Shown piece after piece: positions 1-64,000 of a DNA stretch of 64,000 nucleotides; the first letter of the stretch is position 1, and each line of letters begins with the position of its first letter. The stretch is taken from positions 310,001 through 374,000 of the forward strand of contig SAJS01000004.1 of NCBI GenBank assembly GCA_004017535.1. Reading direction: 5' to 3'. The DNA is from Mesorhizobium sp. Lineage in GTDB: Bacteria; Pseudomonadota; Alphaproteobacteria; Rhizobiales; Rhizobiaceae. The notes beneath the pieces are model-generated. The model saw only the letters and a program-made list of their open reading frames with translations, searched no databases and was not told the DNA's origin. The position numbers and the translations under genes are program-made.

Positions 1-277
1 CGGTCGCGGCACTTGAAGTGAGTATGCTGTTGAAAAGCGCAAGCCGGAACTCACCGGCCACGTCGACGCCTCCCATATGCCCGTCGAGCACACCAAGAAG
101 TCTCAGGTAGTGCTCGCCGGTGGGATGCTCGGGAAAAAGATGAAGCGGCCGCGCATTGAACTCAACCGTCGGTGTCACGCTGGAGGCGAGTGTCCAATAG
201 ATCGGAAGAAGCGACCAGGCGAGCAGCAGCGCAACGCCGGCCCAGATTCCAAGACGGATGTGCCGCGGTTCCTTCAT
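1..277 (-). CDS. Sugar ABC transporter permease, MalG type (partial, 3' end outside window)
   Basis: Inner-membrane subunit of a carbohydrate ABC importer. Only the first 92 codons are present; the gene runs off the left edge. Reading the minus strand from 277 gives MKEPRHIRLGIWAGVALLLA and then LLPIYWTLASS, the first membrane segment and PIYW-type motif usual at the start of MalG-type permeases. A periplasmic loop follows, and the stretch LFNSILTSSAAT at the edge is typical of the start of the second membrane segment. The ATG overlaps the stop of the upstream permease (TGATG), so the two are translationally coupled. It belongs to the operon with the binding protein at 1194-2462. An ATPase gene, if any, would lie outside the window. 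The EAA loop cannot be seen here. Confidence 0.85.
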   Translation of the reverse strand, partial: MKEPRHIRLGIWAGVALLLAWSLLPIYWTLASSVTPTVEFNARPLHLFPEHPTGEHYLRLLGVLDGHMGGVDVAGEFRLALFNSILTSSAAT

Positions 278-1197
278 CAGTCGAGCCTCGTGCTGCGGTG
301 GATGCGCAGCACATAACCAAGCGATATGGCGAGCGAAATGAAGGTGACCATCAGCGACAATGCCATGCCGTACGAGAAATTGAGTTTCTTGAAGGCCTCA
401 AGATAGATCTGCAGCAGGATTGGCCGCGTCTCCAGACTGTTGCGGGCAAGCACGATCGCTTCGTCGAACAAGTTGAAGGCCGACACTGTGGCATTGGTCA
501 TCGCCACTGCGATCGCCCCGCGCGTCAGCGGCAATGTAATATTGCGGAACATCACAAGGCGACTGGCGCCGTCGATGCGCGCGGCCTCATAGAGGTCGCC
601 CGGAATACTTTGCATCGCTGCCAGCACGATAACGATGGTGAGCGGCAACATGCGCCAGATATGCACCACCGAGACTGCAAGCATGGCGCTGGTGCTGTCA
701 TTGAACCAGAGATGACCCTCGTAGTCCAAACCGATCATCACCAGCAACCCGTTGAGAAGGCCGGGGCCAGGCGAATAGATCCATTGCCATATGACGCCGC
801 TGACCACGCCGGGCAGCGCCCACGGCAGGACCACGGCTGCCAACACCCACTGACGCCCGCTCTTCAACTGATTGATGAGTGAAGCCGCAAGGACCCCCAG
901 CACCGTCTCGGCGAAAACGGCGATTACGACATATTTGAAGGTGTTGAGCCAAGCCTGCCCCACCTCTACGTCGCTGAAGACACGCGTATAATTGGAGATG
1001 CCGACGAACGGGGTCCCTGCTTGCATCGGGTTGACTCGGTGCAAGCTGTCCCATGCGGTGCTCAGCAATGGGTAGAAAACGAGCCCGCCCATGGTGAGCA
1101 GGATCGGCAGCACCATCAAAAACGCGGTCGTGGCGTCCCCAATTTTGCGGGCGCCACGACCTTGTCGCGGGAGGACAGTTACCGTTTGCGACGTCAC
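277..1197 (-). CDS. Sugar ABC transporter permease, MalF type
   Basis: Inner-membrane permease of a carbohydrate ABC importer, 306 aa, about the usual size of 290-310. Hydrophobic segments are distributed as in the family. The cytoplasmic EAA loop that docks with the ATPase reads EAARIDGASRLVMF, followed by LPLTRGAI. Translation starts with GTG at 1197, which overlaps the TGA of the binding-protein gene (GTGA), and the stop overlaps the ATG of the next permease. These overlaps show one polycistronic unit: binding protein, MalF type, MalG type. The neighbouring alpha-galactosidase and AraC regulator suggest alpha-galactosides as substrate. That is inference from context, since permeases of this family do not reveal substrate. 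Confidence 0.9.
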   Translation of the reverse strand: MTSQTVTVLPRQGRGARKIGDATTAFLMVLPILLTMGGLVFYPLLSTAWDSLHRVNPMQAGTPFVGISNYTRVFSDVEVGQAWLNTFKYVVIAVFAETVLGVLAASLINQLKSGRQWVLAAVVLPWALPGVVSGVIWQWIYSPGPGLLNGLLVMIGLDYEGHLWFNDSTSAMLAVSVVHIWRMLPLTIVIVLAAMQSIPGDLYEAARIDGASRLVMFRNITLPLTRGAIAVAMTNATVSAFNLFDEAIVLARNSLETRPILLQIYLEAFKKLNFSYGMALSLMVTFISLAISLGYVLRIHRSTRLD

Positions 1198-2462
1198 TGC
1201 TTGACGGCTTCAGCCGCAGCCTCGGCGATGCGCTGAACGGCCTGCTCCACCGTGATCTCACCTTTTGCGGCGCTGTTGATCGAGGTGTTGACGGCCAGCG
1301 AGAATTGCGGATACCAGGCTGGCGCGCCGGACGGAAACAGTGCCTCAACGGTAGGCGCCTGCTCCACAAGCGCCTCGCCGCTGACAAGCTTGCCCTGTTG
1401 CTGCAGCTCTGCGAGCGCGGACGTGCGCGTCGGCAATACCCCGTTTGCATAGTTGTGGATCTGATAGTCCTTGGATGTCATCCATTTGATGAATTCCTTG
1501 GCCGCTTCCGGGTTCTGGGCATTCCTTGGGATGCCGAGGCCCTCCAGCAGCCCGAATGAGCGCGTCTTGCCGCTTTCGGTGGCGACCGGAATCGCCTGAA
1601 CCTGTCCGGCAACGACAGACTGCGCGGGATCATTGTAAGCGCCAAGACGGCCCGGTTCGCCGCTGATCATGATGCTGGTCAGTCCCTTGGCGAAAAGTGT
1701 CTCATTGATCTCACTGTCTTTAAGACCGGTAGAGGCGGGGTCAACCAAGCCTTCCTTCAGCAGCATCATCTCGAAGGCCATCGCTTTATAGCCGGCGGAG
1801 TCTGGCGCAGTGAACAGAGGTTTCATATCCTTGTCGAAGAGATCTCCGCCGAACGCCTTGGTTAGAAGGTACCAGCTTGTCGACGCGCCTTCGGTCGCGG
1901 AAAGTGGCAGGCCGATCGGATACTTTACGATTCCCTTGGCCTTGACGGCCTTCGCCGCCGCCACAAGCTCGTCGAGCGTCCTTGGCATGACGGTCACGCC
2001 GGCGTCGGCGAACTGCTTCTTGTTCACCAGCATGACGCGAAAGTCATTTGTGTAAGGAATGGCCAGAACCTTGCCGTTCACGTTGAAGATCGTCGAACCC
2101 TTGATGTCATCGAGGGTCGCGGCGTCAACGGTGTCGTTGAGCGGCGTATACCAATCTGCCGCAGCGAACTGGCCGGTCCAGGACCAGTCGAACTCAGTCA
2201 CGTCAGCCGGCGCCGTGCCAGCCAGCAACGCCGTTGAAATCTTCACCGACACGTCGTCCCATGACGCCGTCTGCAGATCAAGCTTGATGCCGGTGGCATT
2301 CTCGAAATCGGCCGCCATATTTGCATCCTGAGGCGAGGGTAGGAGCACCGAAACTGTTTGTCCCGCAAAGGGCTTGGCATCATCGGCCAGCGCAATTCCG
2401 CTGGTAGTGGCCATCAAAACGACGCTGAAGGCGAGGATCAGATTAGGCTTCGGCAAACGCAT
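1194..2462 (-). CDS. Sugar ABC transporter substrate-binding protein (SBP_bac_1 type)
   Basis: Periplasmic binding protein of the transporter encoded immediately downstream, 422 aa. I chose the ATG at 2462 because it has a good GGGAG ribosome site about 7 nt upstream and starts a classic signal peptide (MRLPKPNLILAFSVVLMATT, then an ALA-DD cleavage region). A longer reading from 2504 would add 14 non-signal residues. The mature part has the extracellular solute-binding family 1 look: an early ENATGIKLDLQT motif and a late EAAKEFIKWMTSKDYQI helix. The gene is first in the transporter operon and lies 206 bp downstream of the AraC-type regulator on the same strand, leaving room for its own promoter. 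The substrate is probably an alpha-galactoside, from context only. Confidence 0.88.
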   Translation of the reverse strand: MRLPKPNLILAFSVVLMATTSGIALADDAKPFAGQTVSVLLPSPQDANMAADFENATGIKLDLQTASWDDVSVKISTALLAGTAPADVTEFDWSWTGQFAAADWYTPLNDTVDAATLDDIKGSTIFNVNGKVLAIPYTNDFRVMLVNKKQFADAGVTVMPRTLDELVAAAKAVKAKGIVKYPIGLPLSATEGASTSWYLLTKAFGGDLFDKDMKPLFTAPDSAGYKAMAFEMMLLKEGLVDPASTGLKDSEINETLFAKGLTSIMISGEPGRLGAYNDPAQSVVAGQVQAIPVATESGKTRSFGLLEGLGIPRNAQNPEAAKEFIKWMTSKDYQIHNYANGVLPTRTSALAELQQQGKLVSGEALVEQAPTVEALFPSGAPAWYPQFSLAVNTSINSAAKGEITVEQAVQRIAEAAAEAVKQ

Positions 2463-2668
2463 GATTATCTCCCGTGACGTCGCGAGCGGCAGGATTGTCC
2501 CCACTATGCTTTTTGGCCGCTGCCCGCGCCAATAGATGATAACGATATCGCTGGAAATTCTGATATTCTTGCCGGTTTCGACCCAAATTTTCAGGTTTTT
2601 CAGCCCTTAGGTCTGTCGCAGGAGCAAGAATCCGGCGCTGGTGCGAAGCGTCAACGTCCGGGTGATGT

Positions 2669-3544
2669 TCAGGCGCGGAAACGGCGGCGGTAGTCCTTCG
2701 GCGTGCAGCCAACCTGCCGCTGGAATGCATCGTAAAAGCGGCTGAGAGAGCCGTGGCCGCTTTCGAAAGCCACTTCGATAATTGCCATATCGCTGTCGGC
2801 CAAAAGCTTCAGTGCATGGTTGAGCCGCCGGCGACGCAGATATTGCGCGATGGACTGTCCCAGGACCTTCTGAAAGGTCGCGGTTGCGTTTGTCGGATGG
2901 AGTCCGCCGACAAGCGCTACGTCCGCAACGTTGATCGGCTTGGCGAATTCGTTGTTGATGAAGGTCGTCATCTGCTGCACCCGCGCAACCACCCGCCGGT
3001 CGGCGACATGCATCGCCTGGCGCCGATGTTCAGCTTCGAGGGCGCCCACGCCTATTTCGGCGATGCGCGGGTCGGCCGCCAGCCTGCGAAGGCGAAGGCG
3101 AACCTCGTCGCGTAATATGTCGGCGGCCAGTTCGCTGTTGGTGTCCCACTCTCGCGCCCAGCGCGTCACCAATAATGCATCGGCAGCGTCGATGGACGAG
3201 CCCGTGACGACGTGCCCCGCCATGAGGTCGTTCTTGAAATCACTTGAGACCGCAAGGGACAGCAGATCGGCGAATGGCACGTAGATGCAGACGAGCTCCG
3301 TTCCGTCACCAGCAGATATCACCTGGTGAGGAACAGCGGCCCAGAAGCAGTAGATGGCACCTTCGCGCAGGCTGACCTGCTTGCCATTGATGAGATAGGT
3401 CATACCGCCGCGCGTGATGACGTTGAGTTCCACATGGTCGTGCCAGTGGGCTTCCGGCATAGGCTCCACGATATGCGTCTCAGCCAGGAATTCGTCCGGC
3501 TTGAGAAAACGGTTGCCGGTCTGGCGCGGGTCAAGCTGACGCAT
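2669..3544 (-). CDS. AraC-family transcriptional regulator (cupin sensor plus HTH)
   Basis: Transcription factor of 291 aa. The N-terminal half looks like a cupin-type sugar-sensing domain (EAHWHDHVELNVITRGGMTYLING, read across residues ~30-55). The last ~100 residues form an AraC double helix-turn-helix: NVADVALVGGLHPTNATATFQ, then a long linker helix, then IIEVAFESGHGSLSRFYDAF and the closing CTPKDYRRRF signature. It is divergent from melA, with 146 bp between the two starts, and upstream of the transporter genes on its own strand. It therefore most likely controls both arms of the alpha-galactoside unit. A 10-bp inverted repeat between it and melA is a candidate binding site (separate entry). 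AraC proteins of this arrangement usually activate in the presence of the sugar. Confidence 0.9.
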   Translation of the reverse strand: MRQLDPRQTGNRFLKPDEFLAETHIVEPMPEAHWHDHVELNVITRGGMTYLINGKQVSLREGAIYCFWAAVPHQVISAGDGTELVCIYVPFADLLSLAVSSDFKNDLMAGHVVTGSSIDAADALLVTRWAREWDTNSELAADILRDEVRLRLRRLAADPRIAEIGVGALEAEHRRQAMHVADRRVVARVQQMTTFINNEFAKPINVADVALVGGLHPTNATATFQKVLGQSIAQYLRRRRLNHALKLLADSDMAIIEVAFESGHGSLSRFYDAFQRQVGCTPKDYRRRFRA

Positions 3545-3590
3545 TCGCTCCCTCCGTTTTGCGCGCCCCGGCTAGCGCGGTTCCACTTAA

Positions 3591-3634
3591 AAACCGGAAA
3601 TATCAATTGCATTCAAGCAAGCATTTTCCGGTTT
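3591..3634. promoter_or_regulatory. Candidate AraC-type binding site between araC-like gene and melA
   Basis: A perfect 10-bp inverted repeat: AAACCGGAAA at 3591-3600 and TTTCCGGTTT at 3625-3634, separated by 24 bp. It sits in the 146-bp divergent intergenic region, 57 bp before the melA start. A shorter related half-site (AAACCGG, minus strand, about 2573-2580) lies in the gap ahead of the binding-protein gene. The assignment to the AraC regulator is inference from position. Confidence 0.5.
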
Positions 3635-3690
3635 CCAATGGCAATAGGGAAGCTGCGTCGAAAGCGCATAGCAAGGACTGGATACCCGCA

Positions 3691-5025
3691 ATGCCCAAGA
3701 TCTGTCTCGTCGGCGCCGGAAGCACGGTGTTCGCCCGCAACATCCTCAGCGACGTGCTGAGCAATGAAGCTCTCGCGCGTTGCGAAATCGCGCTTCACGA
3801 TCTCGATCCGGACCGCCTTGCCACCTCCGAGATCATGACGCGCCGCATCTGCCGCGCGCTTGGGATCGAGGACGAGGTAAGGCTCGTCGCGACAGTCGAT
3901 CGGGCAATCGCCCTCAAGGACGCCGACTTTGTCATCCTGATGATGCAGGTGGGCGGCTATAAGCCGGCCACTGTCACCGATTTCGAAGTCCCGAAAAGGT
4001 TCGGCCTGAGGCAGACCATTGCCGACACTCTGGGCATCGGTGGCATCTTCCGGGCCCTGCGTACAATTCCCGTCGTGTTTGCCATCGCCGACGACATGCG
4101 CAAGCATTGCCCGCAGGCGCTGATGATGAACTATGTGAACCCGATGGCCATGATCAGCTGGGCCATGGCAGAGGGCTATCCGGACATTCGCTATGTCGGC
4201 CTGTGTCACTCCGTTCAGGAAACATCGCAATTCCTGGCCCGCACTCTCGGCGAGGATATTGCCGACATCGACTATCTGTGTGCCGGCCTTAATCATGTGG
4301 CCTTCTTCCTCAAGTTCGAAAAACGCCTACCCGACGGCGGCCGTGTAGACCTTTACCCGCGGCTTCGGCAGATTGCTCGCGATGGGACTTTTCCCGTCGA
4401 TGATGCAGTTCGTTTCGCGGTCATGAAGCACTTCGGCCATTTCGTTACCGAAAGTTCCATCCACTTTGCAGAGTACACGCCCTGGTTTATCAAGCGCGGC
4501 CGCGAGGATTTGCTGGAACAATTCCGGTTGCCGCTCGACGAATACATCACGCGTTGCGAAAGACAGGTCGCGCAATGGCACCAACTGCGCGATGAACTGG
4601 AAGACGAGAGTCGGCCGATCGAAGTCTCGCGCAGCAAAGAGTATGCTGCTGCCATCATTCATGCCTGCGTGACGGGTGAGCCAAGCCTGATCTACGGCAA
4701 TGTCGGCAACCGGGGCTTAATCGAAAATCTGCCATCGAACGCCGCGGTCGAGGTTCCCTGCCATGTCGATCGCAACGGCATTCAGCCTATTCGCATCGGA
4801 CGCATTCCGGTTCAGCTCGCCGCCATCATGCGGAGCAACATCAATGTGCAGGAGCTGGCGGTGACAGCCGCCCTGACGGGAAGGCGCGAGCATATCTACC
4901 ACGCAGCCGCCATGGACCCCCACACGGCAGCGGAGCTTTCGCTTGCCGAAATCGATGCCTTGGTGGATGCGCTGATTGAAGCTCATGGCAGCTTGTTGCC
5001 TGCCTTTGCCCGGACTGCCCAATGA
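3691..5025 (+). CDS. melA: Alpha-galactosidase, glycoside hydrolase family 4
   Basis: Cytoplasmic alpha-galactosidase of the NAD- and metal-dependent GH4 family, 444 aa. It hydrolyses imported alpha-galactosides such as melibiose by an oxidation-elimination mechanism. Visible motifs are the N-terminal dinucleotide-binding GAGS (8-11), TDFEVPKRFGLRQTIADTLG (96-115), NYVNPMAM (147-154), the metal-ligand segment GLCHSVQ (170-176; Cys172 and His173), GLNHVAF (199-205) and FVTESSIHFAEYTPWF. These match E. coli MelA closely, including the CHSV form typical of alpha-galactosidases within GH4. I used the ATG at 3691 because it begins the family N-terminus (MPKICLVGAGS); an upstream in-frame start would only add an unrelated 44-residue leader. 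The stop overlaps the next gene (ATGA). Confidence 0.93.
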   Translation: MPKICLVGAGSTVFARNILSDVLSNEALARCEIALHDLDPDRLATSEIMTRRICRALGIEDEVRLVATVDRAIALKDADFVILMMQVGGYKPATVTDFEVPKRFGLRQTIADTLGIGGIFRALRTIPVVFAIADDMRKHCPQALMMNYVNPMAMISWAMAEGYPDIRYVGLCHSVQETSQFLARTLGEDIADIDYLCAGLNHVAFFLKFEKRLPDGGRVDLYPRLRQIARDGTFPVDDAVRFAVMKHFGHFVTESSIHFAEYTPWFIKRGREDLLEQFRLPLDEYITRCERQVAQWHQLRDELEDESRPIEVSRSKEYAAAIIHACVTGEPSLIYGNVGNRGLIENLPSNAAVEVPCHVDRNGIQPIRIGRIPVQLAAIMRSNINVQELAVTAALTGRREHIYHAAAMDPHTAAELSLAEIDALVDALIEAHGSLLPAFARTAQ

Positions 5026-5816
5026 GCGGCTTCGACCTGTCGGGGAAGGTTGCCGTCGTCACCGGCGCACAACGCGGGATCGGACTAGGCGTTGCCACAG
5101 AACTCGCGCGTGCTGGGGCGCACGTCGTTCTCACGGGCATCATGGATGCCGATGGCGATCGCGCTGCTGCCGATCTCTGTGCCTCTGGCTTGGCCGCAAC
5201 CTATCGCCATATGGATACGAGCGATGAGTTGGAGGTGACGCGCGTGATCGACGATATATTTGCCGAGATGGGTCGAGTTGACGTTGCGGTTGCCAATGCT
5301 GCGATCTACCCGAACACCAACATCGCATCGATCACGCCAAGCGAGTGGGACAGCGTCATGGCGGTCAACCTGCGAGGGCCTTTCCTGCTGGCGAAGGCCT
5401 GTCTTCCCCACTTTCAGCGGCAGTGTTGTGGCCGGGTAGTCTTTTTATCGTCAATAACGGGTGCGCGCGTATCGTCTCCCGGATATTCCCACTATGCGTC
5501 AAGCAAGGCCGGGATTTTGGGGTTCATGCGCACGGCAGCCCTCGAATTCGCGCCCTGGAACGTAACTCTGAATGCCGTCGAGCCCGGCAACATCCTGACC
5601 GAAGGCGTTATGGAACATCAACCGCAGAGCTTCGTGGATGCCCAGCGTGCTGCCGTCCCCCTTCGCCGTCTCGGCACACCACAGGACGTTGCCCATGCAG
5701 TGCGTTTTCTGGCCTCGGATGAAGCGGCCTATATCACAGGCCAAAGCATCGTGGTGGACGGCGGGCAGACCTTGCCTGAGATGTTTACCGCGGTCCTACC
5801 GGAAGCGGCGCGTTGA
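5022..5816 (+). CDS. SDR-family NAD(P)-dependent dehydrogenase
   Basis: Short-chain dehydrogenase/reductase, 264 aa. It has the cofactor motif TGAQRGIG (14-21), NAA (92-94), the Ser near 144 and the catalytic pair Tyr158-x3-Lys162 in the YASSK segment. The C-terminal YITGQSIVVDGGQTLPE segment is typical of classical SDRs. Asp42 at the end of beta strand 2 could point to NAD rather than NADP, a weak inference. The start overlaps the melA stop by 4 bp, so the two are translationally coupled. It probably oxidises a sugar or sugar alcohol released by MelA or imported by the adjacent transporter. The substrate cannot be read from the sequence; a polyol such as galactitol is a reasonable guess given the GatZ and kinase genes next door. 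Confidence 0.88.
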   Translation: MSGFDLSGKVAVVTGAQRGIGLGVATELARAGAHVVLTGIMDADGDRAAADLCASGLAATYRHMDTSDELEVTRVIDDIFAEMGRVDVAVANAAIYPNTNIASITPSEWDSVMAVNLRGPFLLAKACLPHFQRQCCGRVVFLSSITGARVSSPGYSHYASSKAGILGFMRTAALEFAPWNVTLNAVEPGNILTEGVMEHQPQSFVDAQRAAVPLRRLGTPQDVAHAVRFLASDEAAYITGQSIVVDGGQTLPEMFTAVLPEAAR

Positions 5817-5991
5817 AGGCGGTTATCAAGCGAAACATAGCCTTCCGCTCATCGCAGCATCCAACAGCACAATCCCGACCGAGATCAAGTCCTATGCCGA
5901 CCGCGCTATCGCCCCAGATTGTGCTCCGCTTGTGTATCGCTCGAGCTCATGTCCTCCGTCTTCTCCAGTGGAACACTCCGGCGAAGACGGC

Positions 5992-7278
5992 TTACTGGTT
6001 CGTGGCTTTGCGATAGATGTCGAGCACGCGTGTCACGCTGCCGAGCAGAAGCCCACGCGCGGTTGGTCTGATGCGGCCCGCGCCGACCTCGACATCGAGC
6101 TGGCCAATATATTGGCTGATCAGCGGGCGGGGGATCTCCCTGTCGCCAAGCGCGGCCAGCACCGCTCCGGTTGCGCGCTGCGCTTCCGGCGCCAGCCAGT
6201 AGTAACGGATGCGGTCGCTGAAGGAGAAATGCCGCCGCAGACGCTGCTCGTCGGGCGTGCCGCAATAGTATTTCTGCCAGTTGCCGGGCGAGGCGAGCAT
6301 CACGCGCTCCATGGCCGCCGGCAGGGTTTCACGCAACGGATCGGGCGCCAGTTCGTCGGCAATGTGGCTGAGGCCGTAGAGCGCCTCGCGCAGCGCGAAG
6401 GTCAGCCATGGGCCGACTTTGAGGATGGCGAAACCGTCACGCACCAGCATGCCGAGCGCTTCCGAGGGCTGGTAGTCGGTCGAGTGCGCTTCGAAAACGA
6501 ATTGCGGCATGCGTTCCAGCACAGCGACCAGCTCGGTCGCTTTCTCCGTCGCATAGGCGACGATATCGGCATTGCCGAATTCGACGCCGGGCTGGACGAC
6601 GACGCCAACGACTCGGTCAAAGGCGCCATCGAGGCTGAGGCGAGAGAAAGCCTTGCGGTGAACCTCGACCGTGCGGAGCGCGTCGGCAGGCTCGGTAACA
6701 TGCATGTGCTCGAGCGGTTCGAGCGCGCCGCCGGGCACCGGCACCTCGGTGCCGATTATGTAGACGGGTTTCTCACCGCCGGTGCGCGCGATGGCCGCCT
6801 CGGCGACCTTGGCAAGCTCGGCCGCGCGGGCGGCAATCGTCTCGTCGGGGAGCGGCACCGGATCGTCGGCGCAGGCCATGCTGGTGTCGAGATGCAGCTT
6901 GGTGAAGCCGGCGGCCGCATAGGCGTCGATCATCGCGGCCGCTTTCCGCATCGCCTCGGCGGCGGAGTCGTGCTTCCAGGGATTGGGTCCAAGATGGTCG
7001 CCGCCGAGGATCAGACGATCGAGGGGAAGATCAGCCCTTCTGGCATGCGTTTCGACGAGGCGGCGGAAGGCCGCCGGCGCCATGCCGGTGTAGCCGCCCT
7101 CGTGATTGACCTGGTTGCAGGTCGCCTCGATCAGCACATCGGCGCCGTGCAGCGCGCCATGGCGAAGCGCTGCCTCGATCACCAGCGGATGCGCCGAGCA
7201 GATCGAGGTGATGCCTCCCTTGCCGCCTGCTGCCCGCTGCGCGCCGATGGCCGCGAATCTCTTGGTCGCGCAGCTCAT
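5992..7278 (-). CDS. GatZ/KbaZ-family protein, probable tagatose-6-phosphate 4-epimerase
   Basis: Protein of 428 aa in the GatZ/KbaZ family (usual length ~420). Recognised motifs are GITSICSAHPLVIEAAL, EATCNQVNHEGGYTG and LILGGDHLGPNPWK, plus TKLHLDTSMAC. In enteric bacteria GatZ/KbaZ is the non-catalytic partner of the class II tagatose-bisphosphate aldolase GatY/KbaY, but no GatY/KbaY gene is present here. As I recall it, the galactitol/altritol pathway of Agrobacterium tumefaciens C58 uses a GatZ homologue next to a tagatose kinase as a tagatose-6-phosphate 4-epimerase. The pairing here with a PfkB kinase (4-bp ATGA overlap) fits that role better than a chaperone role. Family assignment is firm; the epimerase function is inference. 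Confidence 0.85.
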   Translation of the reverse strand: MSCATKRFAAIGAQRAAGGKGGITSICSAHPLVIEAALRHGALHGADVLIEATCNQVNHEGGYTGMAPAAFRRLVETHARRADLPLDRLILGGDHLGPNPWKHDSAAEAMRKAAAMIDAYAAAGFTKLHLDTSMACADDPVPLPDETIAARAAELAKVAEAAIARTGGEKPVYIIGTEVPVPGGALEPLEHMHVTEPADALRTVEVHRKAFSRLSLDGAFDRVVGVVVQPGVEFGNADIVAYATEKATELVAVLERMPQFVFEAHSTDYQPSEALGMLVRDGFAILKVGPWLTFALREALYGLSHIADELAPDPLRETLPAAMERVMLASPGNWQKYYCGTPDEQRLRRHFSFSDRIRYYWLAPEAQRATGAVLAALGDREIPRPLISQYIGQLDVEVGAGRIRPTARGLLLGSVTRVLDIYRKATNQ

Positions 7279-8222
7279 GCGCGTGTACCGGCCCCAGCTA
7301 TGAAAGCCTCGACATCGGCGAGCCGATGAATGCCTTCCATGGGCCCCTTCCGCGTTACGGCCAGCGCGCCGCAGGCGTTGGCGATGCGCAGCGCCTCGGC
7401 AGGCGCGGCGCCGCGCAGCCAGAAGGATACGAAGCCGGCTCCGAAGCAGTCGCCGGCACCAGTCGGGTCCACTTCGTTAACGGCGAACCCGGGCATTGCG
7501 ACCGAGCGCTGGCGATCGTGATAGACGGCGCCGTCAGCGCCTCTCTTCAGCACGATGCAGGCTATGCCCCGACCAAGCAGGTCGGCGATCGCGCCCTGCT
7601 CGTCGCCCGCTGAAGAGAACAGGAGCAACTCGTTGCCGCTTGGCAGAAAGACGTCGGTCAGCGCCAACACGCTGTCGAGTGCCTCGCGCATGCCGGAGTG
7701 CTGCATGATCTCGCGCCGGACATTGGGGTCGAAGGACACGGTGCCGCCCCTGGCCTTCACGGCCGCTGTCGCGGCGAGCACAACGTCGGTCGCCTTCTCC
7801 GAGAACAGCGACGAGCCCATGACATGAAAGTGGTCGGCGTCGGCAAGCAAGTGTCTTGCGGCATCATCGATGTCCAACAGGCCCGCCGCGCTGTTGCGGA
7901 TGTTGAAGATGAAATGCCTGGAAGCGTCGGCTCTATAGGTGACGAAGGCGGTGCCAGTGGCGTGGCCTTCATGGGCGGCGATCGCCGAAACATCCGCGCC
8001 GAGCCGGCGCAGTCGGTCTATGTTCAGTTGGCCGAAATCGTCCCTGCCAACGGCGCCGATGAGACCCGCTGGCTGGCCAAGCGCTGCCGCTTGGCCAATG
8101 AAGATCGCAGGCGCGCCGGATGGGAACGGCCCTACCAGCGGCCCGGCTTCGAGAAAGCTCTGGCCGATCCGATCCGCCATGATCTCGACGAGGATCTCGC
8201 CGGCGGAAACCAGCTTCTTCAT
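7275..8222 (-). CDS. PfkB-family carbohydrate kinase (possible tagatose kinase)
   Basis: Cytoplasmic sugar kinase of the ribokinase/PfkB family, 315 aa. The first PfkB signature region (GAPAIFIGQAAALGQPAGLIG) and the second, DPTGAGDCFGAG (252-263, catalytic Asp258), are intact. I chose the ATG at 8222 because a GGGAGG ribosome site lies about 7 nt upstream and the protein then begins MKKLVSAGEILVEIM, normal for the family; an upstream frame adds 20 odd residues. It overlaps the GatZ-like gene by 4 bp, and together they form a two-gene operon divergent from the LacI regulator. Expected reaction: phosphorylation of a ketose (tagatose or fructose type) feeding the GatZ-like enzyme. The substrate is inferred. 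Confidence 0.88.
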   Translation of the reverse strand: MKKLVSAGEILVEIMADRIGQSFLEAGPLVGPFPSGAPAIFIGQAAALGQPAGLIGAVGRDDFGQLNIDRLRRLGADVSAIAAHEGHATGTAFVTYRADASRHFIFNIRNSAAGLLDIDDAARHLLADADHFHVMGSSLFSEKATDVVLAATAAVKARGGTVSFDPNVRREIMQHSGMREALDSVLALTDVFLPSGNELLLFSSAGDEQGAIADLLGRGIACIVLKRGADGAVYHDRQRSVAMPGFAVNEVDPTGAGDCFGAGFVSFWLRGAAPAEALRIANACGALAVTRKGPMEGIHRLADVEAFIAGAGTRA

Positions 8223-8300
8223 CAGGTCCTCCCGGCATTTGCCGCGTGTGGCGTAACCTCGAAACGGAATAAGCCGCGCCATTCTTCACGTCAATTAATA

Positions 8301-8320
8301 AATTTACGCACGCGATAATT
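8301..8320 (-). promoter_or_regulatory. Candidate LacI-family operator, copy 1
   Basis: On the minus strand this reads AATTATCGCGTGCGTAAATT, 78 bp before the kinase start. It shares the core CG(T/C)(G/A)CGTAAA with the sequences at 11792 and 23624 (separate entries). It lies in the 230-bp divergent region between the kinase/GatZ operon and the LacI regulator gene. It is the weakest of the three copies. Confidence 0.5.
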
Positions 8321-8452
8321 TTCGTCAGCGAATTGAAACTTGAAGCGCTTCCTGTAAAGTTTTGAACTTGCAGTTCCGGGTCGGCGCACCGTATGGAAGG
8401 CGCCGGGACGGCGCATGCACCAGGCGGGAAATCCGTGGCGCGAGGGCTTTGA

Positions 8453-9475
8453 ATGTCGATGACGCACAAGACCATGGAGGATTTCGCCCGCTCCTGCGGC
8501 GTCTCCAGGCCGACACTGTCGAAATTCTTCGACGATCCGACCAGCGTCAAGCCGGCAACGCGCAAGCGTATCGAGGATGCGTTGCGCTCGTCCGACTACC
8601 AGCCGAACCTCTTCGCGCGCAATCTCAACCGCAAGCGCACCCGCAGCATCGGCATTGTCGTGCCGACGGTGACGGACCCGTTCTATTCAGAGATGGTCAG
8701 CCGCATCGAGCTCAGGCTGCGCGACGAAGGCTACTGGCCGGTCGTCATTTCCTCGCATGGCTTGACCGAACTCGAGATTGAAGCCACCCGAACCATCTTG
8801 TCGCTGAAGGTATCCGGCGCGCTGATCGCGCCGCTGGGCAAACGATCCGATCAGAGAACCCTGGAAAAGCTCACGCAGACCATCCCGATTGTCTATTTCG
8901 ACACTTTTCTGGAAGGCGACACGCCATTTGTGGGCAACAACAACGCAAAAAGTGTCGCGACGATCGTGGATTACCTTTGCCGTTCCGGCGATGCCCCGGT
9001 CTATTTCGACATCCCGCACGTCAACCACAATTCGGCAGAACGATTGAGCAGCTATGTCGCATCGATGAAGCGGCTCGGGTTCGAGCCGATCGTCTTCGGC
9101 AACACCGACGACTACACTTGGGACTTCGAGCGTATCGGCTACGAGCAGACGGAGAAGCTGCTCGGCAATGGCGGCCTGCCGGGCAAGACCATCCTGTGCG
9201 CCAACGACCGCCTGGCCTTCGGCGTGATGGCGGCGGCTTTCTCGAAAGGGCTGAAGGTGGGCCGTAAGCCGGATTGCGACCTGCGCATCGCAGCCCATGA
9301 TGATCATCCACTCAGCCGCTATACCTGTCCAGCGCTCACCACCATGGCGCAGGATTTTGCCGCCATGGCCGGCCGCAGCGTCGAGACGCTGCTGGCGCTG
9401 CTCGACGAGGATGCGGCCGCCGTAACGCCGAAGGTCAGCCTCGACGCAACGCTGGTGATGCGCCAGTCGGCCTAA
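8453..9475 (+). CDS. LacI-family transcriptional regulator
   Basis: Sugar-responsive repressor, 340 aa. The N-terminal HTH reads MEDFARSCGVSRPTLSKFFD (8-27), followed by a hinge region (YQPNLFARNLNRKRT) and a periplasmic-binding-protein-like effector domain beginning SIGIVVPTVTDPFYSEMV. The opening Met-Ala-Asp/Thr-type start of LacI HTHs is here slightly extended (MSMTHKT). The ATG at 8453 has a GAGGG site 7-8 nt upstream. It is divergent from the kinase/GatZ operon. Three operator-like sequences found ahead of the island's transcription units make it the likely local regulator of the whole 8-28 kb sugar island. Its stop codon lies inside a 107-bp dispersed repeat. Confidence 0.9.
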   Translation: MSMTHKTMEDFARSCGVSRPTLSKFFDDPTSVKPATRKRIEDALRSSDYQPNLFARNLNRKRTRSIGIVVPTVTDPFYSEMVSRIELRLRDEGYWPVVISSHGLTELEIEATRTILSLKVSGALIAPLGKRSDQRTLEKLTQTIPIVYFDTFLEGDTPFVGNNNAKSVATIVDYLCRSGDAPVYFDIPHVNHNSAERLSSYVASMKRLGFEPIVFGNTDDYTWDFERIGYEQTEKLLGNGGLPGKTILCANDRLAFGVMAAAFSKGLKVGRKPDCDLRIAAHDDHPLSRYTCPALTTMAQDFAAMAGRSVETLLALLDEDAAAVTPKVSLDATLVMRQSA

Positions 9476-9578
9476 AGCGCGTCGCGATCTTTCAGATTCG
9501 CTCCATGCGCTTTAGGTTTTGATTTTACGCATGTCTTTATCCCGATACCGGTTCCCACCTTCGGGAGACATGCTTTAG
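9472..9578 (+). repeat. Dispersed 107-bp palindromic repeat, copy 1
   Basis: Runs from CTAAAGC to GCTTTAG and contains internal inverted repeats, for example CATGTCT...AGACATG and CCCGA...TCGGG. A second copy of identical length and roughly 90% identity lies at 35998-36104 in inverted orientation. The ends supply the TAA stop of the LacI gene (9473-9475) and, on the other strand, the TAA stop of the esterase gene (9575-9577). It is probably a rhizobial intergenic mosaic-type element acting as spacer or terminator. Confidence 0.85.
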
Positions 9579-10540
9579 ACCCCTTCAAACGCCGGATCGA
9601 AATTGCGCCAGGCCGCAACAGCAGCCTCGACCGCCTGACGCGACGCCGGACCATGGCGGCCCATTGAGACGAACCCATGGATCTGCCCTGGCCAGTGTTT
9701 GACCACGATCGGGACGCCGTCCATCTTGAGCCGCCTTGCATAGGCCTCGTCCTCGTCGGAAAGGATATCATGGCCGGCGATAGCGACGAACGCGGGCGCC
9801 GCGCCGGCAAGGCTCTCGGCTTTGAGTGGCGAGACGCGCCAGTCTGCCCCATCGGCGGCGCTGCGGACATAGTGGTCGCGGAACCAGGCCATGGTCGCGG
9901 CCGTCAGGCCGAAACCTTCGGCGAAGCGGCGATAGCTGTCCGCCGTTTGGGCGGCATCGGTGTTGGGATAGAACAAGAGCTGCGCGGTCGGAGGGCATTT
10001 GCCATTGCGGGCAAGCAGCGCCAGCACCGCAGCGAGATTGCCGCCGGCGCTGTCGCCGGCGACGGCGATGCGGCTGGCGTCGATGCCAAGCCCGCCGGGC
10101 ATATCCTGCATGAAGGAGAGAACGGCACGGCAATCCTCGACCGCAGCCGGAAACTTGTGCTCCGGCGCCAGCCGGTAGTCCGGCGAAACGACAACACAGG
10201 CGGCGATGTTGGCGTACCAGCGGCAGATCTCGTCATGCGAATCGAGATTGCCGATCACCCAGCCGCCACCGTGCAGATAGAGCAGCGCCGGCGCGTTGGC
10301 CGTCGGCGCGCCCTGCCCGCGATAAACGCGAAGGTTGAGAGGGCCACCGGGCCCGGCAATGGTTTGTTCGCGCACCGAAGCGACCGGCTCGCGCTCCCCT
10401 TGCAGGCTCGGAAAGCCTTCCTCGTAGGCGCGTCGCGCCTGCTCGGGTGTGCCGGTCTCGAAGGGCGGCTCATGCGCCTGTCGACCAAGGTCGAGGACCT
10501 TCCGCGCCTGCGGGTCGAGCGATACGGGCGATGTCGGCAT
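9575..10540 (-). CDS. Alpha/beta hydrolase, hormone-sensitive-lipase family esterase
   Basis: Serine esterase of 321 aa. It carries the HSL-family oxyanion motif HGGGW (90-94) and the nucleophile elbow GDSAGG (162-167, Ser164). The SPDYRLAPE segment (119-127) is also typical. The acid and base are probably the Asp in GHDILSDEDE and the His in WPGQIHGF near the C-terminus. There is no signal peptide, so it is cytoplasmic. It follows the Gfo/Idh/MocA gene on the same strand with only 9 bp between them, forming a two-gene operon. In this sugar island it may remove acyl groups from an imported sugar or open a sugar lactone. The substrate is unknown. Confidence 0.88.
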   Translation of the reverse strand: MPTSPVSLDPQARKVLDLGRQAHEPPFETGTPEQARRAYEEGFPSLQGEREPVASVREQTIAGPGGPLNLRVYRGQGAPTANAPALLYLHGGGWVIGNLDSHDEICRWYANIAACVVVSPDYRLAPEHKFPAAVEDCRAVLSFMQDMPGGLGIDASRIAVAGDSAGGNLAAVLALLARNGKCPPTAQLLFYPNTDAAQTADSYRRFAEGFGLTAATMAWFRDHYVRSAADGADWRVSPLKAESLAGAAPAFVAIAGHDILSDEDEAYARRLKMDGVPIVVKHWPGQIHGFVSMGRHGPASRQAVEAAVAAWRNFDPAFEGV

Positions 10541-10549
10541 GGGACCGCC

Positions 10550-11698
10550 TCAGGCCAGCAGGCTCGCCGCCTCTTCCTCGCCAAGCAGCGGCGGCTGGTC
10601 GACAGTGCCGGCGATGGCGACTGAGTTGCGGCTCTCGCCCGAGGCGAGGATGGCCTCCATGATCTCCAGCACATGCAGCGCCAGTTCGCCGGACGCGCGC
10701 GGCTTTCTCTTCTGAGACAACGAACGCGCCAGGTCGGCGACACCGAGCATGCGGTAATTGGCGCGATCCGGCGCCGCATAAGGCCAGTTGCGCGCGCCAT
10801 ACAGCTCGCTTTCGCTGGCGAAATCCGTCCACTCGGCACCGCGCGCGGAAAGCGAGACCGTGCCGCCGAAGGTGTCGGGGTCGGGCAGCCTGAGCGACCC
10901 TTCGGTGCCGTGCAGCTCGATGGGGTGGTTGGAGTGCTTGAAGACGTCCCAGGAGGCGCCGAACGTGACGGTGGCGCCGGAGCGGAACTCGAGCAGCGAC
11001 AGGATGTTGGTTGGCGTGCCGACCCTGAAGCTGGTGTTCTTGTAAGGGCCGTCCGCGGTGATCAGCCGCTCCTCCTGGCCACGCGTGGCCATCGCCATGA
11101 CACGGGTCACGGGGCCGAGCAGGTTGACGAGCATCGTCAGATAGTACGGCCCCATGTCGAAGACCGGGCCGCCGCCTGGCTGGTAGTAGAATTGCGGGTT
11201 CGGATGCCAGTGCTCCATACCGCGCCCCATCATGAAGGCGGTGCCGGTCACGGCGCGGCCGATTGCGCCCTCGTCCATCAGGCGGCGGGCGCGACGTCCG
11301 GCGGCGCCGAGGAAAGTGTCTGGAGCCGAGCCCAGCAGCAATCCCCGTTTCGCCGCCTCCGCCACCAGCTTGCGACCGTCGCTGGCCGAGGTGGCGAGCG
11401 GCTTTTCGGTGAAGACATGCTTTCCCGCCGAGAGCGCCGAAAACGAGATGTCGAAATGCGCCGCGGGAATGGTGAGGTTGAGGACGAGATCGACCTCCGG
11501 ATCGGCGAGCAACGCATCGACGCCGAGCGCGCGGATGCCATATTCCTTCCCGCGCAAGACAGCCATCTCGGCGGAAATGTCGGCGCAAGCGCGCAACTCC
11601 ACACCGGCAAAAAGTGCCGCGTTGCGCAGATAGGTCATTGAGATGTTACCGCATCCGATGACGCCGATACCGAGCTTCGCTACTGAATTTGCTTGCAT
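10550..11698 (-). CDS. Gfo/Idh/MocA-family oxidoreductase
   Basis: NAD(P)-dependent sugar or inositol dehydrogenase-type protein, 382 aa. The N-terminal Rossmann fold begins GIGVIGCGNISMTYLRN (residues ~10-26). The EKP motif of the family is seen in AGKHVFTEKPLATS. The C-terminal domain contains GGGPVFDMGPYYLTMLVNLLG, a conserved substrate-side helix where the usual catalytic Asp/His pair sits. It is the first gene of a minus-strand pair with the HSL esterase and is divergent from the class I aldolase operon. The 183-bp divergent region holds an operator-like sequence at 11792. Reaction and cofactor specificity cannot be told from motifs alone. Confidence 0.9.
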   Translation of the reverse strand: MQANSVAKLGIGVIGCGNISMTYLRNAALFAGVELRACADISAEMAVLRGKEYGIRALGVDALLADPEVDLVLNLTIPAAHFDISFSALSAGKHVFTEKPLATSASDGRKLVAEAAKRGLLLGSAPDTFLGAAGRRARRLMDEGAIGRAVTGTAFMMGRGMEHWHPNPQFYYQPGGGPVFDMGPYYLTMLVNLLGPVTRVMAMATRGQEERLITADGPYKNTSFRVGTPTNILSLLEFRSGATVTFGASWDVFKHSNHPIELHGTEGSLRLPDPDTFGGTVSLSARGAEWTDFASESELYGARNWPYAAPDRANYRMLGVADLARSLSQKRKPRASGELALHVLEIMEAILASGESRNSVAIAGTVDQPPLLGEEEAASLLA

Positions 11699-11791
11699 TT
11701 CCCTTTCGACCTCCCATTCGGCGACACCCGGGACAAGCCATCGCGACGGCGACGGACAATTTTCGTGAATCGCTATAGCCCATTTTAAATC

Positions 11792-11806
11792 TTGACGCGC
11801 GTAAAA
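11792..11806 (+). promoter_or_regulatory. Candidate LacI-family operator, copy 2
   Basis: Reads TTGACGCGCGTAAAA, 76 bp ahead of the aldolase start. It differs from the copy at 23624 at two positions only. The inner ACGCGCGT is self-complementary, as expected for a dimeric repressor. TTGACG could also serve as a -35 hexamer, so binding here would block transcription. It lies between the divergent oxidoreductase and aldolase genes and could control both. Confidence 0.65.
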
Positions 11807-11881
11807 TTTTTATAGAGCATATGAGAACGCTGGCCTACCGTCACAGGCCGCCGGCCTTGTAAATCAAGAGATTAGGGAATT

Positions 11882-12682
11882 ATGAGCCTAGGGACCAAAG
11901 TGCGCCTTGCGCGCCTCTTCTCGCACCCATCCGGGCATCTATTTGGCGGCGCAGTCGACCACTTCGTCGGCTACGGCGACGTGCGCAAAGGCGGCCTCGC
12001 CGATCTGCCCGGCGCGCTGGCCCGCGTCATGGCGGGCAAGCCCGACTATGTCAGCATCCAGCCGGGCACCGCGCGCCATCTGTGGCCGCAATATGCGGGC
12101 AAGGCTTCCCTGGTGATCCAGGCCGGCTGCTTCACGCCGGACGACCGCATCAGCGAGTTGATCGCAACGCCCGAGGATGCGGTACGCGCTGGCGCCGATG
12201 CGTTGGCCGTGGCCGTTCCGGTGCGCGGCGCGACCGAAGGCAAATACATTCGCTGGCTGACCGATTCGGTGAACGCGGCGGCCCGCTACGGCATGCCGGT
12301 GGTGGCGCATATCTATCCGCGCGATTTCACTGAAGGGGCAAAGATCGTCTTCACCCCCGACGAAATAGCCTATGCGGCGCGCATCGGCTACGAGTCCGGC
12401 GTCGACGTCATCAAGATCGGCTACACGGGCGACTTCGAGTCCTTCCGGGAGACCGTGCGGACGTGCCCGGTGCCGGTTGTGATCGCCGGTGGCCCGAAGA
12501 CCGATACTCTCCTCGGCGCGCTTCAGCAGACGGCGGACGCCATCCGCGCCGGCGCGCGCGGCGCCGTGGTGGGCCGCAACCTCTGGGGGCACGGCGATCC
12601 CCAGAAGGCGGCACTTGCCTTTCGGGGCGTCATCCATGACGGGCTTTCGGCGCAGGAAGCGCTTGCGAAGGCGGGCGCCTGA
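11882..12682 (+). CDS. Class I aldolase of the FbaB/LsrF/DeoC superfamily
   Basis: Schiff-base aldolase, 266 aa, of the archaeal-type class I fructose-bisphosphate aldolase/LsrF group. The C-terminal half follows the LsrF pattern: VDVIKIGYTG, with the probable Schiff-base Lys178, then CPVPVVIAGG (155-bp downstream in the gene), and the phosphate-binding end AGARGAVVGRNLWGHGDP. The N-terminal GAVDHF supplies the early Asp26. A GTAR loop (62-65) replaces longer elements seen in FbaB. It is the first gene of a long plus-strand sugar operon and lies 3 bp before a PfkB kinase. The natural substrate is probably a phosphorylated ketose made by that kinase. Cleavage of a specific sugar phosphate is inference. 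Confidence 0.85.
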   Translation: MSLGTKVRLARLFSHPSGHLFGGAVDHFVGYGDVRKGGLADLPGALARVMAGKPDYVSIQPGTARHLWPQYAGKASLVIQAGCFTPDDRISELIATPEDAVRAGADALAVAVPVRGATEGKYIRWLTDSVNAAARYGMPVVAHIYPRDFTEGAKIVFTPDEIAYAARIGYESGVDVIKIGYTGDFESFRETVRTCPVPVVIAGGPKTDTLLGALQQTADAIRAGARGAVVGRNLWGHGDPQKAALAFRGVIHDGLSAQEALAKAGA

Positions 12683-12685
12683 ACG

Positions 12686-13636
12686 ATGCGCGCCGTCCCC
12701 TCGATCCTCGGCTTCGGCGCCATTGCGATCGACGACATCGTCTATGTCGATCAGCCGTTGTCGGCGGGCAAGGGGAAGGTTCTGCAAAGTGCCCGCGCTT
12801 TCGGGGGAAATGTCGCGACGGCGCTTGCCGCTGTCGCGCGGCTCGGCGGAAGCGCCGGGTTCATTGGATGGCTGGGCAGCGCGGATGACGATGCCGCGTT
12901 GTGCGACCTCGTCGCCAGCGGCGTCGAAACCGCGTTCGCGCCACGCCATCCCGACGCGCGCCCGGTACGCTCGCGCATCACCGTCGGCTCGGACGGTGAC
13001 CGGTTCATCGCCTATGACGACGACGCGATGCTGGGCACCGCGCCGGACTTTCCAGACGAGGTCTTCAGCCGCGCAACTGTCCTGATCGTCGACAGCTACG
13101 CGATCCGGTCGCTGGATGTCGTTGCCCGGGCTCGTGATCTCGGCCTCGCGATCCTCGGCGATGTCGAATGGGGCGCCGGCCCAGCCACGGACAGGCTGAT
13201 GGCGCTCTGCGATCATCTCATTCTTCCGCTCGGCTTTGCGCGGGCCGCCACGGGCTGCCGAGCGCCCGCCGAGATGCTTGATTCATTGTGGTCGCCATCG
13301 CGCTCCGCCGTCGTCCTGACCGACGGCGGCCGGGGCGTCTATTATCGCGGGCGCGAGGAGACAACGCTCTGGCACCTGCCTCCGCACCGGGTTGCAATCG
13401 TCGACTCGACCGGTGCCGGTGACTGCTTTCACGGCGCCTATGCCCATGCATTGACACGCGGATCCGACATCGCGGGCCGGGTAGCATTCGCTGCCGCGGC
13501 GGCGGCGCTTTCGATAACCGGACGTGGCGGGCGCGAGGCGCTTCCGACCGACAGCCAGGTCACGGAGTTGCTGGCATCGGCGAGCGCGCCATCGGCGGTC
13601 GAACTGAAATATGCGCGCCTCGATACCGGAACATAG
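12686..13636 (+). CDS. PfkB-family carbohydrate kinase
   Basis: Second ribokinase-family sugar kinase of the island, 316 aa. The ATP and catalytic motif DSTGAGDCFHGA is at 240-251 (catalytic Asp246). The N-terminal sugar-binding region reads GAIAIDDIVYVDQPL, then GGNVATALAAVARLGG. It is clearly different from the kinase at 7275-8222. It starts 3 bp after the aldolase stop with a closely coupled ribosome site, so kinase and aldolase are very likely consecutive steps: phosphorylate a ketose, then cleave it. The stop codon lies within a short palindrome (13634-13647). Confidence 0.87.
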   Translation: MRAVPSILGFGAIAIDDIVYVDQPLSAGKGKVLQSARAFGGNVATALAAVARLGGSAGFIGWLGSADDDAALCDLVASGVETAFAPRHPDARPVRSRITVGSDGDRFIAYDDDAMLGTAPDFPDEVFSRATVLIVDSYAIRSLDVVARARDLGLAILGDVEWGAGPATDRLMALCDHLILPLGFARAATGCRAPAEMLDSLWSPSRSAVVLTDGGRGVYYRGREETTLWHLPPHRVAIVDSTGAGDCFHGAYAHALTRGSDIAGRVAFAAAAAALSITGRGGREALPTDSQVTELLASASAPSAVELKYARLDTGT

Positions 13637-13670
13637 TCTGAAGACTACCCGAGAAATTTTCACAAGCAAA

Positions 13671-13704
13671 AAAGCCGAGGTGAAAAACAAAAATCATCGG
13701 CTTT
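13671..13704 (+). terminator. Stem-loop between kinase and ABC ATPase genes
   Basis: AAAGCCGA at 13671-13678 pairs with TCGGCTTT at 13697-13704 around an 18-nt A-rich loop, in an 87-bp gap within an otherwise same-strand operon. A run of Ts is lacking after the stem, so it is more likely an attenuator or RNA-processing site than a full terminator. It lies just ahead of the strong GGAGGGAGG ribosome site of the ATPase gene. Confidence 0.45.
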
Positions 13705-13723
13705 GACTTGTGGAGGGAGGAAT

Positions 13724-14869
<1,146 letters not shown>

Positions 14870-14887
14870 AGATTTGCGGCAAGGCCA

Positions 14888-14910
14888 GCAGGCGGGAGCG
14901 AGGCGCCTGC
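14888..14910 (+). other. Short intra-operon hairpin before binding-protein gene
   Basis: GCAGGCG (14888-14894) pairs with CGCCTGC (14904-14910) around a 9-nt loop, in the 111-bp gap between the ATPase and the binding-protein gene. It has no T-tract, so it is possibly a transcript-stability element. Confidence 0.35.
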
Positions 14911-14980
14911 GAATGAAGACTGCTGAATAAACCAGACGATCGTCCGCATTGTGCGGCCGATCTCAAAGAAGGAGGAGAAA

Positions 14981-16228
14981 ATGACGTTTCGGATAAAGCC
15001 CGCGATGCTGAAGATGGCCGCGGCCGCCTGGCTGCTTGGCGCGACCAGCGCCATGGCGGACACGACCCTGGAATTCACGCAATGGTGGGAGCCCGAAGTG
15101 CCCGCAGGCTCGCTGCGGAAGATCATGGACGAATTCGAGGCCGCGAATCCCGGCATCAAGGTGACGCTGGTCAGCGGCCCCTACGCGGCAACGCGGGATC
15201 AGATCTCGGTCGGCGCGGCGACCGGAACGCTGAGCGATGTCGTCGGCCTCGATGGCGCCTGGGTGAACAATCTGAACGCGCAGAACGCGCTCGCCGACAT
15301 GAACCCGATGATGGATGCGAGCAAGTTCGACAAGGCGCAAGTCGCGGACATCATCCAGGTGGACGGCAAGGCGGTGATGTTCCCGGTGGCTTCCTTCGTC
15401 TATCCGGTGTTCGTCAATCTGGACCTCGCCGCCCAGGCTGGCGTCACCAAGCTGCCATCGACCCGAGCCGAGTTCCTCGAAGCTGCCAAGAAGATGACCC
15501 ATGCCGACAAGAACCAGTATGGCTGGGTGCTGCCGCTGTCGCTGCAGTCGCCGTCCGGCGTCCAGAACGACATGATGTCGTGGGTCTGGGCATCGGGCCA
15601 ATCGATGATGGCCGACGGCAAGCCCGCCCTCGAGGGCAAGCCGGTGGTGGACATGCTCACCTTCGTCAAATCGCTCAACGATGCGGGCACCATCTCGCCC
15701 GGCATCGCCACCAAGACCGAACAGGAAAAGGTCGAGGAATTCGTCAACGACCGGGTGGGGATGATGATCGACTCGCTCGCGCATGTGAACCTCATCCGCA
15801 AGCGCAATCCGAAGCTGAACTTCGACCTCATTCCGGTCCCGGTCGTGGAGAACTACAACGGCAAGCGCGGCCTTCCCTATGCCTCCTGGGGCATCGGCAT
15901 CTCCGCCGGCTCGAAGCATCAGGAGGAGGCCTGGAAACTCGTCCAGTATCTGATGAGCGAGAAAGTCAACGCCAAGCTGGTGTCGCTGGCCAACGCCTTC
16001 CCGGGCAATGTCAACGCCAAGCCCGACTTCGTGACCTCGGACAAGGCTTTCGGCAAGGCTTTCGAAATCTTCAAGACGGGTTACCTCGCCAACGAGTTCA
16101 CGGGTCTGCCGGTGGCTGAAGACCTGATGAGCCAGTTCGACGTCGAAGCCCAGAAGATGCTGGCCGGCGAGCAGTCTCCGGAACAAGCCGCGGCCAACGC
16201 TCAGAAAGGATGGACGGCCAAATTCTGA
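14981..16228 (+). CDS. Sugar ABC transporter substrate-binding protein (SBP_bac_1 type)
   Basis: Periplasmic solute-binding protein, 415 aa. The ATG at 14981 follows GGAGGAG by about 4-5 nt and opens a signal peptide (MTFRIKPAMLKMAAAAWLLG, cleavage after SAMA). The mature protein starts DTTLEFTQWWEPEVPAGSLR. The pattern EFTQWWEP...NPGIKVTLV and the C-terminal EEAWKLVQYLMSEKVNAKL are those of carbohydrate-binding family 1 proteins. An upstream in-frame reading adds 10 residues without a ribosome site and was rejected. A strong 12-bp hairpin follows the stop and would favour high expression of this gene relative to the permeases. The ligand is unknown. Confidence 0.92.
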   Translation: MTFRIKPAMLKMAAAAWLLGATSAMADTTLEFTQWWEPEVPAGSLRKIMDEFEAANPGIKVTLVSGPYAATRDQISVGAATGTLSDVVGLDGAWVNNLNAQNALADMNPMMDASKFDKAQVADIIQVDGKAVMFPVASFVYPVFVNLDLAAQAGVTKLPSTRAEFLEAAKKMTHADKNQYGWVLPLSLQSPSGVQNDMMSWVWASGQSMMADGKPALEGKPVVDMLTFVKSLNDAGTISPGIATKTEQEKVEEFVNDRVGMMIDSLAHVNLIRKRNPKLNFDLIPVPVVENYNGKRGLPYASWGIGISAGSKHQEEAWKLVQYLMSEKVNAKLVSLANAFPGNVNAKPDFVTSDKAFGKAFEIFKTGYLANEFTGLPVAEDLMSQFDVEAQKMLAGEQSPEQAAANAQKGWTAKF

Positions 16229-16251
16229 GCGGCCTGTTTCACGATCTTCGA

Positions 16252-16283
16252 CCGGTAGGCCTGACTTCGGGCAGGCCTACCGG
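16252..16283 (+). other. Strong 12-bp hairpin between binding-protein and permease genes
   Basis: CCGGTAGGCCTG (16252-16263) and CAGGCCTACCGG (16272-16283) are perfect complements around an 8-nt loop. It lies 24 bp after the binding-protein stop and 72 bp before the permease start. Hairpins at this place in sugar ABC operons are known to protect the upstream mRNA and partly stop transcription, giving excess binding protein. There is no T-run, so full termination is unlikely. Confidence 0.8.
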
Positions 16284-16354
16284 CAACAACGTACCGGCGA
16301 CGCGAGTGTTCGCGAAGCTCGCCTTCTCTCGAAGGCGTATCCCAAGGTTTGCAC

Positions 16355-17251
16355 ATGACCCGGCAGAAGCGGTCCCGTCACAGACTGAAACGAACGGTCG
16401 CACCCTATCTCTATCTGTCGCCCTCGCTGGTGATCATCGGCCTGCTGATGCTGCTGCCGATGGTGACGGTGATTTCCTATTCGTTCCAGAACAGCGCGGT
16501 GCTGCGTCGCGACCCGTCCTTTGCCGGACTGAAACACTACCAGGCGATCTTTGCCGATCCCGTGTTCTGGGCCTCACTGTGGCACACGCTCTACTTCACC
16601 TGCATGAGCGTCGTTTTCCACATGACGATCGGCATGATCTTCGCGCTCATGCTGAACAGCGACCGCATCAATCCGACGCTGCGCAACATCCTGCGCGTGC
16701 TCTACATACTGCCCTGGCTCTTCACCGCGGTGATCATAGCGGTGATCTGGCGCCTGCTTCTCGAGCCGAACGGTGTCGTCAACAGCATTCTCATGCAGCT
16801 GGGTCTCATCGGCTCCAAGATCGAGTGGTTTTCCTCGCCCGAGACGGCGCTGCATGCCGTCACCTTCGCCAATATCTGGGCGGGCTACCCGCTGTTCATG
16901 GTCAGCCTGCTCGCAGGCCTGCAGGGCATTCCCAAGGATTTCTACGAGGCCGCCGATATCGACGGAGCGAAGGGCTACCAGAAGCTGACCTTCATTACCA
17001 TCCCGCAGCTGATGCCGATCATCATCAGCATCTCGCTGCTCGACTTCATCTGGACGATGCAGGTCTTCCCGTTGATCTGGATCACGACGGGCGGCGGTCC
17101 GATCTACTCGACCGAGGTGCTCAGCACCTACACCTATAAGCTGGCATTCTCGAGCTACAACCTGTCCCAGGCGTCGGCGAGCGCCGTGGTGATCCTGCTG
17201 ATCTCGCTTGGCCTGACGCTGTTCTACATCCGTTATCAGAAGGCCCGATAA
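16355..17251 (+). CDS. Sugar ABC transporter permease, MalF type
   Basis: Inner-membrane permease, 298 aa. It starts MTRQKRSRHRLKRTVAPYLY and continues into the first membrane helix (LSPSLVIIGLLMLLPMVTVI). The cytoplasmic EAA loop is EAADIDGAKGYQKLTFITIP (~residues 195-214). The ATG at 16355 has AAGG 7 nt upstream; a TTG two codons earlier is possible. It partners with the MalG-type permease 5 bp downstream and the UgpC-type ATPase at 13724. It is part of the LacI-controlled island; the substrate is not readable. Confidence 0.92.
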   Translation: MTRQKRSRHRLKRTVAPYLYLSPSLVIIGLLMLLPMVTVISYSFQNSAVLRRDPSFAGLKHYQAIFADPVFWASLWHTLYFTCMSVVFHMTIGMIFALMLNSDRINPTLRNILRVLYILPWLFTAVIIAVIWRLLLEPNGVVNSILMQLGLIGSKIEWFSSPETALHAVTFANIWAGYPLFMVSLLAGLQGIPKDFYEAADIDGAKGYQKLTFITIPQLMPIIISISLLDFIWTMQVFPLIWITTGGGPIYSTEVLSTYTYKLAFSSYNLSQASASAVVILLISLGLTLFYIRYQKAR

Positions 17252-17256
17252 TCACC

Positions 17257-18099
17257 ATGAGGAAAAGGCACACGACGAAGGACAGGCTGATCACCGTCGC
17301 GCTGCATGTCGCGCTTGCGGCGGGGCTGTTTTTCGCGGCCTTCCCGATCTACTGGATGCTCACCAGCTCGTTCAAGTCGAACACCGAGATCTTCGCCCTG
17401 CCGCCGACCATCCTGCCGAAAGCCTTCACGCTGGAAGCCTATGCGGCGATCCTTGGCGACCCGGTCAAGCTGCGCTTCTTCTTCAACAGCTACTTCGTGG
17501 CCTTCGTGGTGACTGTGCTGACGGTGCTGATCGCCTTGCTGGCAGCCTACGGGTTCAGCCGCTTCAATTTCCGTGGCAAGGGCAGCCTGAACACCCTCAT
17601 CATCAGCACGCAGACCATCCCGCCGATCACACTTCTGATCCCCTTCTTCGGGCTCGTCGTCTCGTATCGCATCTTCGACACCTATATCGCGCTGATCCTG
17701 ACCTATCTGGTCTTCACCCTGCCCTACGCGATCCTTTTGATGACGGGCTACCTGAACACCTTGCCCCGCGATCTCGACGAAGCTGTCGCCGTCGACGGCG
17801 GCACCAGTTGGACAGCGCTCTGGCGGGTGATCGTGCCGATCTCGCTGCCCGGCATCGTGGCGACGTCTGTCTATACTTTCCTGTTGTGCTGGAACGAATT
17901 CCTCTTTGCGCTGACGCTGACGAAGTCGACGTCGATGCGCACCGTCCCGATCGGCATCCAGCTTTTGATGGGGCAGCACGCTTTCGAATGGAACCAGATG
18001 ATGGCGATGAGCGTGCTCGGCTCGTTGCCGCTCTTGTTGATCTACCTCATTGCCCAGAGGTTCTTCCTCGCGGGTATGACCGCGGGCTCGGTCAAATAG
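17257..18099 (+). CDS. Sugar ABC transporter permease, MalG type
   Basis: Second inner-membrane permease of the same importer, 280 aa. It opens with a positively charged cytoplasmic stretch (MRKRHTTKDR), a membrane helix and the MalG-type motif FPIYWMLTSSFK. The EAA loop is EAVAVDGGTSWTALWRVIVP (~residues 175-194). It starts 5 bp after the MalF-type permease and is followed after 32 bp by a sugar isomerase gene. The order ATPase, binding protein, permease, permease is complete here, so this is the only fully self-sufficient CUT1-type system in the window. Confidence 0.92.
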   Translation: MRKRHTTKDRLITVALHVALAAGLFFAAFPIYWMLTSSFKSNTEIFALPPTILPKAFTLEAYAAILGDPVKLRFFFNSYFVAFVVTVLTVLIALLAAYGFSRFNFRGKGSLNTLIISTQTIPPITLLIPFFGLVVSYRIFDTYIALILTYLVFTLPYAILLMTGYLNTLPRDLDEAVAVDGGTSWTALWRVIVPISLPGIVATSVYTFLLCWNEFLFALTLTKSTSMRTVPIGIQLLMGQHAFEWNQMMAMSVLGSLPLLLIYLIAQRFFLAGMTAGSVK

Positions 18100-18131
18100 G
18101 CACGTCCCGCGGAGAACCAAGGAATGAAAGG

Positions 18132-18953
18132 ATGAACGTGAGAGACCTCAAAGTCGGCTGCCAGACCTTCACCTGGGAAATGCTGGGAGACCGTTTTGCC
18201 GGAGGCCCGGACGATCTCTTGAAGGCGATTTCCAATGGCGGCTATGCCGGCATCGAGATCACCGACACCATGATCGGCCACTATGCCGGCAAGCCGCCCG
18301 AATTCGCCGCCGCGCTGAAGGCGTCCGGCCTCACGCTCGTCTCCTTCGCCTTCGGTTCGAAGAGCGGCTTTACGCTCAAAGAAAAAATCGGCGAGGACCT
18401 CGACACCGCCAAGCGCTGGATCGACTTCGCGGCCGCCTTTCCGGGCGCGCTGGTGTCGATGGGCTCGGCGACAGTCGTCTCCGATGGACTGCGCGACGAC
18501 AAGTTCGCCATCGCGGCGGAAGTCTACAACAAGGCGGGCGAGCTCGGCCGCAAGGCCGGCGTCCAGGTCGCGGTGCATCCGAGCTCGCACCACAACACGC
18601 TGCTGTTCGACCGTGCCGATTACGACCGCATCTTCGCCCTGATCGACGCCTCGCTGGTCGGCTGGGTGCCGGACACGGGGCACATCTTGCGCGGCCACAA
18701 GGATATGGCCGACACGCTCACGACCTATCGCGACCGTATACGCTACGTGCATCTGAAGGATGTCGATGCGAACGGCACTTGGGCGATGCTCGGCAAGGGC
18801 GTCTGCGACACGGCAAAGGTGATCGAGATCGCAAGTGCTGCCCCCAACTTCAACGGCTGGCTGGTTCTGGAGGAAGAATCTGAGACTGCCGCCGCCGATC
18901 CGGCCGGCGCGGTCAAGACCAATCGCCAGACCATCCGCGGCTACGGGGCGTGA
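18132..18953 (+). CDS. Sugar phosphate isomerase/epimerase, TIM barrel (IolE-like)
   Basis: Xylose-isomerase-like TIM-barrel enzyme, 273 aa. The metal-binding and active-site segments of this fold are visible: AGIEITDTMIGHY, VAVHPSSHHNTLL, VPDTGHILRGH, YVHLKDVDANG and the late LEEESE. The pattern HPSSHHN...PDTGH...HLKD resembles IolE-type inosose dehydratases and related 3-keto-sugar epimerases or hydrolases. The ATG at 18132 has a GAAAGG site. It lies between the permease and a Gfo/Idh/MocA oxidoreductase (4-bp gap to the latter), a frequent pair in which the dehydrogenase makes a keto sugar and the TIM barrel acts on it. The exact reaction is not known. Confidence 0.87.
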   Translation: MNVRDLKVGCQTFTWEMLGDRFAGGPDDLLKAISNGGYAGIEITDTMIGHYAGKPPEFAAALKASGLTLVSFAFGSKSGFTLKEKIGEDLDTAKRWIDFAAAFPGALVSMGSATVVSDGLRDDKFAIAAEVYNKAGELGRKAGVQVAVHPSSHHNTLLFDRADYDRIFALIDASLVGWVPDTGHILRGHKDMADTLTTYRDRIRYVHLKDVDANGTWAMLGKGVCDTAKVIEIASAAPNFNGWLVLEEESETAAADPAGAVKTNRQTIRGYGA

Positions 18954-18957
18954 GACG

Positions 18958-20034
18958 ATGATCGTCAAGAAAGACCGTCGCCTTCGTGTCGGTGTGCTCG
19001 GCTGCGGGCCGATCGCGCAGTTCGCGCATCTGGAATCCTGCGTGAAGGCAAGCAACGCCGATCTCTACGCGATCTGCGATGCGGCGCCCGATCTGCTGGC
19101 GCGGATGGGCGCCACCTACGAGCCGCGGAAGATGTATGGCGACTATGACGAAATGCTCGCCGATCCGGAGCTCGAGGCGGTGATCGTCGCCACGTCGGAC
19201 GCCTATCACGTGCCGATGTCTATCAAGGCACTGGAATCGGGCAAGCATGTGCTTTGCGAGAAGCCGATCGGCGTGTCAGTCGAAGAAGGTGAGAAGCTTG
19301 CCGAAGCGGTCAAGCGCTCGGGCAAGGTGCTGCAGGTCGGGCACATGAAACGCTTCGACCCGGCGCTGGAAGCGGCGCGCGATTTCGTGCGGGACGAGAT
19401 GGGCGAGATCCTGGCGCTCAAGGCCTGGTATTGCGATTCCACCCATCGCTACACCAACACCGACGCAGTGCAGCCGCTGCCCATCACAAGCAAGCTGGCG
19501 AAGAAGCCGGGCGGCAATCCAAAGGCGGACCTGCGGCAGTATTTCATGTTGGCGCATGGTTCGCATCTCGTCGACACGGCGCGCTTCCTATGCGGCGAGA
19601 TCACTGCAGTGCGCGCGCGCCTCAACGAGCGCTTCGGCGCCTATTGCTGGTTCGTCGAGACCGAATTCGCCAATGGCGCGCTCGGCCATCTCGACCTCAC
19701 CGTCGCCGTGCGGATGGACTGGCACGAGGGCTTCCAGCTCTATGGCGAAAACGGCTCGGTGGTCGCGAAGACTTTCAACCCCTGGTATTTCCGCGCCAGC
19801 GAGGTCGATATCTTCCACGAGAAGGACGCGACAACACGCAAGCCGCTCGGCGCCGACGGCCATTTCTTCCGTCGCCAGTTGGAAGGCCTCGCCGACACGG
19901 TGCTCAACGGCGCGCCGCAACGTGGCGCCACGGTCGAGGACGGCCTCGCTTCCATCCGCGCCATGGTAGCGATCGCCCGTTCGGTCGAGCGCGGCGAGCG
20001 CGTCGCGCTCGCCAGCGTGACGGGAGCGGTCTGA
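18958..20034 (+). CDS. Gfo/Idh/MocA-family oxidoreductase
   Basis: Sugar or inositol dehydrogenase-type protein, 358 aa. The Rossmann motif is VGVLGCGPIAQFAHLES (near residues 11-27) and the family EKP motif appears in SGKHVLCEKPIGVS (~residues 95-108). The middle domain includes the GKVLQVGHMKRFDPALEAAR segment and the likely catalytic histidine in FMLAHGSHLVDTARFLCG. The ATG at 18958 begins MIVKKDRRLRVGVLGCG. Its stop overlaps the start of the following isomerase gene (TGATG), and the same overlap recurs down the operon, so these enzymes are made in step. It probably oxidises the imported sugar or its derivative. Confidence 0.9.
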   Translation: MIVKKDRRLRVGVLGCGPIAQFAHLESCVKASNADLYAICDAAPDLLARMGATYEPRKMYGDYDEMLADPELEAVIVATSDAYHVPMSIKALESGKHVLCEKPIGVSVEEGEKLAEAVKRSGKVLQVGHMKRFDPALEAARDFVRDEMGEILALKAWYCDSTHRYTNTDAVQPLPITSKLAKKPGGNPKADLRQYFMLAHGSHLVDTARFLCGEITAVRARLNERFGAYCWFVETEFANGALGHLDLTVAVRMDWHEGFQLYGENGSVVAKTFNPWYFRASEVDIFHEKDATTRKPLGADGHFFRRQLEGLADTVLNGAPQRGATVEDGLASIRAMVAIARSVERGERVALASVTGAV

Positions 20035-20852
20035 TGCAGGTCGGCGTGTTCGCCAAGACTTTCCCGGGCTGCGAGCCGACCGGCGTGCTTGCCGCTGTCC
20101 GTGATGCGGGCTTTGCGGTCACCCAGTTCAACCTAGCCTGCGCCGGCCTGCCGTCGATGCCGGACGCGGTTCCGGACGCGGCGATCGACGCCATCGGTGC
20201 CGCTGCCGAGGCGACCGGGATAGGTCTCGTCGCTCTCTCCGGCACCTACAACATGGCGCATCCGGATAGTCGGATGCGCGAGGATGGACTGCGACGGCTG
20301 GCGGTTGTCATCGAGACGGCGGCCAGGCTTTCGATCCCGCTTGTCACGCTCTGTACCGGGACGCGCAACGCCGAGGACCAGTGGGCGTGCCACCCCGACA
20401 ATGCCCATCCCTCAGCCTGGACCGACATGGCTCGCGAAATGGCAAAAGCGCTTCAGCTTGCCGAGCGTCATGGCGTCGATCTCGGCATCGAGCCGGAGCA
20501 GGCCAACATCGTTACCTCCGCCGGACACGCGATGCGACTGATCGGCGAGATGGGCTCGAAGCGCCTGCGCATCGTGCTCGATCCAGCCAATCTGTTCGAG
20601 CGAGCGAATGCCGAACAGGCACGCTCCATCGTTGCCGAAGCGGTCGAGCGCGTGGCTGGCCATGTCTCTCTGGCGCATGCCAAGGACCGCTTCGCCGACG
20701 GCCGCTTTGCCACGGCCGGACAGGGCGTGGTCGACTTCGCCGACTTCATCGCCCGCCTGAAAGCCACAGGCTTCGACGGGCCGCTGGTGACGCATGGGCT
20801 CTCGGCCAGGGAGGCGCCGGGCGTCGCCCGCCTTCTCAAGGAGCTGGTGTGA
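20034..20852 (+). CDS. Sugar phosphate isomerase/epimerase, TIM barrel
   Basis: Second TIM-barrel isomerase of the operon, 272 aa, of the xylose-isomerase-like superfamily. Metal-site segments are LGIEPEQANIVTS (Glu), IVLDPANLFE (Asp), VSLAHAKDRFADG (His, Asp) and a final loop near PLVTHGL. It starts inside the stop of the preceding oxidoreductase gene (TGATG) and its own TGA overlaps the next ATG in the same way. It is not closely similar to the TIM barrel at 18132, suggesting a different step, for example epimerisation versus hydrolysis or dehydration of a keto sugar. Confidence 0.86.
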   Translation: MQVGVFAKTFPGCEPTGVLAAVRDAGFAVTQFNLACAGLPSMPDAVPDAAIDAIGAAAEATGIGLVALSGTYNMAHPDSRMREDGLRRLAVVIETAARLSIPLVTLCTGTRNAEDQWACHPDNAHPSAWTDMAREMAKALQLAERHGVDLGIEPEQANIVTSAGHAMRLIGEMGSKRLRIVLDPANLFERANAEQARSIVAEAVERVAGHVSLAHAKDRFADGRFATAGQGVVDFADFIARLKATGFDGPLVTHGLSAREAPGVARLLKELV

Positions 20853-21679
20853 TGGCGGGCCAGATTGCGCTTCTTCGCGACGGCGCGACGCTGCTCATGA
20901 CCGACACGGGCGAAGGCCCGGCGGTCGTCTTCCAGCACGGGCTCGGCGGCGGTGAGGCGCAGGTCGCCCAGACTTGCCCCACCGGCTTCCGCCGCATCAC
21001 GCTGGAATGCCGCGGCCATGGCGGCTCCGGCCTCGGCGAGCGGTGGCCGTTCTCGTTCGAAATGTTCGCTGACGATGTGCTTGCCGCGGCCGATCGGGCC
21101 GGCCTCGACCGCTTCGTTGCCGGTGGCGTCTCGATGGGCGCGGGAATCGCGCTTCGCCTCGCCTGCCATCATCCGGAGCGCGTCACTGGCCTCATCCTGG
21201 CGCGGCCGGCATGGACCTTTTCGCCAGCGCCGCAGAACATGCAGCCGATCGCCGAGGTCGCCCGGCTCATCCTGGTCCACGGCCCGGAGAAAGCGAGGGC
21301 GGTCTTCGCGCAATCCGGCACCGCCGCGCGGCTCTACCGCGAGGCGCCCGACAACCTCGCTTCGCTGCTCAGCTATTTCGACCGGCCCGAGGCAAAATCA
21401 TTCGCTCAGGTGCTCTCCGACATCGCCGGCGATGGACCCGGCGTTTCGGAACGCGACGCTGCCGCGCTCGACATTCCGGCGCTGGTCATCGGCAACGAGA
21501 TCGATGCGGTGCACCCATTGTCAGTCGCCTATGCATTGGCTGCGGCCATACCCGGCGCGACCTTCGCGAAAGTAACACCCAAGGCGCGCGACAGCGCGAA
21601 GCATTTCGCCGAACTGCATGAGCAGATCAGCTTCTTCCTTCATTCCCACTCGAAAGCCCGGAGCCTCGTTCCGTCATGA
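20852..21679 (+). CDS. Alpha/beta hydrolase (possible lactonase/esterase)
   Basis: Alpha/beta-hydrolase of 275 aa with no signal peptide. The fold start AVVFQHGLGGG (25-35) gives the oxyanion HG, and the nucleophile elbow GGVSMGAG (91-98) places Ser94. Probable acid and base residues are the Asp of IGNEIDAVHP and a C-terminal His in SAKHFAEL. The overall shape resembles 3-oxoadipate enol-lactonase-type hydrolases. In a row of sugar dehydrogenases it could open a sugar lactone made by a Gfo/Idh/MocA enzyme; this is inference. It is coupled to its neighbours by overlapping stop/start codons on both sides. Confidence 0.85.
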   Translation: MAGQIALLRDGATLLMTDTGEGPAVVFQHGLGGGEAQVAQTCPTGFRRITLECRGHGGSGLGERWPFSFEMFADDVLAAADRAGLDRFVAGGVSMGAGIALRLACHHPERVTGLILARPAWTFSPAPQNMQPIAEVARLILVHGPEKARAVFAQSGTAARLYREAPDNLASLLSYFDRPEAKSFAQVLSDIAGDGPGVSERDAAALDIPALVIGNEIDAVHPLSVAYALAAAIPGATFAKVTPKARDSAKHFAELHEQISFFLHSHSKARSLVPS

Positions 21680-22398
21680 TCGCCAAACCTCTCTCCGGTC
21701 CCGCGGCCATCGCCGCGCTGCCGCGCAACCGGCTCATCGGCGAATTCTCGCTGTGGTCGGCCGACCTCGCCAACATGGAGCGCGACCTGAAGCGGATCGA
21801 AGCCCATGCCGACCTGCATCACATCGATGTGGCGGACGCCCGCTTCACGCCCGGCTTCCTGTTCTTCCCGGATCTGGTGGCGCGCATCGCCAGGCTGACG
21901 GCCAAACCGATCCACGTGCATCTGATGGTCGAGGCGGAAATCGTCGAGGCGCAGACGCGCCAGTTCATCGAGGCCGGCGCCGACCTCGTCACCATCCACG
22001 CCGAAAACGGCGAGGCCGGGTTGCGCGCGGTCAAGCTGGCGCATGAGCTCCGCGCCGAGGCGGGCGTTGTGCTGCGGCTGGAAACGCCGGTCGACGCGAT
22101 CGAGCCGTTCCTGCCTGACGTCGCCTTCGTGACGCTGCTCGGCACCTCGATCGGCGTCAAGGGGCAAAGCCTGTCCGAAAAAGCCTGCCCACGCCTGAGC
22201 GAGGCGCGCGCGCTGATGCGAAAAGCCGGCCGCGGGGCCGACATCATTTTGGCAGCCGATGGCGGTATCCGCCACGAGACGGTTCCGCTGCTGCGCGCCG
22301 CCGGCGCCGACACTGTGGTGCTCGGCTCGCTCGCCTTTGGCGATCCCGACCTCGCGCGGCGCATGGCCTGGCTGCACGGGCTGAAGGCCGCCGCCTGA
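21676..22398 (+). CDS. Ribulose-phosphate 3-epimerase family protein (AlsE-like)
   Basis: TIM-barrel epimerase of 240 aa. Family features are EFSLWSADLANMERDLKRI at the start (the usual SLLSAD/LWSAD segment), LHHIDVADARFTPGFLF (metal-binding His-x-Asp), KPIHVHLMVE, LVTIHAENG and the phosphate-binding end ILAADGGIRHET...GSLAFG. These correspond to D-ribulose-5-phosphate 3-epimerase and allulose-6-phosphate 3-epimerase (AlsE). The start overlaps the hydrolase stop (ATGA). Its presence indicates that the pathway forms a phosphorylated ketose needing C3 epimerisation before entering central metabolism. Which ketose is not readable. Confidence 0.88.
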   Translation: MIAKPLSGPAAIAALPRNRLIGEFSLWSADLANMERDLKRIEAHADLHHIDVADARFTPGFLFFPDLVARIARLTAKPIHVHLMVEAEIVEAQTRQFIEAGADLVTIHAENGEAGLRAVKLAHELRAEAGVVLRLETPVDAIEPFLPDVAFVTLLGTSIGVKGQSLSEKACPRLSEARALMRKAGRGADIILAADGGIRHETVPLLRAAGADTVVLGSLAFGDPDLARRMAWLHGLKAAA

Positions 22399-23426
22399 TG
22401 AGCACGCTTGCGCTAGCCTTCGACCTCGGCGGCACGGAGCTGCGCGGCGCGCTGATCGGGCGCGGCGGCGAGGTTGTGGCGCGCGTCTCGGAACCGACGA
22501 TGACCGAAGCGGGATCGGAGGTGGTCATCGGCCGGATCATCGCGCTTGCCGACAAACTGCTGGACGACCACCCGCAGGCCAAAGTGATCGGTATCGGCGC
22601 CTGCGCGCCTGGTCCGCTCGATCCCAAGGCAGGCATCGTCATCGGACCGCCGACGCTCTCCGGCTGGCACAACGTGCCGATGATCGACATTTTGAGCAGG
22701 CAGTTCGGCCTGCCGGTGCGGCTGGAGAACGATGCCAATGCGGCAGCGCTCGGCGAATGGCGCTTCGGCGCCGGACGCGGCGCCGGCTCGCTGGTCTTCG
22801 TTACCGTTTCGACCGGCATAGGCGGCGGCGTGATCGCCGACGGCCACATCTATCACGGCAGGCGCGGCCTTGCGGCCGAGATCGGCCACATGACGATCAC
22901 CGGAGAAGGCGATCGCTGCTTCTGCGGCAATGTCGGCTGTTTCGAGGCTGTCGCTTCGGGCACCGCTCTCGGGCGCCGGGCGACGCGGCTCACCAGCCCA
23001 GGCGACGGCTCGGTGCTGAGGCGTCTTTCCAATGACGGCGATGTCTCCGCCCGGCATGTAATCGAAGCCGCGCGGACGGGCGATGCGGCGGCGCGCGACC
23101 TCGTCGAGGCGGAGGCGAAATGGCTCGGCATCGGCTTTACCAATCTTCTGCATCTCTATTCGCCCGAGGTGATCGTCATGGGCGGCGGACTCGCCAACGG
23201 CTTCGATCTCTTGGCGCCGGGGATCAGGGCAACGATCGAGGAGCGGGCCATGCAGGCCTATCGCGACGTGCCGATCGTGCCGGCCGAGCTCGGCGACCGC
23301 GCCGGGCTGGTCGGCGCGGCAAGCCTGATCCTGTGGGAAGGTGAGCCGGGCACGGCGCTTTCGATGGTGCAGGACCAGGAGACAGGCGACGGGGCCGGCG
23401 GAGCGGCCGGCGCCAGAGCCGGGTGA
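22398..23426 (+). CDS. ROK-family sugar kinase
   Basis: Sugar kinase of the ROK family, 342 aa. Visible are the phosphate-binding FDLGGTELRG (8-17), the sugar-binding segment ENDANAAALGEWRFGAGRG, GTG/GGG loops in STGIGGGVI, and the ROK zinc site: GHMTITGEGDRCFCGNVGCF, with His followed by Cys-x-Cys-x4-Cys. The zinc motif is complete, so it should be an active glucokinase-type enzyme. The start overlaps the epimerase stop (TGATG). It is the last gene of the long operon beginning at 11882. A perfect 16-bp palindrome overlaps its stop codon. The C-terminal tail after EGEPGTALS is low in complexity. Confidence 0.9.
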   Translation: MSTLALAFDLGGTELRGALIGRGGEVVARVSEPTMTEAGSEVVIGRIIALADKLLDDHPQAKVIGIGACAPGPLDPKAGIVIGPPTLSGWHNVPMIDILSRQFGLPVRLENDANAAALGEWRFGAGRGAGSLVFVTVSTGIGGGVIADGHIYHGRRGLAAEIGHMTITGEGDRCFCGNVGCFEAVASGTALGRRATRLTSPGDGSVLRRLSNDGDVSARHVIEAARTGDAAARDLVEAEAKWLGIGFTNLLHLYSPEVIVMGGGLANGFDLLAPGIRATIEERAMQAYRDVPIVPAELGDRAGLVGAASLILWEGEPGTALSMVQDQETGDGAGGAAGARAG

Positions 23427-23440
23427 TTTCAATTGAAATC
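23425..23440 (+). other. 16-bp perfect palindrome at ROK gene stop
   Basis: GATTTCAATTGAAATC is perfectly self-complementary and includes the last two bases of the ROK kinase stop codon. It has no T-tract. It could be a protein-binding site or part of an operon-end structure. The following 180 bp up to the operator at 23624 show no gene. Confidence 0.45.
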
Positions 23441-23623
23441 GGGAAGGCGCTGACGCGACTTCAATTTGTCCGGGTCCCGTCCGGCTCGGCAGCTCAGGCC
23501 CGCTTCTTTCGCTGTTCTCGGATCGCTGACGCAGTGGAATGAGCAGGGCCTTTTGACGGTCGCCGCTCTTTTGGAACGCTTCACCGGTTGCCACACTAAA
23601 ATGCACTGTGCTCCAATTAATTA

Positions 23624-23638
23624 TTGACGTACGTAAAA
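23624..23638 (+). promoter_or_regulatory. Candidate LacI-family operator, copy 3
   Basis: Reads TTGACGTACGTAAAA. The inner ACGTACGT is self-complementary. It matches copy 2 (11792) at 13 of 15 positions and lies 208 bp before the binding-protein start of the ribose-type ABC operon. TTGACG may double as the -35 element. It ties this operon to the same LacI regulator. The 419-bp gap 23427-23845 holds this site, a palindrome at its start and the hairpin at 23660, and no convincing gene. Confidence 0.65.
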
Positions 23639-23659
23639 TTATTTCCAAACATGCGATAA

Positions 23660-23681
23660 CGCTGATGTGATATCATCAGCG
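23660..23681 (+). other. 8-bp perfect stem-loop in leader of ribose-type ABC operon
   Basis: CGCTGATG (23660-23667) and CATCAGCG (23674-23681) are perfect complements around TGATAT, 21 bp downstream of the operator at 23624. It is followed by a ribosome-site-like GGGAGGAG and an ATG at 23705 in frame with the binding protein. It may be a second operator or an mRNA leader structure. Confidence 0.5.
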
Positions 23682-23845
23682 CTCTGGGAGGAGCAACGCC
23701 TGATATGAAAGAAACCCGAACCGGGCGCCTTGTGCGCGCACCAGCTTGTCTTTCCGACACAAGCCCCGGGCTCGCGTGTGTTTCGTCAGCCATGCCGTTC
23801 GCAGAACAACGAGCCGACAATCAGAAATCCGGAGGAGGAAAATAT

Positions 23846-24832
23846 ATGCGCATGTTCAATTGCCTGGCGCTCGGCGCGGGCCTGCTTGCCACGCCGCTTG
23901 CCGTGCCCGCGCAAGCCGAAGACGCCAAGGTCGCGGCGATTGTCAAAGGCCTCGACAATCCCTTCTTCCAGACTATGCAGAAGGGCATCGAGGAACAGGC
24001 CAAGGCCGACGGCGTTGGTGTCACCGTGCAGGCCGCTGCCAATATGGGCGATGCGACGGGACAGGCCGACAAGCTGACAGCCATGGCCCTGCAGGATTAC
24101 GATTGCTATCTGGTCAATCCGATCAGCGTCTCCAACCTGGTGCAGGCGCTGGTGCCGGTCGCCCAGAAGAAGAAGCCGATCGTCAACATCGACTCGACCA
24201 TCGATGCCGAGCAGGCCAAGGCCGCGGGCTTCGCCGTATCGACCTATATCGGCACCGACAACGTCGCTGCCGGCGCACTGGCCGGCGAGGAGATGCTGAA
24301 GCTGGTGCCGAAAGGCTCCAAGGTGGCGCTGATTGCCGGTATCGTCGGCGACGTCGGCTCGAACGCCCGCATCAAGGGCTTCAAGCAGGCGGTCGAGGGC
24401 AAGCTGGAAGTGGTGGTTATGGTGAGCGCCGACTGGGATCGCGAGAAGGCGCTGACTGCTGCCACCGACATCCTGGCCGCGCATCCGGATCTCGCCGGCT
24501 TCTTTGCCGCCAACGACATCATGGCGCTCGGCGTCGAGCGGGCCGTGCGGACGTCCGGCAAGGACGTCAAGGTGATCGGCCTCGACGGCATTGTCGACGC
24601 GCTGAAATCGGTCGCCGCCGGCGAACTCACGGCCACCGTCGCGCAATACCCCTATGTGGTCGGCGCGATGGGCGTCGAGGCGTGCAAGCTTGCCGCCATG
24701 GGAAAGGAACTTCCCGCCAACGTGCCTGCGCCGGTGCTCCTCATCAACAAGGACAATGCGGAAAGCTCGCTGAAGAACTTCCCGCGTCCAGGCGGCGACT
24801 ATCCCGATCCCTTGCGCGAGATGCTGAAGTGA
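23846..24832 (+). CDS. Ribose/fructose-type ABC transporter substrate-binding protein
   Basis: Periplasmic sugar-binding protein of the ribose (Peripla_BP_4) family, 328 aa. I chose the ATG at 23846: GGAGGAGG lies just upstream and the protein begins with a signal peptide (MRMFNCLALGAGLLATPLAV, cleaved after AQA). The mature start KVAAIVKGLDNPFFQTMQKG is characteristic. Later segments (NPISVSNLVQALVPVAQ, NIDSTIDAE, FAANDIMALGVERAV, VIGLDG) are the sugar-contacting loops of the family. An in-frame ATG at 23705 with its own GGAGGAG would add 47 residues and bury the signal peptide, so I regard it as unused. It is the first gene of a four-gene operon under operator copy 3. Confidence 0.92.
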   Translation: MRMFNCLALGAGLLATPLAVPAQAEDAKVAAIVKGLDNPFFQTMQKGIEEQAKADGVGVTVQAAANMGDATGQADKLTAMALQDYDCYLVNPISVSNLVQALVPVAQKKKPIVNIDSTIDAEQAKAAGFAVSTYIGTDNVAAGALAGEEMLKLVPKGSKVALIAGIVGDVGSNARIKGFKQAVEGKLEVVVMVSADWDREKALTAATDILAAHPDLAGFFAANDIMALGVERAVRTSGKDVKVIGLDGIVDALKSVAAGELTATVAQYPYVVGAMGVEACKLAAMGKELPANVPAPVLLINKDNAESSLKNFPRPGGDYPDPLREMLK

Positions 24833-25833
24833 GCCTTCCAGCCGACAACGCGCCCGCCTCCCGACAGGCAGGCGTCCGCGAGGAGAGCCGCCCCTCCCTG
24901 GCGGCTCTCCTCATCGATCCTTCCTTCTGGGCCGACTGGGCATCCGTCGTCGGCCTGGTCGGTCTCGTCATCCTGTTCGGCGTCACCTCGCCAGTCTTCC
25001 TCGGCGTCGCCAACATGCAGGCGATCCTGCTTGCCGCCGCGATCCTGGTGGTGCTGTCGATCGGTCAGACCTTCGTTGTCGCCACGTCCGGCATTGACCT
25101 CTCGCTCGCAGCCTCCGTCATGCTCGGCGCGGTCATCCTCGGCCTGGTCCATGCGGCGGGTCTCGGCATCTTCGCCGCCTGCGTGCTCGCGGTGCTCGCC
25201 ACCAGCGCCACAGGCTTCATGAACGGCGTGCTGATCACCGCCGGGCGTATCCCCGATTTCGTCGTGACGCTCGGCACCCTCTCAGGCATCACTGGTCTTG
25301 GCCTCATCCTGTCAGGCGGCGAGCCGACCATGGTGGGCTCGACGTTCCTGCTCAAGCTCGCGTCAGGCTATCTCGGGCCGTTCGGCTATCCGGTCTGGGT
25401 GGCGATCGCGGCCGTCCTTGTCGCGCATGTTGCGCTCTACCACACGCGGTTCGGCGTGCATCTGCTTGCCACCGGCGGCCAGGCCGAGAGCGCCAGCGCG
25501 CTCGGCATTCGCACGAACCGGGTCAAGATCGCCGCCTATACGATCTCCGGCTTCTGCGCCGGCATCGCGTCGATCCTTCTGGTGGCGCGCATCGGCTCGG
25601 CCGAGCCGCAGATCAACACGAGCCTGCTCCTGAACTCCGTGGCGGCCGTGGTGCTGGGCGGCGTCAGCCTGTTCGGCGGCCGCGCCAGCATCCTGGGACC
25701 GGCCATCGGCGCGCTGATGCTGACGGCCCTCGTCAACGGGCTGACGCTGCTCAGCGTCTCGGCCTTCTATCAACCACTTGCCGTGGGCGTGATCGTGGTC
25801 CTGGCGGCGCTGATCATGCGATATCAGAAATGA
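24829..25833 (+). CDS. Ribose-type ABC transporter permease (RbsC/FrcC-like)
   Basis: Inner-membrane permease of the CUT2 class, 334 aa, with about 8-10 hydrophobic segments. The start is a GTG overlapping the binding-protein stop (GTGA), giving MSLPADNAPASRQ. Family hallmarks include IGQTFVVATSGIDLSLAASV (the GIDLS motif), ITAGRIPDFVVTLGTLSGI and NSVAAVVLGGVSLFGGRASI near the C-terminus. It sits between its binding protein and a single-domain ATPase, the same order as the rhizobial FrcBCA fructose system. The similarity in order is suggestive but the ligand is unproven. Confidence 0.92.
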   Translation: MSLPADNAPASRQAGVREESRPSLAALLIDPSFWADWASVVGLVGLVILFGVTSPVFLGVANMQAILLAAAILVVLSIGQTFVVATSGIDLSLAASVMLGAVILGLVHAAGLGIFAACVLAVLATSATGFMNGVLITAGRIPDFVVTLGTLSGITGLGLILSGGEPTMVGSTFLLKLASGYLGPFGYPVWVAIAAVLVAHVALYHTRFGVHLLATGGQAESASALGIRTNRVKIAAYTISGFCAGIASILLVARIGSAEPQINTSLLLNSVAAVVLGGVSLFGGRASILGPAIGALMLTALVNGLTLLSVSAFYQPLAVGVIVVLAALIMRYQK

Positions 25834-26594
25834 GCACCGTCAATCACATCGCGCCTTCCGAGGCGATCCTCGCCTGCCAGGGACTGAGCAAGCATTTCGG
25901 CGGCATCCGCGCCTTCACCGATGTGGGGTTTCAAGCCCGGCGAGGCGAGGTCACCGCGGTGATCGGCGACAATGGTGCCGGCAAGTCGACGCTCATCCGC
26001 TGCCTGGTCGGCGTGCATGTGCCTGACGGCGGCACGATCTATTTCGACGGCCGCCAGCACCCGTTCTCCAATCCGGACGAGGCGCGCAAATCGGGCATCG
26101 AGACCGTGCACCAGAACCTGGCGCTGATCGACGAATTGACGGTGGCGCAGAACCTTTTCCTCAACCGCGAGATCGTGCGCCGCATCGGCCCGTTCGCCCT
26201 GCTCGACCGCAAGGCGATGAAAGACCAGGCGCGCGCGATGCTGTCGCGGCTGTCGATCAACGTGCCGTCGGTGACCCAGCGCGTCCGGCGTCTCTCGGGC
26301 GGCCAGAGGCAGGCGATCTCGATCTGCCGCGCGGCGGGATCCGGCGCCAAGCTGGTGGTTATGGACGAGCCGACGGCGGCGCTTGGCGTGCAGGAAACGG
26401 CAAATGTCGAGGCCCTTATCCGCAAGCTGCGCGAGCAAGGCGTAAGCGTCATCCTGATCAGCCACAATTTTGATCAGGTGCGACGGCTCTCCGACCAGAT
26501 CTGGGTGATGCGCGCCGGCAAGATGGTGGCAACGGTGCGCTCGTCCGAAACCACCGGCAACGAGCTCGTGGCGCTGGTGACCGGCGCGGCGTGA
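25830..26594 (+). CDS. Ribose-type ABC transporter ATP-binding protein, single domain
   Basis: ATPase of 254 aa with one nucleotide-binding domain: Walker A GDNGAGKST (46-54), signature LSGGQRQAIS, Walker B KLVVMDEPTAAL. Most ribose-type ATPases (RbsA) are duplicated, ~500 aa; single-domain forms such as FrcA (~260 aa) work as homodimers. The start overlaps the permease stop (ATGA). The neighbouring ribose-type system at 50709-55454 uses a double-domain ATPase instead, so the two importers are of different subtypes. Confidence 0.92.
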   Translation: MSTVNHIAPSEAILACQGLSKHFGGIRAFTDVGFQARRGEVTAVIGDNGAGKSTLIRCLVGVHVPDGGTIYFDGRQHPFSNPDEARKSGIETVHQNLALIDELTVAQNLFLNREIVRRIGPFALLDRKAMKDQARAMLSRLSINVPSVTQRVRRLSGGQRQAISICRAAGSGAKLVVMDEPTAALGVQETANVEALIRKLREQGVSVILISHNFDQVRRLSDQIWVMRAGKMVATVRSSETTGNELVALVTGAA

Positions 26595-26643
26595 CAGCCG
26601 CGCCGCGCATGGAATTTGAAACAAAGTGGCGAAGGAGTTTGCC

Positions 26644-27729
26644 GTGGCGCTGATCCGTGTCGGGCTTGTGGGTCTTGGAGAGGTCGCGCAATCGATCCAT
26701 CTGCCGGTGCTGGCCGACCAGCGCGACCGCTGGGTCATTGCCGGCGCCCATGACGTATCACCGAGCCTGGTGAAACTGATCACCTCGCAATACCCAACCG
26801 CCAAGGCCTATGAAAGCGCCGAGGCGCTGATCAATTCGCCGGATATCGACGCGGTCTTCGTGCTCTCATCGGACGACACGCACAGCCGTTTCGTCCGCGC
26901 CGCGATCGCAGCCAACAAGCATGTCCTGCTCGAAAAGCCCGCCTGCCTGACGGTGCGCGAGATCGACGAGCTGCTGGCGCTGAGCAAGGATTACGAAAAG
27001 ACGATCTTCGTCGGCTACATGCGCCGCTACGCGCCGGCCTATCTGGCGGCGCGAGACGAGTTGCCGGCGCACGTAGACATCACCCACGTGCGCATTTTCG
27101 ACCTGATCTCGGAAGGCCGGCATTTCCTGAAGAAGAGCCAGAATATCCTCTATCCGCGGGACATTGATCCGGCGATCCTTTCGCGCGGTGCCGAGGAACG
27201 CGACGCGCTGATCCGCGAGGTGGTCGGAAAAGACGCCTCGGCCGAGCTCGTGCGCGCCTATCGCGGCCTGACCGCGCTCTCCTCGCACCACATCTCGGCT
27301 ATGCGCGGCTTGATTGGCGAGCCGCGGCGCGTGGTGGCGGCGCACCGCACCAATGGCGGCGCCAATACCAGCGTCACCTTCGACTATGGCCACTTCGCCT
27401 GCCTCTATGACGCGGTGGTCGACGATCTCGGCCTGTTCGACGCCATGATCGAGGTTCGCTCCAACACCAAACGGGTACGGATCATCTATGACACGCCCTA
27501 TATCCGCAGCCTGCCGACGCGCCTGGAGGTGACGGACGCCGGGCCGCTCGGCCCAGTGATGAAGGCCTTCGGACCGCTCTATGGCGACGCCTTCTCCAAC
27601 GAGCTGGAGACATTCCATCGCCACATCATGGAGGGCACCAAGCCGGTCACCGACCTGGCGGACTCACGACGCGACCTTGCGCTGATGGCCGAGATCATCG
27701 CGCAGATGAGAGAGAGCGGCGGGAACTAA
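26644..27729 (+). CDS. Gfo/Idh/MocA-family oxidoreductase
   Basis: NAD(P)-dependent sugar dehydrogenase-type protein, 361 aa. I used the GTG at 26644 because AAGGAG lies 7 nt upstream and the Rossmann motif then follows at once (MALIRVGLVGLGEVAQSIHL); a GTG six codons earlier would overlap that ribosome site. The family motif EKP is in ANKHVLLEKPACLT, and the mid-domain helix includes TIFVGYMRRYAPAYLAARDE. The substrate-side His pair may be in SSHHISAMRGLIG. It is the last gene of the ribose-type ABC operon, 49 bp after the ATPase, and is the third such enzyme in the island. The 260 bp that follow it (27730-27989) show nothing I can support. Confidence 0.88.
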   Translation: MALIRVGLVGLGEVAQSIHLPVLADQRDRWVIAGAHDVSPSLVKLITSQYPTAKAYESAEALINSPDIDAVFVLSSDDTHSRFVRAAIAANKHVLLEKPACLTVREIDELLALSKDYEKTIFVGYMRRYAPAYLAARDELPAHVDITHVRIFDLISEGRHFLKKSQNILYPRDIDPAILSRGAEERDALIREVVGKDASAELVRAYRGLTALSSHHISAMRGLIGEPRRVVAAHRTNGGANTSVTFDYGHFACLYDAVVDDLGLFDAMIEVRSNTKRVRIIYDTPYIRSLPTRLEVTDAGPLGPVMKAFGPLYGDAFSNELETFHRHIMEGTKPVTDLADSRRDLALMAEIIAQMRESGGN

Positions 27730-27989
27730 GGTCGCCGGCCGCGACATGCGGGCGGCCAGATCCCGCCCGGGGTCCTGAGCAGCAAGCCTTGCGATATGGC
27801 TTTTTGAAGGACACAAAGGCGCACGCCATCGTCAAAGCCAACGCTCCCCGCTACGAAACCTACAAAGGCCCCGGGCGAGCAGAGCAAAGCGCTGCTCCAT
27901 CAGGCATCGATTCGTAAGCTGCTTGAAACCGGCGCGATAATCGTATCGCCTGCCGGCTGGCCCGATGGCGTATTGCCATGCCTCCTCGG

Positions 27990-28553
27990 CTATTCGGCGG
28001 CGACCCGCTGACTGCCCGCGCGGCGCAACAGCGCATAACCCGCCTCCTCGACCGCCTGCGCGGCGCGCTTGCGGATCGGATCGGACACGAGAACGCCATC
28101 GGCGAAATCCTTGTCCGTCGCGTAAACCCCCGTCGGCAAAGCAAGCGCCTCGAAGAATCCGAACAGCGGCCGAAGCTGGTGCTCGACGATCAGCGCGTGC
28201 CGTTCACCGCCACCGGTGGCAAGCAGCAGCACCGGCTTGCCCCTGAGCGCGGACGGGTCGAGCAGGTCGAAGAAGTGCTTGAACAGGCCCGTGTAGCTGC
28301 CCTTGTAGGTCGGTGATCCGACCACCAGCACATCGGCGTTGACGACCTTGTCGAGGACGTCGCGGCCTTGCTGATCGAGATCGCGCGCCCATTTGGCGCT
28401 GCCGAGCGAGGCGCCGACATCCTCGATGTCATAGGTGCTCGCCGACAGATTGTTGCGGACCGCGATATCCCTGACGACGTGCTCGACGAAGCCGCGCGTC
28501 TTCGAGGGCCGCGTGAAATTTCCGGAGAAACCGACGACGGCTGGATTGGGCAT
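27990..28553 (-). CDS. NAD(P)H-dependent FMN reductase (SsuE/MsuE-like)
   Basis: Flavodoxin-fold FMN reductase, 187 aa, supplying reduced FMN to two-component monooxygenases. The phosphate-binding N-terminus is GFSGNFTRPSKTRGFVEHVV (8-27), and the flavin loop is VVGSPTYKGSYTGLFKHFFD, followed by KPVLLLATGGGERHA. This pattern matches SsuE/MsuE reductases of sulfonate metabolism. No partner monooxygenase is present in the window. A perfect 19-bp palindrome 42 bp ahead of the start is a likely operator. Regulation by sulfur is plausible from family knowledge but not shown. Confidence 0.88.
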   Translation of the reverse strand: MPNPAVVGFSGNFTRPSKTRGFVEHVVRDIAVRNNLSASTYDIEDVGASLGSAKWARDLDQQGRDVLDKVVNADVLVVGSPTYKGSYTGLFKHFFDLLDPSALRGKPVLLLATGGGERHALIVEHQLRPLFGFFEALALPTGVYATDKDFADGVLVSDPIRKRAAQAVEEAGYALLRRAGSQRVAAE

Positions 28554-28594
28554 GCTGTGGCACTTTCTCGGTAGGTCGACACCAAACGTCTAAT

Positions 28595-28613
28595 GTCTAT
28601 AATTTTTATAGAC
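28595..28613. promoter_or_regulatory. 19-bp palindrome upstream of FMN reductase gene
   Basis: GTCTATAA and TTATAGAC flank a TTT spacer; both 8-bp arms match perfectly. It lies 42 bp before the FMN reductase start (minus strand), the normal place for an operator overlapping a promoter. It is markedly AT-rich against its surroundings. The regulator is not in the window. Confidence 0.6.
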
Positions 28614-28780
28614 TCCGACCCGTCTTAGAAGAAACCGTCGACCCTTGGAGGGTTCGCCGCCGAACAATTTTTCCATGGATCGAACAGATTATGGATACCG
28701 ACGGCGAGACGCCCATAACACCTTGCCGATCAGCAGGGGAAAGGGCGCCAGAATATCGGGCGCCATCCTCGATCGTCTCT

Positions 28781-30160
28781 TCACCCCTGCGGATGAACCT
28801 GCGGGAGGGCGGCGGCGAGCGACCGCTTGAACGCATCGACCAGCGCGTCGACCTGGGTCTCGGTGATGATCAGCGGCGGACAGAAGGCGATGGCATCACC
28901 CATGTTGCGCGAGATGACGCCATTCTGCTGCAGGAAGCCGTTGACCAGCGCGCCGAGCGCCGCCGGCTTGCCCCACGGCGCCTTCGTCGCCTTGTCGGCG
29001 ACGAGCTCGACGGCGGCGATGAGGCCGACGCCGCGCACTTCGCCCACCAGCGGATGCGCGGCGAGCTTGCGCAGCCTTTCCTGCAGATGCGCGCCGACCT
29101 TGCGCGCGTTGCCGACGAGGTCGCGCTCCTCGATCAGCTTGATGTTCTCCAGCGCGACCGCCGCGGCGACCGGATGACCGCCGCCGGTGAAGCCGTGACC
29201 GAAGGTGCCGATGCGGTTGCTCTCGTCGGCGATCGGCTCGAACACCTTGTCGTTGATGAGCAGCGCCGAGATCGGCAGGTAGGAGGATGAGATCTGCTTG
29301 GACAGCACCATGATGTCTGGCCTGATGCCGAAGGTCTGCGAGCCGAACATCTCGCCGGTGCGGCCGAAACCGCAGATCACCTCGTCGGCCACCAGCAGGA
29401 TGTCGTATTTCGACAGCACCGCCTGGATCCTTTCCCAGTAGCCGGCGGGCGGGACGACGACGCCGCCGGCGCCCATGATCGGCTCGCCAATGAAGGCGGC
29501 GATCGTTTCAGGCCCCTCGGCAAGGATGAGCTTTTCCAGCTCGTCTGCGAGCCGGGCGGAGAACTGTTCCTCGCTCTCGCCGGGCTCAGCGTCGCGCCAG
29601 TGATGCGGCGTCGAAGTGTGCAGGATGTTGGCGATCGGCAGGTCGAAGGAGAGATGGTTGTTCGGCAGGCCGGTCAAGCTCGCCGAGGCGATGGTGACGC
29701 CATGATAGCCGCGCTTGCGGCTGATGATCTTCTTGCGCGCCGGCTGCCCAAGCGCATTCGAGCGATACCAGATCATCTTGATCGCGGTATCGTTGGCCTC
29801 GGAACCGGAATTGGTGAAATAGGCCTTGCTCATCGGCACCGGCGCCATCTGCACCAGCTTCTCGGCCAGATCGATCAGCGGCGCATGCGCCTTCGAGCCA
29901 AAGTCGTGGTAAAAGGGCAGCTTCGACATCTGTCTTGTCGCGGCTTCGACCAGCCGCTTTTCCGAGAAGCCGACGGCGACGCTCCACAAGCCCGCCATCG
30001 CCTCGATGTAGCGATTGCCGGCAATGTCCTCGACATAGACGCCGTCGCCCTTTTCGATGACCAGCGGACCGGTTTCCTGATGCTTGCGGGCATTCGTGTA
30101 GCCATGCATGTGATAGCGGATATCGCGGGCTTCGGGGGAATTGGGTCGGGAGTCCATCAT
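28781..30160 (-). CDS. Class III pyridoxal-phosphate aminotransferase
   Basis: Aminotransferase of 459 aa in the class III (omega-amino acid:pyruvate or GABA type) group. Seen are NSGSEANDTAIKMIWYRSNA (substrate and PLP phosphate region), RGYHGVT, the PLP Asp in LLVADEVICGFGRTG, the catalytic Lys in MVLSKQISSSYLPISAL, and FGHGFTGGGHPVAAAVALE. These match rhizobial transaminases annotated as aspartate aminotransferase family but belong to the omega-transaminase fold. I use the ATG at 30160 (MMDSRPNSPEARDIRYH), as the upstream frame adds 17 non-conserved residues. It is divergent from a flavoprotein dehydrogenase. The amine donor is unknown. Confidence 0.9.
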   Translation of the reverse strand: MMDSRPNSPEARDIRYHMHGYTNARKHQETGPLVIEKGDGVYVEDIAGNRYIEAMAGLWSVAVGFSEKRLVEAATRQMSKLPFYHDFGSKAHAPLIDLAEKLVQMAPVPMSKAYFTNSGSEANDTAIKMIWYRSNALGQPARKKIISRKRGYHGVTIASASLTGLPNNHLSFDLPIANILHTSTPHHWRDAEPGESEEQFSARLADELEKLILAEGPETIAAFIGEPIMGAGGVVVPPAGYWERIQAVLSKYDILLVADEVICGFGRTGEMFGSQTFGIRPDIMVLSKQISSSYLPISALLINDKVFEPIADESNRIGTFGHGFTGGGHPVAAAVALENIKLIEERDLVGNARKVGAHLQERLRKLAAHPLVGEVRGVGLIAAVELVADKATKAPWGKPAALGALVNGFLQQNGVISRNMGDAIAFCPPLIITETQVDALVDAFKRSLAAALPQVHPQG

Positions 30161-30352
30161 CGTGGGGTCCTGTATGGGGGTCCAAAGCGGAGATAGAACG
30201 AGATTCCTCATTGAGAAATCCGAAAGTTCCGCGTTGCATTGTCACGGCTGATGCCTCATCGCGAAGGCTAATCGCAAGGGCCGCGAAGCCGGGATCGATA
30301 GCGCCAACAAGCCACGACCGTCGCGGAACTGATGGCGCAGCAGGGTTAGCGC

Positions 30353-31474
30353 ATGGAACAAGTCGATTGCATTGTCGCGGGCGCAGGCGTGATTGGTCTG
30401 GCGATTGCGCGCGCATTGGCCGCCAAAGGTCTCGACGCGCTTGTCCTCGAAGCGGCGGATGCCATCGGCACCGAGACGAGCTCGCGCAATTCGGAGGTCA
30501 TCCATGCCGGGATCTATTATCCGCAAGGGTCGCTGAAGGCCCGGCTCTGCGTCGCTGGACGCGATATGCTGTATCGATACTGTGCGGAACACGCGATCCC
30601 GCATCGCCGCGCAGGCAAGCTGATCGTCGCGACCGACGAGGTCCAGGACCCCGTGCTTGCCACGATCCAGGCTGGCGCCGCTGCCTGCGGCGTCGACGAT
30701 TTGCGCTACGTTTCCGCCGCCGAAGCGCAAGCCCTGGAGCCGGCGCTTCACTGCACCAAGGCGCTGTTTTCGCCGTCCACTGGCATCATCGACAGCCACG
30801 CGCTCATGCTTTGCCTGCTCGGCGACGCCGAGGACAAGGGCGCCACGCTGTCGCTCAACACCCGCATCGTCTCGGGCCGCGTCGAGCCGGGCAGGATCGT
30901 GGTGCGGACGATGGACGCGGCGAGCGGCGAGCAGTTCGAGATCGCCGCACCGCGCCTTATCAATGCGGCCGGCCTGGGCGCCGTCGCCTTGGCAGGCTCG
31001 CTCGAAGGGTTTGGCCGGCAATTCCTGCCGACGCTTCGCTACGCCAAGGGCAATTATTTCTCGGTTGCCGGGCGTGCCCCCTTTTCACATCTTATCTATC
31101 CTGTGCCTGAGCCCGGCGGGCTCGGCGTCCATCTTACGCTCGATCTTGCGGGCGCCGCACGCTTCGGACCGGACGTCGAGTGGACGGACACGATCGACTA
31201 TCGCGTCGATCCGGCGCGCGGCGAGCGCTTCTATGCCGCGATCCGCAGATATTGGCCCGATATGCCCGATGGCAGCCTGCAGACGGCCTATAGCGGCATC
31301 CGGCCGAAGCTCTCCGGCCCAGGCGACGCCAACAGCGATTTCGTCATCCAGGATGCCGCAACGCATGGCATCAACGGCCTCGTCAATTTGTTCGGCATCG
31401 AAAGCCCCGGCCTGACTGCCAGCCTGGCGATTGCCGAGCACGTGATGTGCATCGTCGCGCCCAAGACGGGCTGA
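30353..31474 (+). CDS. FAD-dependent oxidoreductase, L-2-hydroxyglutarate dehydrogenase family
   Basis: Flavoprotein of the DAO/L2HGDH family, 373 aa. FAD-binding motif [19 protein letters not shown] (8-26) is followed by the family signature [20 protein letters not shown] and [14 protein letters not shown], very like the [12 protein letters not shown] segment of human L2HGDH and bacterial LhgO. A late [20 protein letters not shown] and [17 protein letters not shown] complete the family pattern. It probably oxidises L-2-hydroxyglutarate or a similar 2-hydroxy acid, passing electrons to the respiratory chain. Its ATG at 30353 leaves a 192-bp divergent region to the aminotransferase; no clear operator was seen there. 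Confidence 0.85.
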
Positions 31475-31485
31475 CGGCGCTGCAG

Positions 31486-31728
31486 TCAAGACACGGCGCC
31501 CTGGCGCTCAATGCCGTCGCCCACGTCCAAAAGGCGGTATCTGAAGCGATCGCGCACGAATCCGTTGAAGAATTGGCCCTTTGAGAGAGCTGCCTTGAAG
31601 GCCATGTAGATCTCGGGTTCCACATCCTCATAGTCGTAGTGGTCGCCGCTCGGGAACCATGCCGAAAGGACTCGCCTCGACGGATCGCAGTGAATGTTCT
31701 GGATTGCGGTGGAAGGCATGGCCGGCAT
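31486..31728 (-). CDS. KTSC domain-containing small protein
   Basis: Small protein of 80 aa from the ATG at 31728 (an upstream GTG at 31752 would add 8 residues; GGAAG near 31740 favours the ATG). The core AWFPSGDHYDYEDVEPEIYM followed by AFKAALSKGQFFNGFVRDRFRY matches the KTSC domain (Tyr-x-Tyr, then ...F...A.S.G.FFN..I...Y). KTSC proteins are short and poorly characterised; some are linked to RNA or lysyl-tRNA synthetase-like domains. It is convergent with the FAD oxidoreductase (11 bp apart). The function is not known. Confidence 0.75.
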   Translation of the reverse strand: MPAMPSTAIQNIHCDPSRRVLSAWFPSGDHYDYEDVEPEIYMAFKAALSKGQFFNGFVRDRFRYRLLDVGDGIERQGAVS

Positions 31729-31800
31729 CCTGCTTCCATCCCAACCCTTCACGCATGTCCAGGTTCCGCGGGCCGGGAGCGGCCTTGCACACGTGCTCCG

Positions 31801-32430
31801 ATGGCCTATCTGAGCCGCATGTCATCAGCCAAACGCCCGACCAGAGGGAGCGCCCGCCAGGGCGATCTCTTTGGTGCGCCCGCTCTGCCCGCGAGCCTGC
31901 CCGAAGGCTTCTCCTACAAGCCGGAACTGATCACCCGTGACGAAGAGCGCGAACTGGCCCGCCATATCCGTGATCTGCCTTTCAAGCCGTTCGATTTTCA
32001 CGGCTATCTTGCCAACAGGCAGGTTGTCGGCTTCGGCCTGCGCTACGACTATGAGCGCCGCCAGGTGCTCGAAGCGCCGCCCATTCCGGATTTCATGCTG
32101 CCGCTGCGCGCCAAGGTCGCCGAATTCGCGGGTGTCGCGGCGAGCGAATTCGCGCAGGTGCTGATCAACGAATATCGCCCGGGCGCCGGCATAGGCTGGC
32201 ATCGGGACAAGCCGCATTTCGAGCTGGTCGCCGGCGTTTCCCTGCTGGCGCCCTGCAGCTTCCGGCTGCGCCGCAAGAGCGGCGCGGCATGGGACCGTGA
32301 AACGATCGAGGTCGAGCCAAGGTCCGTCTATCTCATGGCCGGCCCGGCGCGAAACGAGTGGGAACACTCCATCCCGCCTGTCGCGCAACACCGCTACTCC
32401 GTCACCTTCCGGACGATGCGCGTCGGCTGA
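31801..32430 (+). CDS. AlkB-like 2-oxoglutarate/Fe(II)-dependent dioxygenase
   Basis: Dioxygenase of 209 aa, AlkB superfamily, which repairs alkylated DNA or RNA bases by oxidative demethylation. The active site is complete: INEYRPGAGIGWHRDKP, with iron ligands His134 and Asp136, third ligand His189 in EWEHSIPP, and Arg198 and Arg204 in RYSVTFRTMR for 2-oxoglutarate. SLLAPCSFRLRRK is the usual central strand. The start may be 31801 or the ATG at 31819 (MSSAKRP); neither has a strong ribosome site. The N-terminal 30 residues are low in conservation. It is a single gene, with no ada or alkA neighbour seen. Confidence 0.87.
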   Translation: MAYLSRMSSAKRPTRGSARQGDLFGAPALPASLPEGFSYKPELITRDEERELARHIRDLPFKPFDFHGYLANRQVVGFGLRYDYERRQVLEAPPIPDFMLPLRAKVAEFAGVAASEFAQVLINEYRPGAGIGWHRDKPHFELVAGVSLLAPCSFRLRRKSGAAWDRETIEVEPRSVYLMAGPARNEWEHSIPPVAQHRYSVTFRTMRVG

Positions 32431-32464
32431 AGGGCCAGGCGTCCAGATGATCCGCTATCGCGTC

Positions 32465-32513
32465 AGAAAACAGAGATGGAGCGGCTCACCGTTTCACTGA
32501 AGCGATGAACCGC
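32465..32513 (+). repeat. Truncated copy of RIME-like palindromic repeat
   Basis: About 49 bp beginning AGAAAACAGAGATGGAGCGG and ending near AAGCGATGAACCGC. It resembles the right half of the longer repeat at 51831-51930 (AAAACAAAAGGATAGAGCGG...). It lies between the AlkB-like gene and the convergent cupin gene. Confidence 0.55.
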
Positions 32514-32521
32514 GTCGGCCC

Positions 32522-32947
32522 TTATTTCTTGATCGGAAACGTCAGTTCCTGTTGGGAAGTGTCGACGACGAAGACGGCCAGCAGCTTTGCCGGTTTCGTC
32601 TTGCTGGCATTTTCGCTGACGCCATGGCGGTCGCCGGGCATTTCCGAAAAGCTCTCGCCGGCCTTGTAGACTGTAACGGGACCGTCATTGACCTGGCTGC
32701 GGATCTCGCCTTCCAGCACGGTGGCGTAGATGAAGGCGGACTGGGGATGCGTGTGGCCCTCGGAGAAGCCGCCGGGAGCATATTCGACGAGAATGCCTTT
32801 CATGCTTTTGCCAGGCGCGTTCGGCAGTTCATGGTCGTAGACGAGGGCGACCTTTGCGCCTTTACCGCCGCCGGGGGTGTCGTCGGCGAAAGCCGAAGAG
32901 GGCAGAAACGCCGCGAGAATTGCGGCGGCAGCGAGTGACTTGATCAT
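32522..32947 (-). CDS. Secreted cupin-domain protein
   Basis: Small exported protein, 141 aa. The ATG at 32947 is preceded by AAAGGAAA and starts a signal peptide (MIKSLAAAAILAAFLPSSAF, cut after AFA). The cupin metal motif is EGHTHPQSAFIYATVLEGE (His-x-His then Glu), with the second motif around EMPGDRHGVSEN. It lies 52 bp downstream of the NmrA-like gene on the same strand, so it is probably co-transcribed under the Rrf2-type operator pair. Small periplasmic cupins of this type are often stress- or redox-related; the exact function is unknown. Confidence 0.8.
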   Translation of the reverse strand: MIKSLAAAAILAAFLPSSAFADDTPGGGKGAKVALVYDHELPNAPGKSMKGILVEYAPGGFSEGHTHPQSAFIYATVLEGEIRSQVNDGPVTVYKAGESFSEMPGDRHGVSENASKTKPAKLLAVFVVDTSQQELTFPIKK

Positions 32948-32999
32948 TTCGATTTTCCTTTCACGGGTTGAATGCCGCCGGATCAACGGCGGCGGGCGG

Positions 33000-33752
33000 T
33001 CATTTTTTCGGCTGGGCGGCGAACCACTGATCGAAGCCGACGCGGCCGATGCGGGGGTGGTCGTCGGAAACGAGCGAGCCGTCTTGCAGTCTGGTTCCGA
33101 AATACCGCGCCTCCGGATCGGCTATGACGGTGCGCGTGTCGCCGATCGCCTTGAGGTAGCGGGCGACGAAATCGCAAAGCCGCAGGCGCTCCGGACCGGA
33201 GATCTCGACGATGCCGTTGACCGGCGCGGCAAGAGCGGCGTCCGTCACGAAGTCCGCAACGTCGTCGGAAGCGATCGGCTGAAGATAGCCCGTCGACAGG
33301 CGCATCGTATCGCCGATCGTGCCTTCCTTGGCGATGCCGCCTAGAAACTCGAAGAACTGAGTGGAACGCACGATCGTATAGGGAATGCCGCCTTCCCGGA
33401 TGATCTTTTCTTGAGCGACCTTGGCGCGAAGATAGCCGCTGTCGGGCAATCGGTCCGTCCCGATGATGGACAGCGCGACGTGATGTTTGACGCCAGCGGC
33501 CTTCTCGGCGGCAATCAGGTTCCTCCCCGACGTCTGGAAAAATTCGAGCACGGCCTTGTCCTCGAATGAAGGAGAATTTGCCAGGTCGATAACCACCTCG
33601 GCCCCCGTCAACACAGCAGCCAGTCCCTCGCCGGTAATGGTGTTGACGCCGGTGTTGGGCGAGGCCGCAATCACCGCGTGACCGCGCTTGCGCAGGCGTT
33701 CTGCGGTCTTGGAACCGATCAGGCCGGTTCCCCCGATGATGACAATTTTCAT
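33000..33752 (-). CDS. NmrA-like NAD(P)-binding reductase
   Basis: Atypical SDR of the NmrA/NAD(P)H-binding group, 250 aa. It begins MKIVIIGGTGLIGSKTAERL with the GGTGLIG cofactor loop, followed by an extended-SDR-like SGYLRAKVAQEKIIREGG and IVRSTQFFEFLGGIAKEG. The ATG at 33752 begins exactly at the Rossmann strand; a longer frame to 33785 adds 11 residues and was not used. Two overlapping 23-bp inverted repeats (33853-33894) lie about 100 bp upstream, and an Rrf2 gene is nearby, so redox control is likely. Such reductases reduce quinones or act as redox sensors; the substrate is unknown. Confidence 0.85.
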   Translation of the reverse strand: MKIVIIGGTGLIGSKTAERLRKRGHAVIAASPNTGVNTITGEGLAAVLTGAEVVIDLANSPSFEDKAVLEFFQTSGRNLIAAEKAAGVKHHVALSIIGTDRLPDSGYLRAKVAQEKIIREGGIPYTIVRSTQFFEFLGGIAKEGTIGDTMRLSTGYLQPIASDDVADFVTDAALAAPVNGIVEISGPERLRLCDFVARYLKAIGDTRTVIADPEARYFGTRLQDGSLVSDDHPRIGRVGFDQWFAAQPKK

Positions 33753-33852
33753 GTGATGACTCCGTTTGCGCCGCTCTTGCGGCACGCTCCTTGTTCGATG
33801 GTTCGTCAGGGCGAGCGGCCTGATCGGTCGATCATAACCAGCCTTTCCTTTA

Positions 33853-33894
33853 TTAAGGATATCAGATATCCTTAAGGATGGATAATATCCTTAA
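33853..33894. promoter_or_regulatory. Tandem overlapping Rrf2-type operators
   Basis: Two 23-bp sites sharing four bases. Site 1 (33853-33875) is perfectly palindromic: TTAAGGATATC, A, GATATCCTTAA. Site 2 (33872-33894) is TTAAGGAT-N7-ATCCTTAA. They lie in the 213-bp region between the NmrA-like gene (minus) and the MscS gene (plus). A third copy with the same spacing precedes the Rrf2 gene at 35459. Regulator assignment is by position and by shared motif. Confidence 0.75.
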
Positions 33895-33965
33895 TTGCCG
33901 AAGTGTAAAGCCCCTCTGTGTTGAGCGGCGCGCTTCGAGCTTGAGCAGTTTCAGCAGAGGGTTCG

Positions 33966-34955
33966 ATGCCGCTTGTCCTGACCAACATCCTCGGAATCGC
34001 GGGTATCGTCGTCTGGCACCTCCAGGGCAGCAGCCGCCCGACAGGTCGGCTGATCGTCCAGATCCTTTTCTTTGTCGGGATGAGTTCGGTGCTCTATCTG
34101 GGCGGCATCTCTCCGCAGCATGTCGACGACACCGAGCTGCGGGGCTTCGTCGCGCTGCTCGCCAAATCGGCCATGATCCTGTGGTGGACGCACCTGGCAT
34201 GGACGACTATTGGCCTGGTCCACTTCTTGCTGATGCTCAAGCGCGGGCCGCGGGAAGCGCATCTCGTCCAGGATATGGCCGTCGGCGTCATCTATCCCGG
34301 CGTGGCGCTATCCATCATAGGCTTCGTTTTCGGCGTGCCGGTCGGCACTTTGGTCGCAACCTCGGGCATCGTCGCGATCGTATTCGGCCTCGCCTTGCAA
34401 AACACTTTGGGCGATGTCTTCTCGGGCATCGCGCTGACGCTTGGCAGGACTTATGCGATAGGCGACTGGATCCAGTTGAAGGATGGCGCGGAAGGCCGTG
34501 TCATCGAAACCAATTGGCGCTCCGCCAAACTGCTCACCGCGCAGTATAATGTCGTGGTGGTGCCGAACAGCGTGCTGGCCAGGCAAGCGGTGACCAATCT
34601 CAGCCGTCCCGACGACACGCGCCAGATCACATTGGGCGTGCGCATCGCCCTCGCAACGCCGACTTTTGTCGAACAGGTGATGTGGTCCGTGCTTGATGGC
34701 AGCGCGCGGATCGTCAAAGACCCGCCGCCATTTGTTGTTTTGAAAACGATCGATGCGGTCGCGATCGAAGTCGACTTGCTGTTCCGCATCACAGACCCCG
34801 CCGATTGGGCAACGGCCCGCAACGAAATCATCGGCCTCCTCTACAGCCACTGCAAGGCAAAAGGCCTTTCGTTCGCCGCACCGGCGGAAAGCCTCGTCTT
34901 CGACATGGCCGCGATGGCTCAGGGTATCGATGCGCGTTCATCCAGCGCGGCCTAA
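33966..34955 (+). CDS. Mechanosensitive ion channel, MscS family
   Basis: Membrane channel of 329 aa that opens under membrane tension to release solutes. About four hydrophobic segments precede the pore-lining helix and beta domain: VATSGIVAIVFGLALQNTLG, then DVFSGIALTLGRTYAIGDWI, the hallmark of MscS. The cytoplasmic part runs from QLKDGAEGRVIETNWRSA and VVPNSVLARQAVTNLS to about residue 310. AGAGGG lies 5 nt before the ATG. It is divergent from the NmrA-like gene across the tandem Rrf2-type operators, which start 72 bp upstream of the ATG. Its stop overlaps the convergent Rrf2 gene by 18 bp. Confidence 0.9.
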   Translation: MPLVLTNILGIAGIVVWHLQGSSRPTGRLIVQILFFVGMSSVLYLGGISPQHVDDTELRGFVALLAKSAMILWWTHLAWTTIGLVHFLLMLKRGPREAHLVQDMAVGVIYPGVALSIIGFVFGVPVGTLVATSGIVAIVFGLALQNTLGDVFSGIALTLGRTYAIGDWIQLKDGAEGRVIETNWRSAKLLTAQYNVVVVPNSVLARQAVTNLSRPDDTRQITLGVRIALATPTFVEQVMWSVLDGSARIVKDPPPFVVLKTIDAVAIEVDLLFRITDPADWATARNEIIGLLYSHCKAKGLSFAAPAESLVFDMAAMAQGIDARSSSAA

Positions 34956-35426
34956 CACCCACGCGAAAGTGTCCTTCCAGAGCTTTGCGGGGGTTTCCCG
35001 CACGAGCATGCGCTCGAGATCCGAGAGTGTGACGCTGCGCAGTTTTTCACGCCAGGCTTCGTCGGCCTCCCACATGATGCGCGCGACGGCGCACGGACCG
35101 CTGTAGCAATAGTCGTCGGGCAGGCAAGGATTGTTCGTGCGGATATTGTTGCACACGAAGGTGCGCGTCTCGCCTTCCACTGCCTCGACGATGTCCAGGA
35201 AAGTCACCTGCCCCGGCGACTTTGCAAGGCGGTATCCGCCCGATGGACCCAGGGTCGTATCGACGAGCCCCGCCTGCGACAGGCTCTGCAATGCCTTGGA
35301 GAGATATTCTTTCGGAAGTCCATGGAGTTCCGCCAGCGCCTTGGTGGACAGATAGCGCCCCTCAGGCAGACCGGAGAGAATGGCGCAGCAATGCAGCGCC
35401 CATTCAACCTGGCTTTTCAAAATCAT
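34938..35426 (-). CDS. Rrf2-family transcriptional regulator
   Basis: Winged-helix regulator, 162 aa. The N-terminal HTH is YLSTKALAELHGLPKEYLSK (25-44), followed by the wing GLVDTTLGPSGGYRLA. Cysteines 92, 101, 107 and 112 form a C-x8-C-x5-C-x4-C cluster where IscR, NsrR and RirA bind an iron-sulfur cluster; Cys13 and Cys14 are additional. It may therefore sense NO, iron or redox state, although the spacing differs from the textbook three-Cys set. A 23-bp operator-like repeat lies at 35459-35481, 33 bp upstream, implying autoregulation. It overlaps the convergent MscS gene by 18 bp. Confidence 0.9.
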   Translation of the reverse strand: MILKSQVEWALHCCAILSGLPEGRYLSTKALAELHGLPKEYLSKALQSLSQAGLVDTTLGPSGGYRLAKSPGQVTFLDIVEAVEGETRTFVCNNIRTNNPCLPDDYCYSGPCAVARIMWEADEAWREKLRSVTLSDLERMLVRETPAKLWKDTFAWVLGRAG

Positions 35427-35458
35427 AGTCTTTTCCGGGAACGACCGATCACCGCATA

Positions 35459-35481
35459 TTAAGGATAAATAATATCCCTAT
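35459..35481. promoter_or_regulatory. Rrf2-type operator upstream of the Rrf2 gene
   Basis: TTAAGGAT-N7-ATCCCTAT, the same 23-bp layout as the two sites at 33853-33894. It lies between the divergent Rrf2 gene (start 35426) and the small secreted protein (start 35586), so it could control both. Confidence 0.72.
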
Positions 35482-35585
35482 TATAGCACTGTGTAAACAT
35501 CGAGGGCGTAAGAGGACTGCGATGGGGGAACCATCACCGGGCCCCGGGGTTGTGTCGTCAGATTTCGAGATCGAAAGGAAAGACG

Positions 35586-35996
35586 ATGCGCACCTTGACG
35601 ATGGTCCTGATGCTGTCGGCCATGGCCTTGGCGCAGCCCGCTTCTGCTCAACGCGCCGATCCGCAGCCGCCGCAAGCCCCGCCTCCTGCCCAGGAGCCCA
35701 TCCCAGGCCAGCCGCAGTCCGGCCAACCACAACCAGGCCAGGAAGATGCCGCCCAGAACGTAACCAACATCGTCGTGGTGGCGATGGAGGACTTGCCTTC
35801 GGAAGTGAAGGCGCAGGCGGAGGCCATAGTCACCAGGACGACTGCCAAGGAGCTGGCCAAGCTGCAGAGCTCGGTCGATGCCTCACCCGAGGCGACGTCG
35901 GTCCTGCATGCGAACGGGCTGAATTCATCGCAGGTCATTGCAGCCAACATCGACGGTGACGGCACGCTGACGCTGATCATTCAGACGACGGCCTGA
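35586..35996 (+). CDS. Small secreted Pro/Gln-rich protein, unknown function
   Basis: Exported protein of 136 aa that I do not recognise as a named family. The ATG at 35586 follows AAGGAAAG and opens a signal peptide (MRTLTMVLMLSAMALAQPAS, cleaved near ASA). Residues ~22-55 are a proline- and glutamine-rich linker (QPPQAPPPAQEPIPGQPQSG and more). The C-terminal ~80 residues appear folded (NVTNIVVVAMEDLPSEVKAQ, then helices, ending TLTLIIQTTA). It is divergent from the Rrf2 gene with an Rrf2-type operator between them, so it is probably in the same regulon. A dispersed repeat directly follows its stop. Confidence 0.78.
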   Translation: MRTLTMVLMLSAMALAQPASAQRADPQPPQAPPPAQEPIPGQPQSGQPQPGQEDAAQNVTNIVVVAMEDLPSEVKAQAEAIVTRTTAKELAKLQSSVDASPEATSVLHANGLNSSQVIAANIDGDGTLTLIIQTTA

Positions 35997-35997
35997 C

Positions 35998-36104
35998 CTA
36001 AAGCATGTCTCCCGAAAGTGGGAACCGGTTTCGGGACAAAGACATGCGTAGAATCAATAACCTAAAGCGCAGAGAGCGAATCTGAAAATCGCGACGTGCT
36101 TTAG
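35998..36104 (-). repeat. Dispersed 107-bp palindromic repeat, copy 2
   Basis: Inverted copy of the repeat at 9472-9578, same length, bounded by CTAAAGC and GCTTTAG, beginning 1 bp after the stop of the small secreted protein. It separates that gene from nuoD2. It has strong internal inverted repeats and probably forms RNA hairpins. Confidence 0.85.
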
Positions 36105-36164
36105 GGGCATGACCCGGCCGAACGGCCGCGGTCGCGTTCGATCCTCACTCTTGCGGAGGTCGCC

Positions 36165-37355
36165 ATGACCGAAGCCGCAGTCCGCAACTTCACCCTGAAT
36201 TTCGGGCCGCAGCACCCGTCCGCGCATGGCGTTCTGCGGCTGGTGCTGGAATTGGACGGCGAGATCGTCGACCGCGCCGATCCGCATATCGGCCTGCTCC
36301 ATCGCGGCACCGAGAAGCTGATCGAATACAAGAATTACCTGCAGGCCCTGCCCTATTTCGACCGGCTCGATTATGTCGCGCCGATGAACCAGGAGCATGC
36401 CTTCTGCCTTGCCGCCGAAAAGCTGCTGGAGATATCGGTTCCCCGGCGCGGGCAACTGATCCGCGTGCTGTTCTGCGAGATCGGGCGGCTCCTGTCGCAT
36501 CTTCTCAACGTCACCACGCAGGCCATGGATATCGGCGCTTTGACCCCGCCCCTCTGGGGCTTCGCCGAGCGCGAGAAGCTTATGGTGTTTTATGAACGCG
36601 CATCCGGCGCCCGCATGCACGCCAATTATTTCCGCGTCGGCGGCGTGCACCAGGATCTGCCGGAAGAGTTGCTCGACGACATCTGGAATTTCTGCGATCC
36701 GTTCCTGAAGGTCTGCGACAATCTCGAAGGCCTGCTTACCGACAACCGCATTTTCAAGCAGCGCAACGTCGATATCGGCGCGATCTCGCTCGATGACGCA
36801 TGGGCCCTGGGTTTCTCCGGACCCATGGTGCGCGGCTCAGGCGCCGCCTGGGACCTTCGCAAGGCGCAGCCCTATGAATGCTATCCCGAGATGGAGTTCG
36901 ATATCCCGGTCGGCAAGAACGGCGACTGCTACGACCGCTATCTGGTACGCATGGAAGAGATGCGCCAGTCGGTGCGCATCATGCGGCAGTGCCTGGAGAA
37001 GCTGCGCTCACCCGATGGCCAGGGTCCGGTCGCGGTGGCCAATCAGAAGATCACGCCGCCGCCGCGCGCCACCATGAAGCGCTCCATGGAAGCGACCATC
37101 CATCATTTCAAGCTTTATACCGAAGGCCACCGCGTGCCGCGTGGCGAGGTCTACGCCGCGGTTGAGGCGCCGAAGGGCGAGTTCGGCGTCTATCTCGTCT
37201 CCGACGGCGGCAACATTCCCTACCGCTGCAAGATACGGGCGCCATCCTTCGCCCATCTGCAGGCGATGGATTTCCTGTCGCGCGGGCACATGGTGGCGGA
37301 TGTCGCGGCGATCATCGGTTCGCTCGACATCGTGTTCGGCGAGATCGACCGCTAG
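36165..37355 (+). CDS. nuoD2: NADH-quinone oxidoreductase subunit D, second copy
   Basis: 49-kDa subunit of respiratory complex I, peripheral arm, near the quinone site; 396 aa, normal length. Diagnostic segments are [20 protein letters not shown] (9-28), [38 protein letters not shown] and the C-terminal [16 protein letters not shown] lies ahead of the ATG. No other nuo gene is present, while the main nuo operon of Rhizobiales carries its own nuoD. A free-standing second nuoD is known in rhizobia. Whether it replaces or competes with the main subunit cannot be told from sequence. Confidence 0.93.
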
Positions 37356-37437
37356 CGCAAGGAGGGCGGAGAACTCGCCAGGTCTCCGTTACTCCTATCA
37401 AGATCTCGAACCAACGCCACGGTGCGCAGGTGCACGC

Positions 37438-37872
37438 CTAGTGCATGAACACAGCTCTCAGCCACGCAAAGATGCCTGCACCTGGAGAGACCGCCGCGCG
37501 CACGCGCGACGCCGCCCAGCGCGCCGGCATGTTGGCGCCGACATGGCAATGGCAGACAACCTCATGCAGTTGCCAGTCGCTCATCTCGAAGAAGCGCTTG
37601 GCTTCGCCGTACGTGTCATCCTGCAGGCCCTGCGCACGGAAGATCGGATCTTCGAATGCGACGGTGATCGCCGATCCGTCGGTGCGCATTCTTTCACGCA
37701 CGTCAGGTGGAGCGTATTCGGTGCCCGCCAACGCCGTGAGGCGGCGGCTGGGGCTTTGTTCGAGAAGTTGCGCCCAGCGCTCAAGGCGCTGGCCCCGATT
37801 GGCGATGAGAGCCGGTGCTTCGGCGTGAACGTCGGCAACGGCGTTGATTTGGTCAAGGGTTTGGTGCTTCAC
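37438..37872 (-). CDS. Conserved hypothetical protein (144 aa)
   Basis: Protein of 144 aa; I do not assign a family name. The GTG at 37872 has AGGAG about 6 nt upstream and the reading starts MKHQTLDQINAVADVHAEAP. Conserved-looking segments are RLERWAQLLEQSPSRRLTAL, EYAPPDVRERMRTDGSAITV, FEDPIFRAQGLQDDTYGEAK and FFEMSDWQLHEVVCHCHVGA, with a Cys-His-Cys-His patch near residue 113. Codon use is typical of neighbours and no signal peptide is seen. I believe similar short proteins are widespread in rhizobia, but this is from memory. It has no recognised operon partner. Confidence 0.65.
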   Translation of the reverse strand: MKHQTLDQINAVADVHAEAPALIANRGQRLERWAQLLEQSPSRRLTALAGTEYAPPDVRERMRTDGSAITVAFEDPIFRAQGLQDDTYGEAKRFFEMSDWQLHEVVCHCHVGANMPARWAASRVRAAVSPGAGIFAWLRAVFMH

Positions 37873-38008
37873 GGCCGTCTCCTGTATCGACAGATGATCA
37901 CCCGCCCACACTGGGAACTAAGGCGCCGCCCAACGCCGGCAAGGGCCGAGACGGACCCGCGGAATCATTTGATCGTCACCTGCCGCAATCTCGGGGCGCG
38001 ATCGTGTG

Positions 38009-38033
38009 GGAACCATCCGCTAGCGCGGCCGTT
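38009..38033 (+). promoter_or_regulatory. EcfG/RpoE2-type general stress promoter
   Basis: GGAAC (38009-38013), 16 bp, CGTT (38030-38033): the consensus of alphaproteobacterial EcfG-dependent promoters. It lies about 140 bp ahead of the 60-aa proline-rich protein at 38174 and points toward it. The 301-bp stretch 37873-38173 otherwise shows no gene. Confidence 0.7.
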
Positions 38034-38173
38034 CTGCCAGCTTGCGCCGCCGATCGCTCCTGACGAAACCGTCTGAATGCGGCGATCGCCTCCATCATTT
38101 CAGGTCGGGCAGCACATCCCGCTTGTCGGGATGGCGCAGAGCCTGCCAAGGCGCCGAGCGGAAGGAAAAAGCG

Positions 38174-38356
38174 ATGGCCATTCTCCCCAATCGGGACCCG
38201 TCTCCAACGCCGGTGCCCACGCCTCCGCCCATCCCCGAACCCAAGCCGATGCGCGAACCGGATCCGGATCGGCTTCCCGATGAGGCGCCGATCCCCAATC
38301 CCGACGAGAATGACGCGCCGCCCAAGCATTCCACGCCCAGGCGGCGCGAGTATTGA
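38174..38356 (+). CDS. Small proline-rich protein, unknown function
   Basis: Protein of 60 aa with no hydrophobic segment. The ATG at 38174 follows GAAGGAAAAAGCG. Composition is mostly Pro, Asp, Glu and Arg (MAILPNRDPSPTPVPTPPPI, then PEPKPMREPDPDRLPDEAPI), so it is probably disordered. I recall similar short PxP-rich proteins in rhizobia but cannot name a family. An EcfG-type promoter upstream suggests expression under general stress. A strong bidirectional hairpin follows its stop. Confidence 0.65.
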   Translation: MAILPNRDPSPTPVPTPPPIPEPKPMREPDPDRLPDEAPIPNPDENDAPPKHSTPRRREY

Positions 38357-38364
38357 CACCGTTG

Positions 38365-38391
38365 CGGGAGGCGCGCCGAACGCGCCTCCCG
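38365..38391. terminator. Bidirectional hairpin terminator
   Basis: CGGGAGGCGCG (38365-38375) and CGCGCCTCCCG (38381-38391) form a perfect 11-bp GC stem around CCGAA. It lies between the convergent proline-rich small gene and the SIS-domain gene. No T-tract, but the stem is very strong and suits both directions. Confidence 0.75.
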
Positions 38392-38398
38392 AGCATCG

Positions 38399-39190
38399 TC
38401 ATTCTCCGCGCATCGTCGCCTGGAAGGTCGGCAGGTGCTTCTTCTGCGCCTCGATCATCCGCTCGCGGTAGACGCCGTAGATGACGTCCGTGTCGTGCAG
38501 CGTGACGCCCGCGATGGTCGGCGAGGCGAAGACCGGCAGCTCGATGCCGCGCTTCGACAATTGCTCGGCCGTGCGCGCCAAGAGCTCATGCGCCATGATC
38601 ATCGCCAGCACCGTCGACGAGCCCGCCACCGGACGGCTCCAGCCTTCGATCGGCACCACCGCATCCTCGATCGGCGAGGAGGTGTCGATGACGAGGTCGG
38701 CTGCATCCGCCAGCCTTTTGCCGGAAGAATGCGTGGCCGGCTTGTCGAGATTGTTCTTGCTGGTGACGGCAACGACGAAGATGCCGCGCTTCTTGGCGTA
38801 GAGCGCCGTGTCGATGCCCGACGAATTGCGGCCGCTATGACCGAAGATGATGATGGAATCGCCCTTGTTCAGCGGCTGATGGTCGAGGAACTTCTCCGCA
38901 TATTTCTCGGTTCGCTCCAGCCACAGGAGCTCGCGCACGCCGCCGGCGCCGAGCACATTGTGCCACATCACCCGAGGGTCGGTCAGCGGGTTGAAGCCGA
39001 CGAAGCTGCCATAGCGCGGGAACATCTCCTGCGCCGGCAGCACCGAATGGCCCGAGCCGTAGAGATGCACCAGCCCGCCGTTTTCCAGCGTGTCGGCGAA
39101 ACGGCTGGCAGCCTGGCCGAAGGCTTCGGCATTCGCCTTTGAAGCCTGTTCGAGAAGAGCGGTGAGGCGTGGGATATAAAGATCGGACAC
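38399..39190 (-). CDS. SIS-domain sugar isomerase/binding protein (UPF0309-type)
   Basis: Sugar-isomerase-fold protein, 263 aa. The SIS phosphosugar-binding loops appear as GGLVHLYGSGHSVLPAQEMF (38-57), GDSIIIFGHSGRNSSGIDTA and VVAVTSKNNLD. The GSGHS and HSGRNSS motifs match the UPF0309/COG4821 group, phosphosugar-binding SIS proteins usually found with N-acetylated sugar kinases and ABC importers. It follows the GntR and ROK genes on the same strand (22 bp after the GntR stop) and is divergent, with them, from the importer at 41253. It probably isomerises or deaminates a phosphorylated amino sugar; inference from neighbours. Confidence 0.85.
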   Translation of the reverse strand: MSDLYIPRLTALLEQASKANAEAFGQAASRFADTLENGGLVHLYGSGHSVLPAQEMFPRYGSFVGFNPLTDPRVMWHNVLGAGGVRELLWLERTEKYAEKFLDHQPLNKGDSIIIFGHSGRNSSGIDTALYAKKRGIFVVAVTSKNNLDKPATHSSGKRLADAADLVIDTSSPIEDAVVPIEGWSRPVAGSSTVLAMIMAHELLARTAEQLSKRGIELPVFASPTIAGVTLHDTDVIYGVYRERMIEAQKKHLPTFQATMRGE

Positions 39191-39212
39191 TTTGGTACTC
39201 CTGTTGATCGTG

Positions 39213-39980
39213 TCAGCTTCTGGTGTTTGGGAGGCGGCCGGCGCGCAGCGTCGAGCGGATCTCGTAGCGGTCGCCGCGCATCACCGAGACGGTGAATTCG
39301 AACGGACCGCGTTCGTCGATGGTGATGCGCTCGACGACGAAGGCTGGACTGCCCGCTGGCAGCTCGAGCAGATCGGCATCGGCCGCGCTGACGGCGCCGA
39401 CGCGGTAGTTCTCGCGCGCCTCGACCGGCACGATGCCGTACTGGCGCTCCAGCGCCTCGTAGAGCGAGCCCTTGAGCAGGCCGGCATCGAGGAAGCCCGG
39501 CACGCGCGCCGCCGCCAGTTGCGCCGTCTGGATGCCGATCGGCTCATTGTTGCCGAGCCGCAATCGCCGGATCCGCACCACCGGATCGCCCTCCTCGATC
39601 TCGAGCGCCCCGGCCGCCGCCGCATTGGCCGTCGTCAGGCTGCAGTCGAGCAGGCGCGAGCCGGCGACCACGCCGATAGTGCCCATTTCCTGTGTGAAGG
39701 AGGTGAGTTCGCGCGTGCCGGCGACCAGCGTGGCCGAGCGCACAAAGGTGCCTCTGCCATGCTCGCGCCTGAGCAGCCCGCCCTCTTCGAGGTTGCGCAA
39801 CGCGTGGCGCAGCGTGATGCGGCTGACGCCAAACAGCGCGCAGAGCCGGTCCTCGGCCGGGATCTGGTCGCCGGTCGCCCATTCGCCGCTCTTGACGATG
39901 GCGCGGATCGCCTCCTCGACCTGGTACCAGAGCGGCTCCGGCCGCCTGCGGTCCGGCTGCTGAAAGCTCGCTTCGCTCAT
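39213..39980 (-). CDS. GntR-family regulator with UTRA effector domain (HutC type)
   Basis: Transcription factor of 255 aa. The winged HTH lies near residues 14-82: PLWYQVEEAIRAIVKSGEWA, LCALFGVSRITLRHALRNLE, EEGGLLRREHGRGTFV. The rest is a UTRA ligand-binding domain ending GPFEFTVSVMRGDRYEIRST. The ATG at 39980 overlaps the stop of the ROK kinase gene (ATGA). It is probably the repressor of this sugar-uptake locus. The 18-bp palindrome at 41005, ahead of its own operon and of the divergent importer, is its likely operator. Confidence 0.9.
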   Translation of the reverse strand: MSEASFQQPDRRRPEPLWYQVEEAIRAIVKSGEWATGDQIPAEDRLCALFGVSRITLRHALRNLEEGGLLRREHGRGTFVRSATLVAGTRELTSFTQEMGTIGVVAGSRLLDCSLTTANAAAAGALEIEEGDPVVRIRRLRLGNNEPIGIQTAQLAAARVPGFLDAGLLKGSLYEALERQYGIVPVEARENYRVGAVSAADADLLELPAGSPAFVVERITIDERGPFEFTVSVMRGDRYEIRSTLRAGRLPNTRS

Positions 39981-40849
39981 CGGATCTGCCTCCACCCGCT
40001 TCCCGCCTGCCCGGCAAGCGCGGCACCCACCAGGCCGGCGCGCGAGCCGAATTTTCCAGGCTTGAGTTCGATGCCGCGTAGATGCGGCGGCAATTGTCGC
40101 CGTAATGCCGCAAGCAGCGGCGGCGCGACCACATCCAGCGCATCCGCCAGGCCGCCGGACACCAGGATCACACCCGGATCGAGCAGCCCCACAGCGCCGG
40201 CAAGCGCGGCGCCCAGCCGTCGCGCGGCCTCCGCCACGGCGGCAAGCGCGGCGGGTTGCCCGGCGCGGGCGGCGGCGATCAACTCGCCGCCATTTGCGAG
40301 CCTAACCCGGCTGGCAAACGCATCGAGCGCGCGCCCCGAGGCGACGCGCTCCAGCCAGCCGCTGCGTTCATCGCCCTGATCCTCGACATCGGCGCACGCC
40401 CAGCCGAAGGAGCAGGCGCCGCCATGCGCGCCGGCGACGATGCGGCCATTGGCCAGCACCGCCGAACCGATGCCTGTGCCGATGGCCAGCAGGATCGCAT
40501 CGGACACGTCCTTGGCCGCACCCTTGGCCGCTTCCGCCAGAAGCGCGACCTGCGCGTCATTGCCGATCGCCACGCTCATGTCTGGGAACAGCGCGGCGAT
40601 GTCGACACCATCGAGCCAGGGCAGATTCGGGATCCAACGGCAGATCGACCCTTCGGTCAGGCCCGGGACAGCAAGCCCGAGCGCTTTGGCTTCACCCGCA
40701 ACGGCAAGCGCGCGAACGCGCGCGGCGAACGCGTCGAGAGTGCCCGGGGCCGGCTCGCGGACTTGCGGCGCAAGAGCGCCGATATCGCCGGTATGGAGCG
40801 CGGCACGCAGATTGGTGCCGCCGAGATCGATGGCGAGGACCCGTGTCAT
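39977..40849 (-). CDS. ROK-family sugar kinase or ROK protein lacking the zinc motif
   Basis: ROK-family protein, 290 aa. AIDLGGTNLRAAL (6-18) is the phosphate-binding loop, IGNDAQVALLAEAAKGA the sugar-binding helix and AIGTGIGSAVLANG the adenosine-loop region. The conserved zinc cluster Cys-x-Cys-x4-Cys seen in most ROK kinases, and intact at 22398-23426, is missing: the segment reads GGACSFGWACADVED with only two Cys. This fits the shorter zinc-free ROK subgroup. It is first in the ROK-GntR-SIS operon and is divergent from the ABC importer. Probable amino-sugar or sugar kinase; substrate unknown. Confidence 0.85.
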   Translation of the reverse strand: MTRVLAIDLGGTNLRAALHTGDIGALAPQVREPAPGTLDAFAARVRALAVAGEAKALGLAVPGLTEGSICRWIPNLPWLDGVDIAALFPDMSVAIGNDAQVALLAEAAKGAAKDVSDAILLAIGTGIGSAVLANGRIVAGAHGGACSFGWACADVEDQGDERSGWLERVASGRALDAFASRVRLANGGELIAAARAGQPAALAAVAEAARRLGAALAGAVGLLDPGVILVSGGLADALDVVAPPLLAALRRQLPPHLRGIELKPGKFGSRAGLVGAALAGQAGSGWRQIR

Positions 40850-41004
40850 GTCTCTCGGCTCCGATCGACTGGCGGCGCGAACAATCCGCTGCCGGCGCGG
40901 CGCGCCGGTGTATGGAAAGCATGCTCATTACCAGTTCTCATTCTTTGAGGCTCGCTCGGCAAGCTGCACGAAGGCACTCGTCGCCACTCGACTACCTTTT
41001 TGCA

Positions 41005-41022
41005 ATGTCATTATAATGACAT
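41005..41022. promoter_or_regulatory. 18-bp perfect palindrome, likely GntR operator
   Basis: ATGTCATTA and TAATGACAT join without spacer. It lies in the 403-bp divergent region 40850-41252 between the ROK-GntR-SIS operon and the importer operon, 156 bp from the ROK start. The rest of the region is AT-rich, including an imperfect inverted repeat near 41090-41112 (ATATATCA ... TGATTTATAT), and shows no gene. Confidence 0.65.
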
Positions 41023-41252
41023 GATGCCGTCTGCAAGGGCCGCAAAGAGGTTCACGGCTGCCAGCCGGTCGGAAATCAGGCAGAAGTTATATATCAACTA
41101 TCTGATTTATATACGTTATTTGGCAAGCCCGATATCGTCCAGACTTTTGACCAACAAACCTGATCCAAACGTTCGCACGCAAGGGGCTTGCGCCCTTACT
41201 CAAACTTATCATAACGTCATAGCTCTTGTCGCGGCCTGTGTGGAGGATGCCG

Positions 41253-42545
41253 ATGTCGCTTGCCTGGATCTCGAAACTGGCTCTTGCCGCGGGGCTCATC
41301 GGGCTGCCCGCCACCGGCTGTGCGCAATCGGTCAATATCTCCTACCTCACCCACTGGTCGCCGGAGACGGTGGCGCTGCTCGAGGCGGCGGCCAAGGATT
41401 TTTCCAAGCAGAATCCCGATGTCGCCGTCACCGTGCGCGCGGTGCCCTTCGGCGATCTCTTGACCACGCTTCGCTCGCAGGGCGGCTCTTCCGACGGCCC
41501 GACGATCGGCGGCATCTACGATCTGTGGCTGCCGGAACTGGCCAAGGACAAGCTCGTCGCCCCTGCCCCCGATGCTGTTGCCAGTGAGGTGAAGAGCGCC
41601 TGGCCGGCGGGCGTCGTCAGCGCCGCTTCTGTCGGCGGCACGCTCTACGGCATCCCGAACGAGATCGACGTCTACGCGCTGAATTACAACAAGGAGTTGT
41701 TCAAGGCGGCAGGCATTGCTGCCCCGCCCAAGACATGGGCCGAATTCAAGGATGTCGCCGCCAAGCTGACCAACAAGGACAAGGGCCAGCAGGGCTTCGG
41801 CATGATCAATTCATGGGCGGCGGGGGTGGTCCATCCTTTCGCTTCGCTGCTCGTCTCCAATGGTGGCAACCTGGTCAAGGATGGCAAGCCGGCGCTGGAC
41901 AGTCCCCAGGCCGGCGAGACCTTCGCGCTCTATGAAGACTTGATAAAGTCCGGCGCGAGCGTTCCGGCGATGGCGACGGCAGACGCCAACACAACCGGTC
42001 CGTTCCTCGACAATTTCGTCTCCGGCAAGACCGGCATGATCATCATGGCCAATTGGTGGGAAAGCGCGCTCAAGACCGGCATGGGCGACAAGTTCGCAAA
42101 CGTCGCCACCGCTCCCATCCCCGTCGGCCCGAGCGGCGACAAGCCGCATTCGATCTCCTATTCCTGGATGACCGTGGTCAACGCCAAGGCCGGCGAAGCC
42201 GAGCAGAAGGCGGCCTGGCAATTCCTCGGCTGGCTGAACAGCCCGAAATCGGGCAAGAACGGCGCTTCGGCCATGTCCGACATTTTGATGTCGATGGGCA
42301 TCCTGCCTTCGCGCAGTTCCGACATCGAGGCGCATAAGGACAAGCTCGGCTCGGAATTCCTCTCCGGCTACGTTTCCGTGCTCGCCGATGCGCGGCCTTT
42401 CCCCGTCGTGCTTGGCGGCCAGGAATTCTCGGAATCCCTGCAGCAGACGCTCGAGGCGTTGCAGTATGGCCAAGTCTCGGCCAAGGATGCGCAGGCGAAC
42501 GCGCAGGCCGACGCCACGTCGATCCTGGAGCGCGCCGCCAAGTAG
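41253..42545 (+). CDS. Sugar ABC transporter substrate-binding protein (SBP_bac_1 type)
   Basis: Periplasmic solute-binding protein, 430 aa. The ATG at 41253 has GGAGG 6 nt upstream; an ATG two codons earlier overlaps that site. The signal peptide is MSLAWISKLALAAGLIGLPA, followed by TGC, so it could be processed as a lipoprotein or, more conventionally, near CAQ. The mature part NISYLTHWSPETVALLEAAA and the C-terminal AWQFLGWLNSPKSGKNGASA are typical of sugar-binding family 1 proteins. It is the first gene of a three-gene importer operon with two permeases but no ATPase. Context suggests an amino sugar or glycoside as ligand. Confidence 0.9.
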   Translation: MSLAWISKLALAAGLIGLPATGCAQSVNISYLTHWSPETVALLEAAAKDFSKQNPDVAVTVRAVPFGDLLTTLRSQGGSSDGPTIGGIYDLWLPELAKDKLVAPAPDAVASEVKSAWPAGVVSAASVGGTLYGIPNEIDVYALNYNKELFKAAGIAAPPKTWAEFKDVAAKLTNKDKGQQGFGMINSWAAGVVHPFASLLVSNGGNLVKDGKPALDSPQAGETFALYEDLIKSGASVPAMATADANTTGPFLDNFVSGKTGMIIMANWWESALKTGMGDKFANVATAPIPVGPSGDKPHSISYSWMTVVNAKAGEAEQKAAWQFLGWLNSPKSGKNGASAMSDILMSMGILPSRSSDIEAHKDKLGSEFLSGYVSVLADARPFPVVLGGQEFSESLQQTLEALQYGQVSAKDAQANAQADATSILERAAK

Positions 42546-42574
42546 GTTCGGGTCGCTGACCGGAAGCAGGTTGA

Positions 42575-43465
42575 ATGGCCAAAGCTTTTCGTGCCTCGGC
42601 GGGCATCATGCTGGCGCCCGCCGTGACATTGATCGGCGTGTTCGTGCTTGTGCCGATGCTGCTCACCATCTGGCTGTGCTTCCAGGACTGGTCGACGCAG
42701 ACGCCCTTTTCCGAGGCAAGCTTCGTCGGCCTCGGCAATTTCCAGGAGATATTCGGCTCCACCTCCGTGGGGCGCGATTTCAAGACCGCGCTCCTCAACA
42801 CGACGATCTACACCGCGCTGTCGGTCGTCCTCATCCTGCCGCTGTCGGTCGTCTTCGGCCTGCTGGTCTATCAGCGCGACGTCGCCGGCGGCACGGCGCT
42901 GCGCACGGTGCTGTTTTCCACCTACATGGTGCCGATGATCGCGGTGGCGCTGGTCTGGTCAAAACTCTATTCGCCGAGCGAGGGGCCCCTCAACCAGATG
43001 CTCGGCCTGGTCGGCATCGGCCCGCAGCCCTGGCTCTCCTCGCCGCGCTCGGCGCTGGTTTCGATCGTGCTTCTCAATGTCTGGCAGCAGGTCGGCTATT
43101 TCACCGTGCTCGCCATCGCCGGGCTGACGCAGATCCCCGGCAGCCTCTATGAGGCGGCGACGCTCGACGGCGCCAATGGCAGGGAGCAGTTCCGCTTCAT
43201 CACCTTTCCCCTGCTTCGCCGCACGCTTCTGTTCAGCGCCGTCATCGCCATTATCAACGCCGTGCAGGTGTTCGAGCCGGTGGCGCTGATCACGCAAGGC
43301 GGGCCGGTCGGCTCGACCAATGTGCTCACCTACCATATCCGCCGCGTCGGCATCGAGCGCGCGCAGGGCGGGCTGGGCTCGGCCATGGCGGTGATGCTGA
43401 TGCTGTCGCTGATGGTCTGCGTTTCGGCGTTGTTTGCCTTCGTCAACCGCAAGGACAGCGAATGA
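42575..43465 (+). CDS. Sugar ABC transporter permease, MalF type
   Basis: Inner-membrane permease, 296 aa. The start MAKAFRASAGIMLAPAVTLI leads into the first membrane helix; the EAA loop is EAATLDGANGREQFRFITFP (~residues 191-210). A run of hydrophobic segments and the end FAFVNRKDSE fit the family. It lies 29 bp after the binding-protein gene and overlaps the next permease (ATGA). No ATPase gene follows, so it must use an ATPase made elsewhere, for example the UgpC-type protein at 13724. Confidence 0.9.
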   Translation: MAKAFRASAGIMLAPAVTLIGVFVLVPMLLTIWLCFQDWSTQTPFSEASFVGLGNFQEIFGSTSVGRDFKTALLNTTIYTALSVVLILPLSVVFGLLVYQRDVAGGTALRTVLFSTYMVPMIAVALVWSKLYSPSEGPLNQMLGLVGIGPQPWLSSPRSALVSIVLLNVWQQVGYFTVLAIAGLTQIPGSLYEAATLDGANGREQFRFITFPLLRRTLLFSAVIAIINAVQVFEPVALITQGGPVGSTNVLTYHIRRVGIERAQGGLGSAMAVMLMLSLMVCVSALFAFVNRKDSE

Positions 43466-44322
43466 GCGCGGCTACCCGATCGCTCGCCCGCAAGCGTCCT
43501 TCGGGCAGCAAGGCGCTGCTTGCGACCGCGATGCTTCTGGTCGCCGTGGTCTCCGCCTTCCCGCTCGCCTGGATGGTGCTGTCCAGCCTGAAGACGCCGG
43601 CCGAGACCATGCAGGTGCCGCCGGTCTGGATCCCGCGCATGCCGACCCTCGAGGCCTACGAAAAGGTCGCCGGCGTCATCAATGTCGGTCGCTCGATGTG
43701 GAACTCGTTGGTCATCGCCTCGGTGACCACCGCCGGCATCCTGGTTACCAGCATTATGGCCGGCTACGCTTTCGCCAAATACCCGTTCCGCGGCCGCTCG
43801 CTGCTCTTCTCGGTGCTGATCGCCACCATGTTCCTGCCGCCGATCGTGACGCTGATCCCGCTCTACCGCATGGTCGGCTCGCTGGGCTTGAGCGCCAGCC
43901 TCGCCGGCATCATCGTGCCCAACCTCGCCAACGCCTTCGGCATCTTCCTGATGCGCCAGTTCATCGCCGGCGTGCCCGACGACCTCATCGACGCCGCACG
44001 CATGGACGGCGCCTCAGAGCTGCTCATCCTTTACAAGATCGTGGCGCCGAGCGTCGCGCCGGCGATCGCGGCGCTCGCGCTCTTCGCCTTCGTCTATCAC
44101 TGGAACAGCTATCTGTGGCCGCTCACCGTGCTGCAGGGCAATGCCGACGCCTATCCGATCGTCATCAGCCTGAGCCGGCTGCTCAGCTACAACCGCGGCG
44201 CGGTCAACACCGGCCTGGTGATGGCCGGCGCCACGCTCGCTGTGCTGCCGCCGCTCGTGCTCTTCGTCTTCCTGCAGCGCTTCTTCGTGGACTCGATCGT
44301 GGGCTCGGCGATCAAGGGGTAG
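43462..44322 (+). CDS. Sugar ABC transporter permease, MalG type
   Basis: Second permease of the same importer, 286 aa. The N-terminal helix is followed by the MalG-type motif FPLAWMVLSSLKTPAE, and the EAA-type loop reads DAARMDGASELLILYKIVAP (~residues 177-196; Asp replaces the first Glu). It starts within the previous stop (ATGA). The operon ends here; 15 bp later comes the convergent stop of the nucleotidyltransferase-like gene. The absence of an ATPase is the odd feature of this system. Confidence 0.9.
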   Translation: MSAATRSLARKRPSGSKALLATAMLLVAVVSAFPLAWMVLSSLKTPAETMQVPPVWIPRMPTLEAYEKVAGVINVGRSMWNSLVIASVTTAGILVTSIMAGYAFAKYPFRGRSLLFSVLIATMFLPPIVTLIPLYRMVGSLGLSASLAGIIVPNLANAFGIFLMRQFIAGVPDDLIDAARMDGASELLILYKIVAPSVAPAIAALALFAFVYHWNSYLWPLTVLQGNADAYPIVISLSRLLSYNRGAVNTGLVMAGATLAVLPPLVLFVFLQRFFVDSIVGSAIKG

Positions 44323-44336
44323 CTTGCGAGAGTCGC

Positions 44337-44927
44337 TCAGCGAGCCTCATCGACATTCGGCAATTCAAGCGCGGAACGCAGTATGCCGCGATCCCGCCGG
44401 TAGAGGGTAGAATATGTCACCGGCTCCAACAAATCGGCGTAAGGCCGGAAATCCGCGATGCGCTTGTTGAAGGGTGTCGCCCCGCAGCCAGGAACCAGAC
44501 AGTCCTCCTTTCTTTTAGGACATTGGTTGAAGGAACAAAGCCGGCCAAGGTAATGGTCAGTGCCGGGCTCGAACAAGAAAACGTCGAGCTGATGGTTGGC
44601 GACACTGATGCCAAGCCCGGCTTCGAACGCCTGCCGCAGCGCCGTGGCACCCGTGCGGCGCAACTCGCCAAGCCGGTGTTGCGAGTCGACCCAGACGGCC
44701 AAGTCGAGATCACCACACTCGTGCCAGACCTCGATACGTGCGCGACGGAACTCGCTGAACCTTGGGACTTCCTTCCAGAGCGGTTTGGCCACCGAGCCAA
44801 TGACAGCGATCGCCTCGATCTCGGGGAACGCCATCCAGGACTGCGTGACGACATCTGCGGCCTGGCGGAATTCGCGCTGGCGCCGCAGGAGGTAACGGTT
44901 CTGCTCTTCGATCTGCGCGCGCTTCAT
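44337..44927 (-). CDS. Nucleotidyltransferase-fold protein, unknown function
   Basis: Protein of 196 aa with the polymerase-beta nucleotidyltransferase pattern: GS at 44-45 (IAVIGSVAKPLW), the Asp pair in CGDLDLAVWVD (Asp73, Asp75) and a third Asp115 in NHQLDVFLFE. A cysteine group (131, 136, 143, 148: CSFNQCPKRKEDCLVPGC) could bind a metal. The N-terminus is a charged helix (MKRAQIEEQNRYLLRRQREF). Such proteins include MNT-type toxin-antitoxin components and antibiotic nucleotidyltransferases; none can be named here. No toxin or HEPN partner is next to it. The gene stands alone between an importer operon and the polyol cluster. Confidence 0.72.
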   Translation of the reverse strand: MKRAQIEEQNRYLLRRQREFRQAADVVTQSWMAFPEIEAIAVIGSVAKPLWKEVPRFSEFRRARIEVWHECGDLDLAVWVDSQHRLGELRRTGATALRQAFEAGLGISVANHQLDVFLFEPGTDHYLGRLCSFNQCPKRKEDCLVPGCGATPFNKRIADFRPYADLLEPVTYSTLYRRDRGILRSALELPNVDEAR

Positions 44928-45009
44928 GGTTCACCGAGGCAGTTTCATCAAACTGCGTTTGCAGCCATCGGAGACTGAGTTCGGCAAGCCGTCAAGAGTG
45001 CGACTGCCC

Positions 45010-46194
45010 TCACCCAAGCCTTGCCGCCGTCCAAGCCCCTCCCGCCGCGTTCGACTCCACCGCCGCGGCTACGAACTTAACGCCGCGCGCGCCGTCGACG
45101 ACATCGGGCACCTGCGCCGCGCGGCCCGCATCGACCGTTCCGCCCTTGCGGTGCGAGCGAATGATGTCGGCGGCGTCGCGGTAGAAATTGGCGAAGGCCT
45201 CGATATAGCCTTCCGGGTGCGCCGCCGGCATGCGCGAGACGCGCCTCGCTTCCGCTGTCGAGCCATGGCCGCCGCGCACCAGCGTGCGGGTTTCCTCGCC
45301 ATAGGGCGAGAAGCGCAGTTCCTCCGGTCGCGATCCAGACCATTCGAGCCCGGCCTTCTCGCCATAGATGCGCACCGAAAGGTCGTTGTAATGGCCGGGC
45401 GAGGTCTGGCTGGCGAGGATCGTGCCGCGCGCCCCGCCCGCCCAGCGCATCAGCACATGCGCGTTATCGTCGAGCCGCCGCCCAGGCACCGCGGTGAACA
45501 GGTCGGCCGAAACCGCCTCAGCCTCGAAACCGGAAATGAAGCTTGCCAGGTTGAAGGCATGCACCCCGATATCGGCAAGCACGGCCGACTGCCCGGCGCG
45601 CGCCGGATCGGTGCGCCATTCGGCCTGCTTCTGGCCCTCCGCGTCGATCGGCTTGGTCAGCCAGTCCTGGATATAGGCGCCATGCACCGACACGATGCGG
45701 CCGAGCTCGCCCGCCGCTACCATTTCGCGCGCCTGGCGCACCATGGCGTAGCCGGTGTTGTTGAGCGTGACGACAAAGCGGCGCTTCCGCGCTTTGGTCA
45801 ACGCAACCAGCGCCTCGGCCTCGCCAAGCGTCGTCGACAGCGGCTTGTCGCAGATGACGTCTATGCCGGCTTCGAGGAAAGCCGTCGCGATGGGCGCATG
45901 CAGATGGTTGGGCGTGACGATGACCACCGCCTCGATGCCGTCCGGCCGTGCCGCTTCGGCCTCGGCCATGGCATGGTAGTCGGCATAGCTGCGCTCGGGC
46001 GCAATGCCGATCTCGGCGGCGGAGGCCGCGGCATTCTCCGGATCCGAGGACAATGCGCCGGCGACCAGCGCGATCTGATCGTCGAGCCGCATGGCCAGGC
46101 GATGCACGGCGCCGATGAAGGCATTGCGGCCGCCTCCGACCATCCCGACCCGAAGGCGTTGGCGCGACATACTATCGGCGGTTGCATAGACCAT
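45010..46194 (-). CDS. Gfo/Idh/MocA-family oxidoreductase
   Basis: Sugar or inositol dehydrogenase-type protein, 394 aa. It opens MVYATADSMSRQRLRVGMVG with the Rossmann segment VGMVGGGRNAFIGAVHRLAM. The family lysine motif is CDKPLSTTLGEAEAL, and the catalytic region includes SAVLADIGVHAFNLASFISG. The ATG at 46194 has GGGGAGG 12 nt upstream, a long spacing; the ATG at 46170 is an alternative with no ribosome site. It is divergent from the RpiR regulator across 211 bp, and so probably belongs to the polyol-type cluster to the right. The segment upstream contains no clear operator. Confidence 0.87.
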   Translation of the reverse strand: MVYATADSMSRQRLRVGMVGGGRNAFIGAVHRLAMRLDDQIALVAGALSSDPENAAASAAEIGIAPERSYADYHAMAEAEAARPDGIEAVVIVTPNHLHAPIATAFLEAGIDVICDKPLSTTLGEAEALVALTKARKRRFVVTLNNTGYAMVRQAREMVAAGELGRIVSVHGAYIQDWLTKPIDAEGQKQAEWRTDPARAGQSAVLADIGVHAFNLASFISGFEAEAVSADLFTAVPGRRLDDNAHVLMRWAGGARGTILASQTSPGHYNDLSVRIYGEKAGLEWSGSRPEELRFSPYGEETRTLVRGGHGSTAEARRVSRMPAAHPEGYIEAFANFYRDAADIIRSHRKGGTVDAGRAAQVPDVVDGARGVKFVAAAVESNAAGGAWTAARLG

Positions 46195-46405
46195 GATTGC
46201 GATTATCCTCCCCAAGGTTCGATATGCCGGTCGGTGCGGATGTTGTGACCGGCGACGGCTGTTTTCGAATGATATTTCTATTTTTTGTTTTGTAAAACGA
46301 TTGTGCCGCGTTAGCTTTTTACCCTCGGTCCAGGTGACGGACCGCATCCGATGGGCAGGGATCGGATATGCATCCGATGGTTGGGGTCACGATGAGGCAT
46401 AACCT

Positions 46406-47305
46406 ATGAGCGGCCGCGGCAAGGCGGCCGACGAGCCGTCCTCGCATAGCCTGGAGACGGCGGCGAGGAAGAGGAGCAGATCACTGGCAGCACTTGGCTA
46501 CACCAAACCGCAAACCTATGAAGAGCTGCGTGCAGTGCTTTCGTCAGGCACCGTGCATTTCCCGAAACGGCTTCGCCAGGTGGCGATCTTCCTCTGGCAG
46601 CATCCGAGCGAGGTTGCGCTGGGCACGATAGCGCAGGTGGCGGAGCAGGCCGGTGTGCAGCCCTCGACCCTGGTGCGCTTCGCGCAAATCTTCGGCTATT
46701 CGGGCTTTTCCGATTTCCAGCTCCTGTTCAAGGATCGCATGAAGGGCTCCTGGCCGGATCCGCAAGGCAGCCCGGACAAGGCCGGGGAGCCGAATGTCGA
46801 CCTGCATTTCCTCAACGGCATGGTCGGCGCCTGCCAAGCCTCGCTCGGCCGGATCGGCAACAATTTCGATATCGCCGCTTTCGAGACGATGGTCGATCAT
46901 CTGGCGGCGGCCGAGCTGATCTATGTTATCGGCAGCAAGCGCGCCTTTCCCGTCACCACCTATCTGTCGCTGACGCTGTCACAGCAAGGTGTGCGCAATG
47001 TGCTGGTCGACAATGTCGGCTCGACCGCGCTCGACCAGGTCGGCTGCATCACGCCGCGCGACGCGGTGCTTGCCGTCTCCTTCAGCCCCTACAATTCGAT
47101 CACGCCCGACCTCGTCGCCGTCGCGCATGAGCGCAAGGCGCGCATCCTCGCCATTACCGACAGCACCTTCTCGCCGCTGGTGAAGCTCTCAGACACCTGG
47201 CTCGAAGTGGTCGAGCAGGATTTTGGCGGCTTTCGCTCGCTCGCCGCCTCGCTCGCGGTTGGAATGGCCTTGGTCCATGGCGTCGTCGCGCGCCGGACAG
47301 ATTGA
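46406..47305 (+). CDS. MurR/RpiR-family transcriptional regulator (HTH plus SIS)
   Basis: Regulator of 299 aa: N-terminal RpiR HTH (VAEQAGVQPSTLVRFAQIFG, then YSGFSDFQLLFKDRM) and a C-terminal SIS phosphosugar-sensing domain (LIYVIGSKRAFPVTTYLSLT, then VLAVSFSPYNSITPDLVAVA). In rhizobia IolR and other catabolic regulators belong to this family. It lies divergent from a Gfo/Idh/MocA gene and directly upstream of the SDR, mannitol-dehydrogenase and transporter genes. It is thus the probable regulator of the 45-55 kb cluster. The 71-bp gap to the next gene carries a TTCC/GGAA inverted repeat that may be its binding site. Confidence 0.9.
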   Translation: MSGRGKAADEPSSHSLETAARKRSRSLAALGYTKPQTYEELRAVLSSGTVHFPKRLRQVAIFLWQHPSEVALGTIAQVAEQAGVQPSTLVRFAQIFGYSGFSDFQLLFKDRMKGSWPDPQGSPDKAGEPNVDLHFLNGMVGACQASLGRIGNNFDIAAFETMVDHLAAAELIYVIGSKRAFPVTTYLSLTLSQQGVRNVLVDNVGSTALDQVGCITPRDAVLAVSFSPYNSITPDLVAVAHERKARILAITDSTFSPLVKLSDTWLEVVEQDFGGFRSLAASLAVGMALVHGVVARRTD

Positions 47306-47334
47306 CCGGCACGATTGACTAAAGAGAATTATCC

Positions 47335-47366
47335 TTCCATATTCGAAAAAATGGAAACTTTGTTCC
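47335..47366. promoter_or_regulatory. TTCC/GGAA inverted repeat, candidate RpiR-family site
   Basis: TTCCAT (47335-47340), 10 bp, ATGGAA (47351-47356), then 6 bp and TTCC (47363-47366). Rhizobial IolR binds GGAA-type repeats, so an RpiR-family site is plausible. It lies just ahead of the SDR gene start at 47377, where it would also overlap the ribosome-binding region. Confidence 0.4.
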
Positions 47367-47376
47367 GGGAGGAGGA

Positions 47377-48159
47377 ATGGAGGTTCGTCTCGACGGCAAG
47401 GTGATGCTGGTCACCGGCGCGACGCAAGGCATCGGCCGGGCGACCGCCGAGACGCTTGCGCGCTCCGGCGCCGCCGGCCTGCTGATCACCGGCCGGGACC
47501 AGAAGCGCGGCGATGCTGTTGCCGCCGAACTCACGGCCACAGGCGCCGCCACCGTCTTCGCTGCGGCCGACCTCGGCGATCCCGAAGCCCCGGCGCAGCT
47601 GACCCGGGCCTGCATTGAACGCTTCGGCCGCATCGACGGTCTCGTGAACGCCGCCGGCCTCACCGATCGCGCTTCCTTCGCCGACGCCACGCTCGACGAT
47701 TGGGCGTCGCTGTTTGCCGTCAACGCCCGCGCACCCTTCTTCCTCATGCAGGCGGCGATCGCCGACATGAAGAAGCGCGGCCAGGGCGGCGCCATCGTCA
47801 ACATCCTGTCGATCAACGCGCATTGCGGATCGCCAGAGCTTGCCGTCTATTCCGCCACCAAGGGCGCGCTGGCGACGCTGACCAAGAACGCCGCCAACGC
47901 GCACCGCTTCGACCGCATCCGCGTCAACGGCATCAATGTCGGCTGGACCGACACTCCGGCCGAACGGATCATGCAGGCCGACACGCTCGGCCAGGGTTCG
48001 GGCTGGCTCGACTCCGCCAACGCAACGCAGCCCTTCGGCCGGCTGTTCTCCGTAACCGACATAGCCAATCTCGCCGTCTTCCTGCTCTCCGACGCCGCCG
48101 GCCCGATGACCGGTACGCTGATCGACCAGGAGCAATGGGTGATCGGAGCCAACCGGTGA
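47377..48159 (+). CDS. SDR-family NAD(P)-dependent dehydrogenase
   Basis: Short-chain dehydrogenase, 260 aa. Motifs: TGATQGIGRATAETLARSG (14-32) for the cofactor, NAAG (~91), the Ser of ILSINAH and the catalytic YSATKGALATLT (Tyr-x3-Lys), with MTGTLIDQEQWVIG at the end. GGGAGGAGG precedes the ATG. The stop overlaps the start of the mannitol-dehydrogenase family gene (GTGA), so the two are translationally coupled and probably perform successive steps on a sugar alcohol or keto sugar. Confidence 0.9.
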   Translation: MEVRLDGKVMLVTGATQGIGRATAETLARSGAAGLLITGRDQKRGDAVAAELTATGAATVFAAADLGDPEAPAQLTRACIERFGRIDGLVNAAGLTDRASFADATLDDWASLFAVNARAPFFLMQAAIADMKKRGQGGAIVNILSINAHCGSPELAVYSATKGALATLTKNAANAHRFDRIRVNGINVGWTDTPAERIMQADTLGQGSGWLDSANATQPFGRLFSVTDIANLAVFLLSDAAGPMTGTLIDQEQWVIGANR

Positions 48160-49691
48160 GCGCGTCATCGCCCGAAAGCCTCAGCCCTGCACTGCTCGGC
48201 CGCTTGCCATCCGAAGTCCGCAAGCCGGCTTACGATCGCGCAGCACTCAAGCCAGGCATCGCCCATATCGGCGTCGGCGCCTTCCACCGCTGCCACCAGG
48301 CCGAATACGCCGACGACCTCCTGGCGAAGGATTTCGATCGCTGGGGATTGGTCGGCATCAACATCCGCCCGCCCCTGCTTGCCGACACGCTGAGGCGGCA
48401 GGACGGTCTCTACACGCGGCTGATCCGCCAGGACGACGAGGTCGAGGCGCGCATCATCGGCAGTATCGTGCGCGTCGTCGACAGCCAGGAGAGTGCCGCG
48501 CCGGCGCTTGATGTGCTCGCCTCGCCCGAGATCGATATGGTCACCATGACGGTGACCGAGAAAGGCTATTGCCACATCCCGTCGAGCGGCGCGCTCGACC
48601 TTGAGCATCCCGATATCGTCCACGATCTCGCCAATCCGGAAACGCCGCGCAGTCTGCCCGGCATCCTGGCACAGGCGCTGGAACTGCGCATGGCCACGCA
48701 TGGCCGCCCGGTGACGCTGCTGTCCTGCGACAACATCCCGACCAACGGCATAATCCTCGGCAATGTCGTGCGCGCCTTCGCCGAGCGGCGCGGCGGCAAG
48801 CTGGCGGACTGGATCGAAGCCAATGTCGCCTTCCCCTCGGCCATGGTCGACCGCATCGCGCCGGCGACGACCGCGGCGGATCTCGATACGATCGAGCAGC
48901 GCTATGGCTACCATGACAGCGCCGTGGTGGTCGGCGAGCGTTTCCGCCAATGGGTGATCGAGAACCGCTTCGCCGGACGCGTGCCGCGCTGGGATCTTGT
49001 CGGCGCTGCCTTCGTCGACGATGTCACACCATTCGAGCATCTCAAGATGCGGGTGCTGAATGGCGCCCAGACGGCGCTCAGTTATCTCGGCGTTCTGGGC
49101 GGCTTCGAGCACACCTCGGATGCCATCGCCGACCCGCTTCTGGCAAACTTCGTCCGCCGCATGCTGACCGAGGAAACACTGCCGACGCTGATGCCCGTGC
49201 GCGGGATATCGCCCACGGCCTATGTCGAGCAGAGCCTGTCGCGCCTCACCAACACCGCGATCCGCCATCGCAACCACCAGATCGCCACCGACGGCTCCCA
49301 GAAGATCGTGCAACGCCTGCTCAACCCGATCCGCGACCGCCTGGTGAAGGGCGGGAGCATCGAGCTTCTTTCGGTTCCCGTGGCAGGCTGGGTGGCCTAT
49401 CTGATCAAGGCTTCGGCGCGCTTCGGCCAAGTCTGGCAGGTGTCCGACCCCTTTGCCGACAGGATCGCGGCGATCGCCGACCGCGTTGGTTCGGACAGCA
49501 AACTGCTCGCCGACGCGATCCTCGCCATCGACGCCATCTTCGACCCGTCCTTGGCCGCCGACGCGACTTTCCGCGCGCATGTCGTCGCGGGCCTCGACGG
49601 CCTGCTCTCGAACGATCCGATGGGCTTTGTCAAACAAGTCTGCTCTGGGCCAACAGATACGCCGTTGAAGCAGCCGGCTCGATCTGCATAG
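48156..49691 (+). CDS. Mannitol/fructuronate dehydrogenase-family polyol oxidoreductase
   Basis: Long-chain polyol dehydrogenase family, 511 aa, usual ~490-510. It starts with GTG overlapping the SDR stop. Family segments: IAHIGVGAFHRCHQAEYADD, TMTVTEKGYCH and the C-terminal domain from NGAQTALSYLGVLGG onward. In characterised members the catalytic segment is Lys-x4-Asn-x2-His (Lys295, Asn300, His303 in the Pseudomonas fluorescens mannitol dehydrogenase). Here it reads KMRVLNGAQ: Lys297 and Asn302 are kept, but His is replaced by Gln305 (codon CAG). The role is probably NAD-linked oxidation or reduction of a polyol or uronate-derived ketose. The substitution makes activity or substrate uncertain. 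Confidence 0.88.
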   Translation: MSASSPESLSPALLGRLPSEVRKPAYDRAALKPGIAHIGVGAFHRCHQAEYADDLLAKDFDRWGLVGINIRPPLLADTLRRQDGLYTRLIRQDDEVEARIIGSIVRVVDSQESAAPALDVLASPEIDMVTMTVTEKGYCHIPSSGALDLEHPDIVHDLANPETPRSLPGILAQALELRMATHGRPVTLLSCDNIPTNGIILGNVVRAFAERRGGKLADWIEANVAFPSAMVDRIAPATTAADLDTIEQRYGYHDSAVVVGERFRQWVIENRFAGRVPRWDLVGAAFVDDVTPFEHLKMRVLNGAQTALSYLGVLGGFEHTSDAIADPLLANFVRRMLTEETLPTLMPVRGISPTAYVEQSLSRLTNTAIRHRNHQIATDGSQKIVQRLLNPIRDRLVKGGSIELLSVPVAGWVAYLIKASARFGQVWQVSDPFADRIAAIADRVGSDSKLLADAILAIDAIFDPSLAADATFRAHVVAGLDGLLSNDPMGFVKQVCSGPTDTPLKQPARSA

Positions 49692-49710
49692 TTTGGTATT
49701 GGGAGGCATC

Positions 49711-50622
49711 ATGAAACTTGGACTGCTCACGGCACCATTTCCGGATACTGCTCTCGGCGATGTTGCCGACTGGGCGCGCTCGACCGGTTTCGAGGCGCTG
49801 GAAATCGCCTGCTGGCCGAAGACTTCCGGAGCCAGCCGCCGCTATGCCGGCACCAGCCATATCGACGTGGACATCTCGGCCGCTGAAGCCAAGGATATTG
49901 CCGCCGGGCTTGCCGGCAAGGGCCTAGCCATCTCCGGCCTCGGCTTCTATCCCAACCCGCTCCATCCCGACCGGGCGCATCGCGAAGCGGTGATCGATCA
50001 CCTGAAGAAGGTGATCGTGCTGGCGAGCCGCATGGGGGTCTCGCTGGTCAACACATTCTGCGGCGGCGACGCCTCGAAGCATGTCGACGCCAATTGGGAG
50101 GACGCGCAGAAGGTCTGGCCGGCGATCATCGCCCACGCCCGCGAGCACGGTGTGAAACTCGCTTTCGAGAATTGCCCGATGATCTTCAGCTATGACGAAT
50201 GGCCGGGCGGACACAACATCGCCTACTCACCTTATGTCTGGCGCCGCATCCTGGAGGCCTGGGGCGGCGATGTCGGCATGAATTTCGACCCTTCGCATCT
50301 CGTCTGGCAGATGATCGACAAGGAGCGCTTCATCCGCGAGTTCGGCAAGAGCATGCTGCATGTGCATGCCAAGGACCTGATGATTGATCATGATGGTTTG
50401 TACGAGCGCGGAATCCTTTCGGCTGGCATAGGCTGGCAGGTGCCGCGCATGCCGGGGCTTGGGGATATCGATTGGAGCAGGATTTTTTCGGGCCTCTACC
50501 GGGCCGGTTATGACGGGCCGGTCATCATCGAGCATGAGGACCGGCGCTTCGAGGGGACAGATGAGAAGGTCAAGCGCGGCTTCCTGCTTGCCCGCGACGT
50601 GCTGCGTCCCTTCATCAAATGA
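49711..50622 (+). CDS. Sugar phosphate isomerase/epimerase, TIM barrel
   Basis: Xylose-isomerase-like TIM-barrel enzyme, 303 aa. GGGAGG lies just before the ATG at 49711; the longer frame from 49693 was not used. Metal-site segments: VKLAFENCPMIFSYDEWPGG, VGMNFDPSHLVWQMIDKERF, MLHVHAKDLMIDHDGLY and VIIEHEDRRFEG. The pattern ENCPM...NFDPSHLVW...HAKD is frequent in polyol-cluster isomerases next to mannitol-type dehydrogenases. It follows that gene by 19 bp and precedes the ribose-type transporter, so it probably acts on a ketose made by the dehydrogenase. Confidence 0.88.
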   Translation: MKLGLLTAPFPDTALGDVADWARSTGFEALEIACWPKTSGASRRYAGTSHIDVDISAAEAKDIAAGLAGKGLAISGLGFYPNPLHPDRAHREAVIDHLKKVIVLASRMGVSLVNTFCGGDASKHVDANWEDAQKVWPAIIAHAREHGVKLAFENCPMIFSYDEWPGGHNIAYSPYVWRRILEAWGGDVGMNFDPSHLVWQMIDKERFIREFGKSMLHVHAKDLMIDHDGLYERGILSAGIGWQVPRMPGLGDIDWSRIFSGLYRAGYDGPVIIEHEDRRFEGTDEKVKRGFLLARDVLRPFIK

Positions 50623-50632
50623 CGAAAAGCTT

Positions 50633-50653
50633 GGCGCCGGTCGTATCGGCGCC
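50633..50653 (+). other. 7-bp perfect hairpin between isomerase and binding-protein genes
   Basis: GGCGCCG (50633-50639) pairs with CGGCGCC (50647-50653) around GTCGTAT in the 86-bp gap. There is no T-run. It may protect the transporter mRNA's 5' end or partly separate enzyme and transporter expression. Confidence 0.45.
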
Positions 50654-50708
50654 GAGGTACTGAAAAAATCGAACGGAACCGAAAAGATCAATGTGGAGGA
50701 GTACTGAC

Positions 50709-51743
50709 ATGAAAAGACATCTGACCGTGGCCTCGTTGCTTGCCGGCGCCGCCTTGCTTGCCTCGGTGGGCACCTCGGCCGCCGCCGGCAAGTACACAAT
50801 CGGCATTTCCAACACGGTTCAGGGCAATGGCTGGCGCGAGGAAATGATCTGCGCGATGAAGGCGCAGGCGCTCGCTTCCGGCGAAGTGGCGAAGCTCAAC
50901 ATCGCCCACCGCAACACCGACGCCGCCGGCCAGCTCGAGGACATCCGCAACCTGATCAGCGCCAAGGTCGACGCCATCGTCGTCAACCCGGCCGATCCGG
51001 CCGGCATCAAGGCAGGTCTCGAGGAAGCCACCAAGGCCGGCATCGTCGTCGTCGCCGTCGACCAGGCGGTGACCGAACCGTCCGCCTACATCATCTCCAA
51101 CAACCAGGAACAGTATGCCTATCTCGGCGCCAAGTGGCTGTTCCAGCAGATGGGCGGCAAGGGCGAGGTGTTCTACATGCGCGGCGCCGCCGGTGCCTCG
51201 GCCGACTCTGATCGCGACAAAGGCTTCAAAAAGGCGCTCGCCGAATTCCCCGACGTGAAGGTCGCGCAAGAAGTCTTCACCGGCTGGCAGCAGGATCAGG
51301 CCAAGCAGCAGATCCTCTCCTTCCTCGCCACCGGCACGCCGATCAACGGCATCTGGACCTCCGGCATCGACAATGTCATCGTCGACGCGCTGGTCGAGCA
51401 GCAGGCGCCGATGGTGCCGGTCGTGGGCGCCGACAATGCCGGCTTCGTCGGCCAGTTGAGCTCGGTCAAGGGCCTGGTCGGCGCGGCCGTCACCAATCCC
51501 GGCTCCATTGGCGGCGCCGGCGTGACGCTGGCGCTGCAGATCCTCGACGGCAAGAAGCCGGCGCAGCAGACCGTGCTGGTCGAGCCGCAGCTTTGGGAAA
51601 ACGCCACCGAGGAAGGCAAGGCCAAGCTGAAGAGCGTCGTCGACCCCTCGCTCAGCCCCGAATGGCCGGTCTCGATCTCCATCCCGGACTGGACGACCTA
51701 CACCAAGGACCAGATCGTCGCCTGCAAAGGCCCGGGCGAATAA
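50709..51743 (+). CDS. Ribose-type ABC transporter substrate-binding protein
   Basis: Periplasmic binding protein of the ribose family, 344 aa. The ATG at 50709 follows GGAGG by 8 nt; the signal peptide is MKRHLTVASLLAGAALLASV, cut after SAAA. The mature start KYTIGISNTVQGNGWREEMI is family-typical, with later contacts in IVVNPADPAGIKAGLEEATK, VVAVDQAV, GWQQDQAKQQILSFL and VVGADNAGF. A palindromic RIME-like repeat separates it from its ATPase gene, which may raise the level of this protein relative to the membrane parts. Confidence 0.92.
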   Translation: MKRHLTVASLLAGAALLASVGTSAAAGKYTIGISNTVQGNGWREEMICAMKAQALASGEVAKLNIAHRNTDAAGQLEDIRNLISAKVDAIVVNPADPAGIKAGLEEATKAGIVVVAVDQAVTEPSAYIISNNQEQYAYLGAKWLFQQMGGKGEVFYMRGAAGASADSDRDKGFKKALAEFPDVKVAQEVFTGWQQDQAKQQILSFLATGTPINGIWTSGIDNVIVDALVEQQAPMVPVVGADNAGFVGQLSSVKGLVGAAVTNPGSIGGAGVTLALQILDGKKPAQQTVLVEPQLWENATEEGKAKLKSVVDPSLSPEWPVSISIPDWTTYTKDQIVACKGPGE

Positions 51744-51830
51744 GGGCCTGATCCGAACGCAAGCGCAGGGCGCCGGACCAAGGTCTGGCGTCCTTGCCAT
51801 TTGATTTGCCACGCATAGTTTGAGCATTCG

Positions 51831-51930
51831 AGCAATTCCAGGAAAAGTGTGAGCGGTTTTCCGTCCGGAATCGCGCAAAAACAAAAGGATAGAGCGGTTC
51901 GCCGTTTCCGTGAAACGGTGAAACGCTCCA
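51831..51930 (+). repeat. RIME-like palindromic intergenic repeat
   Basis: About 100 bp, with two imperfect hairpins: AATTCC/AGGAAAA against TTTTCC/GGAAT in the left half, and GAGCGGTTCGCCGTTTC against GAAACGGTGAAACGCTC in the right half. It resembles the rhizobium-specific RIME elements known from R. meliloti. It sits between the binding-protein and ATPase genes of one operon. A truncated relative lies at 32465-32513. Confidence 0.7.
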
Positions 51931-51943
51931 GATCGAGAACGCT

Positions 51944-53488
51944 TTGACCACCAGCCCTCTCCTCGACGCCACCGGCGTGGCTAAGAATTACGGCGCGGTT
52001 GCCGCGCTGCGCAACGCCTCGCTGTCCGTGCTGCCGGGTGAGGTCCACGCGCTGATGGGCGCCAACGGCGCCGGCAAGTCGACGCTGGTGAAGATCCTGA
52101 CCGGGGCTATCAAGGCGGATGCCGGGCGCATCCTGATCCGCGGCCAGCAGCTCGACGTCCGCTCCCCTGCGGCCGCCCGCCGCGCCGGCCTGCTGCCGGT
52201 CTATCAGGAACCGTCGCTGATTCCGGATCTCGACGTCCTCTCCAATCTCAAGCTCACCGGCACGCCGGTCGAGCCCTTCCGCGCATGGGTGCGCGAGCTC
52301 GGCATTCCCGACCTCGACATCCGCGAGACGGCCCGCCATATCCCTCTGGCCATCCTGCGCGTGCTCGACCTGGCGCGCGCTCTCGCCGTCGAGCCCGACG
52401 TGCTGCTGCTCGACGAGATGACCGCGGCGCTGCCGGCGAACCTCGCCGAGAAGGTGCTGGAAGTCGTGCGCCGGCAGGGCGACGCCGGCCGCTCCGTCAT
52501 CTTCATCTCGCACCGTTTCGTCGAGATCTCAGCGCTCTGCGACCGTGCCACCGTTTTGCGCGACGGCTCCACGGTCGGAGTCGTCGACATCGAGCCGGGC
52601 GTCGAGGAAAGAATAGTCGAGATGATGCTCGGCACCCGCATCGAGAAGGCGCGCGTCGCCGCGCGCGCGGCGAATGAGGTGGCGGTTGCGGCCGGCGGCC
52701 GTCCGCGCCTGTCGGTGCGCAACCTGCAGCTCGGCACCAAGCTCAACGACGTCTCCTTCGATCTCGCCAATGGCGAGGTCGTCGGCGTCTTCGCGCTCGA
52801 GGGCCAGGGTCAGGACGAGCTCTTCGCAGCGCTTGCCGGCTCGATCCGCCCGACCGGCGGCACGATCGACGTCGACGGCGCGCCGGTGAGATTCTCGCAT
52901 CCGAGCGACGCCATCCAGGCTGGCATCGCCTATGTGCCGGGCGACCGCACAGAGGCTTTGGCCATGCAGCGTTCGGTGCGTGATAACATCGCGCTGCCCT
53001 TCAGCGCCGGGCTGCGCAAATGGGGGCCGATCCGCATGCGGCGCGAGCAGGTGGTGGTTTCCGGCGCCATCGGCAGGCTGCAGATCGACACCCGCGCTCA
53101 GGGCGAGGTGCAGCGCCTTTCCGGCGGCAACCAGCAGAAGGTGACCATCGCCCGCTGGATCGCGGCCAACGCCCGCACCATCCTGTGCTTCGACCCGACG
53201 CGCGGCATCGATGTCGGCACCAAGCAGGAAATCTACAAGCTGCTCCGCGAGCTCACCGGCCAAGGCAAATCGGTATTGTTCTACACCTCCGAGATGGATG
53301 AGGTGCAGCGCGTCTGCGACCGTGTCATCGTCATCTTCGGCGGCCGCGTCGTCGACACTTTTCCGGTTGAGGATGCCGATGAAGCGGCATTGATGCGCGC
53401 CGCCTACGGCCTTCCGCGCGGCGCTATGGCGGATGTCGGCATCCTTGCCGACGTCAAACCCGTTTCCAATGCGGAGGCCGCGTCATGA
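51944..53488 (+). CDS. Ribose-type ABC transporter ATP-binding protein, two domains (RbsA-like)
   Basis: Duplicated ATPase of 514 aa. N-domain: Walker A GANGAGKST (39-47) and Walker B DVLLLDEMTAAL, but the usual LSxGQ signature is replaced by HIPLAILRVLDLARAL, so the first domain is degenerate. C-domain: a weak Walker A (FALEGQGQDELF) but intact signature LSGGNQQKV and Walker B ILCFDPTRGID. Together one composite ATP site can form, as in other RbsA-type proteins. The only plausible start is TTG at 51944, with no good ribosome site because a repeat ends 14 bp before it; the true start is uncertain. The stop overlaps the next permease (ATGA). Confidence 0.88.
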   Translation: MTTSPLLDATGVAKNYGAVAALRNASLSVLPGEVHALMGANGAGKSTLVKILTGAIKADAGRILIRGQQLDVRSPAAARRAGLLPVYQEPSLIPDLDVLSNLKLTGTPVEPFRAWVRELGIPDLDIRETARHIPLAILRVLDLARALAVEPDVLLLDEMTAALPANLAEKVLEVVRRQGDAGRSVIFISHRFVEISALCDRATVLRDGSTVGVVDIEPGVEERIVEMMLGTRIEKARVAARAANEVAVAAGGRPRLSVRNLQLGTKLNDVSFDLANGEVVGVFALEGQGQDELFAALAGSIRPTGGTIDVDGAPVRFSHPSDAIQAGIAYVPGDRTEALAMQRSVRDNIALPFSAGLRKWGPIRMRREQVVVSGAIGRLQIDTRAQGEVQRLSGGNQQKVTIARWIAANARTILCFDPTRGIDVGTKQEIYKLLRELTGQGKSVLFYTSEMDEVQRVCDRVIVIFGGRVVDTFPVEDADEAALMRAAYGLPRGAMADVGILADVKPVSNAEAAS

Positions 53489-54471
53489 GCCGCTTCCTCC
53501 GCAACCAGGGTTGGGTGGCCGGCCTCTTCGCCCTGCTGATCTTCCTCTTCGTCGTCACCAAGCTGATCCAGCCGGGCTATGGCAGCGGCGACTTCGGGTC
53601 GCTCGCGCGGGCCGTCCTGCCTTACGCATTCGCGGTCGCCGCTCAGACCGTCGTCGTCATCGCCGGCGGCATCGACCTGTCGGTCGCCGCCATGATGGCG
53701 CTGACCAGCGTCACCGCCGCCTCGATGATGAATGGCGCCAGCGAGGAATATGCGCTCTTCGTCGTGCCCTTCGTGCTCGCCATGGGGCTGGTGCTCGGCG
53801 CGCTGAACGGTGTCCTGATCGTCGTGACCCGGGTGCCCGACATCGTCGTCACCCTGGCCATGCTGTTCGTGCTGCAGGGCGCGGCGCTCCTCGTGCTCGG
53901 CGCTCCCGGAGGCGCAGCCGCCGAATGGCTGAAGGCGAGCGTCATCGGCACGGTGCCGGTCCCCGGTCTGCCCGATTGGGCCGACGCCTGGGTCCCGAAG
54001 GCGCTGGTGCTGCTCGTCGTCTGCCTCTGCATCGTGTGGATTCCGCTCAGGCGCTCGCGCCTCGGCCTCTCCATCTACGCCATCGGCAGCAACGAGCTCG
54101 CCGCCTTCCGCAGCGGCGTGCCGGTGGCCCGCACCAGGATCATCGCCTATGCGCTCTCTGGTCTGTTCGCCGCGCTCGGCGGCCTGTCGCTGACCATCAG
54201 CACCGGCATCGGCGCGCCCATCCCTGGACCTTACCTGCTCGCCAGCGTCGCCGCCGTGGTGCTGGGCGGCGTCGCGCTTGGCGGCGGCAAGGGCGGCCTG
54301 CTCGGGCCGATCATCGCCGTCTTCGTGCTGCGGCTGGTGCGCACCGACCTGACGCTTCTGGCCATCGATCCGAATGTCACCGCGATCATCGAAGGCTTGA
54401 TCATGGTCGCGGTCGTGATGTTCGGCGCCTTCATCACCATGCGGAGCCGCCCGGCAGGAGCAACGCCATGA
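53485..54471 (+). CDS. Ribose-type ABC transporter permease (first of two)
   Basis: CUT2-type permease, 328 aa. It has ~9 hydrophobic segments, the GIDLS-type motif VVVIAGGIDLSVAAMMALTS and a closing GPYLLASVAAVVLGGVALGG plus GLLGPIIAVFVLRLV. Start and stop both overlap neighbours (ATGA). Ribose systems often have one permease; this one is followed by a second different permease, suggesting a heterodimeric membrane channel as in some rhizobial polyol transporters. Confidence 0.9.
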   Translation: MSRFLRNQGWVAGLFALLIFLFVVTKLIQPGYGSGDFGSLARAVLPYAFAVAAQTVVVIAGGIDLSVAAMMALTSVTAASMMNGASEEYALFVVPFVLAMGLVLGALNGVLIVVTRVPDIVVTLAMLFVLQGAALLVLGAPGGAAAEWLKASVIGTVPVPGLPDWADAWVPKALVLLVVCLCIVWIPLRRSRLGLSIYAIGSNELAAFRSGVPVARTRIIAYALSGLFAALGGLSLTISTGIGAPIPGPYLLASVAAVVLGGVALGGGKGGLLGPIIAVFVLRLVRTDLTLLAIDPNVTAIIEGLIMVAVVMFGAFITMRSRPAGATP

Positions 54472-55454
54472 CCGACATCGCGACCATGCCCCGGCCCGTC
54501 TCGTTCGCCCGCCGCCTGAAGCGCTTCATGGCGGACCGGCCGCTGATACCTTTGATCATCCTCTTGTTCATCCTCGTGGTGATCCTGCAGATCCTGCGCC
54601 CCGGCATCGTCAACGAGCGCTGGCTCGCCAACACGGCGAAGTTCGCCATTCCGCTGGCGATCCTCGCCGGCTGCCAGACCATGACCATGCTGACCGGCGG
54701 CATCGACCTTTCCGTCGGCACGGTGGCGACGATGAGCGCCTTCATCATGGCCACGCAGATCGTCAACCAGGATCCGGCCGTGGCTTTCCTGCTGGCCATG
54801 CTGCCCGCCGTGCTGATCGGCCTCGTCAACGGCATCGGCGTCGGCGTATTCCGCGTGCATCCGCTGATCATGACGCTCGGCACCAGCCTGATCGGCACCG
54901 GCTTCCTGCAGGTCTACCAGCGCACCGTGATCGCGTCCGGCGCGAAAATCCCGGATTTCCTCAACTGGCTGGGCACCGGCGTCACCTACGGTTTCCCCAA
55001 TGCGCTTCTCCTGTTCGTGCCGGTGGCCGTGCTGATCGTCTTCATGCTGAACCGCACCGGTTTCGGCCGCCTGCTCTATGCCGTCGGCGACAACGAGCGC
55101 GCCGCGCGCCTGTCCGGCGTGCGCTACTGGCAGGTGATCACGGCGCTCTACATCCTCTCTAGCCTGCTCGCCGGCATCACCGGCCTCCTCTATATCGGCC
55201 TGATCAAGGCGCCCTCGCTGTCGCTCGCCGAACCGCTGGTGCTGCCTTCGGTGGCCGCCGCCGTCATCGGCGGCACCTCGATCTTCGGCGGCCGCGGCGG
55301 CTATACCGGCACCATCATCGGCGCGCTGATCCTGACCGTGCTGACGACGCTGCTCACCATCCTGCAGATGCCCGAAGGCGGTCGCCGCATCCTGTTCGGC
55401 TGCATCGTGCTGTTCGTGACGGCGGCCTATCTGCGCATCGTCGAGGACCGGTAG
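54468..55454 (+). CDS. Ribose-type ABC transporter permease (second of two)
   Basis: CUT2-type permease, 328 aa, the partner of the preceding one. The start MTDIATMPRPVSFARRLKRF is followed by a long helix. The GIDLS motif is MLTGGIDLSVGTVATMSAFI, and the C-terminal part has LPSVAAAVIGGTSIFGGRGG. The ATG at 54468 overlaps the stop of the first permease (54468-54471). It is the last gene of the polyol-type cluster, 15 bp before the convergent nasA stop. Confidence 0.9.
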   Translation: MTDIATMPRPVSFARRLKRFMADRPLIPLIILLFILVVILQILRPGIVNERWLANTAKFAIPLAILAGCQTMTMLTGGIDLSVGTVATMSAFIMATQIVNQDPAVAFLLAMLPAVLIGLVNGIGVGVFRVHPLIMTLGTSLIGTGFLQVYQRTVIASGAKIPDFLNWLGTGVTYGFPNALLLFVPVAVLIVFMLNRTGFGRLLYAVGDNERAARLSGVRYWQVITALYILSSLLAGITGLLYIGLIKAPSLSLAEPLVLPSVAAAVIGGTSIFGGRGGYTGTIIGALILTVLTTLLTILQMPEGGRRILFGCIVLFVTAAYLRIVEDR

Positions 55455-55468
55455 CGCCGGCGCACGGC

Positions 55469-58138
55469 TCACTCCGCCGCTTGCACCTGGCGGGCATCGA
55501 TGATCGCCCTGATCTCGGAGCGGCAGGAGCCGCAATTGGTGCCGGCGCGTAGCGTCGCGCCGATCGCTTCGAGGCTGTCGCATCCCGAAGCGACCGCCGA
55601 CGCGATTTGATTGGAGCCGATATGGAAGCATGCGCACACGACCCGCCCGATCGCAGGCATGGGTACGGGCGAGCGGCCGGATAGAAGCGCGTGGCGGTCG
55701 GCCGTCGACAACGGCTGGCGCGTGGCGAGCAGCGACACCAGCCAGTCGCGCGTCGGCAATTGGTCGGGTGCGGCAACCAGCAGAGCCTCGGCCATGGCGC
55801 CGGCATCGTCGATTGCCGCTGCGCGATAGGCAAGCCCGCGGCGATCGGTATATTCGAGCAATTGATCCTGCGGACGGACGCCGAGCAGCTTGCGCGCCAG
55901 GAGAATGCCCTGGTCCGGCGGCTCGGTTCCGGTCAGCTCGTAGGCCCAACCGCCCTCGACTGCATGCCGGCTCCAGTGGACGAAGCCCGTCGGTCTCAGA
56001 TCGCGGCGTGTGATGAGCACGCCGGTCCAACCAGTATTCTCCCGCACGATCCTTGCCGGAACATGCTTGAGCTCTGGTTGGCCGGAATGCGGATCGGTGA
56101 TGGGGGAAGACAGCAGACCGGCGGCGGCCCTCGCCGCAAACTGTCCGCTCCAATGCATAGGCAGGAAGGCGTGACCACGCCGCTGCGCGTCGGCCACGCG
56201 TACTCTGGCCCGCACGAAGCCGAAGCGGGTTGAAAGCTGGGCGAGGTCACCGTCCTTGAGACGATGCGCGGCGGCGTCCGCCGGATGGAGATCGACCGCC
56301 GGCTCCGAGGCGTGCGCCATCAAACGCGGCACATTCCCGGTGCGCGTCATCGTGTGCCACTGGTCGCGAAGCCGGCCGGTGTTCAGGGCAAGCGGATAGT
56401 CGGCATCGACGCTGAAGGCCGTTGCCTCCTGCCGCACGGGCACGAAGCGCGCGCGGCCGTCCGGCGTCGGGAAACGGCCGTCGCCGAACAATCTCGTCTG
56501 GTGCTCGCCTCGCTCCGACGCGGGCCAATGACGCGGCGCGAGGGCGGAATAGTCTTCAACGCCGAGGTCAGCCATGCCGCCGAGATCGAACAGGCGCTTG
56601 CCCCTGTTCTCGAAGGCGGAAAGCGCCGCATGCTCGCGAAATATCTCGGCCGGCGTCCGGTAGGCGAAGGCCTCGCCGAAGCCCATGCGGACGGCAACGT
56701 CGCAGACGATGCGCCAGTCGGCTTTCGCCTCGCCTGGCGCCGGCAGGAACGGCCGCTGGCGTGAGAGGCGCCGTTCCGAATTGGTGACCGTGCCGTCCTT
56801 CTCGCCCCAAGCCGCGACCGGCAGCAGCACGTCGGCATAGCGCGTGGTGTCGGTGCGGGTGACATCCGAGACGACGACGAAATCGCATTTGGCGAGCGCC
56901 ACGCGCACGCGTGAAGCGTCCGGCATGGAGACCGCGGGATTGGTGCCCATCACCCACAGCGCCTTGATGCGGCCGTCGGCGACCGCCTGGAACATGTCCA
57001 CCGCCTTCAGGCCGCCGCGCCGCGCGATGTCGGGCGCCTTCCAGAAGCGGGACACGCGGTCGATGTTGGCCTCGTCGGCGAAGTCCATATGCGCGGCAAG
57101 CTGGTTGGCCAGGCCGCCCACCTCGCGGCCGCCCATGGCGTTCGGCTGACCGGTGACCGAGAACGGCCCCGTGCCGGGCTTGCCGATGCGGCCGGTGGCG
57201 AGATGGCAATTGATGATGGCGTTGACCTTGTCGGTTCCATGCGCCGACTGATTGACGCCCTGGCTGTAGACGGTGACCGTACGGTCGGCCTCGGCGAAGA
57301 GATCGTAGAAGGCCTGGACATCGCCGGCCGCCAATCCACAGCCTTTCGCGACGCGCGCGATCGACGGCGCATCGGCGCCGGCAAGCGCGGCCGCGGCGTC
57401 GAAGCCCGACGTATGGTCACGAATGAAGTCGGCATCGATCTTTCCGGCCTGAACCAGATGCGCGAGCAGCCCGTTGAACAGCAGCACGTCCGTGCCCGGA
57501 TCGAGCGCCAGATGCAGGTCGCATTCGTCGGCGGTCGCGGTGCGGCGCGGATCGATGACGACGATCTTCGTTCCACGCTCCCTGCGGGCTGCGAGCATGC
57601 GCTGGTAGAGCACGGGATGGCACCATGCGGTGTTGGAGCCGGTGAGCACGATGAGATCGGCGCACTCGAAATCCTCATAGACGCCCGGAACGATGTCCTC
57701 GCCGAAGGCGCGGCGATGGCCGGCGACGGACGACGCCATGCAGAGCCGCGAATTGGTGTCGATGTTGGCCGAGCCGATGAAGCCTTTCATCAGCTTGTTG
57801 GCGACGTAATAGTCCTCGGTGAGCAATTGGCCGGAGACGTAGAAGGCGACCGTGTCCGGCCCATGCTCGGCGATCGCCTGCGAGAATTTTTCGGCCACGA
57901 GGTCGAGCGCTTCGTCCCAACCGGCCCGCCTGCCGCCGATTTCCGGCTGGAGCAGTCGGCCTTCGAGACCGAGCGTCTCGCCGAGCGTCATCCCCTTCGA
58001 ACAGAGCTTACCGAAATTGGCCGGGTGATCGGGATCGCCGCGGACGGACGTCGTGCCGTCCGCGGCGATCTTGGCCAGCACGCCGCAGCCCACCCCGCAA
58101 TAGGGGCAGGTGGTCCTCACCTCGCGTGCTTCCTCCAT
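55469..58138 (-). CDS. nasA: Assimilatory nitrate reductase catalytic subunit
   Basis: Cytoplasmic molybdenum enzyme reducing nitrate to nitrite, 889 aa. The N-terminal [4Fe-4S] ligands are Cys11, Cys14, Cys18 and Cys46 (CPYCGVGC ... LCSKGM). Molybdopterin-bis-MGD segments include DTNSRLCMASSVAGHRRAFG, VIDPRRTATADECDLHLALD and VTGQPNAMGGREVGGLANQL. A C-terminal BFD-like [2Fe-2S] domain is present: Cys835, Cys837, Cys869 and Cys872 in VVCACFHIG ... NCGSC. No signal peptide or TAT motif is seen, fitting the assimilatory type. It is last in narK-nirB-nirD-nasA, 3 bp after nirD. No separate NasC-type electron-transfer subunit gene is visible here. Confidence 0.95.
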   Translation of the reverse strand: MEEAREVRTTCPYCGVGCGVLAKIAADGTTSVRGDPDHPANFGKLCSKGMTLGETLGLEGRLLQPEIGGRRAGWDEALDLVAEKFSQAIAEHGPDTVAFYVSGQLLTEDYYVANKLMKGFIGSANIDTNSRLCMASSVAGHRRAFGEDIVPGVYEDFECADLIVLTGSNTAWCHPVLYQRMLAARRERGTKIVVIDPRRTATADECDLHLALDPGTDVLLFNGLLAHLVQAGKIDADFIRDHTSGFDAAAALAGADAPSIARVAKGCGLAAGDVQAFYDLFAEADRTVTVYSQGVNQSAHGTDKVNAIINCHLATGRIGKPGTGPFSVTGQPNAMGGREVGGLANQLAAHMDFADEANIDRVSRFWKAPDIARRGGLKAVDMFQAVADGRIKALWVMGTNPAVSMPDASRVRVALAKCDFVVVSDVTRTDTTRYADVLLPVAAWGEKDGTVTNSERRLSRQRPFLPAPGEAKADWRIVCDVAVRMGFGEAFAYRTPAEIFREHAALSAFENRGKRLFDLGGMADLGVEDYSALAPRHWPASERGEHQTRLFGDGRFPTPDGRARFVPVRQEATAFSVDADYPLALNTGRLRDQWHTMTRTGNVPRLMAHASEPAVDLHPADAAAHRLKDGDLAQLSTRFGFVRARVRVADAQRRGHAFLPMHWSGQFAARAAAGLLSSPITDPHSGQPELKHVPARIVRENTGWTGVLITRRDLRPTGFVHWSRHAVEGGWAYELTGTEPPDQGILLARKLLGVRPQDQLLEYTDRRGLAYRAAAIDDAGAMAEALLVAAPDQLPTRDWLVSLLATRQPLSTADRHALLSGRSPVPMPAIGRVVCACFHIGSNQIASAVASGCDSLEAIGATLRAGTNCGSCRSEIRAIIDARQVQAAE

Positions 58139-58141
58139 TCC

Positions 58142-58495
58142 TCAGGCCGCTTTCGAGGCCAGCGCTTCGAGCGCGATGAACAGCCGTTGGCCCTCGAGCT
58201 TGACGGGGATCGTTCGCACCGCGCCCTCGTCGGCGCCGAGCGCCTTGCCCGTCTCCAGCGAGATCACCCAATTGTGCAGTGGGCAGGTCACCGCCGCGCC
58301 ATGGACGATGCCTTGGCTCAACGGGCCGCCCTTGTGCGGGCAATGGTCGTCGATGGCAAAGACCTGGTCGTCGGCCGTGCGGAAGACCGCGATCTTGCCT
58401 TGCGGGGTGGCCACGCAGCGCGCGCCACGCGGCGGAATGTCGGCGATTGCGCCGATGGCGATCCAGTTCATGCGGTCTTTTTCCCGTCGACTCAT
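58142..58495 (-). CDS. nirD: Nitrite reductase [NAD(P)H] small subunit
   Basis: Small subunit of assimilatory nitrite reductase, 117 aa. Rieske-type fold with ligands kept: HCPHKGGPLSQG (Cys-x-His) and TCPLHNWVIS (Cys-x2-His). These are lost in E. coli NirD, so this one may bind a [2Fe-2S] cluster. The ATG at 58495 overlaps the nirB stop (ATGA); the ATG at 58471 (MNWIAIGAIADI) is an alternative closer to the domain start. The small subunit assists NirB in reducing nitrite to ammonium. Confidence 0.92.
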   Translation of the reverse strand: MSRREKDRMNWIAIGAIADIPPRGARCVATPQGKIAVFRTADDQVFAIDDHCPHKGGPLSQGIVHGAAVTCPLHNWVISLETGKALGADEGAVRTIPVKLEGQRLFIALEALASKAA

Positions 58496-60942
58496 TCCGC
58501 CGCCTCCGCGAACCCGACCGAGGCCATCGGCCGGAACTCATGCTTGTCCTTGCCGGAGACGCGCTCCGACCATGGATCGACCTGGGCGAATTTCTGGCTG
58601 AAGACGAAGCGCTCGTAATAGGCTTTGCGCTTCTCGCCATCACCCAGGATCTGTCTTTTGATCTCCGCCGTGCCGATGCGCTTGGCCCATTTGTAGATGC
58701 GCTCGAGATAGCGCGCCTGCTCGCGATACATCTGGACGAGCGCCACGATCACCTCCAGCGCCTCGTCCTCGGTCTTCACCAGCCCGAGCACCTCGGTGCC
58801 TTTGATGTCGAGACCGGCGGCGCCCGCGAAATGGATCTCATAGCCCGAGTCGACGCAGACCACGCCGACATCCTTGCAGGTCGCCTCCGCGCAGTTGCGA
58901 GGGCAGCCCGACACCGCCATCTTCACCTTGGCCGGCGTCCACGAGCCCCACATGAATTTCTCGATGCGGATGCCGAGCCCGGTCGAATCCTGCGTGCCGA
59001 AGCGGCACCAGTCGGAACCGACGCAGGTCTTCACCGTGCGCAGACCCTTGGCATAGGCATGGCCGGAGACGAAGCCGGCCTTGCCGAGATCGGCCCATAC
59101 GGCCGGCAGGTCTTCCTTGCGGATGCCCAGCATGTCGATGCGCTGGCCGCCGGTAACCTTGACCATCGGGATCTCGAACTTGTCTACGACATCGGCGATG
59201 GCGCGCAACTCGCCGGCGCTGGTCACCCCGCCCCACATGCGCGGCACCACCGAATAGGTGCCGTCCTTCTGGATGTTGGCGTGAACGCGCTCGTTGACGA
59301 AGCGCGACTGATAGTCGTCGGCATATTGATCGGGCCAGTCGCAGACCAGATAATAGTTGAGCGCCGGCCGGCATTTGGCGCAGCCGCAGGAGGTCTTCCA
59401 TTCAAGCTCCTGCATGACGGCGGGGATCGTCTTCAGGCCCTTCGCCTTGATCAGGCGCCGCACGTCGTCATGGCCGAGGCTCGTGCAACCGCACATCGGC
59501 TGCACCGCCGCCGGATTGTAGGCTTCGCCGAGCGTCAGCTTCAGCAGCTGCTCGACCAGGCCCGTGCACGAGCCGCAAGAGGCCGAAGCCTTAGTATGCG
59601 CGCGCACGTCGTCGAGGCCTGTCAGCCCTTTGCCAGTGATCGCGCCGGTGATCTTGCCCTTGCAGACGCCGTTGCAGCCGCAGATTTCCGCATCATCCGC
59701 CAGTGCCGCAACGGCCGCCAAAGGGTCCGAGGAAGCGCCTCCCTGGAACGCTTGGCCGAAGATCAGCGTGTCGCGCATCTCGGAGATGTCGGTCGCCTTC
59801 TTCTTGAGGTCGTTGAACCAGGCGCCGTCGGCCGTCTCGCCGAACAGCACCGTGCCGATGATGCGGTTGTCCTGCAGCACGACGCGCTTGTAGATGCCGG
59901 CCGACGCGTCGCGCAGGATGATCTCCTCGCGATCCTCGCCATCGGCGAAGTCGCCCAGCGAATAGAGGTCGATGCCGGTGACCTTGAGCTTCGTCGGCGT
60001 GTCGGAATGGACGAACCGCCTCTCCTCGCTGTCCGCCAACCCTGCCGCCGCGACGCGCGCCATCTCGTAGAGCGGGGCGACCAGTCCATAGACATGGCCG
60101 CCGACCTCCGCGCATTCGCCAAGCGCCATGATGGCAGGATCGGAGGTCCGCATGCGGTCATCGACGACGATGCCGCGATTGACCTCGAGCCCGGCCTCCT
60201 TGGCCAAAGCGGTGCTCGGGCGGATGCCGACCGCCATAACCACCAGAGTTGCCGGGATGATCGTGCCGTCCATCAGCTCGACGCCTTCGACCTTGCCCTT
60301 GCCGACAATCGCCTTGGTGTTGGCCTTGGTCATGACCTTGATGCCGCGCGCCTCGACGGCTTTCTGCAGCAGATAGCCGGCGGCCGGATCGAGCTGGCGC
60401 TCCATGAGCGTCGGCATGACGTGCAGCACGGTGACGTCCATGCCGCGCTCCTTCAGCCCCGCCGCGGCTTCGAGGCCGAGGAGGCCGCCGCCGATGACGA
60501 CTGCCTTGGCGCGCGACTGCGCCGCAAGCAGCATGGCGTTGACGTCGTCGAGGTCGCGGTAGCTGAGCACGCCGGGCAAGTCCTTGCCCGGCACCGGAAT
60601 GATGAAGGGGACTGAGCCGGTGGCGATGACCAGCCGGTCATAACTTTCGGTCACGCCGTGGTCCGAGGTGACGGTCTTCGCCTCGCGGTCGATGGCGACG
60701 ATGCGGTGGCCCTTGTAGAGGGTGATACCATGCTTGATGTACCAGCCGTCGCCATGGATGACGATTTCCTCGAACGCCTTCTCACCCGACAGCACCGGCG
60801 ACAGCATGATGCGGTCGTAGTTCACGCGCGGCTCGGCGTTGAAGATGGTGACGCTGTAGCGGTCGGGCGCTTCCTCCAGCAGGTGCTCCAGCATCCTGCC
60901 CGGCGCCATGCCGTTGCCGATGATGACGAGTTTTTCGCTCAT
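58492..60942 (-). CDS. nirB: Nitrite reductase [NAD(P)H] large subunit
   Basis: Large subunit of cytoplasmic assimilatory nitrite reductase, 816 aa, making ammonium from nitrite with NAD(P)H, FAD, [4Fe-4S] and siroheme. The N-terminal FAD domain is MSEKLVIIGNGMAPGRMLEH; the NAD site is AVVIGGGLLGLEAAAGLKER. Two BFD-like [2Fe-2S] segments follow (EICGCNGVCKG ... SCGSC and QPMCGCTSLG ... SCGCAKC). The siroheme/[4Fe-4S] ligands are CVGSDWC and CPRNC near the C-terminus. It is first after narK by 13 bp; its TGA overlaps nirD. Confidence 0.96.
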   Translation of the reverse strand: MSEKLVIIGNGMAPGRMLEHLLEEAPDRYSVTIFNAEPRVNYDRIMLSPVLSGEKAFEEIVIHGDGWYIKHGITLYKGHRIVAIDREAKTVTSDHGVTESYDRLVIATGSVPFIIPVPGKDLPGVLSYRDLDDVNAMLLAAQSRAKAVVIGGGLLGLEAAAGLKERGMDVTVLHVMPTLMERQLDPAAGYLLQKAVEARGIKVMTKANTKAIVGKGKVEGVELMDGTIIPATLVVMAVGIRPSTALAKEAGLEVNRGIVVDDRMRTSDPAIMALGECAEVGGHVYGLVAPLYEMARVAAAGLADSEERRFVHSDTPTKLKVTGIDLYSLGDFADGEDREEIILRDASAGIYKRVVLQDNRIIGTVLFGETADGAWFNDLKKKATDISEMRDTLIFGQAFQGGASSDPLAAVAALADDAEICGCNGVCKGKITGAITGKGLTGLDDVRAHTKASASCGSCTGLVEQLLKLTLGEAYNPAAVQPMCGCTSLGHDDVRRLIKAKGLKTIPAVMQELEWKTSCGCAKCRPALNYYLVCDWPDQYADDYQSRFVNERVHANIQKDGTYSVVPRMWGGVTSAGELRAIADVVDKFEIPMVKVTGGQRIDMLGIRKEDLPAVWADLGKAGFVSGHAYAKGLRTVKTCVGSDWCRFGTQDSTGLGIRIEKFMWGSWTPAKVKMAVSGCPRNCAEATCKDVGVVCVDSGYEIHFAGAAGLDIKGTEVLGLVKTEDEALEVIVALVQMYREQARYLERIYKWAKRIGTAEIKRQILGDGEKRKAYYERFVFSQKFAQVDPWSERVSGKDKHEFRPMASVGFAEAAE

Positions 60943-60955
60943 GTCGCTCTCCGGT

Positions 60956-62257
60956 TTATTCGGCGGCGTAGGAAAGGGACGATGTCTTGACGGCGGCCTG
61001 GCGCTCCATCCGGCGGATGCTGAAGTGCATCCAGACCAGGCAGGACAAGACGATCACGAAGAGCAGCATGAAGCAGCTCGACCAGACGCCGGTTAGGTCG
61101 TTCAGCGCGCCGAAGGCGATCGGCAGAATGAAGCCGCCGAGGCCGCCGATCATGCCGACCACACCGCCGACGGCGCCGACGCTCTGCGGATAATAGGCAG
61201 GGATGTGCTTGTAGACGGCGGCCTTGCCGAGGCTCATGAAGAAGCCGAGCACGGAGGCGACGGCGATGAAGGCGAGCGGGCCGATCTCGAAGTGGAATGG
61301 GATCGGCCCGCTGATGCCGCGCACCACGTAATCTGCCGAGGGGAGAGACAGAACGAGGGTCGCGACGGCAGAGACGCTGAAGGTCCAATAGAGCACGGTG
61401 CGGGCACCGACGCGGTCGGACAGCACGCCGCCATAGGCGCGGAAGATGCTGGCGGGGATCGAATAGGCGGCGCCGATCATGCCGGCGGTGGCGATGCCGA
61501 AGCCGTAGACGCCGATCAGGTAGCGCGGCAGCCAGAGCGACAGCGCCACGAACGCGCCGAAGGCGAAGAAATAGTAGAAGGCGAAGCGCCAGACCTGCAG
61601 GTTCTTCAGCGGCGCGAATTCCTGCCAGAAGCTCCTCGCCGGCGCCACCTTGCCGGCACGGCGCTCGCGGATGACAGGATCGTCGTTGGTGGTGAACCAG
61701 AAGACGATCGCCATGACAACCAGCGCCGCGGCCCAGATCAGCGCCACCGATTGCCAGCCCCAGGCAAGCAGCACGAGCGGCGCCAGGAACTTGGTGACCG
61801 CCGCGCCGACATTGCCGACGCCGAAAATGCCGAGCGCCGTGCCTTGTCTGCCGGCAGGGAAGAAGCGCGACACGTAGGCAACGCCGACGGCGAAGGAGCC
61901 GCCAGCGAGCCCGACGCCGAGCGCGGCGACCAGCATCTGCTGATAGGTGTGGGCAAAAGCGAGCAGGAAAGTCGCGACCGCGGCGGCAAGCATGGTGAGA
62001 GTGTAGACCAGGCGGCCGCCATAGCGGTCGGTCCAGACGCCGAGCACCATGCGCACGAGCGAGCCGGTGAGGATCGGCGTGCCGACGAGTAGGCCGAACT
62101 CGGTCTCGTTCAGCCCAAGCTCCTGCTTGATGCGCACGCCGACGATGGAAAAGATCGTCCACACCGCGAAGCACACGGTGAAGGCGATGGTGGACATGAC
62201 GAGCGCCTGCCGGGGAGCACTGTCCTGGCTTTGCGCGGCTGGGAGGTTTGCAGTCAT
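60956..62257 (-). CDS. narK: Nitrate/nitrite MFS transporter, NarK/NasA type
   Basis: Major-facilitator transporter of the nitrate porter (NNP) family, 433 aa, with ~12 membrane segments. Characteristic are the first helix region MSTIAFTVCFAVWTIFSIVG, the nitrate signatures GVGNVGAAVTKFLAPLVLLA and GAVGGVVGMIGGLGGFILPI, and the NGVVxx-type Arg regions around DRYGGRLVYT. It imports nitrate for NasA. The N-terminus is MTANLPAAQSQDSAPRQALV. It is the first large gene of the nas operon, 64 bp downstream of a tiny membrane-protein gene and downstream of the regulatory leader at 62511-62607. Confidence 0.93.
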   Translation of the reverse strand: MTANLPAAQSQDSAPRQALVMSTIAFTVCFAVWTIFSIVGVRIKQELGLNETEFGLLVGTPILTGSLVRMVLGVWTDRYGGRLVYTLTMLAAAVATFLLAFAHTYQQMLVAALGVGLAGGSFAVGVAYVSRFFPAGRQGTALGIFGVGNVGAAVTKFLAPLVLLAWGWQSVALIWAAALVVMAIVFWFTTNDDPVIRERRAGKVAPARSFWQEFAPLKNLQVWRFAFYYFFAFGAFVALSLWLPRYLIGVYGFGIATAGMIGAAYSIPASIFRAYGGVLSDRVGARTVLYWTFSVSAVATLVLSLPSADYVVRGISGPIPFHFEIGPLAFIAVASVLGFFMSLGKAAVYKHIPAYYPQSVGAVGGVVGMIGGLGGFILPIAFGALNDLTGVWSSCFMLLFVIVLSCLVWMHFSIRRMERQAAVKTSSLSYAAE

Positions 62258-62321
62258 GGTCGGCTCCGGTTTGCGGCGTGGGAGACACCGCGTGTTGTAT
62301 TGATCAGAGGCGCGGCATTTC

Positions 62322-62489
62322 TCAGCGCGCCGGGGATTGCGCGATCGGTTGCGGACCCTTGCCTTCGGCTTGGTGGCTGGCGGGAAAGAAGAGCAGCGCG
62401 GCGATGAACAGCACCGCCGTCAGCGCGCTGCTCGCCAGGACATCGCGGCGGGTGAAATCCTTGAGCGAGGGTCCGATCCGTCTGGTCAT
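62322..62489 (-). CDS. Small single-membrane-segment protein in nas leader region
   Basis: A 55-codon gene: MTRRIGPSLKDFTRRDVLAS, then SALTAVLFIAALLFFPASHQ and a 15-residue tail ending IAQSPAR. It has GGAGA 6 nt before the ATG. It combines a twin-arginine-like motif (TRRDVLA) with one hydrophobic helix, so it resembles an isolated TAT-type signal or a tail-anchored small membrane protein. It lies right after the leader terminator and before narK, so it would be co-transcribed with nitrate assimilation genes. I do not recognise a family. It may be a NarK partner or only a vestige; translation is unproven. Confidence 0.6.
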   Translation of the reverse strand: MTRRIGPSLKDFTRRDVLASSALTAVLFIAALLFFPASHQAEGKGPQPIAQSPAR

Positions 62490-62510
62490 CGTCGTCTCCG
62501 GTCCAAAACG

Positions 62511-62607
62511 AAAAAAGCTGCCGTCCAGGCCCTCTCGCGTCCGTACATCCGGGATCGCGTGGTGACCTGAGCGGCAGCTTTGCCTGTGGCGCCCGCCATT
62601 GGACGCC
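62511..62607 (-). promoter_or_regulatory. ANTAR/NasT-type antiterminator RNA leader with intrinsic terminator
   Basis: Minus-strand leader of the nas operon. Hairpin P1 (62607-62588): GGCGUCC, loop AAUGGC, GGGCGCC, a 7-bp stem. After a 3-nt linker comes P2 (62584-62573): GGC, loop AAAGCU, GCC. Both hexaloops have A at position 1 and G at position 4, the ANTAR-RNA signature. The terminator stem is AAAGCUGCCG (62581-62572) with CGGCAGCUUU, followed by a U run (to 62511). P2 overlaps the 5' terminator arm, so the two folds exclude each other: bound NasT would let transcription continue. Confidence 0.8.
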
Positions 62608-62643
62608 TGTTCTGTTGCCCGCGAACGGGCCCGGTTATTTCAA

Positions 62644-62659
62644 AGCACGAAGCGTGCCA
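62644..62659 (-). promoter_or_regulatory. Sigma-54 promoter of nas operon
   Basis: Minus strand TGGCACGCTTCGTGCT: GG and GC exactly 10 bp apart, close to the TGGCAC-N5-TTGC consensus. Transcription would begin near 62633, some 26 nt before the first leader hairpin. Sigma-54 control fits nitrogen regulation. Confidence 0.72.
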
Positions 62660-62760
62660 GTTTCGCGATAAATCCGAATATCGATAAAACTCAACGAGAT
62701 AGCACAATGGACCTGTGGCGGAGCCAAGCTGCAACGCGGTCAAACATTGATCAATGGCAT

Positions 62761-62791
62761 GTGCATGCCGCACAAATTTTGTGCATCGCAC
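62761..62791. promoter_or_regulatory. NtrC-like enhancer cluster
   Basis: Four alternating half-sites: GTGC (62761), GCAC (62770), GTGC (62781), GCAC (62788). The central GCACAAATTTTGTGC (62770-62784) is a perfect palindrome similar to the NtrC consensus TGCAC-N-GTGCA. It lies about 130 bp upstream of the sigma-54 start, the usual enhancer distance. The 321-bp region 62490-62810 between nasS and the small gene contains this site, the promoter and the leader. Confidence 0.65.
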
Positions 62792-62810
62792 AAGACTGGC
62801 GCGGAAATGA

Positions 62811-64000
62811 TCAGGCGCGTTTCTGGCCGGCAATGTAGGCGTCGATCCGGTCCGGATCGAAGATCTGGCCGTCGAAAAATCCGTCGGGACCAAGCACCAG
62901 GCTCGCCCCCGCCGAGCCGACTGGCGTCGCAACCTTCAGCGCCCCTTCGACCTTGGCATTGGCGCCGGGCAGCGCCACGCCGAGCGGCTTCAGCGCCGAG
63001 CGGTAGAGGTCGGGCCGATAGCAGTCGCGGGCGATGGCGAGGTTCTGCGGCGTGTGCGGCAATTGTCCCCAGCGCACCATCTGCGTGTAGAACCACAGCG
63101 CATGGCTCTTCCAGGGGAAGTTCGCCGCCTTGTCGAAGGGCAGGAAGAAATCCTCGACGCGCCGCTCCACGCCGCCGCCAAGTTGAAGGCGTCCGGTGAG
63201 CGCCGGCATCTGGATTGCCTCCGGCTGCCCAAGGAAGGCCGGCCTTGCCATCAGCGCGGCCAGTTCGCCGCGGTTCGCCGGGTCCTGGCACCAGCGGGCG
63301 GCGTGATGCAACGCCCTGAGAAGTGCTGCAAGCGCCTCCGGGTTCTCCTCGGCCCAGGCCTTGCGCGCGCCGATCACCTTTTCCGGACTGTTGCGCCAGA
63401 GCAATGCCTTGACGGTGACGATGCGACCGGTACCGGTGGCAACCGACGCGCTGTTCCAGGGCTCGCCGACGCAATAGGCGTCGATGCGGCCGGCAGCCAG
63501 CGCATCGGCCATGAAGGACGGCGGCACGATGACGATCTCGATGTCGCGGTCGGGATCGATGCCGCAGGCGGCCAGCCAGTAGCGCAGCTCATAATTATGC
63601 CCGGAATGCGGATGCACGACCGCGAAGCGCAGCGGCTCGCGGCCAGCAACCGCCCGCTCGCGGATCAGCGAGCCAAGCGCCGTCCCCGCGCGCGTCGGAT
63701 CGAGATCGGGCGCAGCACCTTGCGCAGCCATGCCCTCCCAAACAGTGTTGGAGACGGTGACGCAATTGCCGCCGAGGCCGAGCGAGAACGGCACGATGGT
63801 CTCCGAGGCAAGCGGAGTCAGCCCGAGGCTGCAGGCGAGCGGCATCGGCCCCAGCATATGGGCAACGTCGAAATGGCCGATGGCGATGCGGTCCCGGATG
63901 TTGGCCCAGGACGTCTCGCGCTGCAGCTTGAGCTCGATGCCCTCGCGGACGGCAAAGCCCATCTCCCCGGCCACGACGAGAACGGCGCTGTCGAAGAGCG
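62811..64000 (-). CDS. nasS: Nitrate sensor NasS, NrtA/CmpA-like (partial, 5' end outside window)
   Basis: C-terminal ~396 codons of a nitrate-binding protein of the NrtA/NasS/CmpA family; the start lies beyond the right edge. The visible N-terminal part LFDSAVLVVAGEMGFAVREG, then QRETSWANIRDRIAIGHFDV and AHMLGPMPLACSLGL match the family nitrate-binding fold. NasS is a cytoplasmic sensor that holds the ANTAR antiterminator NasT inactive until nitrate binds. Transport-type NrtA would carry a signal or lipid anchor, which cannot be checked here. The absence of NrtB/C transporter genes nearby, the MFS narK and the ANTAR leader downstream favour NasS. nasT is expected just outside the window. Confidence 0.85.
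   Translation of the reverse strand, partial: LFDSAVLVVAGEMGFAVREGIELKLQRETSWANIRDRIAIGHFDVAHMLGPMPLACSLGLTPLASETIVPFSLGLGGNCVTVSNTVWEGMAAQGAAPDLDPTRAGTALGSLIRERAVAGREPLRFAVVHPHSGHNYELRYWLAACGIDPDRDIEIVIVPPSFMADALAAGRIDAYCVGEPWNSASVATGTGRIVTVKALLWRNSPEKVIGARKAWAEENPEALAALLRALHHAARWCQDPANRGELAALMARPAFLGQPEAIQMPALTGRLQLGGGVERRVEDFFLPFDKAANFPWKSHALWFYTQMVRWGQLPHTPQNLAIARDCYRPDLYRSALKPLGVALPGANAKVEGALKVATPVGSAGASLVLGPDGFFDGQIFDPDRIDAYIAGQKRA

Follow-up and report, generated by a model that had tools for sequence, protein, structure and literature searches.

A probable RsrR-type regulator with a fixed overlapping operator pair, predicted to control a small local regulon in Mesorhizobium and its relatives

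The closest described counterpart of the locus reported here is RsrR of Streptomyces venezuelae. In this regulator a [2Fe-2S] cluster is held by two cysteines from one subunit and by a glutamate and a histidine from the other, and Trp9 shifts upon reduction (PMC11138216). The oxidised form binds DNA, the reduced form does so weakly and the apo-protein does not; RsrR represses an NmrA-family gene, and probably itself too, using a pair of sites within a single intergenic region (PMC5015018). Similar classes of target gene accompany the ECF41 sigma factors, which occur with COE genes (carboxymuconolactone decarboxylase, or CMD; oxidoreductase; epimerase/NmrA), that is, with CMD and NmrA genes and in a few cases a cupin, and which likewise have a single local target operon (PMC3426412). 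The Rrf2 proteins NsrR, RirA and IscR share with the regulator described below the Rrf2 fold and a loop with cysteines, and the cluster ligands of NsrR are Cys93, Cys99, Cys105 and Asp8 (PMC9338935).

The regulator type and its NmrA-family target are already known from Streptomyces; what is new is the operator layout and the predicted regulon. Among the matches listed in a search of the open-licence literature, there was no rhizobial RsrR regulon and no Rrf2 control of MscS, and likewise no overlapping 10-3-10 pair with a fixed 19-bp offset and no added invariant Cys101.

The locus lies in a Mesorhizobium genome, within a window (the whole stretch of DNA that was analysed) of 64,000 nucleotides. 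A sequence-only reading of this window had reported three copies of a 23-bp operator, two of them overlapping between an NmrA-like gene and mscS and the third between an rrf2 gene and a gene for a small secreted protein. The three operators are confirmed, and the gene layout agrees with that description:

32522..32947, minus strand: cupin_2 protein, second gene of the operon; its N terminus resembles a signal peptide by eye
33000..33752, minus strand: NmrA-like NAD(P)-binding protein, first operon gene in the window
33853..33875, no strand assigned: operator 1, the member of the overlapping pair nearer to NmrA; a perfect palindrome (11-1-11)
33872..33894, no strand assigned: operator 2, the half of the pair that lies upstream as seen from NmrA; it holds the predicted NmrA -10 box
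33882..33909, minus strand: predicted NmrA-cupin promoter, TTTACA-N16-TATTAT, with its -10 inside operator 2
33966..34955, plus strand: MscS-like channel (MS_channel_2nd), facing away from NmrA on the other side of the pair; most relatives have it as a downstream gene of that operon
34938..35426, minus strand: rrf2, encoding P0001 (162 aa), the predicted RsrR-type regulator, with E8, W9, H12, C92, C101, C107 and C112
35459..35481, no strand assigned: operator 3, predicted to be autoregulatory; on the strand of rrf2 its imperfect half reads ATAGGGAT
35469..35497, minus strand: predicted rrf2 promoter, TTTACA-N17-TATTAT, with its -10 inside operator 3
35586..35996, plus strand: small proline-rich, secreted-looking protein (P0005) adjoining the rrf2 region; no Pfam match
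36165-37355: nuoD-like gene (Complex I 49 kDa), after the secreted-protein gene

The nuoD-like gene has a second full-length match in the genome at C22 and a partial match at C11.

P0001 scores above the cut-offs of two Rrf2 models, PF02082 (108.3 bits, cut-off 30) and TIGR00738 (95.5, cut-off 73.3). Its best sequence match in the PDB is RsrR of S. venezuelae (6hsd, E 1.5e-30), followed by the RsrR H33A variant (6y45) and then by IscR as the next Rrf2 protein (4cic, 4.1e-9). A fold search with an AlphaFold2 model of P0001 (monomer, 18 sequences, mean pLDDT 81.7, with a poor cluster loop in which residues 90-94 are under 50) placed RsrR chains at all of ranks 1 to 11, and the nearest solved relative is RsrR by both sequence and fold. 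Conversely, the NCBIfam equivalog cut-offs for NsrR (41.6 of 182), RirA (39.8 of 193) and IscR (32.2 of 207.55) were not reached. The rrf2 product is probably an RsrR-type iron-sulphur redox repressor.

Residue conservation points the same way. E8, W9, H12, C92 and C112 are invariant in all 81 members of a set comprising the window protein and 80 orthologues (pairwise identity at least 72%). In an alignment with RsrR, the P0001 residues opposite the [2Fe-2S] ligands (Glu8, His12, Cys90 and Cys110 in RsrR) are a Glu, a His and two Cys, and Trp9 is shared as well; H35, likewise conserved, aligns with the His33 that is altered in RsrR structure 6y45. The C-x8-C-x5-C-x4-C spacing noted in the sequence-only reading is real (C92, C101, C107, C112), and within the clade C101 is invariant too (81/81) and C107 is Cys in 80/81, the exception being orthologue L088, which has Arg. 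RsrR carries Leu at the C101 column and, at the C107 column, a Lys adjoining a Cys.

Beyond the clade, we compared 36 divergent homologues, namely those from phylum and family searches whose locus was fetched; because P0001 itself was the search query, this set leans towards RsrR-like proteins, and in it E8 is kept in 35, H12 in 36, C92 in 36 and C112 in 35. The single losses of E8 and of C112 fall in the same homologue (L144), which has Lys at position 8 and whose aligned protein stops before 112. Cys occupies the C101 position in just 2 of these proteins and the C107 position in 1, and Trp is found at position 9 in 2. Taken alone, the four-cysteine spacing is misleading, since two of its members, C101 and C107, are additions peculiar to this lineage, and an unfamiliar four-cysteine sensor was rejected on the ground that neither is kept outside the clade (2/36 and 1/36). 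The ligand-like residues that are conserved widely are those of RsrR. The earlier suggestion of a sensor of unfamiliar type did not survive this comparison, since the conserved Glu8, Trp9, His12, Cys92 and Cys112 make up the [2Fe-2S] RsrR set in a protein for which RsrR is the best match by sequence and by fold.

Operators 1 and 2 have one TTAA in common, lie 19 bp apart centre to centre and overlap by 4 bp; operator 1 is the perfect 23-bp palindrome that had been claimed. With up to 3 mismatches allowed, TTAAGGATN7ATCCYTAW gave 6 strand-wise matches in the 64-kb window, all of them at the three operators, compared with a mean of 0.18 and a largest count of 2 when the same scan was run on 100 shuffles. 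A genome-wide motif scan, which the sequence-only reading had proposed as a check, found exact matches to the relaxed motif WARGGATN7ATCCYTW at the three operators only (whole genome, 6,863,758 bases). At 2 mismatches the genome held 63 matches versus 62 for a reversed control pattern, so that no additional regulon member stands out; a wider regulon was rejected on this total count. The two one-mismatch matches (L006 and L007) were set aside as candidate members, since both fall in open reading frames (180 and 384 codons between stops) and have no ATAT core. Interpreting the pair as a hairpin or cruciform was also dropped: single-stranded DNA folding gave a z of -2.78, a value equalled or bettered by 4 of 200 shuffles, as is expected of palindromes.

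The operators coincide with predicted promoter elements. A sigma-70 consensus scan of 33700-35620 yielded two predicted promoters in all (shuffles: mean 0.7, sd 0.8), those of rrf2 and NmrA-cupin, each with its -10 box central in an operator; both predicted promoters are thereby overlapped. No plus-strand sigma-70-like promoter for mscS or for the secreted protein was found in this interval. TTTAC[AT] stands at the same distance before rrf2 in 76/80 relatives and before the operon in 49/63; at the operon pair, 12/63 relatives have no TTTAC[AT] within 30 bp upstream and 2/63 have it elsewhere. The position of the predicted -10 boxes inside the operators implies repression by blocking of RNA polymerase.

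To follow the operators through related genomes we used the best 80 of 182 orthologue loci, which come mostly from Rhizobium, Mesorhizobium, Ensifer and relatives, and also from Labrys, Pleomorphomonas, Nguyenibacter, Rudaea and two proteobacterial MAGs. The overlapping pair at the 19-bp offset is present at 80/80 of them (one with one mismatch to the degenerate pattern). At 63 loci the degenerate pair pattern lies within the fetched locus DNA. At the remaining 17 the fetched DNA stops short of the operon promoter or within it, and their genomes were searched instead: the pattern was found in 16, each time beside a CMD gene (16/16), and the seventeenth is the one with a single mismatch; by their coordinates, all 17 pairs coincide with the end of the fetched locus or lie no more than about 500 bp from it. 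Wherever adjacent sites (up to 3 mismatches) were closer than 200 bp, they were 19 bp apart (60/60). Upstream of rrf2, the best site ends 19-47 bp before the start codon in the 81 sequences that include the window. This autosite is within 3 mismatches of the full consensus in 74/80 relatives and exceeds that number in 6/80, compared with 1 of 1600 mononucleotide-shuffled upstream regions. The consensus autoregulatory site (L024-L103) has an imperfect left half, ATAGGGAT instead of TTAAGGAT, possibly reflecting weaker self-repression or promoter function.

Among 151 genomes of the family, the exact pair occurs in 9 and a control pattern in 0. Of the genomes that carry an orthologue at 70% identity or above, 9/10 have the pair, against 0/141 of those lacking one (Fisher p 1.1e-13), which upholds the earlier linking of the motif to the Rrf2 gene; the tenth genome (G392) has a diverged pair, its offset unchanged, ahead of the CMD gene. 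When 8 more genomes were searched, pairs turned up in G248, whose orthologue is at 75%, and in G281. The distribution is patchy, with a close orthologue in 2/8 same-genus genomes, own genome included. At the loci of the divergent homologues, neither the pair nor a site within 2 mismatches was found (0/36).

The usual operon in relatives is AhpD/CMD–(MBL)–NmrA–cupin–mscS, convergent with rrf2. In most of them the pair lies ~14 bp before the AhpD/CMD-family gene (PF02627); in some, CMD is followed by a metallo-beta-lactamase-fold (MBL) gene, and then come NmrA, cupin and mscS. By tblastn (E up to 1e-6), CMD is present at 72 of the 80 loci, NmrA at 78, cupin at 76 and mscS at 70 (absent at 10), and at 65 of them mscS follows NmrA or cupin in the same orientation. 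Five close relatives and the window have no CMD at the locus, and there NmrA-cupin and mscS diverge from either side of the pair; in the own genome the best matches to CMD are elsewhere, at 47% identity or less. The simplest reading of the window arrangement is an inversion with CMD loss that left mscS beside the pair, and the divergent orientation of mscS and NmrA here is probably the product of such a rearrangement.

The regulon looks compact and local. The sequence-only reading had assigned to it rrf2, NmrA-cupin, mscS and the secreted protein. The first two are retained on promoter overlap and mscS on comparative evidence (70/80 loci), which also underlies its predicted control in this genome, as no mscS promoter was found in the window. 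The secreted protein P0005, with its gene at 5/80 orthologue loci and no plus-strand promoter, was rejected as a member.

The interpretation that we favour, at a probability of roughly 0.8, is that an RsrR-type [2Fe-2S] repressor binds operators over the -10 boxes of its own promoter and of a detoxification operon, and that reduction or loss of the cluster derepresses rrf2, NmrA-cupin and mscS. Computation establishes the operators, how they are conserved and go together with the gene, where they overlap predicted -10 boxes, and that the RsrR ligands are retained; we infer DNA binding, the cluster type, the direction of the switch and the control of mscS in this genome. In such a circuit, rrf2 would encode an RsrR-type [2Fe-2S] redox repressor acting as a dimer on TTAAGGATAT-N3-ATATCCTTAA operators, one of which would cover the rrf2 -10 box and two of which, overlapping by 4 bp and 19 bp apart, would cover the -10 box of the small operon. 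Bound dimers would mask the -10 and start regions and exclude RNA polymerase; reduction or loss of the cluster would then release the protein and turn on rrf2, NmrA-cupin and mscS. This direction of the switch is proposed by analogy with RsrR (PMC5015018). To judge by the AhpD-like, NmrA and cupin genes, the context could be stress from electrophiles, quinones or peroxides.

The regulator might instead be an NsrR/RirA-like [4Fe-4S] sensor that responds to NO or iron through C92, C101 and C107 together with E8. Its C-x8-C-x5-C does resemble the three-cysteine pattern of NsrR and of RirA, whose cysteine spacing is similar, and the conservation of C101 (81/81) and C107 (80/81) in the clade would suit such a sensor. 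However, P0001 falls far below the cut-offs of the NsrR and RirA models, RsrR outscores NsrR by far in the PDB search, and the divergent homologues keep H12 and C112 rather than C101 and C107, the latter being Arg even in orthologue L088. Moreover, H12 and C112 match RsrR and not the ligand set of NsrR (PMC9338935), and we judge a [4Fe-4S] sensor of this kind to be very improbable. We attach next to no weight to a different regulator binding the operators, with the Rrf2 gene a mere neighbour: the operator-Rrf2 pairing is itself a prediction, but the site in the rrf2 promoter recurs at 74/80 loci (up to 3 mismatches), the pair tracks the orthologue through 151 genomes, and divergent homologues with similar neighbours are without the motif (0/36, pair or site within 2 mismatches).

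A more substantial doubt concerns the channel. The regulator could be real and mscS a passenger gene outside the control of the pair in this genome, as the missing plus-strand sigma-70-like promoter at the pair and the 10/80 loci without mscS would allow. Against this, mscS is co-directional and downstream in the operon at 65/80 loci, and the cases in which it abuts the pair (5/80 and the window) look like an inversion with CMD loss. We consider a passenger role unlikely, though deserving of real weight.

Set beside RsrR, the RsrR-type repressor that we propose conserves the Glu, Trp9, His and two Cys of the cluster and switch, and its predicted targets include an NmrA-family gene. The two systems differ in their operators: RsrR sites are 11-3-11, a trait of the S. 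venezuelae operators and not one that defines the protein, whereas those described here are about 10-3-10 (columns of 63 pairs), and the sites in the RsrR promoter are 1 bp apart, whereas the pair here overlaps by 4 bp. They differ also in scale (630 ChIP-exo sites for RsrR, three exact sites in this genome), in the extra invariant C101 and in the predicted regulon, which in relatives includes CMD, MBL, cupin and MscS genes. Compared with the ECF41 systems, the target gene classes are similar but the predicted control differs, with an alternative sigma factor there and an iron-sulphur repressor here.

With these findings, redox regulation of the RsrR type, known from Streptomyces, would reach rhizobia as well, in the form of a small and clearly bounded regulon. 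Such a regulon would ease the search for the natural signal of the RsrR type, a question left open in the available part of the 2016 RsrR paper. That an MscS-like channel recurs in a detoxification operon with predicted redox control makes it possible to test whether redox state is tied to membrane tension or efflux, and the overlapping pair, with its fixed 19-bp offset, lends itself well to studies of DNA sharing by two Rrf2 dimers.

C101, invariant in the clade and absent from RsrR and from 34/36 divergent homologues, raises the possibility that this clade adds other chemistry. One speculative extension, which we regard as quite unlikely, is a two-input redox switch in which an RsrR-type [2Fe-2S] cluster and C101 (giving a second response, by its thiol or by an alternative cluster) would act on the fixed compound operator, with two dimers sharing one TTAA, and would make the level of the mechanosensitive channel depend on redox or electrophile stress, perhaps venting adducts or osmolytes during detoxification.

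The same genome encodes a second RsrR-type regulator (C22:532632-533054; L104, L143), in which E8, H12 and two ligand-like Cys are conserved. This paralogue adjoins CMD and DoxX genes, and the TTAAGGAT operator was not found for it. Elsewhere in this genome (C72:129728-130153, L105), a CMD gene stands beside a gene for a sigma-70 region 2/4 protein; this sigma factor has a weak C-terminal SnoaL_2 match, below the Pfam cut-off, and is ECF41-COE-like by resemblance only. More broadly, a CMD gene lies near 25 of the 36 divergent homologues.
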